Source: an uncultured Candidatus Pelagibacter sp. (GTDB taxonomy: Bacteria > Pseudomonadota > Alphaproteobacteria > Pelagibacterales > Pelagibacteraceae). From it: a stretch of 64,000 bases of DNA. The position numbers were made by a program, and so were the translations under genes. The stretch is taken from NCBI GenBank assembly GCA_905612435.1, contig CAJQRZ010000003.1, forward strand, positions 32,001 to 96,000, written 5' to 3'. Under the pieces are notes generated by a model. The model was not told the origin of the DNA. It was given only the letters and a program-made list of their open reading frames with translations, and made no database searches. Within the stretch, counting starts at the first letter, position 1; each line of letters begins with the position of its first letter. Positions 1 to 64,000 of the stretch are shown here, piece after piece.

Positions 1-98
1 TGTCTGTATTTCCAAGTTTTTTATAATTCATAAATATTATTTTTTTAAGGTTTGTAAGACATCTTGAAATAATAGTAAAAGGCTATTATATATAAGTC

Positions 99-860
99 AT
101 GATATTCAATAAACAAAATTTATTAAATAAAGTAAAAGAAGCTCAACAATCAACAGTAGTAATGGATGAAGGCTTAAGAGCCTACATGCTTAAAGTTTAT
201 AACTACATGGCTTCTGGTATATTATTAACTGGACTAATATCTTTAATATTTTTTAAACTATCAGTAGTAACAGATGCTAACGGATCTATTATTGCCCTAA
301 CAAGCTTAGGAAATACAATTTTTCTTTCAGGTTTTAAATGGATTGTAATGCTTGCTCCACTTGGAGTTGTCTTTTACATGAGTGCTAAAATTAATAAAAT
401 GGCAACATCTACTGCTCAAACAACTTTTTGGGTTTTTGCCTCGTTAATGGGAATTTCATTATCTTCAATATTCTTAACCTATACTGGCGCTAGTATTACT
501 AGAGTATTTTTTATTACTTCAATCACCTTTGGTACAATGAGCTTGTATGGTTACACAACTAAAAGAGATCTTACAAAATTAGGATCTTTCTTAATGATGG
601 GTCTAATTGGAATTATTGTAGCATCAGTAGTTAATATGTTTTTGAGATCTTCAATGATGGACTTTGTTATTTCAATTTTAGGTGTTTTAATTTTTGTTGG
701 ACTTACAGCCTATGATACTCAAAAAATTAAAAACATGTACGCAGCAAGTGATACAGGTGAGTTAATGGGTAAAAAAGCTGTAATGGGAGCCTTAACCCTT
801 TACTTAGACTTTATAAATTTATTTTTAATGCTGTTAAGATTATTTGGTCAAAGACGATAG
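99..860 (+). CDS. Bax inhibitor-1 (BI-1/YccA) family membrane protein
   Basis: Protein of 253 residues with a cytoplasmic N-terminal stretch of about 30 residues and then about seven hydrophobic helices, the layout of the BI-1/YccA/TMBIM family. The C-terminal signature around TAYDTQKIK (about residue 205) is the conserved BI-1 motif, with the acidic residue of the proposed proton-sensing pair. Eukaryotic members influence calcium leak. Bacterial YccA binds the FtsH protease, and the function in this lineage is not established. The gene stands alone and converges on the DUF2794 gene. Start is the first ATG of the frame; no strong ribosome binding site is visible, which is common in this genome. 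Confidence 0.9.
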   Translation: MIFNKQNLLNKVKEAQQSTVVMDEGLRAYMLKVYNYMASGILLTGLISLIFFKLSVVTDANGSIIALTSLGNTIFLSGFKWIVMLAPLGVVFYMSAKINKMATSTAQTTFWVFASLMGISLSSIFLTYTGASITRVFFITSITFGTMSLYGYTTKRDLTKLGSFLMMGLIGIIVASVVNMFLRSSMMDFVISILGVLIFVGLTAYDTQKIKNMYAASDTGELMGKKAVMGALTLYLDFINLFLMLLRLFGQRR

Positions 861-870
861 TCTTTTTATT
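850..870 (+). terminator. Weak hairpin and T-run after the BI-1 gene
   Basis: AAAGAC and GTCTTT form a 6-bp stem around a GATA loop, followed by a short T-run. The stem overlaps the stop codon of the BI-1 gene and lies between convergent genes. Position and shape suit a weak, perhaps bidirectional, intrinsic terminator. Confidence 0.35.
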
Positions 871-1210
871 TCTTAAGATTTTTCCAATTAGTATTTTTAA
901 GTAAAACTTCTAGATCAAAAGAATTTTTTAAAACTTTACCATTAGAATCTGTAATTAAATATTTTAAATTTTTGTTACTAGGTTTAAAATTTTTACAAAT
1001 TTTATATAAAGCATTTTCGGCAGCATTTTTAAAAACACTAAAACCAACTTGTCTGCTTGAAATATTTAAACCATAATCCTTCCAAGATCCTTCCGAGACC
1101 ATTTTGGCATATAGATCTAAAATAATTTTAAGTTCATTTTTTTCAAAAAAATATTTCTCTTCAATTTGTTTATTGGAGTTATTAACTACTAATTTTAAAT
1201 TTCTATTCAT
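866..1210 (-). CDS. DUF2794 family protein
   Basis: Protein of 114 residues without signal peptide or membrane segment. The order of conserved features fits the alphaproteobacterial DUF2794 family: an F-x-x-x-E-L-x-x-I-L helix near residue 25, a W-x-D-Y-x-L segment near residue 45, F-S-V-F-K near residue 57 and a D-L-x-x-V-L segment near the end. No enzymatic function is known. It overlaps the 3' end of yciB by eight bases, so the two are probably cotranscribed and translationally coupled. Confidence 0.75.
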   Translation of the reverse strand: MNRNLKLVVNNSNKQIEEKYFFEKNELKIILDLYAKMVSEGSWKDYGLNISSRQVGFSVFKNAAENALYKICKNFKPSNKNLKYLITDSNGKVLKNSFDLEVLLKNTNWKNLKK

Positions 1211-1754
1211 TAATTTTATGTTTATTTATTAAAGATATTTGAAAAGCTGTAAAAATAAATGTTATTGGTAGCATACCCCAAACTTTAAAATTTACCCAAA
1301 ACTCTTCTGATTGAGTTCTCCAAACACATTCATTTAAGATTGCCAAACTAAAGAAGAAAAACATCCATCTTTTATTTAATAAATCCCAACCCATATCTGT
1401 TAAAGCAATTGATTTTCCCATTATTTTTTTAAGCACAGGCTCTTTTATAAAATATTTTCCAAAAAATAAAGCAAGACCAAATAAGATATTTATTACAGTA
1501 GGTTTTATATAAAGAAAAACTGGATTATCAAAATAAATTGTTAGACCACCAAAAAAAGAAATTAAAATCCCACCTATTAAAGGTACCATAGGAATTCTTT
1601 TTTCTAAAAACCAAACTATCGCTAATGCCACCAAAGTTGCAATTATAAAAGGAGGAATAGCAACTGTTAAATCTTTATCACTATTATAATAATAATAAAA
1701 AAATATCGCTAAAGGCCCAAAGTCTGTGACAAATTTAATAAATGATTTATTCAC
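1203..1754 (-). CDS. yciB: Inner membrane-spanning protein YciB (septation protein A family)
   Basis: A hydrophobic protein with about five or six membrane helices and the family N-terminus (F-x-x-D-F-G-P-L-x-x-F-F). It also carries the E-x-x-W-R-T-Q-S-E-E-x-W-V-N-F-K segment near the C-terminus, typical of YciB/IspZ. YciB is linked to cell envelope synthesis and intracellular septation. The frame is open to an ATG at 1784, but family members begin only a few residues before the conserved core, so the GTG at 1754 is preferred; neither start has a clear Shine-Dalgarno sequence. Overlaps the downstream DUF2794 gene. Confidence 0.85.
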   Translation of the reverse strand: MNKSFIKFVTDFGPLAIFFYYYYNSDKDLTVAIPPFIIATLVALAIVWFLEKRIPMVPLIGGILISFFGGLTIYFDNPVFLYIKPTVINILFGLALFFGKYFIKEPVLKKIMGKSIALTDMGWDLLNKRWMFFFFSLAILNECVWRTQSEEFWVNFKVWGMLPITFIFTAFQISLINKHKINE

Positions 1755-1797
1755 CCTAAAGATATTAACATATACATAAAACATTTATATTTTTTTA

Positions 1798-1827
1798 TTG
1801 ATTTTTTTTTTTTAATCCCCATATTCT
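1798..1827 (+). promoter_or_regulatory. Candidate hspQ promoter
   Basis: TTGATT at 1798-1803 and TATTCT at 1822-1827 are separated by 18 bases, mostly a T-run. Transcription from it would start almost on the hspQ ATG at 1833, implying a leaderless or nearly leaderless mRNA. Supported only by motif match and position. Confidence 0.25.
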
Positions 1828-1832
1828 AAGTA

Positions 1833-2153
1833 ATGGCGATTCAAAAAGCTAAATTTTCTATTGGGAATGTTGTTAAACACAAGCACTTTGAGTTTAGAGG
1901 TGTAATTTACGATGTAGACTTTGAGTTTAATAATTCAGAAGAATGGTACCAATCAATTCCAAAAAATGTTCGTCCTAGAAAAAATCAGCCTTTTTATCAC
2001 CTTTTAGCTGAAAATGATGAAATCACTTATGAAGCTTATGTATCAGAACAAAACTTATTAGTAGATGATTCAGAAGAACCTATAAAACATCCTCTTATTA
2101 AAGAAATTTTTTCAGGTAGAAAAGGTTTAGGTTATTTTAAGCTTTCAAATTAA
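1833..2153 (+). CDS. hspQ: Heat shock protein HspQ
   Basis: Protein of 106 residues matching the whole length of the HspQ/YccV family: K-F-x-I-G-x-V-V-K-H at the N-terminus, F-x-F-R-G-V-I-Y-D-V-D, R-P-x-x-x-Q-P-F-Y-H-L and a terminal G-R-K-G-L-G-Y-F-like segment. In enterobacteria HspQ (first described as a hemimethylated-oriC DNA binding protein) acts as a specificity factor for Lon protease, and many alphaproteobacteria have it. No ribosome binding site is apparent upstream. Monocistronic, divergent from yciB. Confidence 0.9.
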   Translation: MAIQKAKFSIGNVVKHKHFEFRGVIYDVDFEFNNSEEWYQSIPKNVRPRKNQPFYHLLAENDEITYEAYVSEQNLLVDDSEEPIKHPLIKEIFSGRKGLGYFKLSN

Positions 2154-2218
2154 AAAGTCATTTTTCAAACACATTTAGCTCAAAACTTAGACATATAAAT
2201 TTATTAAATATATTCTAT

Positions 2219-2283
2219 ATTCTGATCAAGGATTTAAAATTTATCCCTTATATTGTTATCTCCCTCTCTTCCTTGATCGGAAT
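2219..2283 (+). ncRNA. Long-stem hairpin leader upstream of ccmC
   Basis: The arms 2219-2232 and 2270-2283 can pair over 14 consecutive base pairs as RNA (13 Watson-Crick plus one G-U) around a 37-base pyrimidine-rich loop. The hairpin lies in the 160-base gap between hspQ and ccmC and ends about 30 bases before the ccmC ATG. No T-run follows, so it is not a standard terminator. It could be a 5' leader element, an mRNA-stabilising hairpin or a small RNA. The pairing is seen directly; the role is inference. Confidence 0.4.
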
Positions 2284-2313
2284 AATTTATTAAGATAATA
2301 CTTGTTATTTTTT

Positions 2314-3021
2314 ATGTATAAATATTTTAGTATTAACAAAATTTTTTCAATTACTTCAAAAGCCCCTAAATATATTCTATTTATATTCATAATTGTATTA
2401 TCAATTGGTTTAACAGAAGCTTTGTACTTATCACCAGAGGATTATAAACAAAGCCATTCAGTTAGAATAATGTATGTTCACGTTCCTTCAGCTTGGATAT
2501 CTTTAGGAATATTTTCAATAATAGCTTTTTTATCTTTTGGAAGTTTTATTTTTAAAAATAGGAATTTTTCAATAATATCAAAAAGTTTAGCACCTTCAGG
2601 TTTTGCTTTCAATATTGTTGCATTGGTTACGGGATCTATTTGGGGTAAACCAACCTGGGGTACTTGGTGGGCGTGGGATGCAAGAATAACATCTATGTTA
2701 ATTTTAGCTTTATTTTATGGAATGTATATATTGGCATGGAGAGTTTATGAGGATAAAGAACAGGTAATTAAAATTACTTCTATTATTGCAATCGTGGGAG
2801 CAATCAATATTCCTATAATCAAATTTTCCGTCGATTGGTGGAACACTTTGCATCAGACTGCATCAGTCAATGTCTTATCTAATACTTCAATCCATACATC
2901 AATGTTGATCCCTTTAGGGATAATGACTGCGGCATTTGCTCTTTTTGCACTGCTTATTTTTTTAATGAAATATAATACAGAACTGATAAAGATTAAAAAT
3001 AAAGGATTAGATAGATTATGA
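2314..3021 (+). CDS. ccmC: Heme exporter / heme-handling protein CcmC
   Basis: Polytopic inner membrane protein of 235 residues, the usual CcmC size. It carries the tryptophan-rich heme-binding WWD motif (W-G-T-W-W-A-W-D, about residues 115-122) and flanking histidines at about 56 (Y-V-H-V-P) and 180 (N-T-L-H-Q), which ligate heme handed on to CcmE. First gene of ccmCDEFGH. ATG 2314 is chosen over an in-frame TTG at 2302. It overlaps ccmD by four bases (ATGA), indicating translational coupling. Confidence 0.95.
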   Translation: MYKYFSINKIFSITSKAPKYILFIFIIVLSIGLTEALYLSPEDYKQSHSVRIMYVHVPSAWISLGIFSIIAFLSFGSFIFKNRNFSIISKSLAPSGFAFNIVALVTGSIWGKPTWGTWWAWDARITSMLILALFYGMYILAWRVYEDKEQVIKITSIIAIVGAINIPIIKFSVDWWNTLHQTASVNVLSNTSIHTSMLIPLGIMTAAFALFALLIFLMKYNTELIKIKNKGLDRL

Positions 3022-3245
3022 TAAATGAATTAATTTCAATGGATGGATATGGATCTTATGTTTGGTCTGCATTTTTTTTCACTTTGCTAAGTTTTACATT
3101 TTTATATTTTGTAATTAAGTTACAACTTACAAAAGAACAAATCAGATTTGTGTCTAAGTTTGGCTCTCTTACTAAAGAAAAAGCAAGAGTTGCAAGATCG
3201 CAAAATATTAATAAAGAAATATTATCAAATACATCTAAAATTTAA
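3018..3245 (+). CDS. ccmD: Heme exporter protein CcmD
   Basis: Protein of 75 residues with one membrane helix (about 14-35) and a basic cytoplasmic tail, as in CcmD. The N-terminal M-D-G-Y-G-S-Y-V-W-S is the family signature. CcmD assists release of heme-loaded CcmE from the CcmABC complex. Start codon overlaps the ccmC stop. The charged tail of about 40 residues is somewhat longer than in many homologues. Confidence 0.88.
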   Translation: MINELISMDGYGSYVWSAFFFTLLSFTFLYFVIKLQLTKEQIRFVSKFGSLTKEKARVARSQNINKEILSNTSKI

Positions 3246-3255
3246 CTTATAAACC

Positions 3256-3675
3256 ATGTATGGTAAAAAAGTTAAATTAAGGTTTTTGTTTTTATCTTTA
3301 ATATTAGTTTCAGTAATTTTATCTGTTTTCTTAATTTTACAATCATTAAAAGAAAATGTTGTTTATTTTCAATCACCTTCAGAAATTCAAAAAATAAATG
3401 AAATAAGTAAAAAAAAAATTAGAGTAGGAGGAATGGTTAAAGAAAACTCAATAATTATGGATTCTGATAAGATTAATTTTATTATTACAGATTTTAAAAG
3501 CGAAATTAATGTTATTTATTATGGAGCAGTTCCAAATCTATTTGAAGAAGGAAAGGGAGTGGTAGCTGAAGGTTTTTTAAAAGACAAAAACTATTTTTCA
3601 GCAACTAAAATTTTAGCAAAACATGATGAAAATTATATGCCACCAGAAGTTAAAGAAGCAATAGGAGATAAATAA
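3256..3675 (+). CDS. ccmE: Periplasmic heme chaperone CcmE
   Basis: Protein of 139 residues with one N-terminal membrane anchor (about 8-30) and a periplasmic OB-fold domain. The heme attachment motif H-D-E-N-Y is present, with His123 the covalent heme ligand and Tyr127 matching the conserved tyrosine. It is followed by the family's P-P-E-V. CcmE receives heme from CcmC and passes it to the CcmF/CcmH lyase. It sits ten bases after ccmD and one base before ccmF. Confidence 0.95.
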
Positions 3676-3676
3676 A

Positions 3677-5560
3677 TTGTTAGCCAGTCAAATAGGATAT
3701 TATTCATTAATTTTAGGATTATTGATGTCATTCTTAATAACGCCAATTTGTATAAAAAATTTTTATAATAATAAAATTATTGATATCAAAATTTTTTCAT
3801 TTTCTTTTTTACAATTTTTTTTAGTTTTCTTAAGTTTTTTTGCCTTAATTATATCATTTGTTATCTCTGACTTTAGTAATGAAACAGTTTTTAATAACTC
3901 TCATTCTTCAAAACCATTATTTTATAAAATTGCTGGTACTTGGGGAAATCATGAAGGTAGTTTGTTATTATGGTTATTAGTATTAACTTTTTTTATTTTT
4001 TTATTTATAATTAAATCAAATGATCAGCCAAAAAAGTATCGAATTTTAACGATATTGTTTCAGCAAATAATAATAGTAGGTTTTTTTTTATTTATTTTAT
4101 CTACATCAAATCCATTTGGCTATTTGTTTCCAACCCCTAAAGAAGGTCTTGGTCTTAATCCTATTTTACAAGATCCAGCTTTAGCAATTCATCCTCCAAT
4201 TTTATATCTAGGCTATGTTGGTTCATCGATTATATTTTCAGCCTCTCTTGCTGGTATTGTACAAAATTATATTTCTAAAAAATGGGCTAAGCATATTAAA
4301 ATTTGGATTTTGATATCTTGGATTTTTTTAACATTAGGAATTATGCTTGGTTCTATCTGGGCTTATTATGAATTAGGATGGGGAGGATTTTGGTTCTGGG
4401 ATCCTGTAGAGAACGTATCTTTAATGCCCTGGTTATGCTTAACAGCACTACTACATAGTATTTTGGTGTTAGAAAAAAAGTCATCTTTGACTTCTTGGAC
4501 TGTTATTTTATCCATTGCTACATTTACTTTTAGTATGTGTGGAACATTCTTAGTAAGATCAGGAATACTTAATTCGGTACATACTTTTGCTAATGATCCA
4601 TCAAGAGGGATTTTTATTTTAATATTTTTATCTATTCTAATATTAATTTCTTTAGTAGTTTTTTTTCTTTTTCATAAAGAGAAAAAAAATGAGATTTCAA
4701 AAATTTATTTTTTAAGTAAAGAAACTTCAATTTTAATTAATAATTGGTTTGTTATGTATTTTTTATCAGTTGTGTTAATAGGAACAGTATACCCAATTTT
4801 TTTAGAAGTAATAAGTAATGAAAAAATATCAGTAGGCCCCCCTTTTTATAATAAATTGATTATGCCATTTTTAATCTTTTTTTTGATATTTATGTCAATT
4901 GGACCAAAACTTCACTGGATCAAAACAAGATTTAAAAAAATTAAAATTCAATTTTTTTTATTATTTATATTTTCTTCTTTTATTTCATTTTTAATAATAA
5001 AGAATATGAGTTTTAAAAATTTGATTAACAGCTTTTTAATATCTGCTGCTTTTTATTTATTTTTTATAACCTTAAAAGATTTTTTTTCTAAGGAATTTTC
5101 AAACCTTTCTCAAAAAATATCACACTTTGGTTTTAGTTTGTTAATCTTAAGCATTTTACTTAATAGTCTTTTTTCTAGTGAGCTAACCACCAACTTAAAG
5201 GTAGGAGAAAAAATTTCCTTTAAAAAAGGAATTATTTCTTTTGAATCAATAGAAAATAAGAAATATAAAAATTATAAATCAATAGTAGGTTATTTTAGAA
5301 TTGAAGATAATGAAAAAAGATTAACTATATTAAAACCAGAGTTAAGAATTTATAATCAACCGTACACAATTACAAGTGAAGCAAACATAAAAACAACTTT
5401 ATATTCTGATAAATTTTTAGTTATGAACTTGGTTAAGGGTAATGAATATTTTAATATAAGATATCAAGTTAAACCTTTTATGATTTGGGTATGGATATCG
5501 ACGTTAATTATAGTGCTAGGTGGAATTCATAGTTTATTTAAAAAAAATCATGAAAAATAA
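3677..5560 (+). CDS. ccmF: Cytochrome c heme lyase subunit CcmF
   Basis: Polytopic protein of 627 residues with many membrane helices. The WWD heme motif lies at about 235-252 (G-W-G-G-F-W-F-W-D-P-V-E-N). Conserved histidines are seen at about 91 (G-N-H-E-G-S), 172 (I-H-P-P) and 260, plus V-H-T-F-A-x-D-P-S-R-G. CcmF attaches heme to apocytochrome c in the periplasm. It starts with TTG one base after the ccmE stop, so translation is likely coupled. Its 3' end overlaps ccmG. Confidence 0.96.
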   Translation: MLASQIGYYSLILGLLMSFLITPICIKNFYNNKIIDIKIFSFSFLQFFLVFLSFFALIISFVISDFSNETVFNNSHSSKPLFYKIAGTWGNHEGSLLLWLLVLTFFIFLFIIKSNDQPKKYRILTILFQQIIIVGFFLFILSTSNPFGYLFPTPKEGLGLNPILQDPALAIHPPILYLGYVGSSIIFSASLAGIVQNYISKKWAKHIKIWILISWIFLTLGIMLGSIWAYYELGWGGFWFWDPVENVSLMPWLCLTALLHSILVLEKKSSLTSWTVILSIATFTFSMCGTFLVRSGILNSVHTFANDPSRGIFILIFLSILILISLVVFFLFHKEKKNEISKIYFLSKETSILINNWFVMYFLSVVLIGTVYPIFLEVISNEKISVGPPFYNKLIMPFLIFFLIFMSIGPKLHWIKTRFKKIKIQFFLLFIFSSFISFLIIKNMSFKNLINSFLISAAFYLFFITLKDFFSKEFSNLSQKISHFGFSLLILSILLNSLFSSELTTNLKVGEKISFKKGIISFESIENKKYKNYKSIVGYFRIEDNEKRLTILKPELRIYNQPYTITSEANIKTTLYSDKFLVMNLVKGNEYFNIRYQVKPFMIWVWISTLIIVLGGIHSLFKKNHEK

Positions 5561-6071
5561 AATTTTATTATCTATAGCAATTTTTTTTTTAATTTTTTGT
5601 TTTATCATATTATTTAAGAGCTTAAATAATTCTAATGTATATGTCCCTGAGTCAATTTCGGGAAAACCTTTAATAAATTTTGATTCACAAGATCTTTTTT
5701 CAACTATAAAAATTTCATCTGATCAAATATTTGTAGATAGCGAATTTTATATTTTAAATATTTGGGCTTCTTGGTGTCTTCCCTGTAGAACAGAACATCC
5801 TTATCTAATGGAGTTTAATAAAAATTCATCCATTAAATTAATTGGATTAAATTATAAAGATAACCCTGATAGTGCTAAAAAATTCATTAATAAATTTGGC
5901 AACCCCTATTCAGTTAATATAGTTGATTTAAATGGAACAATATCAATAAAACTGGGTGCTTATGGAGTTCCTGAAACATTTTTAATTAATAAAGAAAGAA
6001 AAATTTTAAAAAAAATTATAGGACCTTTAAACAAAAAATTAGTTAAAGAAATAAATTTAATAATTAAATGA
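5550..6071 (+). CDS. ccmG: Thiol:disulfide interchange protein CcmG (DsbE)
   Basis: Protein of 173 residues: an N-terminal membrane anchor (about 5-22) and a periplasmic thioredoxin fold with active site W-C-L-P-C (Cys76 and Cys79) and the later G-V-P-E-T-F cis-proline segment. It reduces the apocytochrome c CxxCH cysteines, or CcmH, before heme ligation. ATG 5550 is preferred over an in-frame GTG ten codons upstream because it puts the signal anchor at the N-terminus; it overlaps the ccmF end by 11 bases. Confidence 0.94.
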   Translation: MKNKILLSIAIFFLIFCFIILFKSLNNSNVYVPESISGKPLINFDSQDLFSTIKISSDQIFVDSEFYILNIWASWCLPCRTEHPYLMEFNKNSSIKLIGLNYKDNPDSAKKFINKFGNPYSVNIVDLNGTISIKLGAYGVPETFLINKERKILKKIIGPLNKKLVKEINLIIK

Positions 6072-6439
6072 AGACAAAAAAATTTTTTTTAATTTTATTA
6101 GTTATACTTAACTTTAAAATTTTATATGCAATTGAACCTAATAATGAAATATTAAAAAATAAAATTTTAAAAAATATTAGATGTTTAATATGTCAGGGCC
6201 AATCCGTATATGATTCCCAATCAGATTTTGCAATAAGTATGAAATTAGTAATAGATCAAAAGATTAATGAAGGACTTTCAGAAAGTGAAATTTACGATTA
6301 TTTAAAAGATCAATATGGACAATGGATAAGCTATGACCCTGAATTTAACAAAAAAACCTTTATTTTATGGGGATTGCCAATCTTGTTATTTGTTATTGGT
6401 GGTGTAATAGTATCAAAAAAGTTAATAATTCTAAAATAA
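6068..6439 (+). CDS. ccmH: Cytochrome c biogenesis protein CcmH (CycL type)
   Basis: Protein of 123 residues with a signal peptide (about 1-21), the redox motif R-C-L-I-C-Q-G-Q-S (Cys39 and Cys42) and a C-terminal membrane helix (about 102-119). This is the short one-domain CcmH/CycL form; no TPR-containing CcmI domain or gene follows. It works with CcmF and CcmG in heme ligation. Overlaps ccmG by four bases (ATGA). Confidence 0.94.
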   Translation: MKTKKFFLILLVILNFKILYAIEPNNEILKNKILKNIRCLICQGQSVYDSQSDFAISMKLVIDQKINEGLSESEIYDYLKDQYGQWISYDPEFNKKTFILWGLPILLFVIGGVIVSKKLIILK

Positions 6440-6473
6440 TTACTATAATATATAAATAATTATAAAAAAATTT

Positions 6474-6995
6474 ATGCAAACAATAAAATTAAATTACGTC
6501 AAATATTTTGTGTTGGTATTTTGTTTATTTTTTATTGAAGCAAAAAGTGAAACAAAAATTTCTAAAAACCCAAGTCAATTAAATTTTTATGTAGGTGTAT
6601 TTGATTTTAGTGATGAAAAGCAAAAAGCAGGATTATTTGGAATACAACATCAAAATGAAAATTTACAAAGAGATACATTTTTAGGAAATTTATCTCCAAT
6701 TACTGGTGGATTTATAACTGAAAATTCAGCTATATATGTTTATTCAGGCGTTGAATGGAACTTTGATTTAGGTGAAATTAACTTTACACCAAGTTTTGCT
6801 CCAGGGCTATATGAACAAGGCGACGGGAAAGATCTTGGACATACTTTAGAGTTTAAAACAGAAGTACAACTATCTTATAATATTTCAAATGATACAAGTT
6901 TTGGAATGTCCTATAATCATATATCAAATGCAAGTTTAGGTAATAAAAATCCTGGAGCTAATAGTTACGAAATTAATTTTCTTAAGAATTTTTAA
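6474..6995 (+). CDS. Outer membrane lipid A deacylase-like protein (PagL / acyloxyacyl hydrolase family)
   Basis: Protein of 173 residues with a signal peptide (about 1-24) and alternating beta-barrel strands ending in phenylalanine. The C-terminal H-I-S-N-A-S segment supplies His149 and Ser151, and Glu166 follows in S-Y-E-I-N-F; these match the His-Ser-Glu triad of PagL. PagL removes the 3-O acyl chain of lipid A in the outer membrane. It follows the ccm genes by 34 bases but is functionally unrelated to them. The substrate in this organism is inferred only from family. Confidence 0.72.
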   Translation: MQTIKLNYVKYFVLVFCLFFIEAKSETKISKNPSQLNFYVGVFDFSDEKQKAGLFGIQHQNENLQRDTFLGNLSPITGGFITENSAIYVYSGVEWNFDLGEINFTPSFAPGLYEQGDGKDLGHTLEFKTEVQLSYNISNDTSFGMSYNHISNASLGNKNPGANSYEINFLKNF

Positions 6996-7007
6996 TATAT
7001 ATAAATA

Positions 7008-8159
7008 ATGAATCTAAAAGATTGTCATAATTTTGATGATTTTAGAAAATTAGCAAAAAAAAAATTACCATCACCAATATTTCATTATATAGATGGTGGA
7101 TCGGATGATGAAGTAACTTTAAGAAGAAATACAGATTCATTTAATGATTGTGATTTGATCCCAAATATTCTTGCTAGTGCAGGAAAACCAGATTTATCGA
7201 CAACTATATTTGGAAAAAAAATTGATATGCCTATTTTTTTATCTCCATCTGCTATGCAAAGACTTTATCATCATGAGGGAGACAAAGCGTCAGCAAGAGC
7301 AGCAGAAAAATTTAAAACATTTTATAGTATGTCATCAATGGCAAATAATACCATTGAAGAAATATCTAATATTTCAAGTGGTCCAAAATTATTTCAACTT
7401 TACGTTCATAAAGATCAATCTATTACGAATGATTTAATTGATAGATGTAAAGTAGCAGGTTTTGATGGAATGTGCTTAACGGTTGATACACTAGTTGCAG
7501 GTAATAGAGAACGAGATCATAGAACAGGCTTTACTACCCCTCCCCAGCTTACACTTCAAAGTCTATTGAGCTTTGCTATGCGTCCTAAATGGGTATTTAA
7601 TTATTTTACTCATAAAAAATTTGAATTAGCTAATATTTCTAAAAAAACTAATAAAGGAACAAATATTGCAAAATCAGTAATTGAATATATTAACGAACAA
7701 TTTGATCCAGCAATGAACTGGAAAGATGCCGAATATTGTGTAAAAAAATGGGACGGTCCTTTTGCATTAAAAGGTGTGATGTCAGTTGAGGACGCTAAAA
7801 GAGCAATAGATATTGGATGTACCGCCATAATGATTTCAAATCATGGAGGCAGACAATTAGATGGCTCAAGATCTCCTTTTGACCAAGTCAAAGCAATTTC
7901 AGATGCAGTTGGAGATAAGTTGGAAATTATTTTAGATGGAGGAATAAGAAGAGGAACTCACGTTTTAAAGGCTTTAGCTGCAGGAGCTACCGCGTGTAGT
8001 TTTGGTAAAATGTTTCTTTTTGCCTTGAGCGCTGGAGGTCAACAAGGTGTTGAACATGTATTACAAAACATGCATGATGAAATTAATAGAAATATGGTTC
8101 TTATGGGCTGTAAAAATTTAAAAGAACTAAATAGTTCAAAATTAATTTATAGAAAGTAA
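7008..8159 (+). CDS. lldD: FMN-dependent alpha-hydroxyacid dehydrogenase (L-lactate dehydrogenase type)
   Basis: Protein of 383 residues, full length for the FMN alpha-hydroxyacid oxidase/dehydrogenase family. Visible motifs are F-x-Y-I-D-G-G-S-D-D-E near residue 26, F-Q-L-Y-V with the active-site tyrosine, L-T-V-D-T, the catalytic His-Arg segment S-N-H-G-G-R-Q-L-D-G, and D-G-G-I-R-R-G for FMN phosphate. It oxidises an L-2-hydroxyacid (lactate, glycolate or similar) to the 2-oxo acid; the exact substrate cannot be read from sequence. It begins a run of hydroxyacid and oxoacid genes that ends with the TRAP transporter. Confidence 0.88.
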   Translation: MNLKDCHNFDDFRKLAKKKLPSPIFHYIDGGSDDEVTLRRNTDSFNDCDLIPNILASAGKPDLSTTIFGKKIDMPIFLSPSAMQRLYHHEGDKASARAAEKFKTFYSMSSMANNTIEEISNISSGPKLFQLYVHKDQSITNDLIDRCKVAGFDGMCLTVDTLVAGNRERDHRTGFTTPPQLTLQSLLSFAMRPKWVFNYFTHKKFELANISKKTNKGTNIAKSVIEYINEQFDPAMNWKDAEYCVKKWDGPFALKGVMSVEDAKRAIDIGCTAIMISNHGGRQLDGSRSPFDQVKAISDAVGDKLEIILDGGIRRGTHVLKALAAGATACSFGKMFLFALSAGGQQGVEHVLQNMHDEINRNMVLMGCKNLKELNSSKLIYRK

Positions 8160-8242
8160 ATGTAAACTTATACTTTTTATTATTAAAAAATATATATACA
8201 AAAAATTAATTTATTAATCAAAAAATAATCTTAGGATATAAA

Positions 8243-9406
8243 ATGAAATTAGCAAAAAGTTTAGAAAGATTAGGAACAGAGTCAGCATTTAGTGTATTGG
8301 CTGAAGCTAAAAAATTAGAAGCACAAGGAAAACTAATGATCCATTTAGGTTTGGGTCAACCAGATTTTAAAACGCCTAAACATGTAGTAGAAGCTGCAAA
8401 GAAAGCTTTAGACGATGGACATCATGGATATGTAATGTCTAATGGTATTCCAGAGTGTAGACAAGCAGTAACCAGAAAAATAAAAAAACTTTACAATGTT
8501 GATATAGATTTTGAGAGAATTCTAATTATGCCTGGTGGGAAACCAACAATGAGTTATGCTATTCAATGCTTCGGTGAGCCAGGTGCAGAAATAATTCATC
8601 CAACTCCTGCTTTTCCAATCTATGAATCAATGATTAATTATACTGGCTCAACTTCAGTTTCATATGATTTAACTGAAGATAAAGATTTAAAATTTAATCC
8701 AGAAAAAATTTTATCTTTAATTACAGATAAAACTAGATTGTTAATATTGATTAATCCAAATAATCCAACAGGAAGTTTTGTAGAAAAAACAGATATTGAT
8801 GTATTAGCTGAGGGACTTAAAAAACATCCACACGTTACAATCTTAAGTGATGAAATTTATAGTAGACAAATTTTTGATAACAAAGAAATGCCTACATTTT
8901 TTAATTATCCAGAGTTAAGAGAAAGACTAATTGTATTAGAGGGATGGAGCAAAGCTTATTCTATGACTGGATGGAGACTAGGGTGGAGCTTTTGGCCGAA
9001 AGAACTAGTGCCTCACGTAAACAAACTTTTAATTAATAGTGTGTCCTGTGTAAACGCTGCTGCACAATTTGCGGGAATTGCAGCTTTAGATGGTCCAGAT
9101 GACTCAATTCATGAAATGATGAAAGAATTTGATGTAAGAAGAGCTTTAATCCATAGGGGCTTAAATGAACTTCCAGGAGTTGAATGCAGTTTACCAGGGG
9201 GAGCTTTCTATGCATTTCCCAAAGTAATAGGAACAGGAATGAATGGCGCAGAATTTTGTAAAAAAGCTATGCATGAAGCTGGAGTTGCAATAGTACCAGG
9301 AACTGCCTTTGGACAGACTTGTAATGACTATGTAAGATTTAGTTTTGCAGCATCTCAAGATAATATTTCTCAAGCATTAGAGAATATTAAAAAGATGTTA
9401 GACTAA
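8243..9406 (+). CDS. Class I/II PLP-dependent aminotransferase
   Basis: Protein of 387 residues of aminotransferase fold type I: L-G-L-G-Q-P-D-F near residue 35, the N-P-N-N-P-T-G motif, S-D-E-I-Y with the PLP-binding aspartate, and the Schiff-base lysine in E-G-W-S-K-A-Y-S-M-T-G-W-R. It belongs to the AspC/AlaT-like group; substrate is not certain. Between two hydroxyacid-oxidising enzymes, it could interconvert their 2-oxo acid products with amino acids (inference). It is preceded by an 83-base AT-rich gap and converges on the FAD dehydrogenase gene. Confidence 0.87.
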   Translation: MKLAKSLERLGTESAFSVLAEAKKLEAQGKLMIHLGLGQPDFKTPKHVVEAAKKALDDGHHGYVMSNGIPECRQAVTRKIKKLYNVDIDFERILIMPGGKPTMSYAIQCFGEPGAEIIHPTPAFPIYESMINYTGSTSVSYDLTEDKDLKFNPEKILSLITDKTRLLILINPNNPTGSFVEKTDIDVLAEGLKKHPHVTILSDEIYSRQIFDNKEMPTFFNYPELRERLIVLEGWSKAYSMTGWRLGWSFWPKELVPHVNKLLINSVSCVNAAAQFAGIAALDGPDDSIHEMMKEFDVRRALIHRGLNELPGVECSLPGGAFYAFPKVIGTGMNGAEFCKKAMHEAGVAIVPGTAFGQTCNDYVRFSFAASQDNISQALENIKKMLD

Positions 9407-9419
9407 TTAATAGCTAAAT

Positions 9420-10796
9420 CTAATTAAGATCGAAAATTTTGCCAGGATTCATAATATTGTTAGGATCAAGACTTCTTTTAATGGATTTCATTAAAGGTAA
9501 ATTGTCCGGATGTTCTTTTAATAGGTAAGCTTTTTTTTGTAATCCAATTCCATGCTCTCCTGTGATTGTTCCTTCAAGTTCTAGAGTTTTATCTATAAGT
9601 TTGTCACTAAAATCTCTAATTTTTTGATATGACCCCTCTACAGCTGGATCATACATAATGATCGCATGAAAATTACCATCGCCAACATGACCCACCATTG
9701 GAGCTTTAAGGCCAAATTTTTTAATTTCAGTTTCAGCAAAATTAATACATTCAACTAAATTAGAAACAGGCACACAAACATCTGTTGAATAAATTTTAAC
9801 ATTTTTACCCTGTGCTTTTACAGCATAGTAAACATCATGCCTTGCTTGCCATAATTTATTTCTTTCTTCTAATGATTCAGCCCACTTAAAGTCACTACCA
9901 CTATTATTTTTTGATAATTCTTCAACAATTTTGATTGCCTCTTTATTAGACTCTTCACTACCATGAAATTCAAAAAAAAGTGTTGGCTTTGTTTCCATAT
10001 TTTTTAATTTTGAATATTCAATACAAATTTCCATTTGGTCTCTATTCAACATCTCTATTCTTGCAATAGGAACACCATATTGAATAACTTCTTGCGATGT
10101 TAAAACTGCAGTCTCTAGATTGGGGAAATGACAGACTGCACTCATGATACTTTCAGGTATTGGTGATAATCTTAAGTGTACCTCTGTAATAACACCTAAG
10201 GTACCCTCTGAACCAATGAATAGATTTGTTAAATTATATCCTGCAGATGTTTTTTTTGTACGTGTTCCAGTTCTAACGACTTCACCATTTGGTAAGACAA
10301 CCGTTAAACCTGTAACAACTGTTCTCATTGTTCCATATTTTACAGCCATTGTTCCTGAGGCTGAAGTTGAAGCCATTCCACCTAAAGCAGCATCAGCACC
10401 AGGATCAATAGGAAAAAAAACTCCATCATCTCTTAAATGCTCATTTAATTGTTTTCTAGTAACATTTGCTTGAACTCTACAATCAAAATCTGACACATTA
10501 ACACTTAAAACTTTGTTCATTTTTTCTAGCGATATCGTGACTCCGTTTTCATTTCCAACCGCATTACCCTCTAGAGATGTTCCGGTACCAAAAGGAACAA
10601 CTGGAATTTTATGTTTGTTACACAATTGCAAAATCTTTGAAACTTCCATATTAGTTTCTGGAAAAACAACAGCTTGTGATAACACTGCTTCGTATGCATC
10701 CTCACCTCTAGCATAATTTGCTCTAGTAGACTTAGATACTGAAAACCTGTCTTTTAGAAGATTAGAAAGTTCTGTTTGTAATATGTTGTTTTCCAT
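9420..10796 (-). CDS. FAD-linked D-2-hydroxyacid dehydrogenase (GlcD / D-lactate dehydrogenase type)
   Basis: Protein of 458 residues. The N-terminal PCMH FAD-binding domain has P-V-V-P-F-G-T-G-T-S-L-E-G-N, D-P-G-A-D-A-A-L-G-G and G-S-E-G-T-L-G-V-I-T-E. The C-terminal FAD-oxidase domain has G-H-V-G-D-G-N-F-H-A and G-E-H-G-I-G-L-Q-K. Family members oxidise D-lactate, glycolate or related D-2-hydroxyacids and pass electrons to quinone or cytochrome c. No glcE or glcF follows, which favours a stand-alone D-lactate dehydrogenase-type enzyme. Divergent from the 2-hydroxyacid reductase with a 51-base shared promoter region. Confidence 0.88.
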   Translation of the reverse strand: MENNILQTELSNLLKDRFSVSKSTRANYARGEDAYEAVLSQAVVFPETNMEVSKILQLCNKHKIPVVPFGTGTSLEGNAVGNENGVTISLEKMNKVLSVNVSDFDCRVQANVTRKQLNEHLRDDGVFFPIDPGADAALGGMASTSASGTMAVKYGTMRTVVTGLTVVLPNGEVVRTGTRTKKTSAGYNLTNLFIGSEGTLGVITEVHLRLSPIPESIMSAVCHFPNLETAVLTSQEVIQYGVPIARIEMLNRDQMEICIEYSKLKNMETKPTLFFEFHGSEESNKEAIKIVEELSKNNSGSDFKWAESLEERNKLWQARHDVYYAVKAQGKNVKIYSTDVCVPVSNLVECINFAETEIKKFGLKAPMVGHVGDGNFHAIIMYDPAVEGSYQKIRDFSDKLIDKTLELEGTITGEHGIGLQKKAYLLKEHPDNLPLMKSIKRSLDPNNIMNPGKIFDLN

Positions 10797-10806
10797 TTAT
10801 TTTTTA

Positions 10807-10844
10807 ATAGTATAACAATCTTACTATAAAAAAAAATAGTATAA
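10807..10844. promoter_or_regulatory. Divergent promoter region with repeated ATAGTATAA
   Basis: The 51-base gap between the divergent FAD dehydrogenase and reductase genes holds ATAGTATAA twice (10807-10815 and 10836-10844), with an inverted TACTAT at 10822-10827. These could be -10 elements in both directions or a small operator. The region is highly AT-rich, so chance repeats are possible. Confidence 0.25.
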
Positions 10845-10847
10845 AAT

Positions 10848-11801
10848 ATGAAAAAAATACTTGTTACCAGAAAATTACTGAAAGAATGTGAAGAAAAGGC
10901 TTCTAAAGTTTTTGATGCAAATTTAAATAGTAATGATGAATTATATTCCCAATTAAAATTAATTGAGTTAAGTCAAGGACATGATGCAGTTTTAACATCA
11001 CTAACAGACAAGATGGACGAAGCTACAATTAATAAATTACCTGACAGCGTTAAGGTTATCTCAAATTTTGCCGTAGGTTTTGGTAATATTGATTTAGAAG
11101 CTGCTAAAAAAAGAGAAATTATTGTTACGAATACACCAGATGTTTTAACAGATGCTACTGCCGAAATTGGAATTTTATTGATCTTGGGTGCATGTAGAAG
11201 AGCGTCAGAAGGAATTAAAAGTGCAAAAGAAAGTAATTGGAAATGGTCTGCCGATTACCTAATAGGAAAGCAATTAACAGGATCTAGACTTGGAATTTTA
11301 GGAATGGGAAGAATAGGACAAAAAATTGCAATAATTGCAAAAGCTCTTGGAATGATTATTCATTATCACAATCGTTCAAAATTAAGTGAAGAAAAAGAAC
11401 AGGGTGCCATTTATCATGATAGCTTAAAAAGTCTTTTTTCAGTATCAGATGTATTGTCTATTTGTTGTCCTGCAACAAAAGAGACGGTAAATTTAATTAA
11501 TAAAGAAACATTAGAATATTTTCCAACTGGTGCAGTCATTACAAATGTTGCTAGAGGAGATATTGTTGATGATGAAGCTTTAATTGACGCTTTGAATAGA
11601 AGAAAAATTTATGCAGCAGGGCTAGATGTTTACAAAGGTGAGCCCAATTTAAATCCAGGTTATCAAAAAATAAAAAGTACTTTTATTTTACCTCACCTGG
11701 GAAGTGCCACCAAACATACGAGAACAGCGATGGCTAACCTAGCAATAGATAATATTGACGAGTTTTTCAAAACTGGGAATTGTATAAATAAAGTAAATTA
11801 A
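10848..11801 (+). CDS. gyaR: D-isomer-specific 2-hydroxyacid dehydrogenase (glyoxylate/hydroxypyruvate reductase type)
   Basis: Protein of 317 residues. It has the NAD(P) Rossmann motif L-G-M-G-R-I-G-Q near residue 147, the conserved N-V-A-R-G-D-I-V-D-D segment (arginine binds the substrate carboxylate), an acidic residue in the following strand, and H-L-G-S-A-T with the catalytic histidine. It reduces glyoxylate, hydroxypyruvate or a related 2-oxo acid. Its position opposite the FAD dehydrogenase and near the 2-oxoacid-type TRAP transporter supports a role in C2-C3 hydroxyacid turnover. The substrate is inferred. Confidence 0.86.
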   Translation: MKKILVTRKLLKECEEKASKVFDANLNSNDELYSQLKLIELSQGHDAVLTSLTDKMDEATINKLPDSVKVISNFAVGFGNIDLEAAKKREIIVTNTPDVLTDATAEIGILLILGACRRASEGIKSAKESNWKWSADYLIGKQLTGSRLGILGMGRIGQKIAIIAKALGMIIHYHNRSKLSEEKEQGAIYHDSLKSLFSVSDVLSICCPATKETVNLINKETLEYFPTGAVITNVARGDIVDDEALIDALNRRKIYAAGLDVYKGEPNLNPGYQKIKSTFILPHLGSATKHTRTAMANLAIDNIDEFFKTGNCINKVN

Positions 11802-11919
11802 TAACTCTATTAAAAGATAGGTTTTTAACGACTGGTTTTCTGCTTATTTTAAGTGTAAAATATAATGTATAATTAAATTATGAAGTTTAATAATAAATTA
11901 TTTCAATTTAACTGGAAAC

Positions 11920-12423
11920 ATGAGTCTTAAAATTATAAAAACTTTTAAATTGAGTGATGAAGATTTAAAAAGAGAAAAAAGAATAACTTCAAAATTAAAA
12001 TTAAACAAATTACCATTTAAGACATCAAAAGAAAATTTTTGTTCGAGATATTCAGAAATGTTTAAAGAAATAGTACCTCTCTTTAAATATAAAGAAGGAG
12101 AGTATGCAATGAAATGGTGTCTTTCGACAGAAAAAAGGATGAAAGTTTTTTTATTAATATTTGAAGCAAATCAATTAGAAAAAGAAATTTATAAAGAAAA
12201 AATAGCTAATAAATTGCCAGAATATTCCTACAAAACAGTTGCTCAAATTGTTGATGAGGGATTAAGTAGAAATTTTTTTTTAACACTATCTCCACGAGCC
12301 TACAATGTAAAAGATGGAAAAGTTAGAAATATTAGACCCTCTGAAGATCTTGTTATTGAATTTATAAATTGGCATATAGATTTAATTTCTGCTCTTTCAA
12401 AGTTTCAAAAAAAATATATATAA
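11920..12423 (+). CDS. Uncharacterised protein, possible winged-helix regulator
   Basis: Protein of 167 residues without signal or membrane segments, rich in lysine. Residues about 85-150 look like a helix-turn-helix core followed by a beta-wing, in the general style of MarR-like winged helices: K-L-P-E-Y-S-Y-K-T-V-A-Q-I-V-D-E-G-L, then F-F-L-T-L-S-P with basic residues. No firm family assignment was possible. It lies directly upstream of the TRAP transporter, separated by a strong hairpin and a gap holding a perfect palindrome, so it could be a local regulator (inference). A 16-codon upstream ORF (11880-11930) overlaps its start. Confidence 0.6.
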   Translation: MSLKIIKTFKLSDEDLKREKRITSKLKLNKLPFKTSKENFCSRYSEMFKEIVPLFKYKEGEYAMKWCLSTEKRMKVFLLIFEANQLEKEIYKEKIANKLPEYSYKTVAQIVDEGLSRNFFLTLSPRAYNVKDGKVRNIRPSEDLVIEFINWHIDLISALSKFQKKYI

Positions 12424-12446
12424 TTATTTGTTTTTTTATAATTCTG

Positions 12447-12482
12447 AATTACGAGGTTAGCTTTTACGCTAACTTCGTAATT
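12447..12482 (+). terminator. Strong 15-bp hairpin after the possible winged-helix gene
   Basis: Arms 12447-12461 and 12468-12482 pair over 15 base pairs as RNA (one G-U) around a six-base TTTTAC loop. The 3' arm runs into TTTT, and a T-run precedes the 5' arm. Best read as the terminator of the upstream gene; the T-tract is short, so a processing or protein-binding role remains possible. Confidence 0.6.
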
Positions 12483-12679
12483 TTGGGGCTTTAACGTTAA
12501 TTATTATTTAGTAGAGCATGCGTGATAAATATAAACAGAAATAAATTGCGGTAAAAAAGATTGTAAATTTAATAAGAAGAATTAACAATATATTAATTAT
12601 TCTACTCATGATTGTATTTTTTAACGTTATTAGTCACTTTATCTAAAGACTCTAATTTAGTTCTATGCTTAAATATTGA

Positions 12680-12693
12680 TAGTTAATTAACTA
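12680..12693. promoter_or_regulatory. Perfect 14-bp palindrome upstream of dctP
   Basis: TAGTTAATTAACTA is self-complementary and ends two bases before the dctP ribosome binding site (AGAGGAGA, 12696-12703). Position suits an operator or a translational control site. The rest of the 12424-12708 gap is AT-rich with no recognised RNA gene or longer ORF. Confidence 0.35.
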
Positions 12694-12708
12694 ATAGAGG
12701 AGAAACAA

Positions 12709-13866
12709 ATGATTAAAGAAAGAAAATCATTGAAGGCAACCAAAACACCTTCAAGACGTAAGTTCTTCAAAGCAGCAGCAGCGACAGGTGCAGTAGCAGC
12801 AACAGCTGTAGCAATGCCAAATGTAGCTTTTGGTGCTCCATTAACTTTAAAGATGCAAGCAGCTTGGCCTTCAGGTGCTAACATCTTTTTTGAAATGGCA
12901 CAGGACTATGCAAATATGGTTGACGCAATGTCTGGAGGAACACTAAAAATTGATCTTCAGCCAGTTGGTGCAATCGTTAAGACTTCAGAAATTGGAGCAG
13001 CAGTAAGTGATGGAAACGTTGATATGGGTCACTGGGTGACTGCATACTGGTATGGTAAAAACGCGGCAGCTTCACTTTTTGGAACTGGTCCTTCATACGG
13101 TATGTCATCTCAAGAAGTTATGGGATGGATGGAGTATGGTGGAGGAAGAGCCTTGTATAATGAAGCAGTAGCTAAAGTTGGATTTGACTATGTTGGATTC
13201 TTCCATATGCCTATGCCAGCTCAACCTTTTGGTTGGTTTAAAAAGAACGTAACTAAAGTTTCTGATGTTAAAGGAATGAAGTATAGAACAGTTGGTTTAG
13301 CGACTAACGTTTTAACTGCAATGGGAATGGTCGTAAGACAATTACCAGGTGGTGAAATTCAACCAGCAATGAAAACTGGCTTGATTGATGCTGCTGAGTT
13401 TAACAACCCTACATCAGACTCACAGTTTGGTATGCAAGATGTATCTAAACACTACCACTTAGGTAGTTTTCACCAATCACAAGAAATGTTTGAGATTCCG
13501 GTGAACAAGAAAAGATACAATAGCATGTCACCTGCTCATCAAGCTATCTTAAAAAACGCTGCTTATGCTGCGAATACAGATAACTACTTCAAAGCACTAG
13601 TTAGATATTCTGACAGTTTAGCTATGTTGATGAATGAACATAAAGTTAATGTTTACCAAACATCTGACGAGATCTTAGCCGCACAATTAAAAGGTTGGGA
13701 TAAAATAGTTGGTGATTTCTCTGCGAAGGATCCGTTCTTCAAAAAAATCATCGATTCTCAAAAAGCATATGCTAAAAAAGTAATGAAGTATTTGCTGATG
13801 AATCAGCCGAATTACAAACTAGCTTATGAAAATGAGTTTGGTCCAATCGGAAAAGTTAAAATCTAA
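12709..13866 (+). CDS. dctP: TRAP transporter substrate-binding protein, TakP-like
   Basis: Protein of 385 residues with a twin-arginine signal (S-R-R-K-F-F, residues 15-20; cleavage near A-F-G-A, about 43) and a periplasmic DctP-type binding fold. The segments G-M-K-Y-R-T-V-G-L-A, Q-L-P-G-G-E-I-Q-P-A and G-L-I-D-A-A-E-F-N-N-P resemble the TakP branch, which binds 2-oxo acids or lactate, often with a cation. A strong ribosome binding site (AGAGGAGA) lies six bases before the ATG, unusual here and consistent with high expression. It is followed by a terminator and then dctQM. Substrate is inferred from family and neighbours. Confidence 0.92.
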   Translation: MIKERKSLKATKTPSRRKFFKAAAATGAVAATAVAMPNVAFGAPLTLKMQAAWPSGANIFFEMAQDYANMVDAMSGGTLKIDLQPVGAIVKTSEIGAAVSDGNVDMGHWVTAYWYGKNAAASLFGTGPSYGMSSQEVMGWMEYGGGRALYNEAVAKVGFDYVGFFHMPMPAQPFGWFKKNVTKVSDVKGMKYRTVGLATNVLTAMGMVVRQLPGGEIQPAMKTGLIDAAEFNNPTSDSQFGMQDVSKHYHLGSFHQSQEMFEIPVNKKRYNSMSPAHQAILKNAAYAANTDNYFKALVRYSDSLAMLMNEHKVNVYQTSDEILAAQLKGWDKIVGDFSAKDPFFKKIIDSQKAYAKKVMKYLLMNQPNYKLAYENEFGPIGKVKI

Positions 13867-13885
13867 TTAACTTTTAAATTATTTC

Positions 13886-13917
13886 AAAGAGGGGGTGTAA
13901 AAGCCCCCTTTTTTTTA
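13886..13917 (+). terminator. Rho-independent terminator between dctP and dctQ
   Basis: GGGGG (13891-13895) pairs with CCCCC (13904-13908), extended by A/G-T pairs on both sides, around an eight-base loop, and is followed by eight T residues. This is the clearest intrinsic terminator in the window. Partial readthrough would give more binding protein than membrane subunits. Confidence 0.88.
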
Positions 13918-13945
13918 TTAAAAATTTAAGATATCCAATAAGATT

Positions 13946-14533
13946 ATGATGAGAACTTACATTAAATTTGCGGACACACTAAGTACCTCAATGGGTAAAG
14001 CTTTTTCGTGGTGTATTGTAATTTTAATGGGTGGAACTTGTTATGAAGTAGTAATGGCTTATGTATTTAATGCTCCAACACTTTGGAATTTTGACTTTAG
14101 TATGCAGATGTATGGTGCAATATTAATGATGTCGGGAGCCTATTGTTTAGCAACAGAATCTCATGTTAGAGGAGATGTAATCTATAGATTATTTAAACCA
14201 AGAACACAGGGTTGGATAGACTTAATACTATATTTTATTTTCTTTTTTCCAGGCGTTATAGCTCTCGCATTTTATGGGTATGAATATGCTGCATTAGCCT
14301 GGAAGATAAAAGAAACAAGTTGGAGTAGCCCAGCACAAATTAATATTTATATGGCTAAAACTCTTATACCAGCAGCAGGAATATTATTGACCATACAAGG
14401 AGTTGCTGAAGTCTTTAGATCAATTATTTGTATTCAAACTGGACATTGGCCAGCAAGAATGGTTGTTGCAGAAGAAACAGAACAAATTTTAATGAGAACC
14501 GCTCAAGACGAGGATCAAAAAGATGTTATTTAG
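13946..14533 (+). CDS. dctQ: TRAP transporter small permease subunit
   Basis: Protein of 195 residues with four membrane helices, the DctQ layout. It contains the typical E-S-H-V-R-G-D-V motif between helices 2 and 3 (about residue 70). It pairs with DctM to form the sodium-driven transporter. Located 79 bases after dctP behind a terminator and overlapping dctM by 11 bases. Confidence 0.9.
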   Translation: MMRTYIKFADTLSTSMGKAFSWCIVILMGGTCYEVVMAYVFNAPTLWNFDFSMQMYGAILMMSGAYCLATESHVRGDVIYRLFKPRTQGWIDLILYFIFFFPGVIALAFYGYEYAALAWKIKETSWSSPAQINIYMAKTLIPAAGILLTIQGVAEVFRSIICIQTGHWPARMVVAEETEQILMRTAQDEDQKDVI

Positions 14534-15884
14534 TTTAACAAATCCAGAAGTAGCTATCTTCATGATGGGAATATTTTTATTTGCAGTACTATTAGGGTTC
14601 CCAATCGCATTTACTTTAATGGCAATGGGAATTGGTTTTGGTTATTACGCTTACTATGATCCTGTTTTAATGGATCATATATTTGACAATAGAATATTTT
14701 CATTATTTGTAAAAAACACTTATACTGTTATGGATAATAATGTGCTCACAGCTGTCCCATTATTTTTATTTATGGGATACTTGGTTGAAAGAGCTGGAAT
14801 TGTATCAAAACTTTTTTTTGCAATAAGACTTGCTGCTCACAGATTGCCAGCCTCAATGGCAGTAGCCGCACTAATAACTTGTACTTTATTTTCTACAGCA
14901 ACTGGAATTATTGGTGCCGTTGTAACTTTAATGGGCTTACTAGCTTGGCCTGCAATGGTTAAAGCGGGGTATGACAAAAAATTTGCATCAGGAGTAATTT
15001 GTGCTGGTGGATGTTTGGGTATTTTAATACCGCCAAGTATTATGTTAATTGTTTATTCAGTAATTGCTCAGCTATCACCTTTAAGATTATTTGCGGCTGC
15101 AATTTTTCCAGGGTTATTGCTTGCAGGGCTGTATATAGCCTATGCAGTAATTAGAGCCTGGATAGATCCATCAATTGCACCAAAACCAAAAGCAGAAGAT
15201 ATTCCACCAAGGGCAGAAATTTTAAAAGAAGTACTAGTTTCATTCGTGCCGCTTTTCGGATTAATTATGTTAGTGCTTGGAACAATTTTAGCAGGCATAG
15301 CAACACCAGCAGAAGCAGCAGCAGCAGGAGCCTTTGGAGCAATACTTTTATCCTGGTTTTATAAAACTCTTAAATGGCAAAGTTTTAAAGAATCTGTTTT
15401 TCTAACAGCCAAAACTACAGCAATGATTATGTGGTTATTTATTGGTTCTTGGACTTTTTCATCAGTATTTTCATATTTAGGAGGCCACGAAGTTTTTGAA
15501 CACTTTTTTAAATCAATAGAGATCACAACTTGGCAATTTCTAATAATTACACAAATTATAATTTTTCTTTTAGGATGGCCTCTAGAATGGACTGAAATTT
15601 TAATTATATTTGTCCCAATATTTTTACCATTGCTTGAAACTTTCAATGTTAATCCGTACTTTTTTGCAATGTTAATTGCTTTAAATCTACAAACATCTTT
15701 TTTAACCCCCCCCATGGCCATGTCCGCCTATTATTTAAAAGGTGTTCAAAAAAATAATGTTGAATTGATGGAGATATTCGCTGGAATTATGCCATTCCTA
15801 GCTATCGTAATTTTTGCAATGTTTCTTATGTATATGTTTCCTGGAATTGCTTTATGGTTGCCAGAAACACTATTTGCAAATTAA
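14523..15884 (+). CDS. dctM: TRAP transporter large permease subunit
   Basis: Protein of 453 residues with about 12 or 13 membrane helices. DctM features visible are the A-T-G-I-I-G-A-V-V-T-L-M-G segment (about 120-135), G-G-C-L-G-I-L-I-P-P-S-I with the conserved double proline, A-T-P-A-E-A-A-A-A-G-A, and the second repeat L-Q-T-S-F-L-T-P-P. It forms the sodium-coupled transport channel. Overlaps dctQ; the amidase gene follows after ten bases and may be cotranscribed. Confidence 0.94.
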   Translation: MLFSLTNPEVAIFMMGIFLFAVLLGFPIAFTLMAMGIGFGYYAYYDPVLMDHIFDNRIFSLFVKNTYTVMDNNVLTAVPLFLFMGYLVERAGIVSKLFFAIRLAAHRLPASMAVAALITCTLFSTATGIIGAVVTLMGLLAWPAMVKAGYDKKFASGVICAGGCLGILIPPSIMLIVYSVIAQLSPLRLFAAAIFPGLLLAGLYIAYAVIRAWIDPSIAPKPKAEDIPPRAEILKEVLVSFVPLFGLIMLVLGTILAGIATPAEAAAAGAFGAILLSWFYKTLKWQSFKESVFLTAKTTAMIMWLFIGSWTFSSVFSYLGGHEVFEHFFKSIEITTWQFLIITQIIIFLLGWPLEWTEILIIFVPIFLPLLETFNVNPYFFAMLIALNLQTSFLTPPMAMSAYYLKGVQKNNVELMEIFAGIMPFLAIVIFAMFLMYMFPGIALWLPETLFAN

Positions 15885-15894
15885 GTAATTTAAA

Positions 15895-17232
15895 ATGACA
15901 GATATATTTATACTTACAGCTAACGAATTAGCAGCTCAGTTAAGAGAAGGTCAAATTTCATCAGTTGAAGTTTGTACACAATACATCCAAAGAATTGATA
16001 AGTTTGAAAAAGACGTTAAAGCCTGGGTGCATTTTAGCAAAAAAGAATTGTTAGAAAAAGCTACTGAAGCAGATGAATATAGAAAATCAGGAAAGCCGCT
16101 TGGACCATTACACGGTTTACCTGTTGCAGTTAAAGATATAATAGGAACTTTAGATATGCCCACAGAGTGTGGAACACCTATAAGAAAAAAAATGCCATCA
16201 TCACAAGATGCTGAAGTTGTTAATCTACTTAAGGTAGCGGGAGCTATAGTTATGGGTAAAACCGAAACAACTGAATTAGCTTATTTTCATCCAGGAAAAA
16301 CTACCAATCCTCACGACTATGCAAGAACACCAGGAGGATCTTCAAGTGGATCTGCAGCAGCAGTCGCCGCTCATATGACTCCTTTATCAATTGGATCACA
16401 AACAAATGGATCTGTTATAAGACCAGCATCATACTGTGGTGTAGTTGGATACAAACCATCATACGGATTAATTTCACGAAGTGGAGTTTTAAAACAATCA
16501 GATAAACTTGATCATGTTGGTGTATTTGGAAAAAATGTAGAAGATGTAGCTTTATTAGCCAAAGCATTAATTAAAAAAGATTTATATGACAGCTCAACAA
16601 TTCATTATTCAGCGGAAGATATGCTCGATGTTTGCAAGAAAGGCCCGATTTTTGATCCAAAATTTATTTTTTATAAAACCAAGAACTGGAAAAATATTGA
16701 CAAAGAATCACAAAAATCTTTTGAATTTTTTATAAAAACTTTTAAAAAAAATATTGAAGTATTTGATACACCTTCATATTTTGATGAAATTCCAAAATAT
16801 CATAAAATAATTCATGAAACGGATATGGCTAATAATTTTGAACCTTATTATAAAAAATCTAAGAAAAAACTTTCAAAAGAAATGATAAGTGCAATTGAAA
16901 GAGGCTTAAAGTATTCTGCAAAAGAATATGCTGAAGCGATTGAATTTATGAAAAGAAGCTATAATTCTTATCAAGAAGTTTTTGAAGATTATCATGGAGT
17001 ATTAACACCTTCTTCAACTGGTGTAGCTCCTAAGGGATTAAAGAGTACGGGTAGTCCAGAATTTTGTACTGTTTGGACTTATATGGGGCTTCCATCAATT
17101 TCACTACCTTTACTTACTGGAGCAAATAATTTACCATTAGGTGTACAACTAATTGGTGACAAGTTAGATGACTTAAGATTTTTAGGTATAGCTAATTGGT
17201 TAGAAAAAAATTGTAAAAATTATAATGAATAG
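15895..17232 (+). CDS. Amidase signature family hydrolase
   Basis: Protein of 445 residues with the complete amidase-signature triad: Lys80 in V-A-V-K-D, the cis-serine in the G-G-S-S-S-G-S-A loop (about 147-154), and nucleophile Ser173 in T-N-G-S-V-I-R-P-A. Family members hydrolyse amides, carbamates or ureas; the substrate is not predictable. No gatB or gatC is nearby and the C-terminal half diverges from GatA, so a role in tRNA amidation is unlikely. Located ten bases after dctM, possibly acting on an imported compound (inference). Confidence 0.85.
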   Translation: MTDIFILTANELAAQLREGQISSVEVCTQYIQRIDKFEKDVKAWVHFSKKELLEKATEADEYRKSGKPLGPLHGLPVAVKDIIGTLDMPTECGTPIRKKMPSSQDAEVVNLLKVAGAIVMGKTETTELAYFHPGKTTNPHDYARTPGGSSSGSAAAVAAHMTPLSIGSQTNGSVIRPASYCGVVGYKPSYGLISRSGVLKQSDKLDHVGVFGKNVEDVALLAKALIKKDLYDSSTIHYSAEDMLDVCKKGPIFDPKFIFYKTKNWKNIDKESQKSFEFFIKTFKKNIEVFDTPSYFDEIPKYHKIIHETDMANNFEPYYKKSKKKLSKEMISAIERGLKYSAKEYAEAIEFMKRSYNSYQEVFEDYHGVLTPSSTGVAPKGLKSTGSPEFCTVWTYMGLPSISLPLLTGANNLPLGVQLIGDKLDDLRFLGIANWLEKNCKNYNE

Positions 17233-17401
17233 AATAGCAACGATATTAGGATGTAGTTTAGCAATAGCTTTTTTAATAGGCTTAGCCACGACTTTAACAA
17301 GATCAATGATGATAGGTTTTTTTGATGTTTTGCCAGTGTATATTTTAATGGCTTTAGCAATTTGGATGATGCTCTACGAAGCCTTTTTTGACAAAAAATA
17401 A
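17225..17401 (+). CDS. Small two-helix membrane protein
   Basis: A 58-codon ORF whose ATG overlaps the amidase stop by eight bases. It encodes two hydrophobic segments (about 5-24 and 28-51) linked by T-R-S-M-M and ends with F-F-D-K-K. The gap it fills (17233-17413) would otherwise be 181 bases, unusually long here, and the ORF covers nearly all of it. Coding is supported by the overlap and the membrane composition; function is unknown. Confidence 0.65.
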   Translation: MNRIATILGCSLAIAFLIGLATTLTRSMMIGFFDVLPVYILMALAIWMMLYEAFFDKK

Positions 17402-17413
17402 AATCTAGCCGGT

Positions 17414-18325
17414 GTGAACAAGCAAAGAAATAATTATTTACCTTTTTTGTTACTATTTATTCAACCTATTTTTATGGCTAGTAACTTGGTTGTTGCCAGA
17501 GGAGGTGTTGAGCATGTACCTCCAATTTCATTAGCATTTTGGAGGTGGGTATTGGTTTTTTTAATACTTTTACCTTTTACCTTTGCTTCTTTAAAAAAAA
17601 ATTTTTGTTTTATTAAACAAGAGTATAAACAATTATTTTTTATTGGAGTAATGGGCTGCGGTGTATGTGGGGCTTTTCCCTTCTTAGCCGGTCAAACTAC
17701 CACAATAACAAATATGGGAATTATTTATACATCTTCTCCAATTTTTATAATTTTGATCTCGAGTATGTTTTTTAAGGAAAAAATAAATTTTTTAAAAGTC
17801 ATTGGCCTTTGTTCTTGTTTGGCTGGTGTATTAATAATTATTATTAAAGGTAATTTTACACTATTAATCAATTTAAAATTTACAATTGGTGATCTTTGGA
17901 TGTTAGCAGCTGCTATAGGATGGGCTCTATACTCTATTTATTTATTTTATTGGAAAACAAATTTAGAAATATTTCAAAGGTTTACTTTAATAGCTTTTTT
18001 TGGTTTTATTAGTTTATTACCTTTTTATTTAATAGAGGAAATATATTTTGTTAAAACAATTTTTGACTCATATTTTTTTTCGTGGGTTTCATTTGCTGCT
18101 ATTTCACCAGGTATAATTGCTTTTACTCTGTATACTATGCTACAAAAAAAATTAGGAGCATCAATAACTGGTTTTACTCTTTATATATTTACAGTTTATG
18201 GAGCCGTATATGGAATTTTATTATTTGATGAACATTTAGAAAATTACCATTATATTGGAACAATATTAGTATTTTCTGGTGTTTATTTAGTTAAAAAAAA
18301 AATGAAAAATGTTTCAAAAATATAA
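17414..18325 (+). CDS. DMT-family (EamA) transporter
   Basis: Protein of 303 residues with about ten membrane helices in two EamA repeats. Conserved features include A-R-G-G-V-E-H-V-P-P-I-S-L-A-F-W-R-W near residue 28 and the second-repeat segment S-P-G-I-I-A-F-T-L-Y near residue 231. Members export metabolites or amino acids; the substrate is unknown. Start is GTG, 12 bases after the small membrane protein. Overlaps the next gene by 17 bases. Confidence 0.87.
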   Translation: MNKQRNNYLPFLLLFIQPIFMASNLVVARGGVEHVPPISLAFWRWVLVFLILLPFTFASLKKNFCFIKQEYKQLFFIGVMGCGVCGAFPFLAGQTTTITNMGIIYTSSPIFIILISSMFFKEKINFLKVIGLCSCLAGVLIIIIKGNFTLLINLKFTIGDLWMLAAAIGWALYSIYLFYWKTNLEIFQRFTLIAFFGFISLLPFYLIEEIYFVKTIFDSYFFSWVSFAAISPGIIAFTLYTMLQKKLGASITGFTLYIFTVYGAVYGILLFDEHLENYHYIGTILVFSGVYLVKKKMKNVSKI

Positions 18326-19127
18326 AGTGCTTTTTTTAAAATTACTTTTAATTATTTTGATTATTTATTTTTTTATTTTAACAATATTGTTTTTTTTTCA
18401 AAGAAACTTATTATATTATCCAACAGAAAATAATTATTATGGAGATAAATTAACGGTCTCAGTAGATAAAGTTAAAATAAAAACTAAAGACAATATTGAG
18501 TTATTGGGCTGGTATCACAAAAAAGATTCCAATAGATACAAAACAATTCTTTTTTTACATGGTAATGCAGGGTCACTAGAGAACAGAACTCATAAGATAA
18601 ATCATTTCGAAAATATGAATATAAATTTTCTTATCGTTTCATGGAGAGGTTTTAGTGGAAACAAAGGAAATCCCACTGAAAAGGGCCTTTATAATGACGC
18701 AAGAAGTGCAGTCAAATGGCTAGAAAATGAGGGAGTTATGAAGAAAGATATTGTTATTTATGGCGAGTCTTTAGGAACTGGAGTAGCAACTGAAATAGCA
18801 CAAAATAATAACTTTGCAGGTGTAATTTTAGAATCTCCTTTTACTTCCATGATAGATGCAGCAAAAAATAAATATCCTATTTTTCCAATAAGATTTTTAC
18901 TTAGGGATAAATATGAGAATGATAAAAAAATTAAAAATATAAAAAGTTCGTTATTAATTATGCACGGTGAAATTGATAAAATTGTTCCATTTTGGATGGG
19001 AAAAAAATTGTATGATATCGCAAATGAACCTAAGTATTCTTATTTTACAAAACATGACGATCATATGATGGAATATGATGAAAACCTTTTAATTACACTT
19101 AAGAATTTTTTTGATAGCTTAAATTAG
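18309..19127 (+). CDS. Membrane-anchored alpha/beta hydrolase
   Basis: Protein of 272 residues with one N-terminal membrane helix (about 10-29) and an alpha/beta hydrolase domain of the ABHD13/BEM46-like type. The oxyanion segment L-H-G-N-A-G, nucleophile elbow G-E-S-L-G, acid D in G-E-I-D-K-I-V-P and histidine in K-H-D-D-H are all present. The catalytic domain probably faces the periplasm or stays membrane-attached. Substrate unknown. Overlaps the DMT transporter end. Confidence 0.84.
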   Translation: MFQKYKVLFLKLLLIILIIYFFILTILFFFQRNLLYYPTENNYYGDKLTVSVDKVKIKTKDNIELLGWYHKKDSNRYKTILFLHGNAGSLENRTHKINHFENMNINFLIVSWRGFSGNKGNPTEKGLYNDARSAVKWLENEGVMKKDIVIYGESLGTGVATEIAQNNNFAGVILESPFTSMIDAAKNKYPIFPIRFLLRDKYENDKKIKNIKSSLLIMHGEIDKIVPFWMGKKLYDIANEPKYSYFTKHDDHMMEYDENLLITLKNFFDSLN

Positions 19128-19176
19128 GTCACAATTTAAACAAATAAATTACATTTTTTTTATCTAAAGTTTTTTA

Positions 19177-19731
19177 ATGTTTAAAAAAATATTATTTATA
19201 ATTTTTAGTACATCTATAATTTTTAGCTCAGTAGAAGCTGATAGAATAGATGAGATGTTTTTTATTGGAAAAATGGACTCTCATAATAAAGATTTTACAC
19301 TTTTTTTTAAAACAAGAGAGAAATCTATTTTGGCTAGAGGTGAAAATTATAATTATATAACTGACTATCCCCAAGATTTATATATTTATGATAATAAGTT
19401 AAAAAAAGCTTCTTCTTTAATATCCTATGAATGGTTTCCATCACATGCAAAGTTTTTTTTAAATGAATATAATTTTCCTGTTTTCCCTGAGGATTTTGCT
19501 TATTATCTTTTAAAAGATAATAATACATTGGTTATGATTAGTGCTGTAAAAAGTTTTAATAAAAATTTTAAATTTGATATTGCAAACAAAAAATTAGCTT
19601 TATATCCATCCGATGGAAAGTTTGATTTTATAATTTCTACGATAGCTAAAAGTTGTGGTTATTTAGACTTCAACGAAAATTATAAATGCAATTACTATAA
19701 GCCCCTAATATCTAATAATTTAATTAATTAG
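19177..19731 (+). CDS. Unknown exported protein
   Basis: Protein of 184 residues with a clear N-terminal signal peptide (about 1-21, ending S-S-V-E-A). The mature part is rich in aromatic residues, lysine and aspartate. It has no recognised domain. Two cysteines near the C-terminus (about 160 and 170) could form a disulfide. The 3' end overlaps the convergent ftsY by eight bases. The real start is probably the ATG with the signal peptide directly after it. Confidence 0.65.
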   Translation: MFKKILFIIFSTSIIFSSVEADRIDEMFFIGKMDSHNKDFTLFFKTREKSILARGENYNYITDYPQDLYIYDNKLKKASSLISYEWFPSHAKFFLNEYNFPVFPEDFAYYLLKDNNTLVMISAVKSFNKNFKFDIANKKLALYPSDGKFDFIISTIAKSCGYLDFNENYKCNYYKPLISNNLIN

Positions 19732-20641
19732 TTTGTATAAAAGCTTCAGCAAATTTTTCTGCATCAAAAATTTGTAAGTCATCTTCTTTTTCTCCTAACC
19801 CAAGAGCAATTATTGGAAGTTTATATTTCTTAGCAAGTGCCAATAAAATGCCACCTTTTGCAGTTCCATCTAGTTTTGTCATTATTAATCCTGTAATAGG
19901 AATAATTTTATTAAATTCTTCAACTTGATTGATTACATTTTGCCCTGATGTTGCATCAAGAACTAAAATTACATCATGAGGTGCATTTGGATCAATTTTT
20001 TTTGTTACATTCGCAATTTTTTTATATTCTTCCATTAAATTCTTTTTATTCTGAAGCCTACCTGCGGTATCAATTAACACATGGTTAAAGTCATTTTTTA
20101 ATGCCTCTTCAATAGCCTTATATGCTACAGATGCAGGGTCTGAACCTTGAGCAGATTTTATAATCTCAACATTTATTTTTTTCGCCCAACTTTCTAATTG
20201 TTCTATGGCTGCAGCTCTAAAGGTATCACAAGCTGCAAACATAACCTTACTTCCATTAGATTTCAAAATTTTGCCTATTTTTCCGATAGTTGTTGTTTTT
20301 CCAACTCCATTAACACCTGAAATCAGAACAGCATTTAGGTTATCTTTTCTATCAAAGAAAATTTCTTTTTCTAACGGTTTCATTAAAGAAAATATATAAT
20401 TTTTTAATATTATATTTATCTCATTCATAATATTTTTTTTTGGATCAATTTTTTCTTGAGCAATAATATTTTTTATTTCTGAAGCAGCTAATATACCAAC
20501 ATCAGACTGTATTAAATATTCTTCAATTTGATCTAATGTTTTGTCATCTATTTCTTTTTTTATAATTATATCCTTTAAGCCTGAAGTAAAAGCAGATGCA
20601 CTTTTTTTAAATCCAAATTTAAATTTATCAAAAATTCCCAT
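19724..20641 (-). CDS. ftsY: Signal recognition particle receptor FtsY
   Basis: Protein of 305 residues with the NG domain only: a short N domain (about 10-90), P-loop G-V-N-G-V-G-K-T-T (109-117), D-T-F-R-A-A-A-I-E-Q-L, D-T-A-G-R, T-K-L-D-G-T-A-K-G-G and the terminal G-L-G-E-K-x-x-D-L. It lacks the long acidic A domain of E. coli FtsY, as in many alphaproteobacteria. It docks ribosome-SRP complexes at the membrane with Ffh, encoded divergently 1 kb away. Adjacent to dapF, with which it shares one base. Confidence 0.96.
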   Translation of the reverse strand: MGIFDKFKFGFKKSASAFTSGLKDIIIKKEIDDKTLDQIEEYLIQSDVGILAASEIKNIIAQEKIDPKKNIMNEINIILKNYIFSLMKPLEKEIFFDRKDNLNAVLISGVNGVGKTTTIGKIGKILKSNGSKVMFAACDTFRAAAIEQLESWAKKINVEIIKSAQGSDPASVAYKAIEEALKNDFNHVLIDTAGRLQNKKNLMEEYKKIANVTKKIDPNAPHDVILVLDATSGQNVINQVEEFNKIIPITGLIMTKLDGTAKGGILLALAKKYKLPIIALGLGEKEDDLQIFDAEKFAEAFIQTN

Positions 20642-21486
20642 TATAATTTAATTTCAATATCTTGAATGTCTGAAACAGGACCTTTCATATGAATACTATT
20701 TTTTTTATCAATAAAAATAGATAGTTTGCCTAACTCAAACTCTATATCTGTTTTATTTTTTATAAATCCATTTAAATTCGCTGCAACTGCAGTTGCACAA
20801 GCAGCTGTTCCACATGCCTTTGTTAGGCCTGCACCTCTTTCCCAAACTTTAACTTTAATTAAGTTTTCATTAATAATTTTTGCAAGAGTTACATTACACT
20901 TCTCGGGAAAAAATTTATGATTTTCAATTTCAGGTCCAATTATTTTTAAGTCAAAATTTTCAATATTATCAACAAAAAAAATAATATGTGGGTTACCAAC
21001 ATTTACGGCAGTTCCACCCAACATAACTATTTCATGCTGAATATGTTCATTATTATTTTTATTTGCAATTCTAATATCAAGATTTTTAGTATTTAAATTT
21101 TTACTTAAAGGAATTTCATCCCAATTAGTTTTTGGAATGCCAATTTCTGTTTCAACTAAATTATTTTCTAAAATAATTGATTTTAATATTCCAGAGGATG
21201 TCCAAAGAACTATTTCTTTTTTATTATTTTCTTTGTATAAAAAATAAGCTACACATCTAGTACCATTGCCACAAGCTCCTGAAACACTTCCATCTGAATT
21301 ATAAAACTCTAAACCAGCATCTATATTTCTATTTTTTTTAATTAAAATGAGCTGATCACAACCTATGTAGCTTCGATCACATATTTTAATTATCTGATTT
21401 TTGGTCAAATTGATGTTGTTATTTCTCTGATCAATAATAACAAAGTCATTACCCAAACCGTCCATTTTAAATGCTTTAATATCCAT
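20641..21486 (-). CDS. dapF: Diaminopimelate epimerase
   Basis: Protein of 281 residues with both catalytic cysteines in context: G-A-C-G-N-G-T-R-C near residue 75 and K-A-C-G-T-A-A-C-A-T near residue 224. It converts LL- to meso-diaminopimelate for lysine and peptidoglycan. It starts the dapF-ftsY unit, divergent from the ffh leader RNA across 160 bases. Confidence 0.96.
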   Translation of the reverse strand: MDIKAFKMDGLGNDFVIIDQRNNNINLTKNQIIKICDRSYIGCDQLILIKKNRNIDAGLEFYNSDGSVSGACGNGTRCVAYFLYKENNKKEIVLWTSSGILKSIILENNLVETEIGIPKTNWDEIPLSKNLNTKNLDIRIANKNNNEHIQHEIVMLGGTAVNVGNPHIIFFVDNIENFDLKIIGPEIENHKFFPEKCNVTLAKIINENLIKVKVWERGAGLTKACGTAACATAVAANLNGFIKNKTDIEFELGKLSIFIDKKNSIHMKGPVSDIQDIEIKL

Positions 21487-21505
21487 ATATAGATATTTAA
21501 CTTAT

Positions 21506-21534
21506 TTATTGACTTTTTGAACCTCTATTATAGT
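21506..21534 (+). promoter_or_regulatory. Candidate promoter for the ffh leader
   Basis: TTATTG (21506-21511) and TATAGT (21529-21534) are 17 bases apart. The predicted start would be near 21541, exactly where GC content rises and the structured leader begins. Alternative -35 elements (TTGACT at 21509) have poorer spacing. Confidence 0.3.
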
Positions 21535-21546
21535 TTGTTGCCGTTT

Positions 21547-21634
21547 CCGCAAAAACGTTAAATTTGCGGTGTCTTTGGAAACAAAGAGATCGACACTAGT
21601 CAGCGAGGCTTCGCCCACTAGTGCGATACTGCTG
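21547..21634 (+). ncRNA. Structured RNA leader upstream of ffh
   Basis: Three hairpins can be drawn in series: 21547-21553 with 21563-21569 (7 bp, CCGCAAA/TTTGCGG); 21569-21573 with 21592-21596 enclosing a 5-bp stem capped by a GAAA tetraloop (21573-21586); and 21594-21600 with 21617-21623 (CACTAGT/ACTAGTG) enclosing GGC-TTC-GCC. The GC content is far above the surroundings. CAGC (21601-21604) and GCTG (21631-21634) could form an alternative pairing. From memory, an 'ffh' candidate RNA motif was described in Pelagibacter; this fits by position but was not compared. It has no SRP RNA signature loop. Confidence 0.55.
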
Positions 21635-21646
21635 TGTGTAATAAAT

Positions 21647-23005
21647 ATGTTTGAAAACTTAACAAATAAATTCGAAGAAATTTTTTCTTCTTTAAAAAAA
21701 GCAGCTTCACTTGATGAAAATCAAGTAGATGAAGGCTTGAGAGGTATTAGACAAGCTCTCTTAGAAGCCGATGTGTCTCTGGATGTAACTAAAGATTTTA
21801 TAGAAAAAGTTAAACCAAAGGTTATGGGCCAAGAGATAATTAGATCAACTTCTCCAGGGGACATGGTTGTTAAAATTGTCTACGATGAATTAGTTAGTCT
21901 TTTAGGTGAAAGCAATACTGATATTAATTTAAATGCAGTTCCACCTGTGCCAATGATGTTGGTTGGTCTTCAAGGTTCAGGTAAAACTACAACTACAGCA
22001 AAATTAGCAAAATATTTAGAAAAAAATAAAAAGAAGAAAATAATGATGGCGAGTCTTGATGTGTATAGGCCTGCCGCTCAAGAACAGTTAAAATCTTTAG
22101 GAGAGCAAAATGATATTTTAACACTTCCTATTATTGAAGGACAGTTACCAGCAGATATTTGTAGAAGAGCAGTTAGCGCTGCAAACCTCAATGGTGCAGA
22201 AATTATATTATTTGATACAGCAGGCAGAACACAGATAGATCTTCAGATGATGAGTGAAATTAAACAGATAGAAAATATAATTAATCCAACAGAGGTATTT
22301 TTAGTGGCAGACTCTTTAACAGGACAAGTTGCTGCTGAAGTTGCAAAAGAATTTAAGAATACTGTAAATCTAACAGGTATTATTTTAACAAGAGCCGATG
22401 GTGATGCCAGAGGTGGTGCCGCTCTTAGTATGAAGTATGTTTCTCAGGTTCCAATTAAATTTTTAGGGGTAGGAGAAAAGATAGAAAATTTAGAAGTTTT
22501 TCACCCAGACAGGATAGCTAACAGAATATTGGGCATGGGAGACATTGTTTCTCTTGTTGAAAAAGCTGTAGAGGATCTCGGTGAAGAGAACATAAAAAAA
22601 GCAGAAGAAAATTTAAAAAAAGGACAATTTTCTATGGAAGATTATTTAACCCAGCTTAGACAAATGAAAAAAATGGGAGGTATAGAAGGAATAATGTCAT
22701 TTATGCCAGGTGTATCTAAAATAAAATCACAGATGGATGCTTCGGGAATTGATGAACGTATTATTACTCAAAATGAAGCAATAATTTTATCTATGACAAA
22801 AAAAGAAAGAGGGAACCCTAAAATCATTGATGGTTCTAGGAAAAAAAGAATTGCTAATGGCTCTGGAACAGATCCAGCCACTATTAATAAATTGCTTAAG
22901 CAATTTAAAATGATGTCTGAAATGATGAAGAAGATGTCTAAAGGAAACCTGAAGGGTATGTCTGACAAAGGAATACCTCCAGAGCTTTTAAATCAACTTA
23001 AATAA
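21647..23005 (+). CDS. ffh: Signal recognition particle protein Ffh
   Basis: Protein of 452 residues with N domain (about 1-90), GTPase domain with P-loop G-L-Q-G-S-G-K-T-T (107-115), D-V-Y-R-P-A-A, D-T-A-G-R and T-R-A-D-G-D-A-R-G-G, then the methionine-rich M domain from about 320 that binds SRP RNA and signal sequences. The frame stays open upstream to 21569, but those codons lie inside the leader RNA; ATG 21647 gives the canonical M-F-E-N-L start. It heads ffh-rpsP-trmD-rplS. Confidence 0.96.
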   Translation: MFENLTNKFEEIFSSLKKAASLDENQVDEGLRGIRQALLEADVSLDVTKDFIEKVKPKVMGQEIIRSTSPGDMVVKIVYDELVSLLGESNTDINLNAVPPVPMMLVGLQGSGKTTTTAKLAKYLEKNKKKKIMMASLDVYRPAAQEQLKSLGEQNDILTLPIIEGQLPADICRRAVSAANLNGAEIILFDTAGRTQIDLQMMSEIKQIENIINPTEVFLVADSLTGQVAAEVAKEFKNTVNLTGIILTRADGDARGGAALSMKYVSQVPIKFLGVGEKIENLEVFHPDRIANRILGMGDIVSLVEKAVEDLGEENIKKAEENLKKGQFSMEDYLTQLRQMKKMGGIEGIMSFMPGVSKIKSQMDASGIDERIITQNEAIILSMTKKERGNPKIIDGSRKKRIANGSGTDPATINKLLKQFKMMSEMMKKMSKGNLKGMSDKGIPPELLNQLK

Positions 23006-23017
23006 AAAGGAGAACAA

Positions 23018-23440
23018 ATGTTAAAATTAAGATTATCAAGAGGTGGAACAAAAAAGAGGCCAGTATACAAAGTAGTGGTTGCAGATAGCCGTTTTGCAAG
23101 AGATGGAAGATTTATTGAAAAAGTAGGTTTTTTTAATCCTTTATTGCCAAAAGATAAAAAAGAAAGAATAGGATTGGAAGCTGAAAGAATTAAGTATTGG
23201 TTAGGACAAGGTGCTCAACCAACGACTAGAGTTGCAAGAATTTTAGGGGAAAATGAATTAATACCAATGCCTAAAAATGGTAATAATCCAAATAAAGCTA
23301 TTCCTAAAAAAGAAAGAAAAAAAGAAGGTGATGAAGCTCCTAAAGCAGAAGCTCCTAAAGCAGAAGCAGCTCCAGCAACAGAAGCTCCTAAAGCAGAAGC
23401 AGCTCCAGCAACAGAAGCTCCTAAAGAGGAGGCTAAGTAA
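23018..23440 (+). CDS. rpsP: 30S ribosomal protein S16 with extended tail
   Basis: Residues 1-85 are standard S16 (M-L-K-L-R-L-S-R-G-G-T-K-K-R-P and G-A-Q-P-T-x-R-V). An extra tail of about 55 residues follows: a lysine-rich linker, then an alanine-proline-glutamate-lysine repeat. The tail is encoded by an exact 33-base tandem duplication. S16 is needed for 30S assembly. A good ribosome binding site (AAGGAG) lies six bases before the ATG. Typical ffh-rpsP-trmD-rplS arrangement. Confidence 0.97.
   Translation: MLKLRLSRGGTKKRPVYKVVVADSRFARDGRFIEKVGFFNPLLPKDKKERIGLEAERIKYWLGQGAQPTTRVARILGENELIPMPKNGNNPNKAIPKKERKKEGDEAPKAEAPKAEAAPATEAPKAEAAPATEAPKEEAK
23336..23430 (+). repeat. 33-bp exact tandem repeat inside rpsP
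   Basis: Units 23351-23383 and 23384-23416 are identical. A partial copy (15 bases) precedes at 23336-23350 and another partial copy follows from 23417. Each unit encodes 11 residues (A-P-K-A-E-A-A-P-A-T-E). It is in frame and expands the S16 tail. Confidence 0.92.
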
Positions 23441-23448
23441 TTTTGCAC

Positions 23449-24135
23449 ATGTGGCAAGCACAGGTATTTACACTTTATCCAGAAATATTTCCTGGCCCTT
23501 TATCTAAAGGGCTATACGGAAAAGCATTGTTAAATAAAATATGGGATTTGAAAGTATTAAATATTAGAGATGCCGCAGAAAATAAACATAAAACAGTTGA
23601 CGACACAACATTTGGGGGTGGATCTGGGATGTTGATAAAAGCAGATATTTTAGCAAAATCAATTGATCAAAATAAAAAAGAAGGTGAAAGAATTTTTTAT
23701 TTATCTCCTAAAGGAAAAAAATTTGATCAAAAATTTGCTAGAGAGCTTTCTCAAGAAAAATCAATAAGTTTAATATGTGGTCACTTTGAGGGAATTGATG
23801 AAAGAATATTATCAACACGAAACATAGAAGAGATTAGCATAGGAGACTTTATTTTATCTGGTGGTGAAACAGCGGCGCTTGTTGTTTTGGATAGCATTTT
23901 AAGATTGTTGCCTGGAGTTTTAGGAAATGATCAGTCTAAAAATGATGAAAGCTTTGAGAATGGATTATTGGAGTATCCTCAATATACAAAACCTCAAGTT
24001 TGGGAGGAAAAAAGTGTTCCAGAAGTGTTATTATCAGGCGATCATAGTAAAATTAAAGACTGGCGTTTATCTCAATCAGAGGCTATAACACGCGACCGAA
24101 GACCAGACTTATGGCAAAAATATAAGAAAAACTAA
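23449..24135 (+). CDS. trmD: tRNA (guanine-N1-)-methyltransferase TrmD
   Basis: Protein of 228 residues in the SPOUT class: N-terminal F-T-L-Y-P-E-I-F-P, the knot loops with [12 protein letters not shown] and [13 protein letters not shown], then the C-terminal helical domain ending R-R-P-D-L-W. It makes m1G37 in tRNA to prevent frameshifting. ATG 23449 (M-W) matches family starts. An in-frame TTG at 23443 is better spaced from an AGGAGG at 23427-23432, but that AGGAGG is also rpsP Glu-Glu codons. Confidence 0.95.
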
Positions 24136-24145
24136 TTTAATAAAA

Positions 24146-24667
24146 ATGAAAACAATTGAGGAAATAAACCAACATAACGTAAAACAGATATTAGCTGATA
24201 AAAAAATACCTGAATTTTTCCCAGGAGATGTAGTTAAAGTTGGTGTTAGAATTACCGAAGGTAAAAAAGATAGAGTTCAATATTTTGAAGGTGTTTGTAT
24301 TGCAAAAAAAAATAGAGATATTAATTCATCATTTACTGTTAGAAAAATCTCATTTGGTGAAGGTGTAGAAAGAACTTTTCCGTTATATGGTACGCTTATT
24401 GATACGATCACAGTGATTAGATCGGGGAAAGTAAGAAGAGCCAAGCTATATTATTTAAGAGATAGAACGGGTAAATCAGCTAGAATTGCAGAAAAAATTA
24501 GAAAAAAAATTGGTATAGAAGTTAATATAAAACCAGAAGTGGTTGCAAAAGATAATGTAGCCTCAGCCGAAGAAGCCCCAAAAGTGGAAGTTAAAACAAC
24601 AGAAACTAAAAAAAAACCAGAAGTTCAAGCAGAACAAAAAAAAGAAAGTTCTGAAGAAAAAAAATAA
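24146..24667 (+). CDS. rplS: 50S ribosomal protein L19 with acidic-basic tail
   Basis: Residues 1-125 are standard L19 (F-x-P-G-D-V-V-K-V-x-V-R, R-x-Q-x-F-E-G-V, [13 protein letters not shown]). A lysine-glutamate tail of about 45 residues follows, absent from most L19 proteins. L19 sits at the 30S-50S interface. Last gene of the ffh operon before leuC, 11 bases away, so leuC may share the transcript. Confidence 0.96.
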
Positions 24668-24678
24668 TTTTTTTTTCA

Positions 24679-26082
24679 ATGCCATTTACACTTTACGATA
24701 AAATTTGGAATGAACACTTAGTTCACAAACAAGACGATGGAACGGCATTATTATTTGTTGATAGACATTTAATACATGAGGTTACTAGCCCTCAAGCATT
24801 TGAAGGCCTTAGAAACTCAAGTAGAAAAGTAAGACAACCAAAATTAACTTTAGCTGTAGTAGATCATAATGTTCCAACAACAGATAGATCAAAAGGTATT
24901 GATGATGAAGACTCAAGAATTCAAATCGAAACACTTGATAAAAATTGTAAAGAGTTTGGTATTCAGTTATTTGGTGTAAAGGATAAAAGACAAGGAATTG
25001 TTCATATAGTTGGACCAGAGCAAGGTTTTACTCAACCAGGTACTGTAATAGTGTGTGGTGATAGTCATACAGCGACACACGGTGCTTTTGGATCTTTAGC
25101 ATTTGGAATTGGCACTTCAGAAGTTGAACACGTTTTAGCAACACAAACATTAGTTCAAAAAAAAGCAAAAAATTTTAGAATAAATGTAAATGGTAAGTTA
25201 GCAGTTGGGGTGACTTCAAAAGATGTTGTTTTACAGATAATTGGCCAAATAGGAACCGCAGGTGGAACGGGATATGTAATTGAGTATGCAGGAAGTTTAA
25301 TTATAGATTTATCAGTTGAACAAAGAATGACAATTTGTAATATGACTATTGAGGGTGGAGCGAGAGCAGGACTTATTGCACCAGATGAAAAAATTTTTAA
25401 TTACTTAAAAGATAGACCAATGTCTCCAAAAAATGATAATTGGAATAAAGCAGTTAATTATTGGAGTACGTTAAAAACAGATTCTGATGCTGAATTTGAC
25501 AAAGAAATAAGTTTAACAGCTGAAGATATTGTTCCAATGGTCACTTGGGGAACATCTCCTCAAGATGTAGTTTCAATTGAAGGTAAAGTTCCAAATCCTG
25601 AAAATGAAACTGATATTGATAGAAAAAATTCTATAGAAAGATCTTTAAAATATATGGGATTAGAGCCAAATGTTGCCGTAAAAAATATTAAAATAGATAC
25701 AGTTTTTATAGGTAGCTGTACGAATGGAAGAATAGAAGACCTTAGAGAGGCAGCACAAATACTAAAGGATAAAAAGAAAGCACCACATGTTCGTGCAATG
25801 GTTGTACCAGGATCAGGATTGGTCAAGGAACAAGCTGAACAAGAAGGTTTAGATAAAATATTTATTAATTCAGGTTTTGAATGGAGAGAACCGGGTTGTT
25901 CTATGTGTTTAGCGATGAATGCAGATAAATTAAAACCACAAGAAAGATGTGCGTCTACATCAAATAGAAATTTTGAAGGAAGACAAGGTAGAGGCGGAAG
26001 AACCCATCTAGTAAGTCCTGGTATGGCAGCTGCAGCAGCAATAGCTGGTAACCTTGATGATGTAAGAAAATATCAGAACTAA
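24679..26082 (+). CDS. leuC: 3-isopropylmalate dehydratase large subunit
   Basis: Protein of 467 residues of the aconitase superfamily with 4Fe-4S cysteines in G-S-C-T-N-G-R and [16 protein letters not shown] and the C-terminal [14 protein letters not shown] are also conserved. With LeuD it isomerises 2- to 3-isopropylmalate in leucine synthesis. It is one base from leuD. Confidence 0.97.
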
Positions 26083-26083
26083 A

Positions 26084-26689
26084 ATGCAAAAATTTAATTC
26101 TCTTAAAAGTATTCCTGCATATTTACTAATTGTTAATATTGATACAGATATGATTATTCCTAAACAATTTTTAAAAACAATTAAAAGAACAGGTTTAGGA
26201 AAAAATCTATTCTTTGAAATGAGATATGATGATAATGGTAAAGAAATTGAAGATTTTATTCTTAATACAGAACCTTATAGAAATTCAAAAATATTAATTG
26301 CTGGAAAAAATTTTGGATGTGGATCTTCAAGAGAGCATGCCCCATGGGCTTTACTAGATTTTGGAATTACTTGTGTCATTAGTTCAAGCTATGCAGATAT
26401 TTTTTATAGCAATTGCTTTAAAAACGGAATTTTGCCAATTATTTTAGAAGAGAAAAAAATAAAAGAACTTTTAGAATATTCAAAAAGAAAAGAAGAAATT
26501 TCTATAGACTTAGAAGGAGAAAAAATTATTTATGGAAACAATGAGTTAAAGTTTAACATTGACCCTTTCAAGAAAAAGTGTTTGTTGGAAGGTCTTGATG
26601 ATATTGCACTTTCATTAGAAAAATCAAAAAAAATTACTTCTTTTGAAAAATATTTAAAAGATAAAAAACCATGGATATTTAATGATTAA
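26084..26689 (+). CDS. leuD: 3-isopropylmalate dehydratase small subunit
   Basis: Protein of 201 residues, full length. [13 protein letters not shown] near residue 19 and the substrate loop [14 protein letters not shown] identify LeuD. Forms the dehydratase with LeuC. Overlaps leuB by eight bases. Confidence 0.97.
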
Positions 26690-27788
26690 AGTTAAAAAAA
26701 GAAAAATATTGCTTTTACCAGGAGATGGAATTGGGCCAGAGGTTATTGAAGAAGTAAAAAAAATTATTCATTGGTTTAATACAAATAAATCTTTAGATTT
26801 TGACATTGATCAAGACCTAGCCGGTGGTTGTTCTTATGATAAGCATGGAGCGCCTATTACAGACGAGGTTTTTTATAAAGCTTTAGAAAGTGAAGTCGTT
26901 ATGCTTGGTGCAGTTGGAGGACCTAAATGGGATAATTTAGAGTTTTCAAAAAAACCAGAAAGAGCACTATTAAAATTAAGAAAAGAATTAAAATTATTTG
27001 CTAATTTAAGACCTGCCATATGTTTTGAGCAGTTAGTTGATGCATCAACACTTAAACCAGAGATAGTTTCAGGTTTGGATATTATGATTGTAAGAGAGCT
27101 TACAGGAGGAATTTATTTTGGTGAGCCAAGAGGAATTAAACCAATAGAGAATGGAGAAAGAAAAGGAATTAATACTCATATATACACCACAAGTGAAATT
27201 GTAAGAGTTGCAAGAATTGCTTTTGATTTAGCTAAAAAAAGATCAAATAAAGTTACTTCATGTGACAAATCAAATGTTATGGAGGCCGGACAACTTTGGA
27301 AAGAAGAAGTCCAAACATTGCATGATAAAGAATACAAAGATGTAGAATTAAGTCATATGCTTGCAGATAATTGTGCAATGCAACTCTTAAGAAATCCAAA
27401 ACAATTTGATGTAATAGTTACCGATAATTTATTTGGAGATATGCTTTCTGACCAAGCTTCAATGCTAACTGGATCTTTGGGTCTTCTACCCTCAGCTTCG
27501 CTTGGAGCAAAAAATAAAGATGGAGAAATGAGAGCAATGTACGAACCGATACATGGATCAGCACCAGACATTGCAGGTAAGGGAATTGCAAACCCAATTG
27601 CATCAATTTTAAGTTTTGCAATGGCACTTAGGTATTCTTTAGATTTAGATAATGAAGCAAATGCTCTAGAAAAAGCGGTTCAAGATGTATTAAATGATGG
27701 TCTTAGAACTAAAGATATCATTTCCGAAGGAATGAAAGAAGTATCAACATCAGAAATGGGTGATGCTATAATTTCAAAATTGCAATAA
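26682..27788 (+). CDS. leuB: 3-isopropylmalate dehydrogenase
   Basis: Protein of 368 residues of the isocitrate/isopropylmalate dehydrogenase family: [11 protein letters not shown] at the start, [24 protein letters not shown] metal-binding aspartates and [12 protein letters not shown] for NAD. Third leucine-specific step. Overlaps leuD; leuA is not in the window. Confidence 0.97.
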
Positions 27789-27814
27789 TTAAACATTTAT
27801 TCTAGACTTTCCAA

Positions 27815-29578
27815 ATGCCAAATTACACTGCACCAGTGGAAGACATGATGTTCCTCTTTGATAAGCTAAGAAATAATAAAAATTATAATGAGATTGAAAA
27901 ATATAAGGAAGTTAATTCTGATCTAGTAAAAAATATTTTAGAAGAGGCAGCAAAGATTAATCAAAATATAATATTACCTTTAGCTAAGTCAGGAGATGAA
28001 AACCCGACTGTTTTAGAAAATGGAGTAGTTAGAACACCACCTGGTTATAAAGAAGCTTATTCAAAATATATAGAAGACGGATGGACGTCTCTTTCATGCG
28101 ACCCTAAATATGGCGGACAAGGAATGCCAAAAACTGTGAGTGCTTTTTTTGACGAAATGTTATCGTCCGCAAGCCTGTCATTTAAACTTTATAGTGAACT
28201 AAGTATAGGTGCGTATAATTGTATTTCTCATCATGGTACGGATGAAATTAAAAAAAAATATCTTCCAAAAATTGTAGAAGGTAAATGGAGTGGCACTATG
28301 TGCCTTACAGAGCCAGTTTGTGGAACTGATTTAGGTCTTTTAAAAACAAAAGCTGTAGAACAATCCAATGGAACTTTTATGCTAAGCGGACAAAAAATTT
28401 TTATTACATCAGGTGATCATGATTTAACAGAAAATATTATTCATTTAGTGATAGCAAGAACAACAGACTCTCCCGCTGGAACGAAAGGTATAAGTTTATT
28501 TTTAGTTCCTAAATTTATTGTAAATGAAGATGGATCTATTGGACATAGAAATGGAGTTTCTACAGGATCTATAGAAAGTAAAATGGGAATCAAAGGTTCA
28601 GCTACTTGTGTGCTAAATTTTGATGATGCAGTCGGTTATATGATTGGATCAAAAAACAAAGGGTTAAATGCCATGTTTACTATGATGAATTTAGAAAGAA
28701 TTGTTGTTGGAATTCAGGGGTTAGGAATTTCTGAAATTGCTTATCAAAACTCTTTAAGTTATGCGAAAGAGAGAAAACAAGGAAAAACTAATAATACAAA
28801 ATCAACTAATGGTGCTGATTTTATAATTGATCATGCCGATATAAGAAAATCCTTGCTTAACATGAAATCTATAATTGAAGGTGAGCGAGCATTGTGTTTT
28901 TGGCTATCACAGCAGACAGAAGTTAGTCTTTATCACCCAGATGAAAAAATCAAACAAGAAGCATCAGATTTTGTTTCTTTAATGACACCCGTGGTTAAAA
29001 CAATGTTTACTGATATGGGAATGGAAATAACAAGTGAAGCTATGCAAGTTCATGGTGGTTATGGGTACACAAAAGATCAAGGAATAGAACAGTTATATAG
29101 GGACAATAGAATCACGCCAATTTATGAAGGAACAAATTCTATCCAAGCTGCTGACTTAGTTTTTAGAAAATTAGTCAATAAAAATGGCGATATTATTAAT
29201 AGATATTTAGAAATGCTTAAAAATGATTGTAATACTGAAAATGAGAAAATTAAACCTTTTGTAAAAGAATTGAAAACACATTTAGAAATTTTATCAAAAT
29301 TTACCTCTTGGATTAAAGAAAAATTAGAAAATTCAAAAGATGATGCTAGTGCAGCATGCAACGATTATTTAAAGGCATTAGGATTTGTGTCAATTGCTCA
29401 TGCGTGGATAAAAGTATTAGAGGTAAGTTTTGAAGATTATGATCAAAATAAAGATTTTTATGAAGAAAAGATACAAACCGCAAATTTTTATTTTAAAAGA
29501 GTTTTACCAAGAGCTGAAAGTCATTTTAAAACAGCGACAACAGGCAGCGACTATATAATGAATTTTAAATTTAATTAG
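27815..29578 (+). CDS. dmdC: 3-methylmercaptopropionyl-CoA dehydrogenase (acyl-CoA dehydrogenase family)
   Basis: Protein of 587 residues, the long acyl-CoA dehydrogenase form. It has the N-terminal helical domain, M-C-L-T-E-P-V-C-G-T-D-L-G flavin motif (about 165), the central beta domain, and the catalytic glutamate region I-Y-E-G-T-N-S-I-Q-A (about 440). A C-terminal extension of about 130 residues follows. In the DMSP demethylation pathway DmdC oxidises methylmercaptopropionyl-CoA to methylthioacryloyl-CoA with FAD. The family is broad; the call rests on one-base spacing to dmdB and on dmdA in the same run. Confidence 0.86.
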   Translation: MPNYTAPVEDMMFLFDKLRNNKNYNEIEKYKEVNSDLVKNILEEAAKINQNIILPLAKSGDENPTVLENGVVRTPPGYKEAYSKYIEDGWTSLSCDPKYGGQGMPKTVSAFFDEMLSSASLSFKLYSELSIGAYNCISHHGTDEIKKKYLPKIVEGKWSGTMCLTEPVCGTDLGLLKTKAVEQSNGTFMLSGQKIFITSGDHDLTENIIHLVIARTTDSPAGTKGISLFLVPKFIVNEDGSIGHRNGVSTGSIESKMGIKGSATCVLNFDDAVGYMIGSKNKGLNAMFTMMNLERIVVGIQGLGISEIAYQNSLSYAKERKQGKTNNTKSTNGADFIIDHADIRKSLLNMKSIIEGERALCFWLSQQTEVSLYHPDEKIKQEASDFVSLMTPVVKTMFTDMGMEITSEAMQVHGGYGYTKDQGIEQLYRDNRITPIYEGTNSIQAADLVFRKLVNKNGDIINRYLEMLKNDCNTENEKIKPFVKELKTHLEILSKFTSWIKEKLENSKDDASAACNDYLKALGFVSIAHAWIKVLEVSFEDYDQNKDFYEEKIQTANFYFKRVLPRAESHFKTATTGSDYIMNFKFN

Positions 29579-29579
29579 C

Positions 29580-31208
29580 ATGAGTCACTATGATACAAAT
29601 TTAGATAAAAATGATGCTAACTATGTTCCTTTATCTCCTTTAACATTTTTAGAAAGAACAAAAGATATATATCCAAACTACGAAGCTGTTGTTTATGAAA
29701 GTAGATCTTATACTTGGGAGGAGGTTTACAAAAGATGTGTTAAATTTGCTAGTGCACTAGACAAGCTTGGTGTAAAAACTGGAGATACGGTTTCAATAAT
29801 GGCCTTCAATACACCAGAAATTTTTGAAGCTCATTACTCAATACCTATGGTTGGTGCAGTAATTAATGCAATAAATACAAGATTAGATCCTAACACAGTT
29901 AGTTATATTTTAGAGCATAGTGATGCAAAAGTTTTAATTGTAGACAGACAATTTCATGAAGTAATTACTAAAGCTTTAAAAAATGTCAAAAATAAAATTA
30001 CAATTATCGATATAAATGACAAGGATATAGACACAAGCAATTTTAAAAAAATTGGTGAACTAGAATATGAAAGTTTTTTAAGTAGTGGAGATGAAAGCTA
30101 TAAATGGAAAAAACCAAAAGATGAATGGCAAGCTATTTCATTAGGATATACATCTGGAACAACGGGAAACCCCAAGGGTGTTGTTTATCACCATAGAGGG
30201 TCATATCTAATGGCAACAGGAAGTACTCAGGCATGGAACATGCCTAATAGATTAAACTTTTTATGTGTTGTGCCAATGTTTCATTGTAATGGATGGTGTT
30301 ATCCTTGGACACTTTCCATGTTACACGCAAGAATTATTTGCCTAAGAAATATTGATGTAAAAAAAATGTTTGAGTTAATTGATAAATATGACGTAACACA
30401 TTTTGGAGGAGCTCCAATTGTTTTAAATATGATAGTTAATGCTCCTAAAGAAGATCAAAAAAAATTAAAGAGAAAAGTGAACGTGTTAACTGCTGGCGCA
30501 CCACCACCGAGTGTTATTTTTGAAAAAATGGAAAATTTAGGATTTGAAGTCATGCATGTATATGGACTAACAGAAACTTATGGACATATGTTGCAATGTG
30601 CATGGAATGAAGAATGGAATGAATTAGATAGAGATAAAAAAAATGAAATTAAAGCAAGACAAGGTGTCAGATACCCAAATACAGAAGGAGCCGTTGTAAT
30701 GGATCCTGAGACAATGAAGCCAGTACCTAAAGATGGAAAAACTATGGGTGAAATTATGATTAGAGGAAATATTGTAATGAAAGGTTATTATAAAGATAAA
30801 GAAGCAACTGATAAAGCTATGTCTGGTGGTTGGTTTCACTCGGGAGATTTAGCTGTAACTCATCTAGATGGATATATTAAAATTCAAGATAGATCTAAAG
30901 ATATTATTATTTCGGGTGGAGAGAATATTTCTTCAATTGAAATAGAAAATACCATTGCAAAACATCCAGCGGTATCATTGGCTGCTGTTGTGGCTAAACC
31001 AGATGAAAAATGGGGGGAAACACCTTTTGCATTTGTTGAGTTAATTAAAGATAAAACTACATCAGAAGAAGAAATAATTAAATTTTGTAAAGAGACTTTA
31101 GCAGGCTTTAAACTTCCCAAAAAAGTTGTTTTTTGCGATTTACCTAAGACTTCAACAGGAAAAATTCAAAAATTTGAACTTAGAAAAAAAATCAAGGAAA
31201 TAAGTTGA
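29580..31208 (+). CDS. dmdB: 3-methylmercaptopropionate-CoA ligase
   Basis: Protein of 542 residues, ANL superfamily. It has the ATP-binding loop Y-T-S-G-T-T-G-N-P-K-G near residue 197, G-L-T-E-T-Y, G-W-F-H-S-G-D near 415, the hinge D-R-S-K-D-I-I-I-S-G-G-E-N, and the catalytic lysine in T-S-T-G-K-I-Q-K. It activates methylmercaptopropionate with ATP and CoA. Without context it would read as a fatty acyl-CoA ligase; the cluster supports DmdB. Its TGA overlaps the TTG start of the next gene. Confidence 0.84.
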   Translation: MSHYDTNLDKNDANYVPLSPLTFLERTKDIYPNYEAVVYESRSYTWEEVYKRCVKFASALDKLGVKTGDTVSIMAFNTPEIFEAHYSIPMVGAVINAINTRLDPNTVSYILEHSDAKVLIVDRQFHEVITKALKNVKNKITIIDINDKDIDTSNFKKIGELEYESFLSSGDESYKWKKPKDEWQAISLGYTSGTTGNPKGVVYHHRGSYLMATGSTQAWNMPNRLNFLCVVPMFHCNGWCYPWTLSMLHARIICLRNIDVKKMFELIDKYDVTHFGGAPIVLNMIVNAPKEDQKKLKRKVNVLTAGAPPPSVIFEKMENLGFEVMHVYGLTETYGHMLQCAWNEEWNELDRDKKNEIKARQGVRYPNTEGAVVMDPETMKPVPKDGKTMGEIMIRGNIVMKGYYKDKEATDKAMSGGWFHSGDLAVTHLDGYIKIQDRSKDIIISGGENISSIEIENTIAKHPAVSLAAVVAKPDEKWGETPFAFVELIKDKTTSEEEIIKFCKETLAGFKLPKKVVFCDLPKTSTGKIQKFELRKKIKEIS

Positions 31209-31981
31209 TTTTTGAGATAGACAATAAAAAAGTTTTTACTTCAGATGCAGGCAAAGGTATTAACAAAAATAAAGCTACAATTGTTTTACTACATGGAAGT
31301 GGTCTTTCACATATTGTGTGGTCTTTAACAGAGCAATATTTATCCAATCAAGACTATAATGTTTTAGCAATAGATTTACCTGGCCATGGTAATTCAGAGG
31401 GGACATGTTTAAAATCAATAGAAGAAATTTCTGATTGGTTGGAAGAAGTTTTTAATGAGCTTAATATTTCTAAAATAACAATAATTGGACACTCGCAAGG
31501 ATGTTTGGAAGCACTTGAATATTATTCAAAATATCCCAAAAGAGTCAAAAATTTAGTGTTTGTTGCTGGATCATATAGAATGCCAGTTAATCAAGACTTA
31601 ATAGATTTTGCTGAAGCTGGAGATGATCAAGCAGTTAAGCTAATGATGAAATGGGGATATGAAAACTCTAAAAAATTTATTGGAGGGAATCCTGTTGAAA
31701 AAATCATTAATTCTCCAAGAGACATTAGAGAGATTTTGGCCGTAGATCTTATCGCTTGTAACAATTATAAAAATGGATCTGAAGCTTTAAAATTAATTAA
31801 TTGTCCGACATTATTTATTTTTGGCGAACTAGATAAGATGGCTAACCTTGAAAAAGGTAAAAAATTTGCAGCTCTTATCTCTAACTCAAAAATGCATATA
31901 ATAAAAAACTGTGGGCATATGATTATGTTTGAAAAAGCTTTTGAAATGAGAGAAAAGATCTCTGAATTTTTAAAAAAATGA
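31205..31981 (+). CDS. Alpha/beta hydrolase within the DMSP cluster
   Basis: Cytoplasmic protein of 258 residues, alpha/beta hydrolase fold. It has L-L-H-G-S-G-L-S near residue 29 (oxyanion), the nucleophile elbow G-H-S-Q-G, an acid in G-E-L-D-K-M and a histidine in N-C-G-H-M-I-M-F-E. It begins with TTG overlapping the dmdB stop (TTGA) and ends overlapping the dmdA start (ATGA), so it is coupled on both sides. Nothing in the sequence names the substrate. Thioester or ester hydrolysis of a DMSP-pathway intermediate is the contextual inference, notable because no DmdD hydratase is nearby. Confidence 0.82.
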
Positions 31982-33087
31982 AAAACTTTTCAATAGCAAA
32001 ATCTAGACGATTAAGAAGTACACCTTACACTTCAAGAATAGAGAAACAAGGTGTTACAGCATATACAATTTACAATCATATGTTGTTACCGGCTGCCTTT
32101 GGTTCAATAGAAAATAGTTACAAACATTTGAAAGAAAATGTTCAGGTATGGGATGTAGCAGCTGAAAGACAAGTGGAAATATCAGGAAAAGACTCTGCTA
32201 AACTAGTTCAACTAATGACATGCCGAGATTTATCAAAATCAAAAATTGGAAGATGTTATTATTGTCCAATAATAGATAATTCAGGAAACCTGGTTAATGA
32301 TCCAGTCATTTTAAAATTAGATGAAAATAAATGGTGGATATCAATAGCTGACTCAGATGTAATTTTTTTTGCAAAAGGTTTAGCTGCAGGAAATAATTTT
32401 GATGTGAAAATTATAGAGCCAGTAGTTGATATAATGGCAGTACAAGGTCCCAAATCATTTGCTTTGATGGAAAAGGTTTTTGGTAAAAAAATTACTGAAC
32501 TAAAATTTTTTGGATTTGATTATTTTGACTTTGAAGAGACTAAACATTTAATTGCAAGATCTGGATGGTCTAAACAAGGTGGATATGAAGTTTATGTTCA
32601 AAACACTGTTTCAGGGCAAAAATTATATGATCATCTTTTTGAAGTCGGAAAAGAATTTCATGTAAGTCCAGGATGTCCAAATTTAATAGAAAGAATTGAG
32701 AATGCATTGCTTTCATATGGTAATGATTTTGATAATAATGATAATCCATTTGAATGTGGTTTTGATAAATATGTTAGTTTAGATAGTGATATAAATTTTT
32801 TGGGAAAAGAAAAATTAAAACAGATAAAATCTAAAGGGGTTCAAAAAAAAATAATGGGTGTCAAAATAGATATAAAAGAAATTAATCTTACAGGATCAAA
32901 AAACCTCTACGATGAAAATAACAATATAATTGGTGAATTAAGATCAGCAACTTATTCACCTCATTTTCAAAAGGTAATAGGTATAGCAATGATGCAAAAA
33001 TCTCATTGGGAAGTATCACAAAGCTTTGAAATTCAAATAAACAATAATACTTTTAACGGAAAAGTTTGCGATTTACCTTTCATCTAG
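31978..33087 (+). CDS. dmdA: Dimethylsulfoniopropionate demethylase
   Basis: Protein of 369 residues of the GcvT/aminomethyltransferase fold. It has the N-terminal R[11 protein letters not shown] segment characteristic of Dmd[15 protein letters not shown] near residue 58, V-Q-G-P-K-S near 158 and G-Y-E-V-Y-V. Length and N-terminus match SAR11-type DmdA rather than glycine-cleavage GcvT, and no gcvH or gcvP is present. It transfers a methyl group from DMSP to tetrahydrofolate, giving methylmercaptopropionate and 5-methyl-THF. End of dmdC-dmdB-hydrolase-dmdA. Confidence 0.94.
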
Positions 33088-33107
33088 TATAAAAGTTAAA
33101 GAATATC

Positions 33108-34109
33108 ATGAATATAGCAATTGTAGGAGCGACAGGCAATGTTGGGAGAAAAATGCTCGAAGTGCTAGAGCAAAAAAAAATTCCAATTGCTCAGTTATAT
33201 TTGGTTGCATCACCGAGAAGTGTGGGTCAAAAAATAAGTTTTAACGGTAAAGAACATGAAGTTTATAATTTAGAGACATACGATTTCTCTAAAGCCGAAA
33301 TTACCTTTTTTGCAGCAGGTGGCAAAATATCTGAACAATATGGAGAAAAAGCAGCTAAACATTCAACAGTAATTGATAATTCTAGTTTTTTTAGAATGGA
33401 TCCAGATGTTCCTTTAATAGTTCCCCAGGTTAATCCTGAAGCTATTGATGGATTAAAAAAAAATATTATTGCAAATCCAAACTGTTCTACGGCACAATTG
33501 GTTATAACTTTAAAACCTTTGCATGATTTATTTAACATTAAGAGAGTTGTATTATCAACTTACCAATCAGTATCAGGAGGTGGCAAGGCACAAATGAATG
33601 AACTTATTGAACAAACAAAATTATCTTTGAACAAAAAAGAAATTAGTCCTAAAAATTTTACTAAGCAAATAGCATTTAATGCAATTCCTCATATAGATGT
33701 ATTTGCCGAAGATGGTTACACAAAAGAAGAATTAAAAATGGTTAATGAAACTAAAAAAATTATTGATAATAAAATTGAATTAACAGCAACATGCGTAAGA
33801 GTTCCTGTTTTAGTTTCTCATGCTGAATCGGTAAATATTGAATTTGAAAAACCTTTTACTTTAAAAAAAATACATTCTTCATTGAATAGCGCAGATGGAT
33901 GTGAGGTATATGACAAAAGAGAAGATGGCGGTTATATAACACCTTTGGATGCAGAAGGTAAAAATAAAACATACATCTCAAGAATTAGAGAAGATAAAAC
34001 AAAAAAGAATGCACTAAACCTTTGGATAGTTTCAGATAATTTATTAAGAGGTGCTGCTTTGAATGCAGTTGAAATAGCTGAACTATTAATTAAAAAAAAT
34101 AATGGATAA
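33108..34109 (+). CDS. asd: Aspartate-semialdehyde dehydrogenase
   Basis: Protein of 333 residues: G-A-T-G-N-V-G-R nucleotide loop at residue 7, the catalytic cysteine in A-N-P-N-C-S-T-A near 128, Y-Q-S-V-S-G-G-G-K near 151, and R-V-P-V-L-V-S-H-A-E near 244. It makes aspartate semialdehyde for lysine, diaminopimelate, threonine and methionine. It lies 20 bases after dmdA and overlaps sdhC by eight bases, so it may bridge the two transcripts. Confidence 0.96.
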   Translation: MNIAIVGATGNVGRKMLEVLEQKKIPIAQLYLVASPRSVGQKISFNGKEHEVYNLETYDFSKAEITFFAAGGKISEQYGEKAAKHSTVIDNSSFFRMDPDVPLIVPQVNPEAIDGLKKNIIANPNCSTAQLVITLKPLHDLFNIKRVVLSTYQSVSGGGKAQMNELIEQTKLSLNKKEISPKNFTKQIAFNAIPHIDVFAEDGYTKEELKMVNETKKIIDNKIELTATCVRVPVLVSHAESVNIEFEKPFTLKKIHSSLNSADGCEVYDKREDGGYITPLDAEGKNKTYISRIREDKTKKNALNLWIVSDNLLRGAALNAVEIAELLIKKNNG

Positions 34110-34485
34110 TAATAATCCTTTATCACCACATATTCAGATTTATAGATGGCACATATCTTCCTTGGTCTCTATTTCGCATAGAATTACAGGAATAATAAAT
34201 ATAGCTGCCATAACAGTAATTTGTTTTTGGATAGCTTCTTTATTGCTAGGTGAAACTAGTTACGAATTTACTAAAATATTTTTAAATTCTATTTTTGGAA
34301 AATTTGTAATTTTAGGATTAACATGGTCATTTAGTTTTCAAATATTAAGCGAAATAAGACATTTAATTATGGACCTAGGATATGGTTTTGAATTAAAGAT
34401 AACAAAAATAACAGGATTAATAGTGATCATTGGATCATTCGTTTTAACAGTTTTAATTTATTTATTGGGAAAGCAAATTATTTAA
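34102..34485 (+). CDS. sdhC: Succinate dehydrogenase cytochrome b556 subunit (SdhC), heme ligand missing
   Basis: Protein of 127 residues with three membrane helices. The N-terminal R-P-like P-L-S-P-H-I-Q-I-Y and S-I-S-H-R-I-T-G-I (Ser23 and Arg27, equivalent to quinone-site Ser and Arg of E. coli SdhC) are present, as is I-R-H-L-I-M-D-L-G-Y. The axial heme histidine, seven residues before that R-H histidine in E. coli (His84), is glutamine here (Gln80). Operon sdhCDAB; overlaps asd at its start, one base from sdhD. Confidence 0.92.
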   Translation: MDNNNPLSPHIQIYRWHISSLVSISHRITGIINIAAITVICFWIASLLLGETSYEFTKIFLNSIFGKFVILGLTWSFSFQILSEIRHLIMDLGYGFELKITKITGLIVIIGSFVLTVLIYLLGKQII

Positions 34486-34486
34486 T

Positions 34487-34816
34487 ATGAATAATGTAAC
34501 TAAAAAATGGTTATTTTTAAAAGCTAGCTCAGTGGTGTTAATACCATTAATGATTTGGTTTATTTTAAGTTTAATTTCTGTTTTTGATAAAGATTATATT
34601 GATGTTGTTAGATTTTTTTCAACCCAACCATCAAAATTTTTAGTTTCATTATTGCTAGTTTTTGCTTACTTTTTCTCAGCTTTAAGCATTAATGAGGTAT
34701 TTGAAGATTATATTCAGGACAAAAAAATCAAAAATGTCGCAAACAAAGCTTTATATATATTTGCTATAATAATGCCTTTAACAACAATTATAATTATATT
34801 TAATTTAACCACATGA
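34487..34816 (+). CDS. sdhD: Succinate dehydrogenase hydrophobic anchor subunit (SdhD), no histidine
   Basis: Protein of 109 residues with three membrane helices. The conserved E-D-Y-I (Asp74 and Tyr75, the quinone-site pair) fixes the alignment. The heme-ligating histidine expected 11 residues before the aspartate (E. coli His71) is Phe63. The whole protein contains no histidine. Anchors SdhAB and forms the quinone site. Overlaps sdhA by four bases (ATGA). Confidence 0.88.
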
Positions 34817-36588
34817 GTGCTTATAAAATTATAGATCACAAATACGATGTAATCGTTCTTGGAGCAGGTGGTTCTGGATTGAGAGCAGCTGTTGGTTTAA
34901 GCGAAGCAGGCTTAAAAACTGCATGCATATCAAAAGTATTTCCAACAAGAAGCCATACATCTGCAGCACAAGGTGGAATTTCAGCTGCACTTGGAAACAT
35001 GGGTGAAGACGATTGGCGTTGGCACATGTATGATACTGTTAAAGGCGCAGATTGGTTAGGTGATCAAGATAGTATCGAATATTTATGTAAAGAAGCCCCA
35101 AAAGCAGTAATAGAACTAGAAAAATATGGAGTTCCTTTCAGTCGAACAGATGAAGGAAAAATTTATCAAAGGCCTTTTGGAGGAATGACAAAAAATTATG
35201 GAAAAGAAATTGTTCAAAGAACCTGTGCGGCTGCAGACCGAACAGGCCATGCAATACTTCACACTCTTTATGGACAAGCTGTAAAACATAATACAGAATT
35301 TTTCATTGAATACTTCGCCTTAGATTTGTTAATGAAAGATGGGGCGTGTAAAGGTCTCATAGCTTGGAACTTAAATGATGGGACCATTCATAGATTTAGG
35401 GCTCATAGTACAATAATTGCCACAGGTGGTTATGGTAAAGTTTATTATTCCGCAACTTCAGCACATACTTGTACTGGAGATGGAAATGCAATGATTTTAA
35501 GAGCAGGCTTACCATTACAGGATATGGAATTTGTTCAATTTCACCCAACTGGAATTTATGGTCATGGGACACTAATTTCCGAAGGAGTTAGAGGAGAAGG
35601 TGGGTATTTAGTAAATTCAAAAGGTGAAAGATTTATGGAACGATATGCTCCAAGCGCTAAAGATTTAGCATCAAGAGATGTAGTAAGTAGATCGATGTCA
35701 ATTGAAATCAATGAAGGAAGAGGTGTTGGTAAAGATAAAGATCATGTTCACTTGCATTTAAGTCATTTAGATAAAGGCATTATTGAAAGTAGACTTCCAG
35801 GAATTACAGAGGCAGCAAGATTATTTGCAAATGTTGATGTAACTAAAGACCCAATACCCGTAGTCCCTACTGTACATTATAATATGGGAGGTATTCCAAC
35901 AAATTATAAAGCTGAGGTATTAACTGTAAATGGTTCTGAAAAAATAGTTCCAGGATTAATGGCAATTGGAGAAGCGGCTTGCGTTTCTGTACATGGTGCA
36001 AATAGACTTGGGTCAAATTCTTTGATTGATTTAGTGGTATTTGGAAGGGCAGCAGCCAAGAGAGCTGCAGAGCTTGTAAAACCAGGGACTCCACATGAAC
36101 ATATAGAAGAGCTCGAAACAGAAAAATGTTTAGAAAGATTTGATAAATTAAGAAATGCAAACGGTGAAAATAGTACTGCAGAACTTAGGCTTGCAATGCA
36201 AAAAATTATGCAATCGAAGTGTGCAGTTTTTAGGACAGAAAAAACACTTAAAGAAGGTATTGATGAAATTAAAAAAACTTATGATGACATGGATTCAATT
36301 GCAGTAAAAGATAAATCTCTTATTTTTAATACTGATTTAGTTGAAACATTAGAATTTGATAATTTAATAAGACAGGCAATTACTACCGTTACTTCAGCAT
36401 ATAGCAGAAAAGAGAGTAGAGGGGCTCATGCTAGGGAAGATTTCCCAAAAAGAGATGATGAAAATTTTATGCAACATACTGTTGTATGGTGTAATGGAAA
36501 AGATACTAAGATTAGCTATAGACCAGTTCACAAAACAACATTAACAAATGAAGTTCAATATTTTCCACCACAAGAAAGAGTTTATTAA
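34813..36588 (+). CDS. sdhA: Succinate dehydrogenase flavoprotein subunit
   Basis: Protein of 591 residues: G-A-G-G-S-G-L-R-A for FAD, the covalent FAD histidine in [10 protein letters not shown] near residue 45, F-H-P-T-G near 244 and [11 protein letters not shown] near 398. It oxidises succinate to fumarate. Its last base is the first base of the sdhB ATG. Confidence 0.98.
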
Positions 36589-37361
36589 TGGTTCAAATAA
36601 ATTTACCTGAAAATTCAAAAGTTCAAAAAGGTAATTATTACGAAGATAAAACTGGATCAAAAAATATAAGAAAAGTAAACATTTATAGGTGGGACCCGTC
36701 AACTGAAGAAAAACCAAGATTAGATACCTATGAAGTTGATATGGATAACTGTCCATCAAAAGTATTAGATATTTTAAATAAAATTAAAAATGAAATTGAC
36801 TCTTCATTAACTTACCGAAGATCTTGTTCCCACGGTGTTTGTGGTTCTTGTGCAATGAATATGGATGGAAAAAATGGATTAGCATGTACAACACCTCATG
36901 CAGAAATTGATGGTGATATAAACATTTATCCGCTACCTCATTTAAAGGTAAAAAAAGATTTAATTGGTGATTTAAGCGGACTATACAAACAGTATGAATC
37001 AATTGAGCCTTGGTTAAAAACTAATACAAAAGTAGAAACAACAGAAATTATTCAATCAAAAAAAGATAGAGCGAAACTAGATGGTGCTTACGAATGTATA
37101 ATGTGTGCATGTTGTTCAACTTCGTGCCCAAGTTATTGGTGGAATGGTGATAAATTTTTGGGTCCCGCAGTTTTACTACAAGCTTATAGATGGATAGTAG
37201 ACAGTAGAGATGATGAAAGAAAAGAGAGATTAAAAAAAGTTGCTGATGAACTGAAGCTATATAGGTGTCATACTATTATGAATTGTACTAATGCTTGTCC
37301 AAAAGGATTAAATCCAGCAAAAGCTATAGCTGAACTAAAGAAAATGCTTGCAACAAGCTAA
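36588..37361 (+). CDS. sdhB: Succinate dehydrogenase iron-sulfur subunit
   Basis: Protein of 257 residues with all cluster ligands: 2Fe-2S cysteines 80, 85, 88 and 100; 4Fe-4S cysteines 170, 173, 176 and 180; 3Fe-4S cysteines 227, 233 and 237 (with one shared by spacing to the 4Fe-4S set). It carries electrons from FAD to ubiquinone. The soluble half of the complex is therefore intact despite the altered anchors. Confidence 0.98.
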
Positions 37362-37385
37362 TTACCTATTTAAATAATCCTATTC

Positions 37386-38879
37386 ATGAATTTATTAGAA
37401 CATTTTGTTGGCGGAAAGCTAATATCAGGCTTATCTGATAGAAAAAGTAAAGTTTTTAATCCTGCTACTGGTGAACAAGAATCCGAAGTAAGATTGGCAA
37501 GTAAAGCTGATTTAGATCAAGCAGCCAAAGTTGCTCAAAAAGCTTTTGAAACTTGGTCATTAAAACCCGCCCTTCAAAGATCAAGGGTAATGTTTAAATT
37601 TAAAGAATTAATAGAAAAAAACTCTGATGAGCTTACTAAACTAATAGTTTCTGAGCATGGAAAAGTTTATGAGGATGCAAAAGGTTCTTTAACAAGAGGA
37701 TTAGAGGTTGTTGAGTTTGCCTGTGGAATTCCACAAGTTCTTAAAGGAGAATTTTCAGAAAATGTGGGAACAAACGTTGATAGCTGGTCAATGCGTCAAC
37801 CTCTAGGAGTGGTTGCTGGAATAACACCATTTAATTTCCCCGCAATGGTTCCTATGTGGATGTTTCCGATTGCTATTGCATGTGGAAATACATTTATTTT
37901 AAAACCATCGGAAAAAGACCCATCATGTGCATTAAAATTGGCTGAATTATTAAAAGAAGCTGGACTTCCAGATGGAGTTTTTAATGTAGTTAATGGAGAT
38001 AAAGAATCTGTCGATGCAATTTTAACTAATAAGGATATTAAAGCTGTAAGTTTTGTGGGATCAACTCCCATTGCAAAATATATTTATGAGAATGCAGCAA
38101 AAAATGAAAAAAGAGTTCAAGCATTAGGTGGAGCAAAAAATCATTTAGTTGTAATGCCAGATTGTGACCTTGATGGTGCGGTAAATGGTTTAATGGGAGC
38201 AGCATATGGATCTGCTGGAGAAAGATGTATGGCCCAATCTGTGGCTGTGGCTGTTGGAGATATAGGAGACCAGTTAGTTTTGCGTTTGTCAAAAAAAGTT
38301 GAAGCATTAAAAGTAGGACCAGGAATGGATAAAAATTCTGAAATGGGACCATTAGTTACAAAAGAACATTTAGAAAAAGTAAAAGGATATGTAGATCTAG
38401 GTGTTAAAGAAGGTGCAAAATTAATTACAGACGGTAGAAATTTAAAACTACAAGGTTATGAAAACGGATATTACTTAGGTGGTTGTTTGTTTGATCACGT
38501 AAATAAAGATATGATAATTTATAAAGAAGAAATATTTGGTCCAGTTCTCTCAATTGTCAGAGTAAAAACTTTTGAAGAAGCAACAAAGTTAATAAATGAT
38601 CATGAATATGGTAATGGTGTGAGCATCTATACTAGAGATGGAGATGCAGCTAGAACATTTGCCAGTAAAATTCAAGTTGGTATGGTTGGTATTAACGTGC
38701 CTATACCAGTTCCAATGGCCTTTCATAGTTTTGGTGGATGGAAGAGATCATTATTTGGAGATAGTGGAATGCACGGGGCTGAAGGAGTAAAATTTTATAC
38801 AAAACTTAAAACAGTAACATCAAGATGGCCTTCTGGAATAAGGTCAAATGCAGAATTTGTCATGCCAACAATGAAATAA
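37386..38879 (+). CDS. mmsA: Methylmalonate-semialdehyde dehydrogenase (CoA-acylating)
   Basis: Protein of 497 residues of the aldehyde dehydrogenase superfamily, MmsA branch: [10 protein letters not shown] near residue 140, F-V-G-S-T near 223, the catalytic cysteine in G-E-R-C-M-A near 283, and the absence of the usual general-base glutamate (L-G-G-A-K-N-H replaces E-L-G-G). It converts methylmalonate or malonate semialdehyde and CoA to propionyl- or acetyl-CoA. It is inserted between sdhB and mdh, presumably feeding valine, inositol or other semialdehydes into the TCA genes around it. Confidence 0.92.
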
Positions 38880-38889
38880 AGGAAAATTT

Positions 38890-39852
38890 ATGAAAAAAAT
38901 ATCTTTAATTGGAGCTGGTCAAATAGGTGGAACCTTAGCACATTTAATAGGACTTAAAGAGCTAGCTAATGAGGTCGTACTATTTGATATTGCAAGCGGA
39001 ATAGCAAAAGGAAAGGCTTTAGATATAGCTCAATCTTCATCAATAGATGGCTTTAATGTTAGATTTTTAGGCACAGATAATTATGAAGATATTAAAGACT
39101 CAGATGTAATTATTGTAACAGCAGGTGTTCCAAGAAAACCAGGAATGAGTAGAAATGACTTGTTAGGTATAAATTTAAAAATTATTAAACAAGTAGCAGA
39201 GGGCGTTAAAAAAAATGCACCAAAGGCTTTTGTTATATGTATTACAAACCCGCTAGATGTTATAGTGATGGCATTTCAAAAATATTCTGGATTACCTACA
39301 AATAAAGTTGTTGGTATGGCTGGAATTTTAGATAGCTCAAGATTTAAATTATTTTTATCATTAGAATTAAATGTCCCAGTAAAAGAAATAGAAGCAATAG
39401 TAATGGGTGGTCATGGAGATACGATGGTACCTTTGCCAAGATTTACAAAAGTTTCAGGTAAATCATTATTGGAATTAGTAAAAGAAGGAAAAATATCTTC
39501 TGAAAAATTAGAAAGCATCAACCAAAGGACAAGAGATGGTGGTGCAGAAATTGTTAAGTATCTAGAAAAGGGTTCTGCATTTTACGCTCCTGCAGCATCA
39601 GGTGTTGAAATGGCCAAAGCATATTTAAATGATGAAAAAAAAATATTACCGTGTGCCGTTTATCTTGATGGAGAATATGGAGTAAATAATATTTATGCTG
39701 GTGTTCCAGTACTAATTGGTAAGAGTGGAGTAGAAGAAATAGAAGAAGTAGATTTAGATGAAAAAGAAAAAAAAAATTTTATGAATTCAATCGATGCAGT
39801 TAAAAAATTATGGGAAGCTGCTTCAGTAATTGATACAGATCTTTCTAAATAA
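38890..39852 (+). CDS. mdh: Malate dehydrogenase
   Basis: Protein of 320 residues of the lactate dehydrogenase-like malate dehydrogenase type: G-A-G-Q-I-G-G near residue 8, an aspartate in L-F-D-I-A for NAD preference, R-K-P-G-M-S-R-N-D with the malate-specific arginines, and the catalytic histidine in G-G-H-G-D-T-M-V. It oxidises malate to oxaloacetate. Three bases separate it from sucC. Confidence 0.96.
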
Positions 39853-39855
39853 AGA

Positions 39856-41016
39856 ATGAACATTCACGAACATCAAGCTAAACAAATTTTGAAAAAATAT
39901 GGTGCAGCAGTACCAGAAGGAATTTTTGCTTTTACAGTAGAAGATTTGATAGAAAAAGCAAAAACATTAAAAACAGAAAAATTTATTTTAAAGGCACAAA
40001 TCCATGCTGGCGGAAGAGGTAAAGCCGGAGGTGTAAAAATATTAAATACAATAGAAGAATTGGGTACTGCAGCGAAAGAATTGTTAGGCAAAATACTTGT
40101 TACCCATCAAACAGGACCAGAGGGTAGAAAAGTTAAAAGATTATATGTTGAGGAGTCATCTAATATTGATAAAGAATTTTATTTATCATGTTTGGTTGAT
40201 AGAGTAAGTTCTAAGATAGCATTTATATCTAGTGATCAAGGTGGAATAGATATTGAAGAAGTAGCAAACAAAACACCAGAAAAAATTATAACAACAAAAG
40301 TTGATATTAGTGACGAGATATCTGATGAGAATTGTGAAAAAATAATAGAAGTTTTTAGCTTATCTAATAATACTAAAAAACAAGCATTATCATTGATTAA
40401 ATCAATATTTAAGATGTTTATTGCTACTGATGCTAATATGGTTGAGATTAATCCATTGATTTTAAATAAAGAAAAAAAAATAATTTGTTTAGATGCAAAA
40501 ATTAATTTTGATGACAATGCTTTGTTTAAACACCCAGATATTATTGAGTTAAGAGATTTAAATGAAGAAGACCCAATTGAAATAGAAGCAAGCAAGCACG
40601 ATCTTGCTTATATAAAATTGGATGGAAGTATTGGTTGTATGGTCAATGGAGCTGGACTAGCTATGGCTACTATGGATATAATTAAACTATATGGAAAAGA
40701 GCCTGCTAATTTTTTAGACGTAGGTGGTGGAGCTTCAAAAGAAAAAGTTTCTGCAGCACTTAAGATAATCCTTTCAGATAAAAATGTTAAAGGTATTTTA
40801 ATAAATATTTTTGGCGGTATAATGAGATGTGATGTCCTTGCCCAAGGGGTTGTGGATGCAGCTAAAGAAATAAATATTAATGTTCCATTAGTTGTTAGAT
40901 TGGCAGGAACAAAATTTAAAGAAGGAAAAGAAATATTAGATAATTCAGGATTAAAATTAATCTCAGCAGAGAACTTAGATGATGCAGCTAAAAAAATTGT
41001 AGAGGCTATAAAATAA
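39856..41016 (+). CDS. sucC: Succinate-CoA ligase, beta subunit
   Basis: Protein of 386 residues: an ATP-grasp domain from M-N-I-H-E-H-Q-A-K, with [10 protein letters not shown] near residue 51 and V-E-I-N-P-L near 196, followed by the CoA-ligase domain with [10 protein letters not shown] near 317. Works with SucD to make ATP or GTP from succinyl-CoA. One base before sucD. Confidence 0.97.
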
Positions 41017-41017
41017 T

Positions 41018-41893
41018 ATGTCTGTATTAATTAATAAAAATACAAAAGTTATCTGTCAAGGTTTTACAGGCGCTCATGGAACATTTCATTCCGAGCAAGC
41101 AATAAAATATGGAACAAATTTAGTTGGAGGGGTTACCCCAAAAAAGGGAGGACAAAAACACCTTGATCGTCCAGTTTTCAACACTGTAGTAGAAGCTAAA
41201 AAAAAAGTTGGTGCTGATGCAACAATGATCTATGTTCCCGCAAAATTTGCTGCAGCTGCAATAATTGAAGCTATTGAATCTTCCATCGAACTTATCGTAT
41301 GTATTACAGAGGGTATACCAATACTAGACATGCTAAGAGTTAAAAAAAAACTAAATAAATCTAAAAGTAGATTAATAGGACCTAATTGTCCTGGGATAAT
41401 CACTCCTGATGAATGTAAAATTGGAATTATGCCTGGAAATATTAATAAAAAAGGATCTGTTGGAATAGTTTCAAGATCTGGAACTTTGACTTATGAAGCG
41501 GTTGCGCAAACAACAGAAAACGGATTGGGACAATCTACTTGTATAGGAATTGGTGGAGATCCTATTAATGGAACAAATTTTATTGATTGTTTAGATTTGT
41601 TTTTAAATGATGAGGAAACCAAATCTATTCTTATGATAGGAGAAATAGGTGGAACAGCAGAAGAAGAGGCGGCAGAATTTGTAAAAAATCACAAAATACA
41701 AAAACCAATAGTTGGTTTTATTGCTGGAATAACAGCACCTCCTGGAAGAAGAATGGGGCATGCAGGAGCTATAATTTCTGGTGGAAAAGGTGGGGCAGAA
41801 GACAAGATAAAAAAAATGCAAGAATGTGGCATTACTATTGCAAAATCACCATCAGAAATAGGCAAAACATTATTTAATAAATTGTCTAATTGA
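41018..41893 (+). CDS. sucD: Succinate-CoA ligase, alpha subunit
   Basis: Protein of 291 residues: [11 protein letters not shown] near residue 15 for CoA binding, G-P-N-C-P-G-I-I near 122, and the phosphorylated histidine in [11 protein letters not shown] near 246. Partner of SucC. Confidence 0.97.
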
Positions 41894-41925
41894 AAAATAC
41901 TTTTCTGATATTATATTAAGAATAG

Positions 41926-44835
41926 ATGTCATCATCAAAAAATCTTGAATACGAAAAAACTTCATTTCTTAGCAAATCTAACAATGCATTTATTGAGCAG
42001 ATGTACTTAAAGTTTGTTAATAAAGATTCTAATCTACCAGAAAGTTGGAGAAAATATTTTGAAGGAATGGATGAAGACTTAGATGTTGTTGTAAAAGAGA
42101 TAAATGGACCATCTTGGAGTATCACTAAAAAAAGAGTTGATATAGATGAAATTCAAAAAAGAATTGAAAAGAGTGAAATAAAATTACCTAGCGAAAAAAA
42201 TACTGGTGAAATTAATCAAAAAGATTTACTTAAATCAAATAGTGAATCAATGAAAGCTGTTGCAATAATTAGATCTTACAGACTAAGAGGACACTTGATA
42301 GCTAAGCTTGACCCACTAGGATTGTTGGAGTCAGAATATTTAGATGAACTTCATCCAAAGTTTTATGGATTTAAAAAAGAAGATTACCAAAAAAAAATTT
42401 ATTTAGATGGAGCAATCAACAAACAATATTCTAATATTCGTGAAATTTTAAATTTTTTAAAAAAAACTTATTGTGGCTCAATAGGCTATGAATATATGCA
42501 TATATCAAATCCAAAAGAAAGAACATGGTTTAGAGATAGAGTGGAAAAATCAGAAGATACTTTGCATTTTACAAAAAATGGTAAGGAAGCTATCTTAAAT
42601 AAATTAATTCAAGCAGAGGGCTTTGAAAAATTTCTACACACAAAATATGTTGGAACAAAAAGATTTGGATTAGATGGTGCAGAAAGCTTAATCCCAGCCC
42701 TGGAACAAATAATAAAAATAGGTAGTCAATGCAATGTTAAAGAAGTTAAAATTGGAATGTCCCACAGAGGAAGACTTAATGTTTTAGCCAATGTTTTACA
42801 AAAGTCATACAAAAGAATATTTAATGAATTTGCTGGAGAAATTAACTTATCATCTGAAGAAGGTGCTGGTGATGTTAAGTATCATTTGGGAGCATCTTCA
42901 AATAGAGAGTTTGATGGTAACTCAGTGCATGTTAGTTTAACAGACAATCCATCTCACTTAGAAGCTGTTAATCCAGTTGTTTTAGGACAAACTAGAGCTA
43001 AACAATTTTTTCATAAAGATAAAGAGAGAAAAAAAGTTATCCCAATTTTAGTTCATGGTGATGCTGCTTTTGCAGGCCAAGGAGTTGTAGCAGAGTGTTT
43101 TGCTATGTCAGGCTTACCTGGCCATAATACTGGAGGTACTATTCATGTTATAATAAATAATCAAATTGGATTTACAACAAGTCCTAGATTTGCTCGATCT
43201 TCACCTTACCCATCTGATGCTGCCAAAATGGTTGATGCACCAATATTACATGTGAATGGAGATGATCCAGAAGCAGCAGTTTACGCGGCAAGAATAGCAA
43301 CAGAATTTAGGTTAAAATTCAATAGAGATGTTGTAATTGATCTAATTTGTTACAGAAGGTTTGGTCATAATGAAGGTGACGAACCATCATTCACTCAGCC
43401 ACTTATGTATAAAAAAATTAGGTCGCACCCATCGCCAGTAAAAGTCTATGGGAATAAACTAATAAATGACAATACAATTTCTAATGAAGATTTAAGTGGT
43501 TTTATAAAAAAATTTAAAGATTTGCTTGATGATCAATTTAAAAATGCAAAAGATTACAAACCCAAAATTGAATGGTTTGAAGGTACTTGGTCTGCATATA
43601 AACCTGAAAAAGGAAAAGATAAAAGAGGAGTGAGTGGAGCAGATACTGATAAACTTTTAAGAATATCAGAAAAAATTAATAGTACGCCACTAGAACTAAA
43701 CTTACACAAAACTATTATTAAAATATTAAGATTAAGAGGGGAGTCGGTAAAAAAAGGATCAGGTATAGATTGGTCGACTGCTGAAGCTTTAGCATTTGGC
43801 TCATTATTAGAAGAGGGATATCCAGTTAGATTGGTGGGACAAGATTCTGGTAGAGGAACTTTTAGTCAGAGGCATTCAGTTTTAAGAAATCAATCTGATA
43901 ATTCGCGTTATATTCCACTTAATAATATTTCAAATAGTCAAAAACAATTTGAGGTAGTAGATAGTTTTTTATCTGAATTAGCTGTTCTAGGTTTTGAATA
44001 TGGGTATAGTTTAGTTGAGCCAAATACTCTTACTTTGTGGGAAGCTCAATTTGGAGATTTTGCTAACGGTGCACAAGTTGTAATTGATCAATTTATTGCA
44101 TCTGGAGAAAGAAAATGGTCTAGAGCTTCAGGTTTAGTAATGTTGCTCCCTCATGGATATGAGGGTCAAGGACCAGAACATTCATCAGCAAGATTAGAAA
44201 GGTTTTTACAAATGTGCTCAAATGATAACATGCAAGTTATGAATTGTAGTACACCAGCTAATTATTTTCATGCCTTAAGAAGACAAATGCATAGAGATTT
44301 TAGAAAACCATTGATTATTATGACACCCAAATCTTTATTAAGAAATAAATATTGTGTTTCTAATTTAGAAGATTTTAACAAAAAAAATTCATTTCATAGA
44401 ATTTTATGGGATCATGCTATAGATCCAAAAATTAATGGGTTTATAAAATTGAAAAAAAGTTCAGAAATTAAAAAAGTGATAATGTGTTCTGGAAAAGTTT
44501 ATTTTGATTTATTGGCTGCTAGAGAAAAATTAAAAATAGATGATGTAGTATTGTACAGAATTGAACAATTATACCCTTTTCCAGCAAAAACTCTTGTTAA
44601 AGAGCTTAAAGTCTATGCTAAAAATGCTAAATTCTATTGGTGCCAAGAAGAGCCAAAAAATATGGGAGCTTGGTTTTCGGTGAGGGACTATATACAATGG
44701 ACATTAGAAACTATTAAAGCTAATAATGTAAAAATTTCTTATATAGGAAGAAGCCCAGATGCGTCACCGGCCACAGGATATGCCAAAAGACATATCTCTC
44801 AACAACAAGAAATTATTAACAAAGTATTTAAATAA
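41926..44835 (+). CDS. sucA: 2-oxoglutarate dehydrogenase E1 component
   Basis: Protein of 969 residues. The N-terminal F-I-E-Q-M-Y-L-K-F segment, R-S-Y-R-L-R-G-H near residue 108, G-M-S-H-R-G-R-L-N-V-L near 277 and the thiamine diphosphate motif G-D-A-A-F-A-G-Q-G near 381 are typical. The C-terminal transketolase-like domain has L-P-H-G-Y-E-G-Q-G-P-E-H-S-S. It decarboxylates 2-oxoglutarate and passes succinyl to SucB lipoate. Three bases before sucB. Confidence 0.97.
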   Translation: MSSSKNLEYEKTSFLSKSNNAFIEQMYLKFVNKDSNLPESWRKYFEGMDEDLDVVVKEINGPSWSITKKRVDIDEIQKRIEKSEIKLPSEKNTGEINQKDLLKSNSESMKAVAIIRSYRLRGHLIAKLDPLGLLESEYLDELHPKFYGFKKEDYQKKIYLDGAINKQYSNIREILNFLKKTYCGSIGYEYMHISNPKERTWFRDRVEKSEDTLHFTKNGKEAILNKLIQAEGFEKFLHTKYVGTKRFGLDGAESLIPALEQIIKIGSQCNVKEVKIGMSHRGRLNVLANVLQKSYKRIFNEFAGEINLSSEEGAGDVKYHLGASSNREFDGNSVHVSLTDNPSHLEAVNPVVLGQTRAKQFFHKDKERKKVIPILVHGDAAFAGQGVVAECFAMSGLPGHNTGGTIHVIINNQIGFTTSPRFARSSPYPSDAAKMVDAPILHVNGDDPEAAVYAARIATEFRLKFNRDVVIDLICYRRFGHNEGDEPSFTQPLMYKKIRSHPSPVKVYGNKLINDNTISNEDLSGFIKKFKDLLDDQFKNAKDYKPKIEWFEGTWSAYKPEKGKDKRGVSGADTDKLLRISEKINSTPLELNLHKTIIKILRLRGESVKKGSGIDWSTAEALAFGSLLEEGYPVRLVGQDSGRGTFSQRHSVLRNQSDNSRYIPLNNISNSQKQFEVVDSFLSELAVLGFEYGYSLVEPNTLTLWEAQFGDFANGAQVVIDQFIASGERKWSRASGLVMLLPHGYEGQGPEHSSARLERFLQMCSNDNMQVMNCSTPANYFHALRRQMHRDFRKPLIIMTPKSLLRNKYCVSNLEDFNKKNSFHRILWDHAIDPKINGFIKLKKSSEIKKVIMCSGKVYFDLLAAREKLKIDDVVLYRIEQLYPFPAKTLVKELKVYAKNAKFYWCQEEPKNMGAWFSVRDYIQWTLETIKANNVKISYIGRSPDASPATGYAKRHISQQQEIINKVFK

Positions 44836-44838
44836 AAA

Positions 44839-46125
44839 ATGAGTGAAAAAATTACAGTACCAGTTTTAGGCGAAAGCATAACTGAAGCAACGGTCTCCAA
44901 ATGGTTGAAAAAAAAAGGGGATCATGTACAAGCCGATGAAGCAATAGTTGAGTTAGAAACTGATAAGGTCAACCTAGAAGTCCCATCACCAGTTAGCGGC
45001 ACAATAGAAGAAATAAATGTAAAAGACGGAGAGGTTGTTGAAGTAGGTGCGCTACTAGGGTCAGTAAGTGAAAACAATAATAGTGCTACAGAAAAAACAA
45101 TACAAAAAATTGAACCAGAAAAAGTTGAAAACAACGTTGTAAATTTAGAGATTGAAAAAAAACAACCAAAATTTTTTGAAAAAACGGTTAAGCCTGAAAA
45201 TTCAGAAGAACCATTAATTTTAACAGAAGAAGTCAAAGTAAATAAATTTTTTGATAAAAAAGGAAGTAGTAAAATTTTATCACCAGCAGTAAGAAAAATA
45301 GTAGCAGAGAATAAAATTGATTTAGATAAAGTTAATGGCTCAGGAAAAGAAGAAAGAATACTAAAAGGTGATTTGATAAGCATGATGGGAACAAACCCTC
45401 AACCGTCAGAGAGAAAAATTCAATATGGTCAAGAAGAAAGAATTAAAATGACTAGATTAAGACAAACTATTGCAAAAAGATTAAAACAAGCTCAAGAAAA
45501 TGCTGCATTGTTAACAACGTTTAATGAAATTGATATGACAAGTATAATAGAGATGAGAAAAGAGAATCAAGAAGATTTTCAAAGTAGATATGGAATTAAA
45601 TTAGGCTTTATGTCATTTTTTGTTAAAGCTTGTGTTGCTGCTTTAAAAACATTTCCATCTGTTAATGCTGAAATTGAAGGTGATGAAATTATTTATAAAA
45701 ATTATTATAATGTAAGTTTTGCAGTCGGAACTGAAAAAGGATTAGTCGTTCCTGTTTTAAGAAATGCAGATGAATTGTCGTTTGCTAATATTGAAAAAAA
45801 TATAAAATCTATATCTAAAAAAGCAAGAGATGGAAAATTAACTATTGAAGATCTTCAAGGTGGAACTTTCACTATCAGCAATGGTGGTGTTTATGGTTCA
45901 ATGTTATCTACTCCAATATTAAATTTACCACAATCTGGAGTGTTAGGAATGCACAATATAGTTGAAAGACCAGTAGTAGTTGAGGGTGAAATTAAAATTA
46001 GACCAATTATGTATCTCGCACTATCTTATGACCACAGAATTATTGATGGAAAAGAATCTGTTTCATTTTTAAAAATGGTTAAAGAGAATTTAGAAGATCC
46101 AAGAAGGTTATTTTTAAATATTTAG
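44839..46125 (+). CDS. sucB: 2-oxoglutarate dehydrogenase E2 component (dihydrolipoyl succinyltransferase)
   Basis: Protein of 428 residues: one lipoyl domain (Lys43 in E-T-D-K-V), a linker of about 70 residues rich in Glu, Lys and Asn, a peripheral subunit-binding domain (about 152-188), and the catalytic domain with S-Y-D-H-R-I-I-D-G near 396. Length and position after sucA set it apart from pyruvate dehydrogenase E2. Abuts lpd. Confidence 0.96.
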
Positions 46126-47526
46126 ATGTCAGAAAAATTTCAAACAGTAGTAATAGGTGGAGGTCCAGGAGGCTACGTATGTGCAATAAGACTAGCACAA
46201 TTAGGTTTCAAAACAGCATGTATAGAATCCAGAGGTTCACTTGGTGGAACTTGTTTGAATGTTGGATGCATACCTTCTAAAAATTTATTAAATCTTTCAG
46301 ATAATTATTATAAGGCAAAAAATTTTTTTAAACTTGGAATAGAAGTTGGAGAAGTTAAACTTAATCTTCAAAAAATGATGCAAAATAAAAATAAAGCAGT
46401 CACTATTTTAACCAAAGGAGTAGAGTTTTTATTTAAAAAAAATAAAGTTACTTATTTTAAAGGAATAGGAAGTTTTAAATCAGCAAATAAAATTTCTATT
46501 TTAGATGATCAAAATAAAGAAACAGTTATAGAAACCGAAAAAACAGTAATCAGCACAGGATCTGTTCCAGTTTCATTACCAGGTATTGAATTTGATGAAA
46601 AAATAATTGTTTCTTCAACAGGAGCACTAAATTTAAAGACAGTTCCAAAAAAAATGGTTGTAGTTGGTGGTGGTTATATTGGATTAGAGATGGGATCTGT
46701 TTGGTCTAGATTAGGAGCAGAGGTTCATATAATTGAATTCCTTGATCATATTACACCAGGAATGGATAAAGAAGTATCAACAGAGTTTATGAAAATTTTA
46801 AAAAAACAAGGAATTAATTTTCATATGCAAACTAAAGTGGAGAAAATTAAAAAAAGTGCTAAAGGCGTAAAAGTTTCAATTTCTGATAAAGGTGGAAAAA
46901 AAGTTAATTTTGATTGTGATGTAGCTCTTATATCGGTTGGTAGAAAACCAAATACAAATAACTTAAATTTAGAATCAATTGGTGTTAAATTAGATGAGAT
47001 GAAAAGAATTAAAACAGATAAAAGATTTCAAACAAATGTAAGTAATGTATATGCAATTGGTGACGTAATAAAAGGACCGATGCTAGCGCATAAAGCTGAA
47101 GATGAAGGCATTGCAGTTGCAGAAAATATTGCGGGACAATCTGGGCATGTTAATTATGACATTATTCCAAGCGTTGTTTATACGACACCTGAAGTAGCAT
47201 CTATTGGAAAAACAGAAGAGCAACTAAAAAAAGAAAATACTAAATATAAAATTGGTAAGTTTTCATTTATGGCAAACTCAAGAGCCAAAGCGATTGATGA
47301 AGCAGAAGGATTTGTAAAAATTCTAGCTGATGAAACAACGGATAGAGTTTTAGGAGCACATATCATTGGCTCACATGCAGGTGAATTAATTGCAGAAATT
47401 TGTGTTGCAATGGAGTTTGGTGCAAGTGCTGAAGATATAGCAAGAACGTGTCATGCACATCCCACATTCTCAGAGGCAGTAAAAGAAGCAGCTTTATCGG
47501 TAGATAAAAGAGCCATACACTCTTAG
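46126..47526 (+). CDS. lpdA: Dihydrolipoyl dehydrogenase
   Basis: Protein of 466 residues: FAD motif G-G-G-P-G-G-Y near residue 11, redox-active disulfide G-G-T-C-L-N-V-G-C-I-P-S-K near 41, NAD motif G-G-G-Y-I-G-L-E near 182 and the His-Glu pair in H-A-H-P-T-F-S-E near 446. It reoxidises lipoamide of the 2-oxoglutarate complex. Starts immediately after the sucB stop. Last gene of the TCA supercluster. Confidence 0.97.
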   Translation: MSEKFQTVVIGGGPGGYVCAIRLAQLGFKTACIESRGSLGGTCLNVGCIPSKNLLNLSDNYYKAKNFFKLGIEVGEVKLNLQKMMQNKNKAVTILTKGVEFLFKKNKVTYFKGIGSFKSANKISILDDQNKETVIETEKTVISTGSVPVSLPGIEFDEKIIVSSTGALNLKTVPKKMVVVGGGYIGLEMGSVWSRLGAEVHIIEFLDHITPGMDKEVSTEFMKILKKQGINFHMQTKVEKIKKSAKGVKVSISDKGGKKVNFDCDVALISVGRKPNTNNLNLESIGVKLDEMKRIKTDKRFQTNVSNVYAIGDVIKGPMLAHKAEDEGIAVAENIAGQSGHVNYDIIPSVVYTTPEVASIGKTEEQLKKENTKYKIGKFSFMANSRAKAIDEAEGFVKILADETTDRVLGAHIIGSHAGELIAEICVAMEFGASAEDIARTCHAHPTFSEAVKEAALSVDKRAIHS

Positions 47527-47638
47527 GACATTGATGATTAAGTTTTCTAGCTTACTCATATAACTTATACTGCCTAACTTTATAAAAAGTGGACACAACA
47601 CCATAAAAAACTATAATGTATAAATCTTAACAAAAAAT

Positions 47639-49651
47639 ATGAAATCAATTAAAATATCACTATGTGACCTCGCTAATGATGTAAACGGTATTGATAATGC
47701 ATCAATACCAATTGGTATTGGTTTTATAAGTTCTTATTGTAAAAAAATACATGGCGATTCTATTGAAATAAAAATTTTCCGAACTTTTAGACAATTCTGG
47801 AAAGATACACTTAAACAACCTCCTGATATTGTAGGTTTTGGAAGTTATGATTGGAACTTTAATTTAACCTTAACTGCTATAAAAAAATTAAAAGATCTGA
47901 GTAAAGATTGTTTAATAGTTTATGGTGGTGCAAATGTTGATATTGACAAGAACGATAATAGAATTCTTTTAGCAAAATATCCAAATATTGACTACGTAGT
48001 TTATGGTGATGGTGAAAAACCATTTAGCAATATAATTGAAAATTACAAAAAACTGGGTAAATGCAAAGAATGGAGATCAAAATTAAAAACGATTCCTCTT
48101 GATGGTTGTAGAACTTTACTTGATGACAAGATTATTCATGGCAATCCATTGGACCCTGTAATGGATTTAATGGAAATTCCTTCACCATATCTCACGGGAG
48201 TTTTTAATGAATTGCTTCAAGATCCTGTGCTCATGCCAATTATTCAAAATATAAGAGGCTGTCCATATATGTGCAAATTTTGTGTTTCTGGAACTCAATT
48301 AGGAAAAATTAGAAATTTTAGCCTAGAAAGAATAAAAGAAGAGATAACTTTTTTACGTTATAATTCAAAAAATAAATTTTTGAGATTTTCTGATGATAAT
48401 TTTGGTATTATTAAACATGATCTAGAAGTTGCCAAGTATCTTAGGGAATGCTTTGATAAGTATAAATATCCAGCTGTGTTAAAGGTTTATTCAGCAAAAA
48501 AACAAACAGACAGAACAAGAGAAGTTGGTATAATTTTAAAGCCTTTGATGACATACTGTATATCACTTCAAACAACTACACCTCTTGTTTTAAAAGAAAC
48601 GAAAAGAGTGTCAGCAACACATAAGGAAGCAACAGAATCTGTTGACTTTGCAAAGAAAAATGGAATGACTACTGCAACTGAATTAATATTTGGCTTACCA
48701 GGTGAAACTTTAGATTCGTGGAAAGAAGTGATAAATAAAACACTAACTTATAATTTTGATTCAGTTGCAATCAGCCCCCTGTGGCTGCTAAAAGGCTCTT
48801 ATTTAAACCTACCATCTATTAGAGAGAAATATCAATATGTTGGTAAATTCATGTTAGCCGAAAATGCAGTGACCCAACATGAAGATTTTACATCGGTTGA
48901 AAGAAATGAAATAGCAGTACAGTCAAAATACTATACATACGAAGAATGGAAAATTTTTTTAAAATACCAAATTCATGTTTTAATGGCATCTTTCTACGGT
49001 TATGGCAAAGAACTTTTGTATTATGCAAATAGTATCAATATTAAACCCGTAACACTATTTGATCATATGCTAAATGATCCTAAAAAATATCCGACAGTTA
49101 ATGAATTAGTTGAAACGTATGTAAAGTCATACACAGATAATATGTATGATACAGAGGAGGAATTGTATAGTTTTATAAATGATAATCTTGAAAAATTTAA
49201 AAAAGATAAAGAATCTTTACTTCGGCTAGGACCCCATAAAGCACTTTTTCATTATACGGTAAAATATATTTTTAAAGATCCTGAAAAAAAATATTTGAGA
49301 GAAATCAGTGAAGCAATATGTGCTATCAATTCTTCCGAAGAAGTAAAAGAAGACACACGATATATACTTAATTTAGCAATTAAATTAATAATTGACCCTT
49401 TTGATAAAGTTTTTGTTCCAAATATTGAATTTGAAACGAAATATGACTTACAAAATTGGATGCTTCAAGGGTATTCAAAAGCGCTTGGCTTTTATAAATT
49501 AAATAAATCTAAAAAAATAATGCTTAAATGTAAAAATTCATATTCCGTTAACGAAACGATTAATAAAGATAAAGAGCAAAAAAGAACAGATTGCTACAAT
49601 TTTTTTAGATATATGAATTCTGGTTTGATGAGAAGACATATTGTTCAATAA
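47639..49651 (+). CDS. B12-binding-like radical SAM protein of unknown function
   Basis: Protein of 670 residues. Residues about 1-135 resemble a cobalamin-binding Rossmann domain (P-I-G-I-G-F-I-S, I-V-G-F-G-S-Y-D, V-Y-G-G-A-N-V, Y-V-V-Y-G-D-G-E) but lack the D-x-H-x-x-G cobalt-ligand motif. The radical SAM cluster is C-x-x-x-C-x-x-C at Cys208, Cys212 and Cys215, followed by D-D-N-F-G and a TIM-barrel half to about 420. The C-terminal 250 residues are helical and unrecognised. It stands alone between lpd and priA with gaps of 112 and 125 bases. Such proteins methylate or rearrange unactivated carbons; the substrate is unknown. Confidence 0.82.
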   Translation: MKSIKISLCDLANDVNGIDNASIPIGIGFISSYCKKIHGDSIEIKIFRTFRQFWKDTLKQPPDIVGFGSYDWNFNLTLTAIKKLKDLSKDCLIVYGGANVDIDKNDNRILLAKYPNIDYVVYGDGEKPFSNIIENYKKLGKCKEWRSKLKTIPLDGCRTLLDDKIIHGNPLDPVMDLMEIPSPYLTGVFNELLQDPVLMPIIQNIRGCPYMCKFCVSGTQLGKIRNFSLERIKEEITFLRYNSKNKFLRFSDDNFGIIKHDLEVAKYLRECFDKYKYPAVLKVYSAKKQTDRTREVGIILKPLMTYCISLQTTTPLVLKETKRVSATHKEATESVDFAKKNGMTTATELIFGLPGETLDSWKEVINKTLTYNFDSVAISPLWLLKGSYLNLPSIREKYQYVGKFMLAENAVTQHEDFTSVERNEIAVQSKYYTYEEWKIFLKYQIHVLMASFYGYGKELLYYANSINIKPVTLFDHMLNDPKKYPTVNELVETYVKSYTDNMYDTEEELYSFINDNLEKFKKDKESLLRLGPHKALFHYTVKYIFKDPEKKYLREISEAICAINSSEEVKEDTRYILNLAIKLIIDPFDKVFVPNIEFETKYDLQNWMLQGYSKALGFYKLNKSKKIMLKCKNSYSVNETINKDKEQKRTDCYNFFRYMNSGLMRRHIVQ

Positions 49652-49721
49652 AATAACATTACCAAACCTTACTATAGTTAAGTCAAAAACTTTACAATTA
49701 TTAATATTGAACAACAACTCT

Positions 49722-49749
49722 AGAGTGCTGCAAGAATTAGCAATACTCT
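49722..49749 (+). terminator. Imperfect hairpin after the radical SAM gene
   Basis: AGAGT/ACTCT and GCT/AGC form a bulged stem with a nine-base loop; only two T residues follow. A possible weak terminator in the 125-base gap before priA. Confidence 0.22.
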
Positions 49750-49759
49750 TATAAAATAT

Positions 49760-49782
49760 TTTCATATTATAATAATATGAAA
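49760..49782 (+). promoter_or_regulatory. Perfect inverted repeat covering the priA start codon
   Basis: Arms of 11 bases (TTTCATATTAT and its complement) flank a single central A. The right arm includes the priA ATG at 49777. On DNA it could be an operator; in RNA a shorter hairpin would hide the start codon. Confidence 0.4.
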
Positions 49783-51732
49783 GTACCGATTCTTATACCT
49801 AACATTTTTAATCATCCCTTCACATATGATTCTGATATAGATTTAAAAGTAGGTGATTATGTGATCGTGCCGTTTGGGAAATCAAAAGTTAATGGTGTAG
49901 TTTGGGATGATTTTGAAAAAAAAAATAATAAAAATTTTGTAATTAAGAAAGTCATAAATAAACTAGAGGTATCTCCTTTAAAAAAAAATACCATTAAGTT
50001 CTTAAATTGGTTTTCAGAATATAATATGATCCCAAAAGGTATGGCTTTAAAACTGCTATTATTAAGTAGTAACGCTATAGAGAAAATTCCAGTTGAAGCT
50101 TATGAGCAATTTAAAATTGATATTAGAAAAAATAAAATTGAACTTTCAAAAGATCAAAAAAGTTGTTTAAAAAAAATGAATGTATCTAATCAAAAATTTA
50201 GAGTTCATGTATTACAGGGTACGACAGGATCGGGTAAAACTATGGTTTATTTCGAAGCATTAAAAGAGATAATTAATAAGGGTTTTCAAGGCTTAATTCT
50301 ATTACCAGAAATAGGATTAACAGGACAGTTTCAAAATAAATTCATAGAATTTTTTGGATTTAAACCTGCAGTTTGGCACTCAGGAATTACCAAAAAAAAT
50401 AAAAAAGTAATTTGGAGTGGAATTGCTAACGATAAAATTAAAGTTGTAATCGGTGCTCGGTCTTCATTATTTTTACCTTTTAAAAAATTAGGATTAATTA
50501 TAGTCGATGAAGAACATGATCAGTCATATAAACAAGATGAAGGAGTGACTTACAATGCAAGAGATATGGCAATTTCCAGGGCATCATTTGAAAATATTCC
50601 AATAAATTTAATAACAGCCGTTCCATCAATTGAAACCTATGACAATATTAAAAAAGGTAAATATAGTTTATCAAAATTAGATCAGAGATACTTAAACGCA
50701 TCATTACCTAATTACGAAATAATAAATTTAAATAATTCTAAACTAGAAAAACAATCATGGATTTCAAAAGAAATAATTAAAAAAGTAAATTTTCATCTTG
50801 AAAAAAAGGATCAGGTTTTATTTTTTTTAAATAGAAGAGGTTTTTCTCCTCATGTTTTATGTAAAAAATGCTTTAGTAGCTACTCATGTCCAAATTGTTC
50901 AATAAATTTAGTGTATCACAAAAATAAACAAAATTTACTGTGTCACTATTGTGGCTATAAAGCTTTATTAGATAGAGATTGTTCAAAAGAAGGAAAATGT
51001 GATTTTATTTTTAGTGGACCAGGTGTTGAAAGAATATCAGAAGAAGTAAAAAAAAATTTTCCTACAAAAAAAACAACTATTTTTTCAAGTGACACTATGA
51101 ATAAAAAAAGCTCATCAGAAATTTTAGAAAAAATTATAAATAATGAAATCCAGATTTTAATTGGAACTCAACTAATTTCAAAAGGATTTCATTTCCCAAA
51201 TTTAAATTGTATCGTTGTAGTTGATATTGATTTATCATCACAAGGTCACGATTTAAGAGGGGCTGAAAAAAATCTTCAATTATATCATCAGCTTTCAGGA
51301 AGGGCGGGTAGAACAGGAAAACCTGCAATTGTTTATTTTCAAACTTATAATTTAAATACTAAAATGATTTCTGATATCACAAATAAAGATCCAGATATAT
51401 TTTTAGACAAAGAACTTGAGATTAGAAGGGCAAACAATCTTCCACCTTTCGAAAGATTTATTGCTTTGATAATAACAGGTAGCAATGAAAGAGAGCTTGA
51501 AAAAGAAGCCTTTAAATTTAAAGGTTTCATAGAAAGCGCAGTAGAGGGCAGAGTTCTTGGACCTGTGAATGCCCCAATATTTAAACTTAAAAGAAAATTT
51601 AGAGTTAGACTTTTAATTAGAGGGCGAAAATCTCTAAAAGTTCAAAATTCATTGGCAAAAATCATCCAAAAATTCAAATTTCCCAGTGGAATGAAACTGA
51701 CAGTTGATGTTGACCCAATAAACTTCAATTAA
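49777..51732 (+). CDS. priA: Primosomal replication helicase PriA
   Basis: Protein of 651 residues: an N-terminal DNA-binding domain (about 1-100), the helicase Walker A loop G-T-T-G-S-G-K-T near residue 148, V-D-E-E-H-D near 244, and the cysteine-rich zinc region between about 360 and 410 (C-K-K-C, C-P-N-C, C-H-Y-C, then two more cysteines). The C-terminal helicase lobe has G-T-Q-L-I-S-K-G-F-H-F-P. It restarts stalled forks. It is shorter than the roughly 730-residue E. coli protein, mainly in the N-terminal domain. Start codon lies in an inverted repeat. Confidence 0.94.
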   Translation: MKVPILIPNIFNHPFTYDSDIDLKVGDYVIVPFGKSKVNGVVWDDFEKKNNKNFVIKKVINKLEVSPLKKNTIKFLNWFSEYNMIPKGMALKLLLLSSNAIEKIPVEAYEQFKIDIRKNKIELSKDQKSCLKKMNVSNQKFRVHVLQGTTGSGKTMVYFEALKEIINKGFQGLILLPEIGLTGQFQNKFIEFFGFKPAVWHSGITKKNKKVIWSGIANDKIKVVIGARSSLFLPFKKLGLIIVDEEHDQSYKQDEGVTYNARDMAISRASFENIPINLITAVPSIETYDNIKKGKYSLSKLDQRYLNASLPNYEIINLNNSKLEKQSWISKEIIKKVNFHLEKKDQVLFFLNRRGFSPHVLCKKCFSSYSCPNCSINLVYHKNKQNLLCHYCGYKALLDRDCSKEGKCDFIFSGPGVERISEEVKKNFPTKKTTIFSSDTMNKKSSSEILEKIINNEIQILIGTQLISKGFHFPNLNCIVVVDIDLSSQGHDLRGAEKNLQLYHQLSGRAGRTGKPAIVYFQTYNLNTKMISDITNKDPDIFLDKELEIRRANNLPPFERFIALIITGSNERELEKEAFKFKGFIESAVEGRVLGPVNAPIFKLKRKFRVRLLIRGRKSLKVQNSLAKIIQKFKFPSGMKLTVDVDPINFN

Positions 51733-51841
51733 TCTATAAAAAATAATACTTTTAGACAATGTGTGACTTGAAGAGTTTAGGGTCATATGTTAGTTAAAGC
51801 AAAATTTAATAAACCTTCAATTATTTATAAGGAACAGAAAA

Positions 51842-52399
51842 TTGAGCAAAAATAAAGATTTTTCAGAAACATCAGCTGGCAGGTATTCGCTCGCACTTTA
51901 TGAATTAGCTATAGAAGCTAATGCTATAAGTGAAGTCGAAGAACACTCTTTGTCAATTATTCAATTAATATTGGTGAATGAAGATTTTAGGTCTTTAATA
52001 AAAGATCCAACAAATAAGAAGGAAGATCAGCTTAATGCATTATTTAGAATTTCAGAACAACATGAATTAAATAAACTATTAACAAAATTTTTAAACTTTC
52101 TAATATCTAAGAGAAGGTTTTTTTATGTTGATAAAATACTAAAAAGCTTTGTTGAAACGTGTTCAATTAAGAGAGGTGAATTAAAAGCAGAGTTAACTTC
52201 AGCGAAAGATCTTACTGAAAATGAAGTTAACAGCATAAAAGAAGAATTAACTAAAAATTTTAGTTCAAAAATAAAATTAAACTACAAGCATGACACAAGT
52301 TTAATTGGGGGTTTGATTGTGCAAGTCGGAAGCACAATGGTGAATACCTCCATTAAAAATAAATTACAACAAATCGAAAATAGGATGATAGAGGCATAA
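51842..52399 (+). CDS. atpH: ATP synthase F1 delta subunit
   Basis: Protein of 185 residues: A-G-R-Y-S-L-A-L-Y-E-L-A near residue 12, the six-helix N-terminal domain, and the C-terminal D-T-S-L-I-G-G-L-I-V-Q-V-G-S signature. It links F1 to the peripheral stalk. Start is TTG with AAGGA nine bases upstream. A 22-codon ORF (51787-51855) overlaps the start. First gene of atpHAGDC; F0 genes are elsewhere, as usual in alphaproteobacteria. Confidence 0.95.
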   Translation: MSKNKDFSETSAGRYSLALYELAIEANAISEVEEHSLSIIQLILVNEDFRSLIKDPTNKKEDQLNALFRISEQHELNKLLTKFLNFLISKRRFFYVDKILKSFVETCSIKRGELKAELTSAKDLTENEVNSIKEELTKNFSSKIKLNYKHDTSLIGGLIVQVGSTMVNTSIKNKLQQIENRMIEA

Positions 52400-53935
52400 A
52401 TGGATATAAACCCATCAGAAGTAACAAAAATATTAAAAGAACAAATTAAAAAATTCGGTGATAAAGCAGAAGTGACTGAAGTTGGTCAAGTTTTATCAGT
52501 AGGAGACGGTATTGCCAGAGTATACGGTCTAGACAATGTTCAAGCTGGAGAGATGGTTGAATTTTCTGATGGTTCTAAAGGAATGGCTCTCAACTTAGAA
52601 AGTGAAAATGTTGGAGTTGTAATTTTTGGAGACGACAGAAAAATTAAAGAAGGTGATGTTGTTAAAAGAACAGGAAGTATTGTTGATACCCCTGTTGGAA
52701 AAGAATTATTAGGAAGAGTTGTTGATGGATTAGGAAATCCAATTGATGGCAAAGGTGCTTTAGATAAAGGAATAAAAAAAAGTAGAGTGGAAGTAAAAGC
52801 TCCTGGAATTATTCCAAGACAATCTGTAAGTGAGCCAATGCAAACAGGCTTAAAATCAATTGACAGTCTAGTACCAGTTGGAAGAGGACAACGCGAATTA
52901 ATTATTGGTGATAGACAAACTGGAAAAACTGCAGTTGCTATTGATGCAATCATTAACCAGAAGAAAATAAATGAGTCTGGTGATGAAAAACAAAAACTTT
53001 ATTGTATCTATGTGGCTATAGGTCAAAAGAGATCTACAGTTAGACAGATTCAAAAAACTTTAGAAGAAGCCGGTGCAATGGAATACACAACAATTGTAGC
53101 CGCTACTGCTTCAGATGCAGCACCACTTCAATTCTTAGCACCTTATACAGGGTGTACTATGGGTGAATACTATAGAGATAATGGTATGCACGCATTAATC
53201 ATTTATGACGATTTGTCTAAGCAAGCTGTAGCTTATAGACAGATGTCACTTTTATTAAGAAGACCTCCAGGAAGAGAAGCTTACCCGGGAGATGTATTTT
53301 ATCTACATAGTAGATTACTTGAAAGAGCCGCCAAGCTTAGTGATGAGCATGGTGGAGGGTCATTAACCGCACTTCCAATAATTGAAACACAAGGTGGAGA
53401 TGTATCTGCGTTTATCCCAACTAACGTAATCTCAATTACGGATGGACAGATATTTCTTGAAACAGAATTATTTAACCAGGGAATCAGACCAGCAATTAAT
53501 GTGGGTTTATCAGTTTCTAGAGTTGGATCTGCAGCACAAACAAAAGCAATGAAAAAAGTTTCTGGATCAATGAAACTGGAACTTGCTCAATATAGAGAAA
53601 TGGCTGCTTTTGCACAATTTGGATCTGATCTAGACGCGTCAACTCAAAAACTTTTAAATAGAGGTTCAAAGTTAACTGAGCTTCTAAAACAAAAACAATA
53701 TTCCCCAATGACAGTTGCTGAACAAGTAATTTCAGTTTTTTGTGGAGTTAAAGGTTATTTGGATGATGTAGAGCTTAAAGATATCGCTGAATTCGAGTCT
53801 AAAATTATTGAAAAATGTAAATCTGAAAAACCAGAAATTTTAGAATCTATTTTAAGCTCAGGTAAGCTTGAGGAAGATACTGAAAAATCATTGGTCGAAG
53901 TAATAATGGAGCTTAAGAAAAACTTTAATTCATAA
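52400..53935 (+). CDS. atpA: ATP synthase F1 alpha subunit
   Basis: Protein of 511 residues: E-V-G[14 protein letters not shown] near residue 25, P-loop G-D-R-Q-T-G-K-T near 170, and P[16 protein letters not shown] near 364. Non-catalytic nucleotide-binding subunit. It follows the atpH stop directly. Confidence 0.98.
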
Positions 53936-53938
53936 AAT

Positions 53939-56234
<2,296 letters not shown>

Positions 56235-56235
<1 letters not shown>

Positions 56236-56627
56236 TGGGTGAAGAATTTAAAATAGAAATAGTAAACCCTGAAAAATCTTTTCTTTCAAAAGAAGATGTA
56301 ACAGAAGTCGTTGTGCCCGCTTTTGAAGGTGAAATGGGAATTTTAAAAGACCATATTTCTATTATCTCCTTTCTAAAACCTGGTGTTATTAAAATCTTTT
56401 CTAAATCCGGTGAAGAAAATTACTATGTTGAAGACGGAATTGTTGAATTTAAGGATAATAATTTGTCAGTACTAACTAGCTCGATTTTTAATATTAAAAA
56501 TATTGATAAAAATAAAATTAATGAGTTACTTAAACAAGCAGAAGAAAATTCAAAAAATAGTGAAATTACAGATCAAGATAAATATTTAATTGATCAAAAA
56601 ATTGATGTGTTAAGAACTCTTAATTAA
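56235..56627 (+). CDS. atpC: ATP synthase F1 epsilon subunit
   Basis: Protein of 130 residues: N-terminal beta sandwich with P-A-F-E-G-E-M-G-I-L-K-D-H (about 29-41) and a short C-terminal helical region. Rotor subunit and regulator. Converges on rppH with an eight-base overlap of the 3' ends. Confidence 0.93.
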
Positions 56628-57096
56628 TAATCTCTTTTATCTTTTTTTTAACTTCTTCATAGACATGTAATTTAAAGTCTACAACTAGGTCAGTTATATT
56701 TTCAAGATTAATCCACTTCCATTCCAAAAATTCAGGGTTTTTTGTTTTAATATCAATTTCATTATCTGTTCCTAAAAATTTCATTAAGAACCATTTTTGC
56801 TGTTGTCCTTTAAATTTACCTTTCCAAATAATACCTAGCAGTTGTGGTGGTAATTTATAGGTAGTAAATCCTTCTAGTTCTTTAATTAGTTCAACATTTT
56901 CAATACTAGTTTCTTCTTTTAATTCTCTATAAGCAGCATCAATATAGCTTTCACCAGTATCGACTCCACCCTGCGGCATTTGCCAAAAATTTTTTGGATT
57001 ATCTATTCTTTTTGCAACAAAGACTTTGTTATTTCTATTTAAAACAACAATTCCCACTCCACTTCTGAATGGCAAATTTTCATATTTATTTTTCAT
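56620..57096 (-). CDS. rppH: RNA pyrophosphohydrolase (Nudix)
   Basis: Protein of 158 residues: R-S-G-V-G-I-V-V-L-N near the start, W-Q-M-P-Q-G-G-V-D-T-G-E and the Nudix box ending R-E-L-K-E-E-T-S, then a W-F-L-M-K-F segment. This is the RppH/NudH pattern. It removes pyrophosphate from 5'-triphosphorylated mRNA and triggers decay. Last gene of the minus-strand operon, two bases after ctpA. Confidence 0.92.
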   Translation of the reverse strand: MKNKYENLPFRSGVGIVVLNRNNKVFVAKRIDNPKNFWQMPQGGVDTGESYIDAAYRELKEETSIENVELIKELEGFTTYKLPPQLLGIIWKGKFKGQQQKWFLMKFLGTDNEIDIKTKNPEFLEWKWINLENITDLVVDFKLHVYEEVKKKIKEIIN

Positions 57097-57098
57097 GA

Positions 57099-58226
57099 TT
57101 AACCGTTAAAAAGCTTTAAAGCAAAGTTAAGCTGGTTATCTGTTTTGGTATTTTTTTTAAAATCTTTTGATTTTTCTGCAACTTCTATATCTGGTGTTAC
57201 TCCAATCTCAGAAATAGACTGTCCAGAGGGTAGATAATATTTTGATATTGTTAATCTAATTGCACCTTTATTTTTTAATGGAATAATAGATTGTACAGAT
57301 CCTTTTCCATAACTGTTTTCACCCAGTATAATTGCTCTTTTGTGGTCTTTTAAGGCACCTGCAACTATTTCTGAAGCTGAGGCTGAACCATAATTAATTA
57401 AAACAATTAATGTTTTTCCATTTATTTCATCACCTTTTGTTGCAAACCATTTTCTATTTTCAGAACTTTTTCTACTTTTTGTAGACACTATTACACCATC
57501 ATTTAAAAAATAGTCTGTAATTTTAATAGCCTGAGATAACAAGCCTCCAGGGTTATTTCTTAGATCTAAAATATATCCTTTTAAACTATCTTTTTTAAAT
57601 TTATTTAAAGAATTTTTTATTTGTGAACTGCTATTTTCATTAAAAGAGGTTAATTTAATATAGCCGATGCTCTTATCTAGTATTTCAGATTTTACAGATT
57701 TTACTTCAATAATTTCTCTTATTATATTAAATGTTAAAGCTTTTTTGGTACCTATTCTTCTTATAGTAATTTCTATACCTGATCCCACTGGGCCACGCAT
57801 AAGCTCAACAGCTTCTGTTAACGATTTACCCTGAACTTGAATTCCATCAATTTTTATAATGTAGTCACCAGCTTTGACACCAGCTTTTGCTGCTGGAGTA
57901 TCATCGATAGGTGAAATAATTTTTACAACTCCTGATTCCATTCCTACTTCAATGCCTAGTCCACCAAATTTTCCACTTGTTTCGGTTTGCATACTACCAA
58001 ACATTTCTGGTGACATGTAAGCGGAATAGGGGTCTAAAGATTGCAACACACCATTTATAGCTGCATCCATTATTTTACTTTGGTTTACTTCATCAACATA
58101 CTCTTTATTTATTTTATCTAATACCTCACCAAATAAATCTATTTTATCATAAATACTTTCATTAGCAGCTAAACTTTTATTTATAAACGAAAAACAAATA
58201 AAGATTATAAGTATTAATTTTTTCAT
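57099..58226 (-). CDS. ctpA: C-terminal processing protease (S41 family)
   Basis: Protein of 375 residues: a signal peptide (about 1-20), a PDZ domain (about 78-160; G-L-G-I-E-V and G-V-K-A-G-D-Y-I-I-K-I-D-G) and the S41 catalytic core. The core has serine in G-S-A-S-A-S-E and lysine in G-K-G-S-V-Q. Periplasmic tail-specific protease acting on envelope proteins. ATG 58226 overlaps the rsfS stop by ATGA and starts directly with the signal peptide. The frame is open 12 codons further upstream. Confidence 0.94.
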   Translation of the reverse strand: MKKLILIIFICFSFINKSLAANESIYDKIDLFGEVLDKINKEYVDEVNQSKIMDAAINGVLQSLDPYSAYMSPEMFGSMQTETSGKFGGLGIEVGMESGVVKIISPIDDTPAAKAGVKAGDYIIKIDGIQVQGKSLTEAVELMRGPVGSGIEITIRRIGTKKALTFNIIREIIEVKSVKSEILDKSIGYIKLTSFNENSSSQIKNSLNKFKKDSLKGYILDLRNNPGGLLSQAIKITDYFLNDGVIVSTKSRKSSENRKWFATKGDEINGKTLIVLINYGSASASEIVAGALKDHKRAIILGENSYGKGSVQSIIPLKNKGAIRLTISKYYLPSGQSISEIGVTPDIEVAEKSKDFKKNTKTDNQLNFALKLFNG

Positions 58227-58573
58227 ATTAGTATTTTTTCTTTTGGTATAAGTTGAGACCATATTTTTTCGAGTTCATAAAATTTTCTTTTTTCAGGATT
58301 AAAAATATGCACAATTACATCCAGGCCATCAACAAGCTTCCAATCATTGCTTTCTTTGCCTTCTATTTTACAGTTTTTAACTCCATTATTTTTAAATTTT
58401 TCTAATACTTGTTCAGATAAAGCTTGGATATGTCTAGAAGATGTACCGCTAGCAATAATCATATAGTCGGCTATTGAACTTTTATTTGCAAGGTTAATGC
58501 TTACCACATCTAAAGCTTTATTAGAGTCTAAGGTTTTTAAAATAATTTTTTTAAGATCGGAAATTTTATCCAT
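58223..58573 (-). CDS. rsfS: Ribosomal silencing factor RsfS
   Basis: Protein of 116 residues: the Iojap/YbeB pattern with K-A-x-D-V-V-S-I-N-L near residue 19, D-Y-M-I-I-A-S-G-T-S-S-R-H near 35, G-K-E-S-N-D-W-K-L-V-D near 70 and V-I-V-H-I-F near 85. It binds L14 and blocks subunit joining in starvation. Downstream of nadD, the usual pairing. Confidence 0.95.
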   Translation of the reverse strand: MDKISDLKKIILKTLDSNKALDVVSINLANKSSIADYMIIASGTSSRHIQALSEQVLEKFKNNGVKNCKIEGKESNDWKLVDGLDVIVHIFNPEKRKFYELEKIWSQLIPKEKILI

Positions 58574-58590
58574 TAATTAATAAAATCTTA

Positions 58591-59148
58591 TCAAATTTTT
58601 CTTAATTGAGAAGATGAAATATTGACTTTTTTGAAGTTAATAAACTCTAAATTTTTTTGATTTAAGTGTTTAAATGTTATTGATTTAAGAGATTTCGATT
58701 TATATCCATATCGATCAAATACAAGAATATTACATTTTTGTGATATTAATCTCCATTTGTGCCATTTATGAAAGTTAATTAAGTTATCAGCACCCATTAT
58801 AAAATTAATATCCAAGGACTTATTTTTTGACAAATAATTTATTAAGTCAATGGTTTTATTTGATTGAATTTTATCTTCATAAAATTTTATTTTAATAAAT
58901 TTATTTGAATCAGTAAATTTTTTTGCAAATTTGATTCTTTGATTTAAACTTGTATTACTTTTATTTTTAAATGGGTTTTTTTTTGTTACTGCCCAAATAA
59001 TATATTTTAAATTAAATATTTTTTTTGCTTTTTTTGAAATAGATAGGTGACCTTTATGAGCGGGATCGAAAGTGCCACCCAAAATACCAATTTTTATTAT
59101 TTTAGAGTTCAATTTATTTTCGAGTTTGACCGTTACTAACAATCTCAT
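58591..59148 (-). CDS. nadD: Nicotinate-nucleotide adenylyltransferase, short C-terminus
   Basis: Protein of 185 residues: G-I-L-G-G-T-F-D-P-A-H-K-G-H near residue 21 with the H-x-G-H motif, F-I-M-G-A-D-N-L near 118, and I-S-S-S-Q-L-R close to the end. It makes deamido-NAD from nicotinate mononucleotide. Most NadD proteins continue about 25-35 residues after I-S-S-T-x-I-R; this one stops two residues after it. The ATG start overlaps proA by 35 bases; an internal start is possible. Confidence 0.88.
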   Translation of the reverse strand: MRLLVTVKLENKLNSKIIKIGILGGTFDPAHKGHLSISKKAKKIFNLKYIIWAVTKKNPFKNKSNTSLNQRIKFAKKFTDSNKFIKIKFYEDKIQSNKTIDLINYLSKNKSLDINFIMGADNLINFHKWHKWRLISQKCNILVFDRYGYKSKSLKSITFKHLNQKNLEFINFKKVNISSSQLRKI

Positions 59149-60364
59149 ATTTGTAAGAAATTAGCTGGCCCAAACCTACGGGACCTCTAGGAGGGAGAGT
59201 ATTTGTAGAAATACCAACCTCACCGCCAAAACCAAACTCACCACCATCAGCAAATTGAGTTGATGTATTATGCATTGCTATAGAGCTCTTAACATTTTTT
59301 AAAAATTTTTTTGCAGTCTTTTTATTTTTAGTAATTATAGCGTCTGTATGCTTAGTGCCATATTTATTAATATGGTTAATTGCCTCTTCAAAATTTTTAA
59401 CACATTTTACAGAAATAATTGCTGACAAGTATTCAGTAGACCAATTTTTTTCTTTTGCTGGATATATTTTGCCTTTGTAATATTTCTTTAAAAAACGGTC
59501 CCCATAAATTTTACAATTATTATCTTCTAGTTTTTTTAAAATGGGGTTACAAAATTTTTTAACTATTTTTTTGTGGAGTAAAATTGTTTCAGTGGCACCA
59601 CAAATACTAGTATTTCTTAATTTAGCATTATAAATAATATTTGTAGACATTTTTAATTCAGCATCTTTATCAATAAAGGTATGACAAAGACCCTCTAAAT
59701 GTCCAATAATAGGTACACTTGAAAACTCTTGAACTCTTTTTACTAAACTTTTTCCACCGCGGGGTATTATTACATCAATATAATCTTTCATTTTTGAAAG
59801 CATGAAGTCTACCATTTTCCTATCTTTAGAATCTATAAACTGAATAAAATTTTCATTAACTTTATTTTCTTTAAGAGCTTTTCGAAATAATTTAGCCAAA
59901 ATTTTGTTAGTATTAATAGCTTCAGACCCACCTTTTAAAATTACAGCATTACCAGATTTAAAACATAAACTGGCAACATCCGATGTAACATTGGGTCTAC
60001 TCTCATATATAACTCCAATAACTCCAATAGGTATTGAAACTCTGTTAATTTTTAACCCATTTGGTCTACTCCATTTTTCCAAAGTCTTATCAATAGGATC
60101 TTTTAGTTTAATAATTTTTTTTATTGAATTTTTTATATCGTTTAATTTTTTTTGATTAAGAATAAGTCTATCAACTAGGTTATCCTTCAAGTTTTTTTTT
60201 AAAGCAAAATTTATATCCTTTGCGTTTGCTTTAAGTATTGAGTTCTTTTCTTTATCTATTAATGAGGCATATTTTTTTAAAATTTTATTTTTTATTTTAC
60301 TATTAATTTTTTCAACGGATGCTTTTCTAGCATTTTTTCCAATTAAATTCATATAATGACTCAT
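59114..60364 (-). CDS. proA: Glutamate-5-semialdehyde dehydrogenase
   Basis: Protein of 416 residues of the aldehyde dehydrogenase superfamily, ProA branch: G-V-I-G-V-I-Y-E-S-R-P-N-V-T near residue 113, I-L-K-G-G-S-E-A, the I-P-R-G-G-K-S-L near 200, the catalytic cysteine in N-T-S-I-C-G-A-T-E near 254, and the end G-P-V-G-L. It makes glutamate semialdehyde for proline. One base after proB. Confidence 0.96.
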   Translation of the reverse strand: MSHYMNLIGKNARKASVEKINSKIKNKILKKYASLIDKEKNSILKANAKDINFALKKNLKDNLVDRLILNQKKLNDIKNSIKKIIKLKDPIDKTLEKWSRPNGLKINRVSIPIGVIGVIYESRPNVTSDVASLCFKSGNAVILKGGSEAINTNKILAKLFRKALKENKVNENFIQFIDSKDRKMVDFMLSKMKDYIDVIIPRGGKSLVKRVQEFSSVPIIGHLEGLCHTFIDKDAELKMSTNIIYNAKLRNTSICGATETILLHKKIVKKFCNPILKKLEDNNCKIYGDRFLKKYYKGKIYPAKEKNWSTEYLSAIISVKCVKNFEEAINHINKYGTKHTDAIITKNKKTAKKFLKNVKSSIAMHNTSTQFADGGEFGFGGEVGISTNTLPPRGPVGLGQLISYKYEIVSNGQTRK

Positions 60365-60365
60365 T

Positions 60366-62454
<2,089 letters not shown>

Positions 62455-62473
62455 TTAGTTTTTAGTTGTACTA

Positions 62474-62728
62474 CTAATTGGGTTTTACTGAAACGAATGT
62501 TCTGTCAGATTTTGTTTTTTTAAATACTACTTTTCCTTTAATAATAGAAAAAATTGAATGATCTTTTCCCATACCCACGTTTTCACCAGGGAAAATTTTT
62601 GTACCTCTTTGTCTAACAATTATATTTCCAGGTATTACTACTTCACCACCATATTTTTTGACACCAAGTCTACGACCAGCACTATCCCGTCCATTTCTTG
62701 ATGATCCACCTGCTTTTTTTGTTGCCAT
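62474..62728 (-). CDS. rpmA: 50S ribosomal protein L27
   Basis: Protein of 84 residues: [15 protein letters not shown] at the N-terminus (reaches the peptidyl transferase centre), [10 protein letters not shown] and G-x-D-H-S-I-F. Twelve bases after rplU. Confidence 0.98.
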
Positions 62729-62740
62729 AATTTTTCTAGT

Positions 62741-63145
62741 TTATTTGCTTACTTGTTTTTCTTGTTTTTTTTCAATTTTTTTAAGTGGTTTTATCATTTT
62801 TTCTGCTTCAGATAAAATTTTGCCGTTTTTAGAAAAAATTTTGCTAATTCTTATTAATGAATATTGTTGTCTATGACCATTTTTTCTTCTTGAGTTTTGT
62901 CTTCTTCTTTTTTTGAAAATTAATATTGTTCTATTTTTACCATTTTCAACTAAATCAGCCTCAACTTTTGCACCCTCTACTACTGGAGATCCAACTTCAA
63001 TAGTTTTATCATCTCCATAAGCTAAGATTTCTTTAAATTCTATTTTAGAATCAGGCTTAGATTCTTCTAATTTTTCAATTTTTAAAATTTCACCAGCTTT
63101 TACTTTGTACTGTTTTCCACCTGTTTGTATTATTGCGTATGACAT
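62741..63145 (-). CDS. rplU: 50S ribosomal protein L21 with basic tail
   Basis: Protein of 134 residues. The first about 100 are L21 (Y-A-I-I-Q-T-G-G-K-Q-Y-K-V, K-R-R-R-Q-N-S-R-R-K-N-G-H-R-Q). The end is an extra lysine-rich tail of about 30 residues. Start of the rplU-rpmA-obgE-proBA-nadD-rsfS-ctpA-rppH run. Confidence 0.97.
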   Translation of the reverse strand: MSYAIIQTGGKQYKVKAGEILKIEKLEESKPDSKIEFKEILAYGDDKTIEVGSPVVEGAKVEADLVENGKNRTILIFKKRRRQNSRRKNGHRQQYSLIRISKIFSKNGKILSEAEKMIKPLKKIEKKQEKQVSK

Positions 63146-63171
63146 TGTTTAATCTATTTTTTATAATCAGC

Positions 63172-63199
63172 AATATAGTTGGAGACTTATTATAGTCAA
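63172..63199 (-). promoter_or_regulatory. Candidate promoter for rplU operon
   Basis: On the minus strand TTGACT (63199-63194) and TATATT (63177-63172) are separated by 16 bases, in the 64-base gap between gloB and rplU. Predicted start near 63165 leaves about a 20-base leader before the rplU ATG at 63145. Confidence 0.5.
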
Positions 63200-63209
63200 G
63201 TTGAATAAA

Positions 63210-63929
63210 CTAGAAATTATCCTTTAAATCCCTCAGTTTAGAAAAAGTTTTAAGATTATCGGCTCTTAAAAAAATATTACACTCCAATTCTTCTTTAATT
63301 GTTGATGGAACGGTTGGTAAATTATTATGTAATTTTTTTTCAATTTCTTTTATTTTGTTTATTAGATTTTGATTATTTCCATCATGAGCTATGCAAAACT
63401 TCGAATTTTGCATTGTGTATTCGTGCCCACAAAAAATTTTTGTATCATATGGAAGCTCTTTTAATTTTTTCAAAGAATTAAACATTTGAGAATATGTTCC
63501 CTCAAAAATTTTTCCACAGCCTAATGAAAACAAAGTATCACCAGTAAAAACAGATTTTTGTTTTTTAAAATAAAAAAAAATATGTCCAAGAGTATGTCCT
63601 GGAATATGAACCACCTTTGCTTCAAAATCTTCATATTTCCAGGTTTCTTGATTATCTACAAGGGTATCTATTTCAGGAATTCTATCTTTATCTCCTTTAA
63701 AACCAATAACACACGCGCCATATTTTTCTTTTAATTTTTGGTTACCCCCTACGTGGTCGTAATGATGATGAGTATTTAATATAAATTTTAGATGAATTTT
63801 ATTATTTTCTAGATATTTAATTACAGGTTCGGATTCACTCGGATCTACTACGCAAGCAATATTTTTTTTTTCATCAATTATTAAATATGAGTAATTATCT
63901 TGCAAACAAGGAATTATTTTAATTTTCAT
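63210..63929 (-). CDS. gloB: Hydroxyacylglutathione hydrolase (glyoxalase II)
   Basis: Protein of 239 residues of the metallo-beta-lactamase fold: metal motif T-H-H-H-Y-D-H-V-G-G near residue 52, H-I-P-G-H-T near 109, F-T-G-D-T-L-F near 129 and C-G-H-E-Y-T near 166 with the C-terminal glutathione-binding part. Hydrolyses S-lactoylglutathione to D-lactate, linking to the D-hydroxyacid enzymes elsewhere in the window. The last 71 bases of the window upstream of it hold no recognised gene. Confidence 0.92.
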   Translation of the reverse strand: MKIKIIPCLQDNYSYLIIDEKKNIACVVDPSESEPVIKYLENNKIHLKFILNTHHHYDHVGGNQKLKEKYGACVIGFKGDKDRIPEIDTLVDNQETWKYEDFEAKVVHIPGHTLGHIFFYFKKQKSVFTGDTLFSLGCGKIFEGTYSQMFNSLKKLKELPYDTKIFCGHEYTMQNSKFCIAHDGNNQNLINKIKEIEKKLHNNLPTVPSTIKEELECNIFLRADNLKTFSKLRDLKDNF

Positions 63930-64000
63930 TTATTTTTCTAACAAAAATATTCCTAGTACCGCTGTTAAGTTTTTTAAACCTATATTAGTATTAGTTATTT

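What the first reader, a model, noticed from the sequence alone, without database searches (positions are those of the whole stretch)
34102..34816. Succinate dehydrogenase anchors lack both canonical heme b histidines
Aligned on the R-H-L-I-M-D motif, SdhC has Gln80 where E. coli has axial ligand His84. Aligned on the conserved D-Y pair, SdhD has Phe63 where E. coli has His71, and SdhD contains no histidine at all. Quinone-site residues (SdhC Ser23 and Arg27; SdhD Asp74 and Tyr75) and all SdhB iron-sulfur cysteines are kept. The complex may work without heme b, one iron atom saved per enzyme in an iron-poor ocean.
Basis: partly seen in the sequence, partly recalled or inferred. Interest (0 to 1): 0.68.

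Follow-up and report, generated by a model that had tools for sequence, protein, structure and literature searches.

The report
Heme-free succinate dehydrogenase in ocean bacteria
The succinate dehydrogenase of the ocean bacterium Pelagibacter has lost both amino acids that hold its heme and gained a charged residue where the heme's acid arms would sit, so this central enzyme most likely works without heme, much as the yeast enzyme was recently shown to do.

Summary
The window is from a Pelagibacter (SAR11) genome. SdhC has Gln80 at E. coli His84, SdhD has Phe63 at His71, and SdhD has no His or Cys. Quinone-site residues and the FeS cysteines are kept. It is clade-wide: of 111 Pelagibacter-type loci, 108 lack both ligands, 3 keep one, none keeps both; 124 of 131 other alphaproteobacterial loci keep both. 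The glycine four residues after each ligand is also replaced, SdhC Gly88 by Glu in 117 of 117 double-loss Pelagibacterales rows. On an SdhA tree, SdhD His and SdhC Gly88 changed first, SdhC His84 later, twice. Yeast complex II, shown heme-free by cryo-EM in 2026, uses the same device (Gly+4 to Glu in place of a heme propionate) in the other subunit. Among other Alphaproteobacteria a +4 Glu is found in 6 of 7 loci that lost an axial His, against 2 of 124 with both. Best reading: a heme-free type C complex II. Iron saving as the cause is possible but not shown; heme is still made. No biochemistry could be done. New variant of a known kind.

The parts
34102..34485 (+). sdhC, large membrane anchor of succinate dehydrogenase (127 aa)
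   Evidence: TIGR02970 119.7 bits over cut-off 52.3, PF01127 95.9 over 25.8; model folds like E. coli SdhC, Foldseek E 2.6e-5
34487..34816 (+). sdhD, small membrane anchor (109 aa), no His and no Cys
   Evidence: TIGR02968 51.0 bits over cut-off 41.8, PF01127 26.4 over 25.8; composition; model nearest to SdhD-type chains but the best Foldseek E is only 0.056
34813..36588 (+). sdhA, flavoprotein subunit
   Evidence: TIGR01816 962.3 bits
36588..37361 (+). sdhB, iron-sulfur subunit; 11 of its 13 Cys fit the cluster spacing, Cys227-His228 kept
   Evidence: NF004616 354.6 bits; cysteines listed
34339..34341 (+). SdhC codon 80 (CAA, Gln) in place of the axial His84 of E. coli
   Evidence: H in 51 of 51 strong alphaproteobacterial rows and 20 of 20 early-branching Pelagibacterales rows
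34351..34353 (+). SdhC codon 84 (GAA, Glu) in place of conserved Gly88 (axial His + 4)
   Evidence: E in 117 of 117 double-loss Pelagibacterales rows; G in 51 of 51 and 20 of 20 comparison rows; codon
34673..34675 (+). SdhD codon 63 (TTC, Phe) in place of the axial His71 of E. coli
   Evidence: derived F 101, Y 14, N 2 of 117; H in 51 of 51 and 20 of 20 comparison rows
34685..34687 (+). SdhD codon 67 (Ser) in place of Gly75 (axial His + 4)
   Evidence: derived S 91, T 22, N 2, G 1, A 1 of 117; but Ser also in 6 of 20 early-branching rows that keep both His
34520..34522 (+). SdhD Lys12, at E. coli Arg20 (distal heme-propionate residue)
   Evidence: K in 114 of 117 derived rows, R in 50 of 51 strong alphaproteobacterial rows; propionate role from PMC3290573
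34168..34182 (+). SdhC Ser23, His26, Arg27: quinone-site / propionate-side residues, kept
   Evidence: S and R invariant, H26 in 117 of 119 derived rows
34694..34711 (+). SdhD Glu70 (E. coli Gln78) and Asp74-Tyr75 (quinone site), kept
   Evidence: E70 in 117 of 117 derived and 20 of 20 early-branching rows; D and Y invariant

Best explanation
This is a four-subunit type C succinate:ubiquinone oxidoreductase that has lost heme b. Electrons go from FAD through the three iron-sulfur clusters of SdhB straight to ubiquinone at the intact quinone site. Heme b is off that path in E. coli (published), so it can be dispensed with. The structural work of the heme, which cross-links SdhC and SdhD, is taken over by protein: the ligand positions become Gln80 and Phe/Tyr63, the glycines one turn on become larger (SdhC Gly88 to Glu84, SdhD Gly75 to Ser/Thr67), and Glu84 is inferred to stand in for a heme propionate by pairing with the basic residue that held it (SdhD Lys12 = E. 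coli Arg20; His87 = SdhC His91 is nearby). Yeast has the pseudo-two-fold mirror image: a Glu at SdhD position +4 paired with the SdhC arginine. Shown here: residue losses, clade-wide distribution, co-occurrence of Glu88 with the losses, order on a tree. Inferred: absence of heme, the Glu84-Lys12 contact, retained activity.
For: (1) Both axial ligands absent in 108 of 111 Pelagibacter-type rows, none of 111 with both. (2) Specificity: of the SdhC columns fixed in 51 strong alphaproteobacterial rows and 20 early-branching Pelagibacterales rows, His84 and Gly88 are lost while S27, R31, H91, D95 and the SPH motif stay (Trp129 and, in 80%, Trp94 also change); in SdhD His71 is lost while D82-Y83 stay, and pocket positions 19 and 23 (within 5 A of the heme in E. 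coli) change as well. (3) SdhD offers no alternative ligand: 0 His in 106 of 117 derived rows; the other 11 have one, away from the ligand position. (4) Order on an SdhA tree: ligands intact in most early branches, SdhD loss plus Gly88Glu first, His84Gln later in two places, one starred at 97 ('quick' tree). (5) In Pelagibacteraceae rows Glu88 goes with a basic residue at SdhD 20 (Lys 125, Arg 3), Gly88 with Arg (19), Gly88 with Lys 0. (6) Yeast complex II: no heme in cryo-EM, Tyr for the SdhD-side His, Glu112 replacing the +4 Gly and bridging Arg97 in place of a propionate (PMC13066397, passages). (7) An E. coli heme-free variant is active and supports growth on succinate; E. coli Frd lacks heme (PMC3290573, introduction); SdhD Arg20 and SdhC Arg31 are pseudo-symmetric propionate holders (passage). 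(8) Other Alphaproteobacteria: +4 Glu in 6 of 7 rows with a lost axial His, 2 of 124 with both.
Against: No spectrum, structure or assay. SdhC His26 (E. [quoted passage not shown] coli (reference list seen), and SdhC His84Met and SdhD His71Met structures exist (titles), so one lost ligand need not mean heme loss. SdhD Lys20 also occurs with both His intact (2 f2 g3 rows; 5 of 124 other alphaproteobacterial rows), and SdhD Ser75 in 6 of 20 early-branching rows with both His, so neither is diagnostic. Two of 124 other alphaproteobacterial rows with both His have a +4 Glu (L178, L314). Many other SdhD columns differ from other Alphaproteobacteria, several already in early-branching rows. I could not model the SdhC-SdhD pair, so the Glu84-Lys12 contact is untested. 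Within Pelagibacterales the association rests on few events (2 independent pairs on supported branches, no significance).
Confidence: 0.82

Rival explanations
1. Heme b is still bound, but with other ligands: SdhC His26 (E. coli His30) or the newly common His17, or Gln80, possibly as a high-spin or weakly held heme.
For: His26 kept in 117 of 119 derived rows; His17 in 98%; a paper title reports heme retention in E. coli axial-ligand mutants (reference list) and ligand-mutant structures exist (titles).
Against: His26 is equally fixed where both ligands are present and lies beside the Q-site Ser/Arg, so its conservation needs no ligand role; two relatives without axial ligands have Thr or Gln there (L006, L145). 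His17 is near the start of the first long helix (H9-49), six residues before Ser23, an unlikely reach for mid-membrane iron (inference), and it is present in 9 Pelagibacterales rows that keep His84. The glycines at ligand+4 are replaced by larger residues in both subunits.
Confidence: 0.1
2. The anchors are heme-free, and the driver is iron economy in the iron-poor open ocean.
Against: HIMB114 is listed as coastal tropical and IMCC9063 as ocean, arctic; genus groups g271, g274, g276 keep both His; the enzyme would still contain nine cluster irons; ferrochelatase in 12 of 13 and cytochrome b in 13 of 13 genomes searched (the miss is a 68% complete genome); axial losses in other small-genome Alphaproteobacteria. 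General streamlining or neutral loss explains the same facts.
Confidence: 0.25
3. Neutral decay: heme b became dispensable by chance and the substitutions are drift without a compensating structure.
For: The SdhD ligand position drifts among F, Y and N, and two genomes (L215, L216) have a His there.
Against: SdhC Glu88 is present in 117 of 117 double-loss Pelagibacterales rows, and a Gly-to-Glu change at a +4 position recurs in yeast and with axial loss in five other alphaproteobacterial families, which looks like replacement rather than decay.
Confidence: 0.12
4. Not a heme site at all: misalignment, frameshift, or a divergent paralogue while a canonical copy sits elsewhere.
For: SdhD is divergent: only 0.6 bits over the Pfam cut-off (26.4 against 25.8) and no PDB hit by phmmer; the genome is 71.5% complete.
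Against: Only two Sdh_cyt matches in the genome, these two genes; the alignment around both ligands is gapless and anchored by RH..D and DY; the same pattern occurs in single-contig genomes such as the HIMB5-sized G012.
Confidence: 0.01

Closest known systems
Saccharomyces cerevisiae complex II (heme-free type C; PMC13066397; structures such as 9qdl/9qdm, titles)
   Same: Type C anchors with intact Q site, an axial His lost, Gly at ligand+4 replaced by Glu that substitutes for a heme propionate.
   Different: Yeast lost only the SdhD-side His (Tyr108) and put the Glu in SdhD (Sdh4); Pelagibacter lost both ligands and put the Glu in SdhC. Yeast is structurally proven, this is not.
E. coli SdhCDAB (type C, PDB 1nek)
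   Same: Gene order CDAB (recalled for E. coli), family, fold, Q-site residues SdhC Ser27/Arg31, SdhD Asp82/Tyr83, FeS cysteines.
   Different: E. coli has His84/His71 with heme b, Gly88/Gly75 and SdhD Arg20.
Type D quinol:fumarate reductase (E. coli FrdABCD)
   Same: Membrane anchors without heme.
   Different: FrdC/FrdD are other sequence families (recalled); the Pelagibacter anchors pass the cut-offs of SdhC/SdhD models.
Tetrahymena and Perkinsus complex II
   Same: Reported to lack the membrane heme (PMC13066397, passage).
   Different: Divergent protist anchors inside supercomplexes; not compared by sequence here.
Engineered heme-free E. coli Sdh variant (Tran et al. 2007; paper not held, cited through PMC3290573 and PMC13066397)
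   Same: Shows the type C enzyme works without heme b.
   Different: Laboratory mutant with decreased catalytic rates; here a natural enzyme with compensating-looking changes.

Membership tests
Type C succinate:quinone oxidoreductase | SdhC and SdhD anchors of the Sdh_cyt / succ_dehyd_cytB / succ_dehyd_anc families beside SdhA and SdhB | tested here: met
   each gene passes a curated cut-off, order C-D-A-B
Type C succinate:quinone oxidoreductase | Two anchors of three transmembrane helices with the SdhC/SdhD fold | tested here: met
   Models of mean pLDDT 84.7 and 88.4. SdhC: Foldseek E 2.6e-5 to E. coli SdhC. SdhD: best hit E. coli SdhD but E 0.056, TM 0.66, so weaker
Type C succinate:quinone oxidoreductase | One heme b held by an axial residue from each anchor | tested here: not met
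   Gln80 and Phe63 in place of His84 and His71. Yeast fails the same test and its authors still class it as type C, so I call this a heme-free variant of type C, not a canonical member
Type C succinate:quinone oxidoreductase | Quinone-site residues SdhC Ser27/Arg31 and SdhD Asp82/Tyr83 | tested here: met
   Invariant in 119 (SdhC) and 117 (SdhD) derived rows
Heme-free type C (yeast kind) | Loss of at least one axial His | tested here: met
   Both lost
Heme-free type C (yeast kind) | Gly at ligand+4 replaced by Glu | tested here: met
   SdhC Glu84, but in the other subunit than in yeast
Heme-free type C (yeast kind) | No heme in the purified enzyme | not testable with these tools
   Needs spectroscopy or cryo-EM
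Type D fumarate reductase | FrdC/FrdD-type anchors | tested here: not met
   Pfam and NCBIfam assign SdhC/SdhD; no FrdC/FrdD family among hits at E up to 0.001

The most novel reading that the evidence does not exclude
Heme loss from type C complex II follows one recurring molecular route: once an axial His goes, a glycine one turn away becomes glutamate, a protein-made stand-in for a heme propionate, in SdhD (yeast, five other alphaproteobacterial families) or, as a mirror image across the pseudo-two-fold, in SdhC (SAR11). Heme-free complex II would then be the normal state in some of the most abundant cells in the ocean, and the +4 Glu together with a lost axial His would predict it from sequence.
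Probability: 0.5. Interest if true: 0.76.

Novelty: new variant of a known kind. Interest (0 to 1): 0.66.

Why it matters
The role of heme b in complex II is an old open question: it is very widely conserved, yet it lies off the electron path and E. coli works without it. SAR11, described as the most abundant heterotrophic bacterioplankton of the oceans (abstract), would be a natural experiment in removing it, with intermediates still alive: relatives with both ligands, with one, and with none. That lets the question be tested by comparing close relatives, some of them cultured. It also adds to the accounting of heme and iron in the streamlined cells of the open ocean, and suggests a simple sequence signature (axial His lost, +4 Gly to Glu) for finding heme-free complex II elsewhere.

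Tried and rejected
Alternative ligand gained in SdhD: rejected; 106 of 117 derived SdhD have no His and the other 11 have one away from the ligand position. Second canonical SDH in the genome: none found in the 71.5% complete assembly. Loss of heme synthesis as cause: rejected, ferrochelatase in 12 of 13 and cytochrome b in 13 of 13 genomes. 'Stops inside' SdhC reported for several early-branching genomes: in the loci fetched the reading frame has about normal SdhC length with its stop at the end, so I took them as the search model running past the gene. SdhD Arg20Lys and SdhD Gly75Ser as markers of heme loss: rejected, both also found with both His. SdhC His17 as the new ligand: not excluded but judged unlikely. 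Independent-pairs test of ligand loss against Gly88 loss: too few pairs (2 on supported branches) for significance. phmmer of SdhD alone against the PDB: only chance hits. Literature searches for a published SAR11 heme-free SDH: searches showed none in the titles and abstract starts listed; the library holds open-licence PMC papers only, and several lists were capped (30 of 742, 20 of 243, 20 of 42, 15 of 69, 12 of 1,728), so this is weak evidence of absence.

Rows dropped and sampling: of 139 other-alphaproteobacterial genomes fetched (19, 20, 40) 8 were left out because SdhC (L181, L186) or SdhD (L153, L155, L219, L224, L240, L307) was not found, leaving 131 rows. They are not a random sample: 59 came from the best-scoring rows, 20 were picked among the weakest-scoring, 60 as small-genome or mid-scoring; 63 of 386 genomes had no match at all. 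Duplicate loci (L001-L003, L032, L046, L187-L196) were dropped. Of 162 family genomes with a match I fetched 39 (19, 20) besides those already held. L198 and L147 lack SdhD. The tree used 77 of 234 available SdhA rows. The named (best 80 of 582) and unnamed Pelagibacter sets may share species. SdhD of L183 scored only 8.5 bits, so its row is weak. The derived set is 119 and 117 from then on, because still held the duplicate L046 and the non-Pelagibacterales L183.
Full report
WHAT IS THERE. The window is part of a Pelagibacter genome (G000, contig C3:32001-96000, 1.107 Mb held, 71.5% complete). The best 80 of 582 matching named records are titled Candidatus Pelagibacter, Pelagibacteraceae or Pelagibacterales, among them strain HTCC9565. 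sdhC (34102-34485), sdhD (34487-34816), sdhA (34813-36588) and sdhB (36588-37361) lie head to tail; each passes a curated family cut-off. These two anchors are the only Sdh_cyt matches in the held genome.

CHECK OF THE OBSERVATION. SdhC residue 80 is Gln, aligned without gaps to His84 of E. coli 1nek_C. SdhD residue 63 is Phe; SdhD has no His and no Cys. In the alignment with E. coli and alphaproteobacterial SdhD, Phe63 stands opposite His71, eleven residues before the invariant Asp-Tyr. A profile of 13 SdhD rows matches 1nek_D gaplessly, but E. coli SdhD was one of its rows; the matches to 6lum_D and human SDHD are the independent ones. Quinone-site residues and the cluster cysteines are kept.

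HOW FAR IT EXTENDS. I read the positions in the window, in relatives found by genome search, in the 80 named loci and in other Alphaproteobacteria. Among 111 Pelagibacter-type rows (31 of the window's genus group g1, 80 named; the two sets may overlap in species) the pair SdhC84/SdhD71 is Q/F in 94, Q/Y in 14, Q/H in 2 and H/F in 1: 108 lack both ligands, none has both. In other Alphaproteobacteria 124 of 131 rows have both His and 118 of 131 have all four of His84, Gly88, His71, Gly75 (sample not random, see Tried and rejected).

SPECIFICITY. In SdhC, His84 and Gly88 are fixed in 51 of 51 strong alphaproteobacterial rows and 20 of 20 early-branching Pelagibacterales rows. In the 117 double-loss Pelagibacterales rows position 84 is Gln (116) or Tyr (1) and position 88 is Glu (117). 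In the same comparison Ser27, Ile28, Arg31, Arg90, His91 and Asp95 stay. Other changes exist (Trp129 to Tyr/Phe; Trp94 to Met in 80%; several hydrophobic positions), so the heme site is not the only thing that moved. In SdhD, His71 (51 of 51, 20 of 20) is replaced by Phe 101, Tyr 14, Asn 2 of 117, and Gly75 (98%; 14 of 20 early-branching rows) by Ser 91, Thr 22, Asn 2, Ala 1. Asp82-Tyr83 stay invariant; Arg20 becomes Lys in 114 of 117; positions 19 and 23, which lie within 5 A of the heme in E. coli (PMC3290573, section 12), go from Gln/His to Leu (104) and from Ala to Ser/Gly (99/13). Many other SdhD columns differ from other Alphaproteobacteria too, several of them already in early-branching rows.

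ORDER OF EVENTS. On an SdhA tree of 77 rows ('quick' IQ-TREE, many branches only moderately supported) genus groups g5, g273 and g279, on the earliest Pelagibacteraceae branch, keep both His and both Gly. They include contigs whose lengths (1,160,202; 1,237,371; 1,284,727) fit Fonsibacter LSUCC0530 (1.16 Mbp, freshwater; PMC6018831, passages) and HIMB114 and IMCC9063 (1237 and 1284 kb, subclade IIIa; PMC3815206, table in passages); G012 at 1,343,202 fits HIMB5 (1343 kb, Ia). These identities rest on size and are not certain. Genus groups g271, g274, g276 also keep both His, with Ser75 in 6 of 10 rows. In g272 (5 of 5), part of g270 (3 of 11 with SdhD) and the named L111, SdhD already has Phe71/Thr75 and SdhC has Glu88, but His84 is still there. 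His84 is Gln in a subclade of g270 (SH-aLRT 97) and in Pelagibacter. So, on this tree, SdhD's ligand and SdhC's glycine went first, SdhC's ligand later and twice. A separate double loss (Tyr84/Asn71, with Glu88) is seen in one genome of g275 (L143), inside the early branch. The second family f2 shows another path: both His in the g3 rows with SdhD (2 of 2), but Tyr84 with His71 in g2 (10 of 10) and g4 (2 of 2). Exceptions told: L199 (g270) has both His, with an SdhCD that looks like that of g271 (my reading of the letters) beside a g270-like SdhA (recombination or a mixed contig), and L215/L216 carry a His at SdhD71.

MECHANISM. In E. coli the heme is not on the path from FAD to quinone; a heme-free variant keeps a significant amount of activity and supports growth on succinate, though rates fall and the heme stabilises the isolated enzyme; Frd lacks heme (PMC3290573, sections 3 and 12 and passages). 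The same paper states that SdhC His91, SdhB His207 and SdhD Arg20 hold the distal propionate, SdhC Arg31 and SdhD Gln78 the proximal one, and that Arg20 and Arg31 are equivalent across the pseudo-two-fold. The 2026 yeast structure has no heme, has Tyr for the SdhD-side His, and has Glu112 in place of a glycine four residues on; this Glu bridges Arg97 of Sdh3 in place of a propionate (PMC13066397, passages). By position Arg97 is E. coli Arg31 (my inference). Pelagibacter has the mirror image: Glu at the +4 glycine of SdhC, with the equivalent basic residue on SdhD (Lys12 = Arg20). In Pelagibacteraceae rows Glu88 occurs with Lys20 (125) or Arg20 (3), Gly88 only with Arg20 (19); but Lys20 also occurs with both His in f2 g3 and in 5 of 124 other alphaproteobacterial rows. 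SdhD Glu70, at the proximal-propionate position Gln78, is present in all 20 early-branching and 117 derived rows and may have prepared the site. I therefore think the enzyme is heme-free, with protein acids in place of the propionates. The contact itself is inferred; only single chains could be modelled. The SdhC model clearly resembles solved SdhC chains; the SdhD model resembles SdhD-type chains but with E-values of 0.056 and above.

A WIDER PATTERN. Among 131 other alphaproteobacterial rows, 7 have lost an axial His; 6 of these have a +4 Glu (L167, L177, L179, L183, L185, L286; five families, since L185 and L286 share a genus; L183 weakly aligned), against 2 of 124 with both His (L178, L314; Fisher p 3e-8, rows not independent). 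In these six the Glu is in SdhD, as in yeast (in L185 and L286 in SdhC as well), and the lost His is in SdhC (in L183 in both). The seventh (L269) has Tyr71, Ser75 and Lys20 in SdhD and keeps His84/Gly88.

RIVALS. Heme kept with other ligands cannot be excluded without a spectrum: SdhC His26 is conserved and His17 is newly common. Iron saving is compatible with the LSUCC0530-sized and IIIa-sized genomes keeping the site, but HIMB114 is listed as coastal and IMCC9063 as ocean, the cells still carry ferrochelatase and cytochrome b, and small-genome Alphaproteobacteria of other families show axial losses. General streamlining or relaxed need is as good an account.

NOVELTY. Heme-free type C complex II is known in yeast and reported for two protists. 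I saw no report of a natural one in SAR11 or another bacterium in the listings (open-licence papers only; several lists capped; titles, abstract starts and some passages seen). I rate it a new variant of a known kind.

Noticed in passing
L035-L045 and L146 (family f2, genera g2 and g4): SdhC has Tyr at the axial position with Cys/Ser at +4 while SdhD keeps His and Gly: the mirror of the yeast His-Tyr pair, so this family may be heme-free by an independent route.
   Followed up: partly
L199 (G561 C25:4500-7500): A g270 genome with both heme ligands intact; its SdhC-SdhD reads like genus g271 while its SdhA groups with g270: recombination of sdhCD or a mixed contig.
   Followed up: partly
L215, L216: Two Pelagibacter genomes have a His at the SdhD axial position (FFHSALT) while SdhC stays Gln/Glu: a reversion or a retained ligand.
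   Followed up: partly
window 34150-34152 (SdhC codon 17): SdhC residue 17 is His in 98% of double-loss rows against 7% of rows with both ligands, mostly Gln otherwise; purpose unknown.
   Followed up: partly
L167, L177, L179, L183, L185, L286: Other small-genome Alphaproteobacteria (five families) with SdhC Tyr/Phe at the axial position and SdhD Glu at +4, the yeast-like signature.
   Followed up: partly
L178, L314: Two alphaproteobacterial rows keep both axial His but have a +4 Glu in SdhD (L178 in SdhC too): either before heme loss or against the rule.
   Followed up: no
L269 (G189, 1.4 Mb genome): SdhD Tyr71/Ser75/Lys20 with SdhC His84/Gly88 intact: a separate SdhD-side loss.
   Followed up: no
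L006, L145: The otherwise nearly fixed SdhC His26 (E. coli His30, touching the heme) is Thr in L006 and Gln in L145, both rows without axial ligands.
   Followed up: no
window 34102-34109: The sdhC start overlaps the end of the upstream ORF (33108-34109, reads like aspartate-semialdehyde dehydrogenase, name recalled) by 8 bases; a malate-dehydrogenase-like ORF (name recalled) starts at 38890.
   Followed up: no
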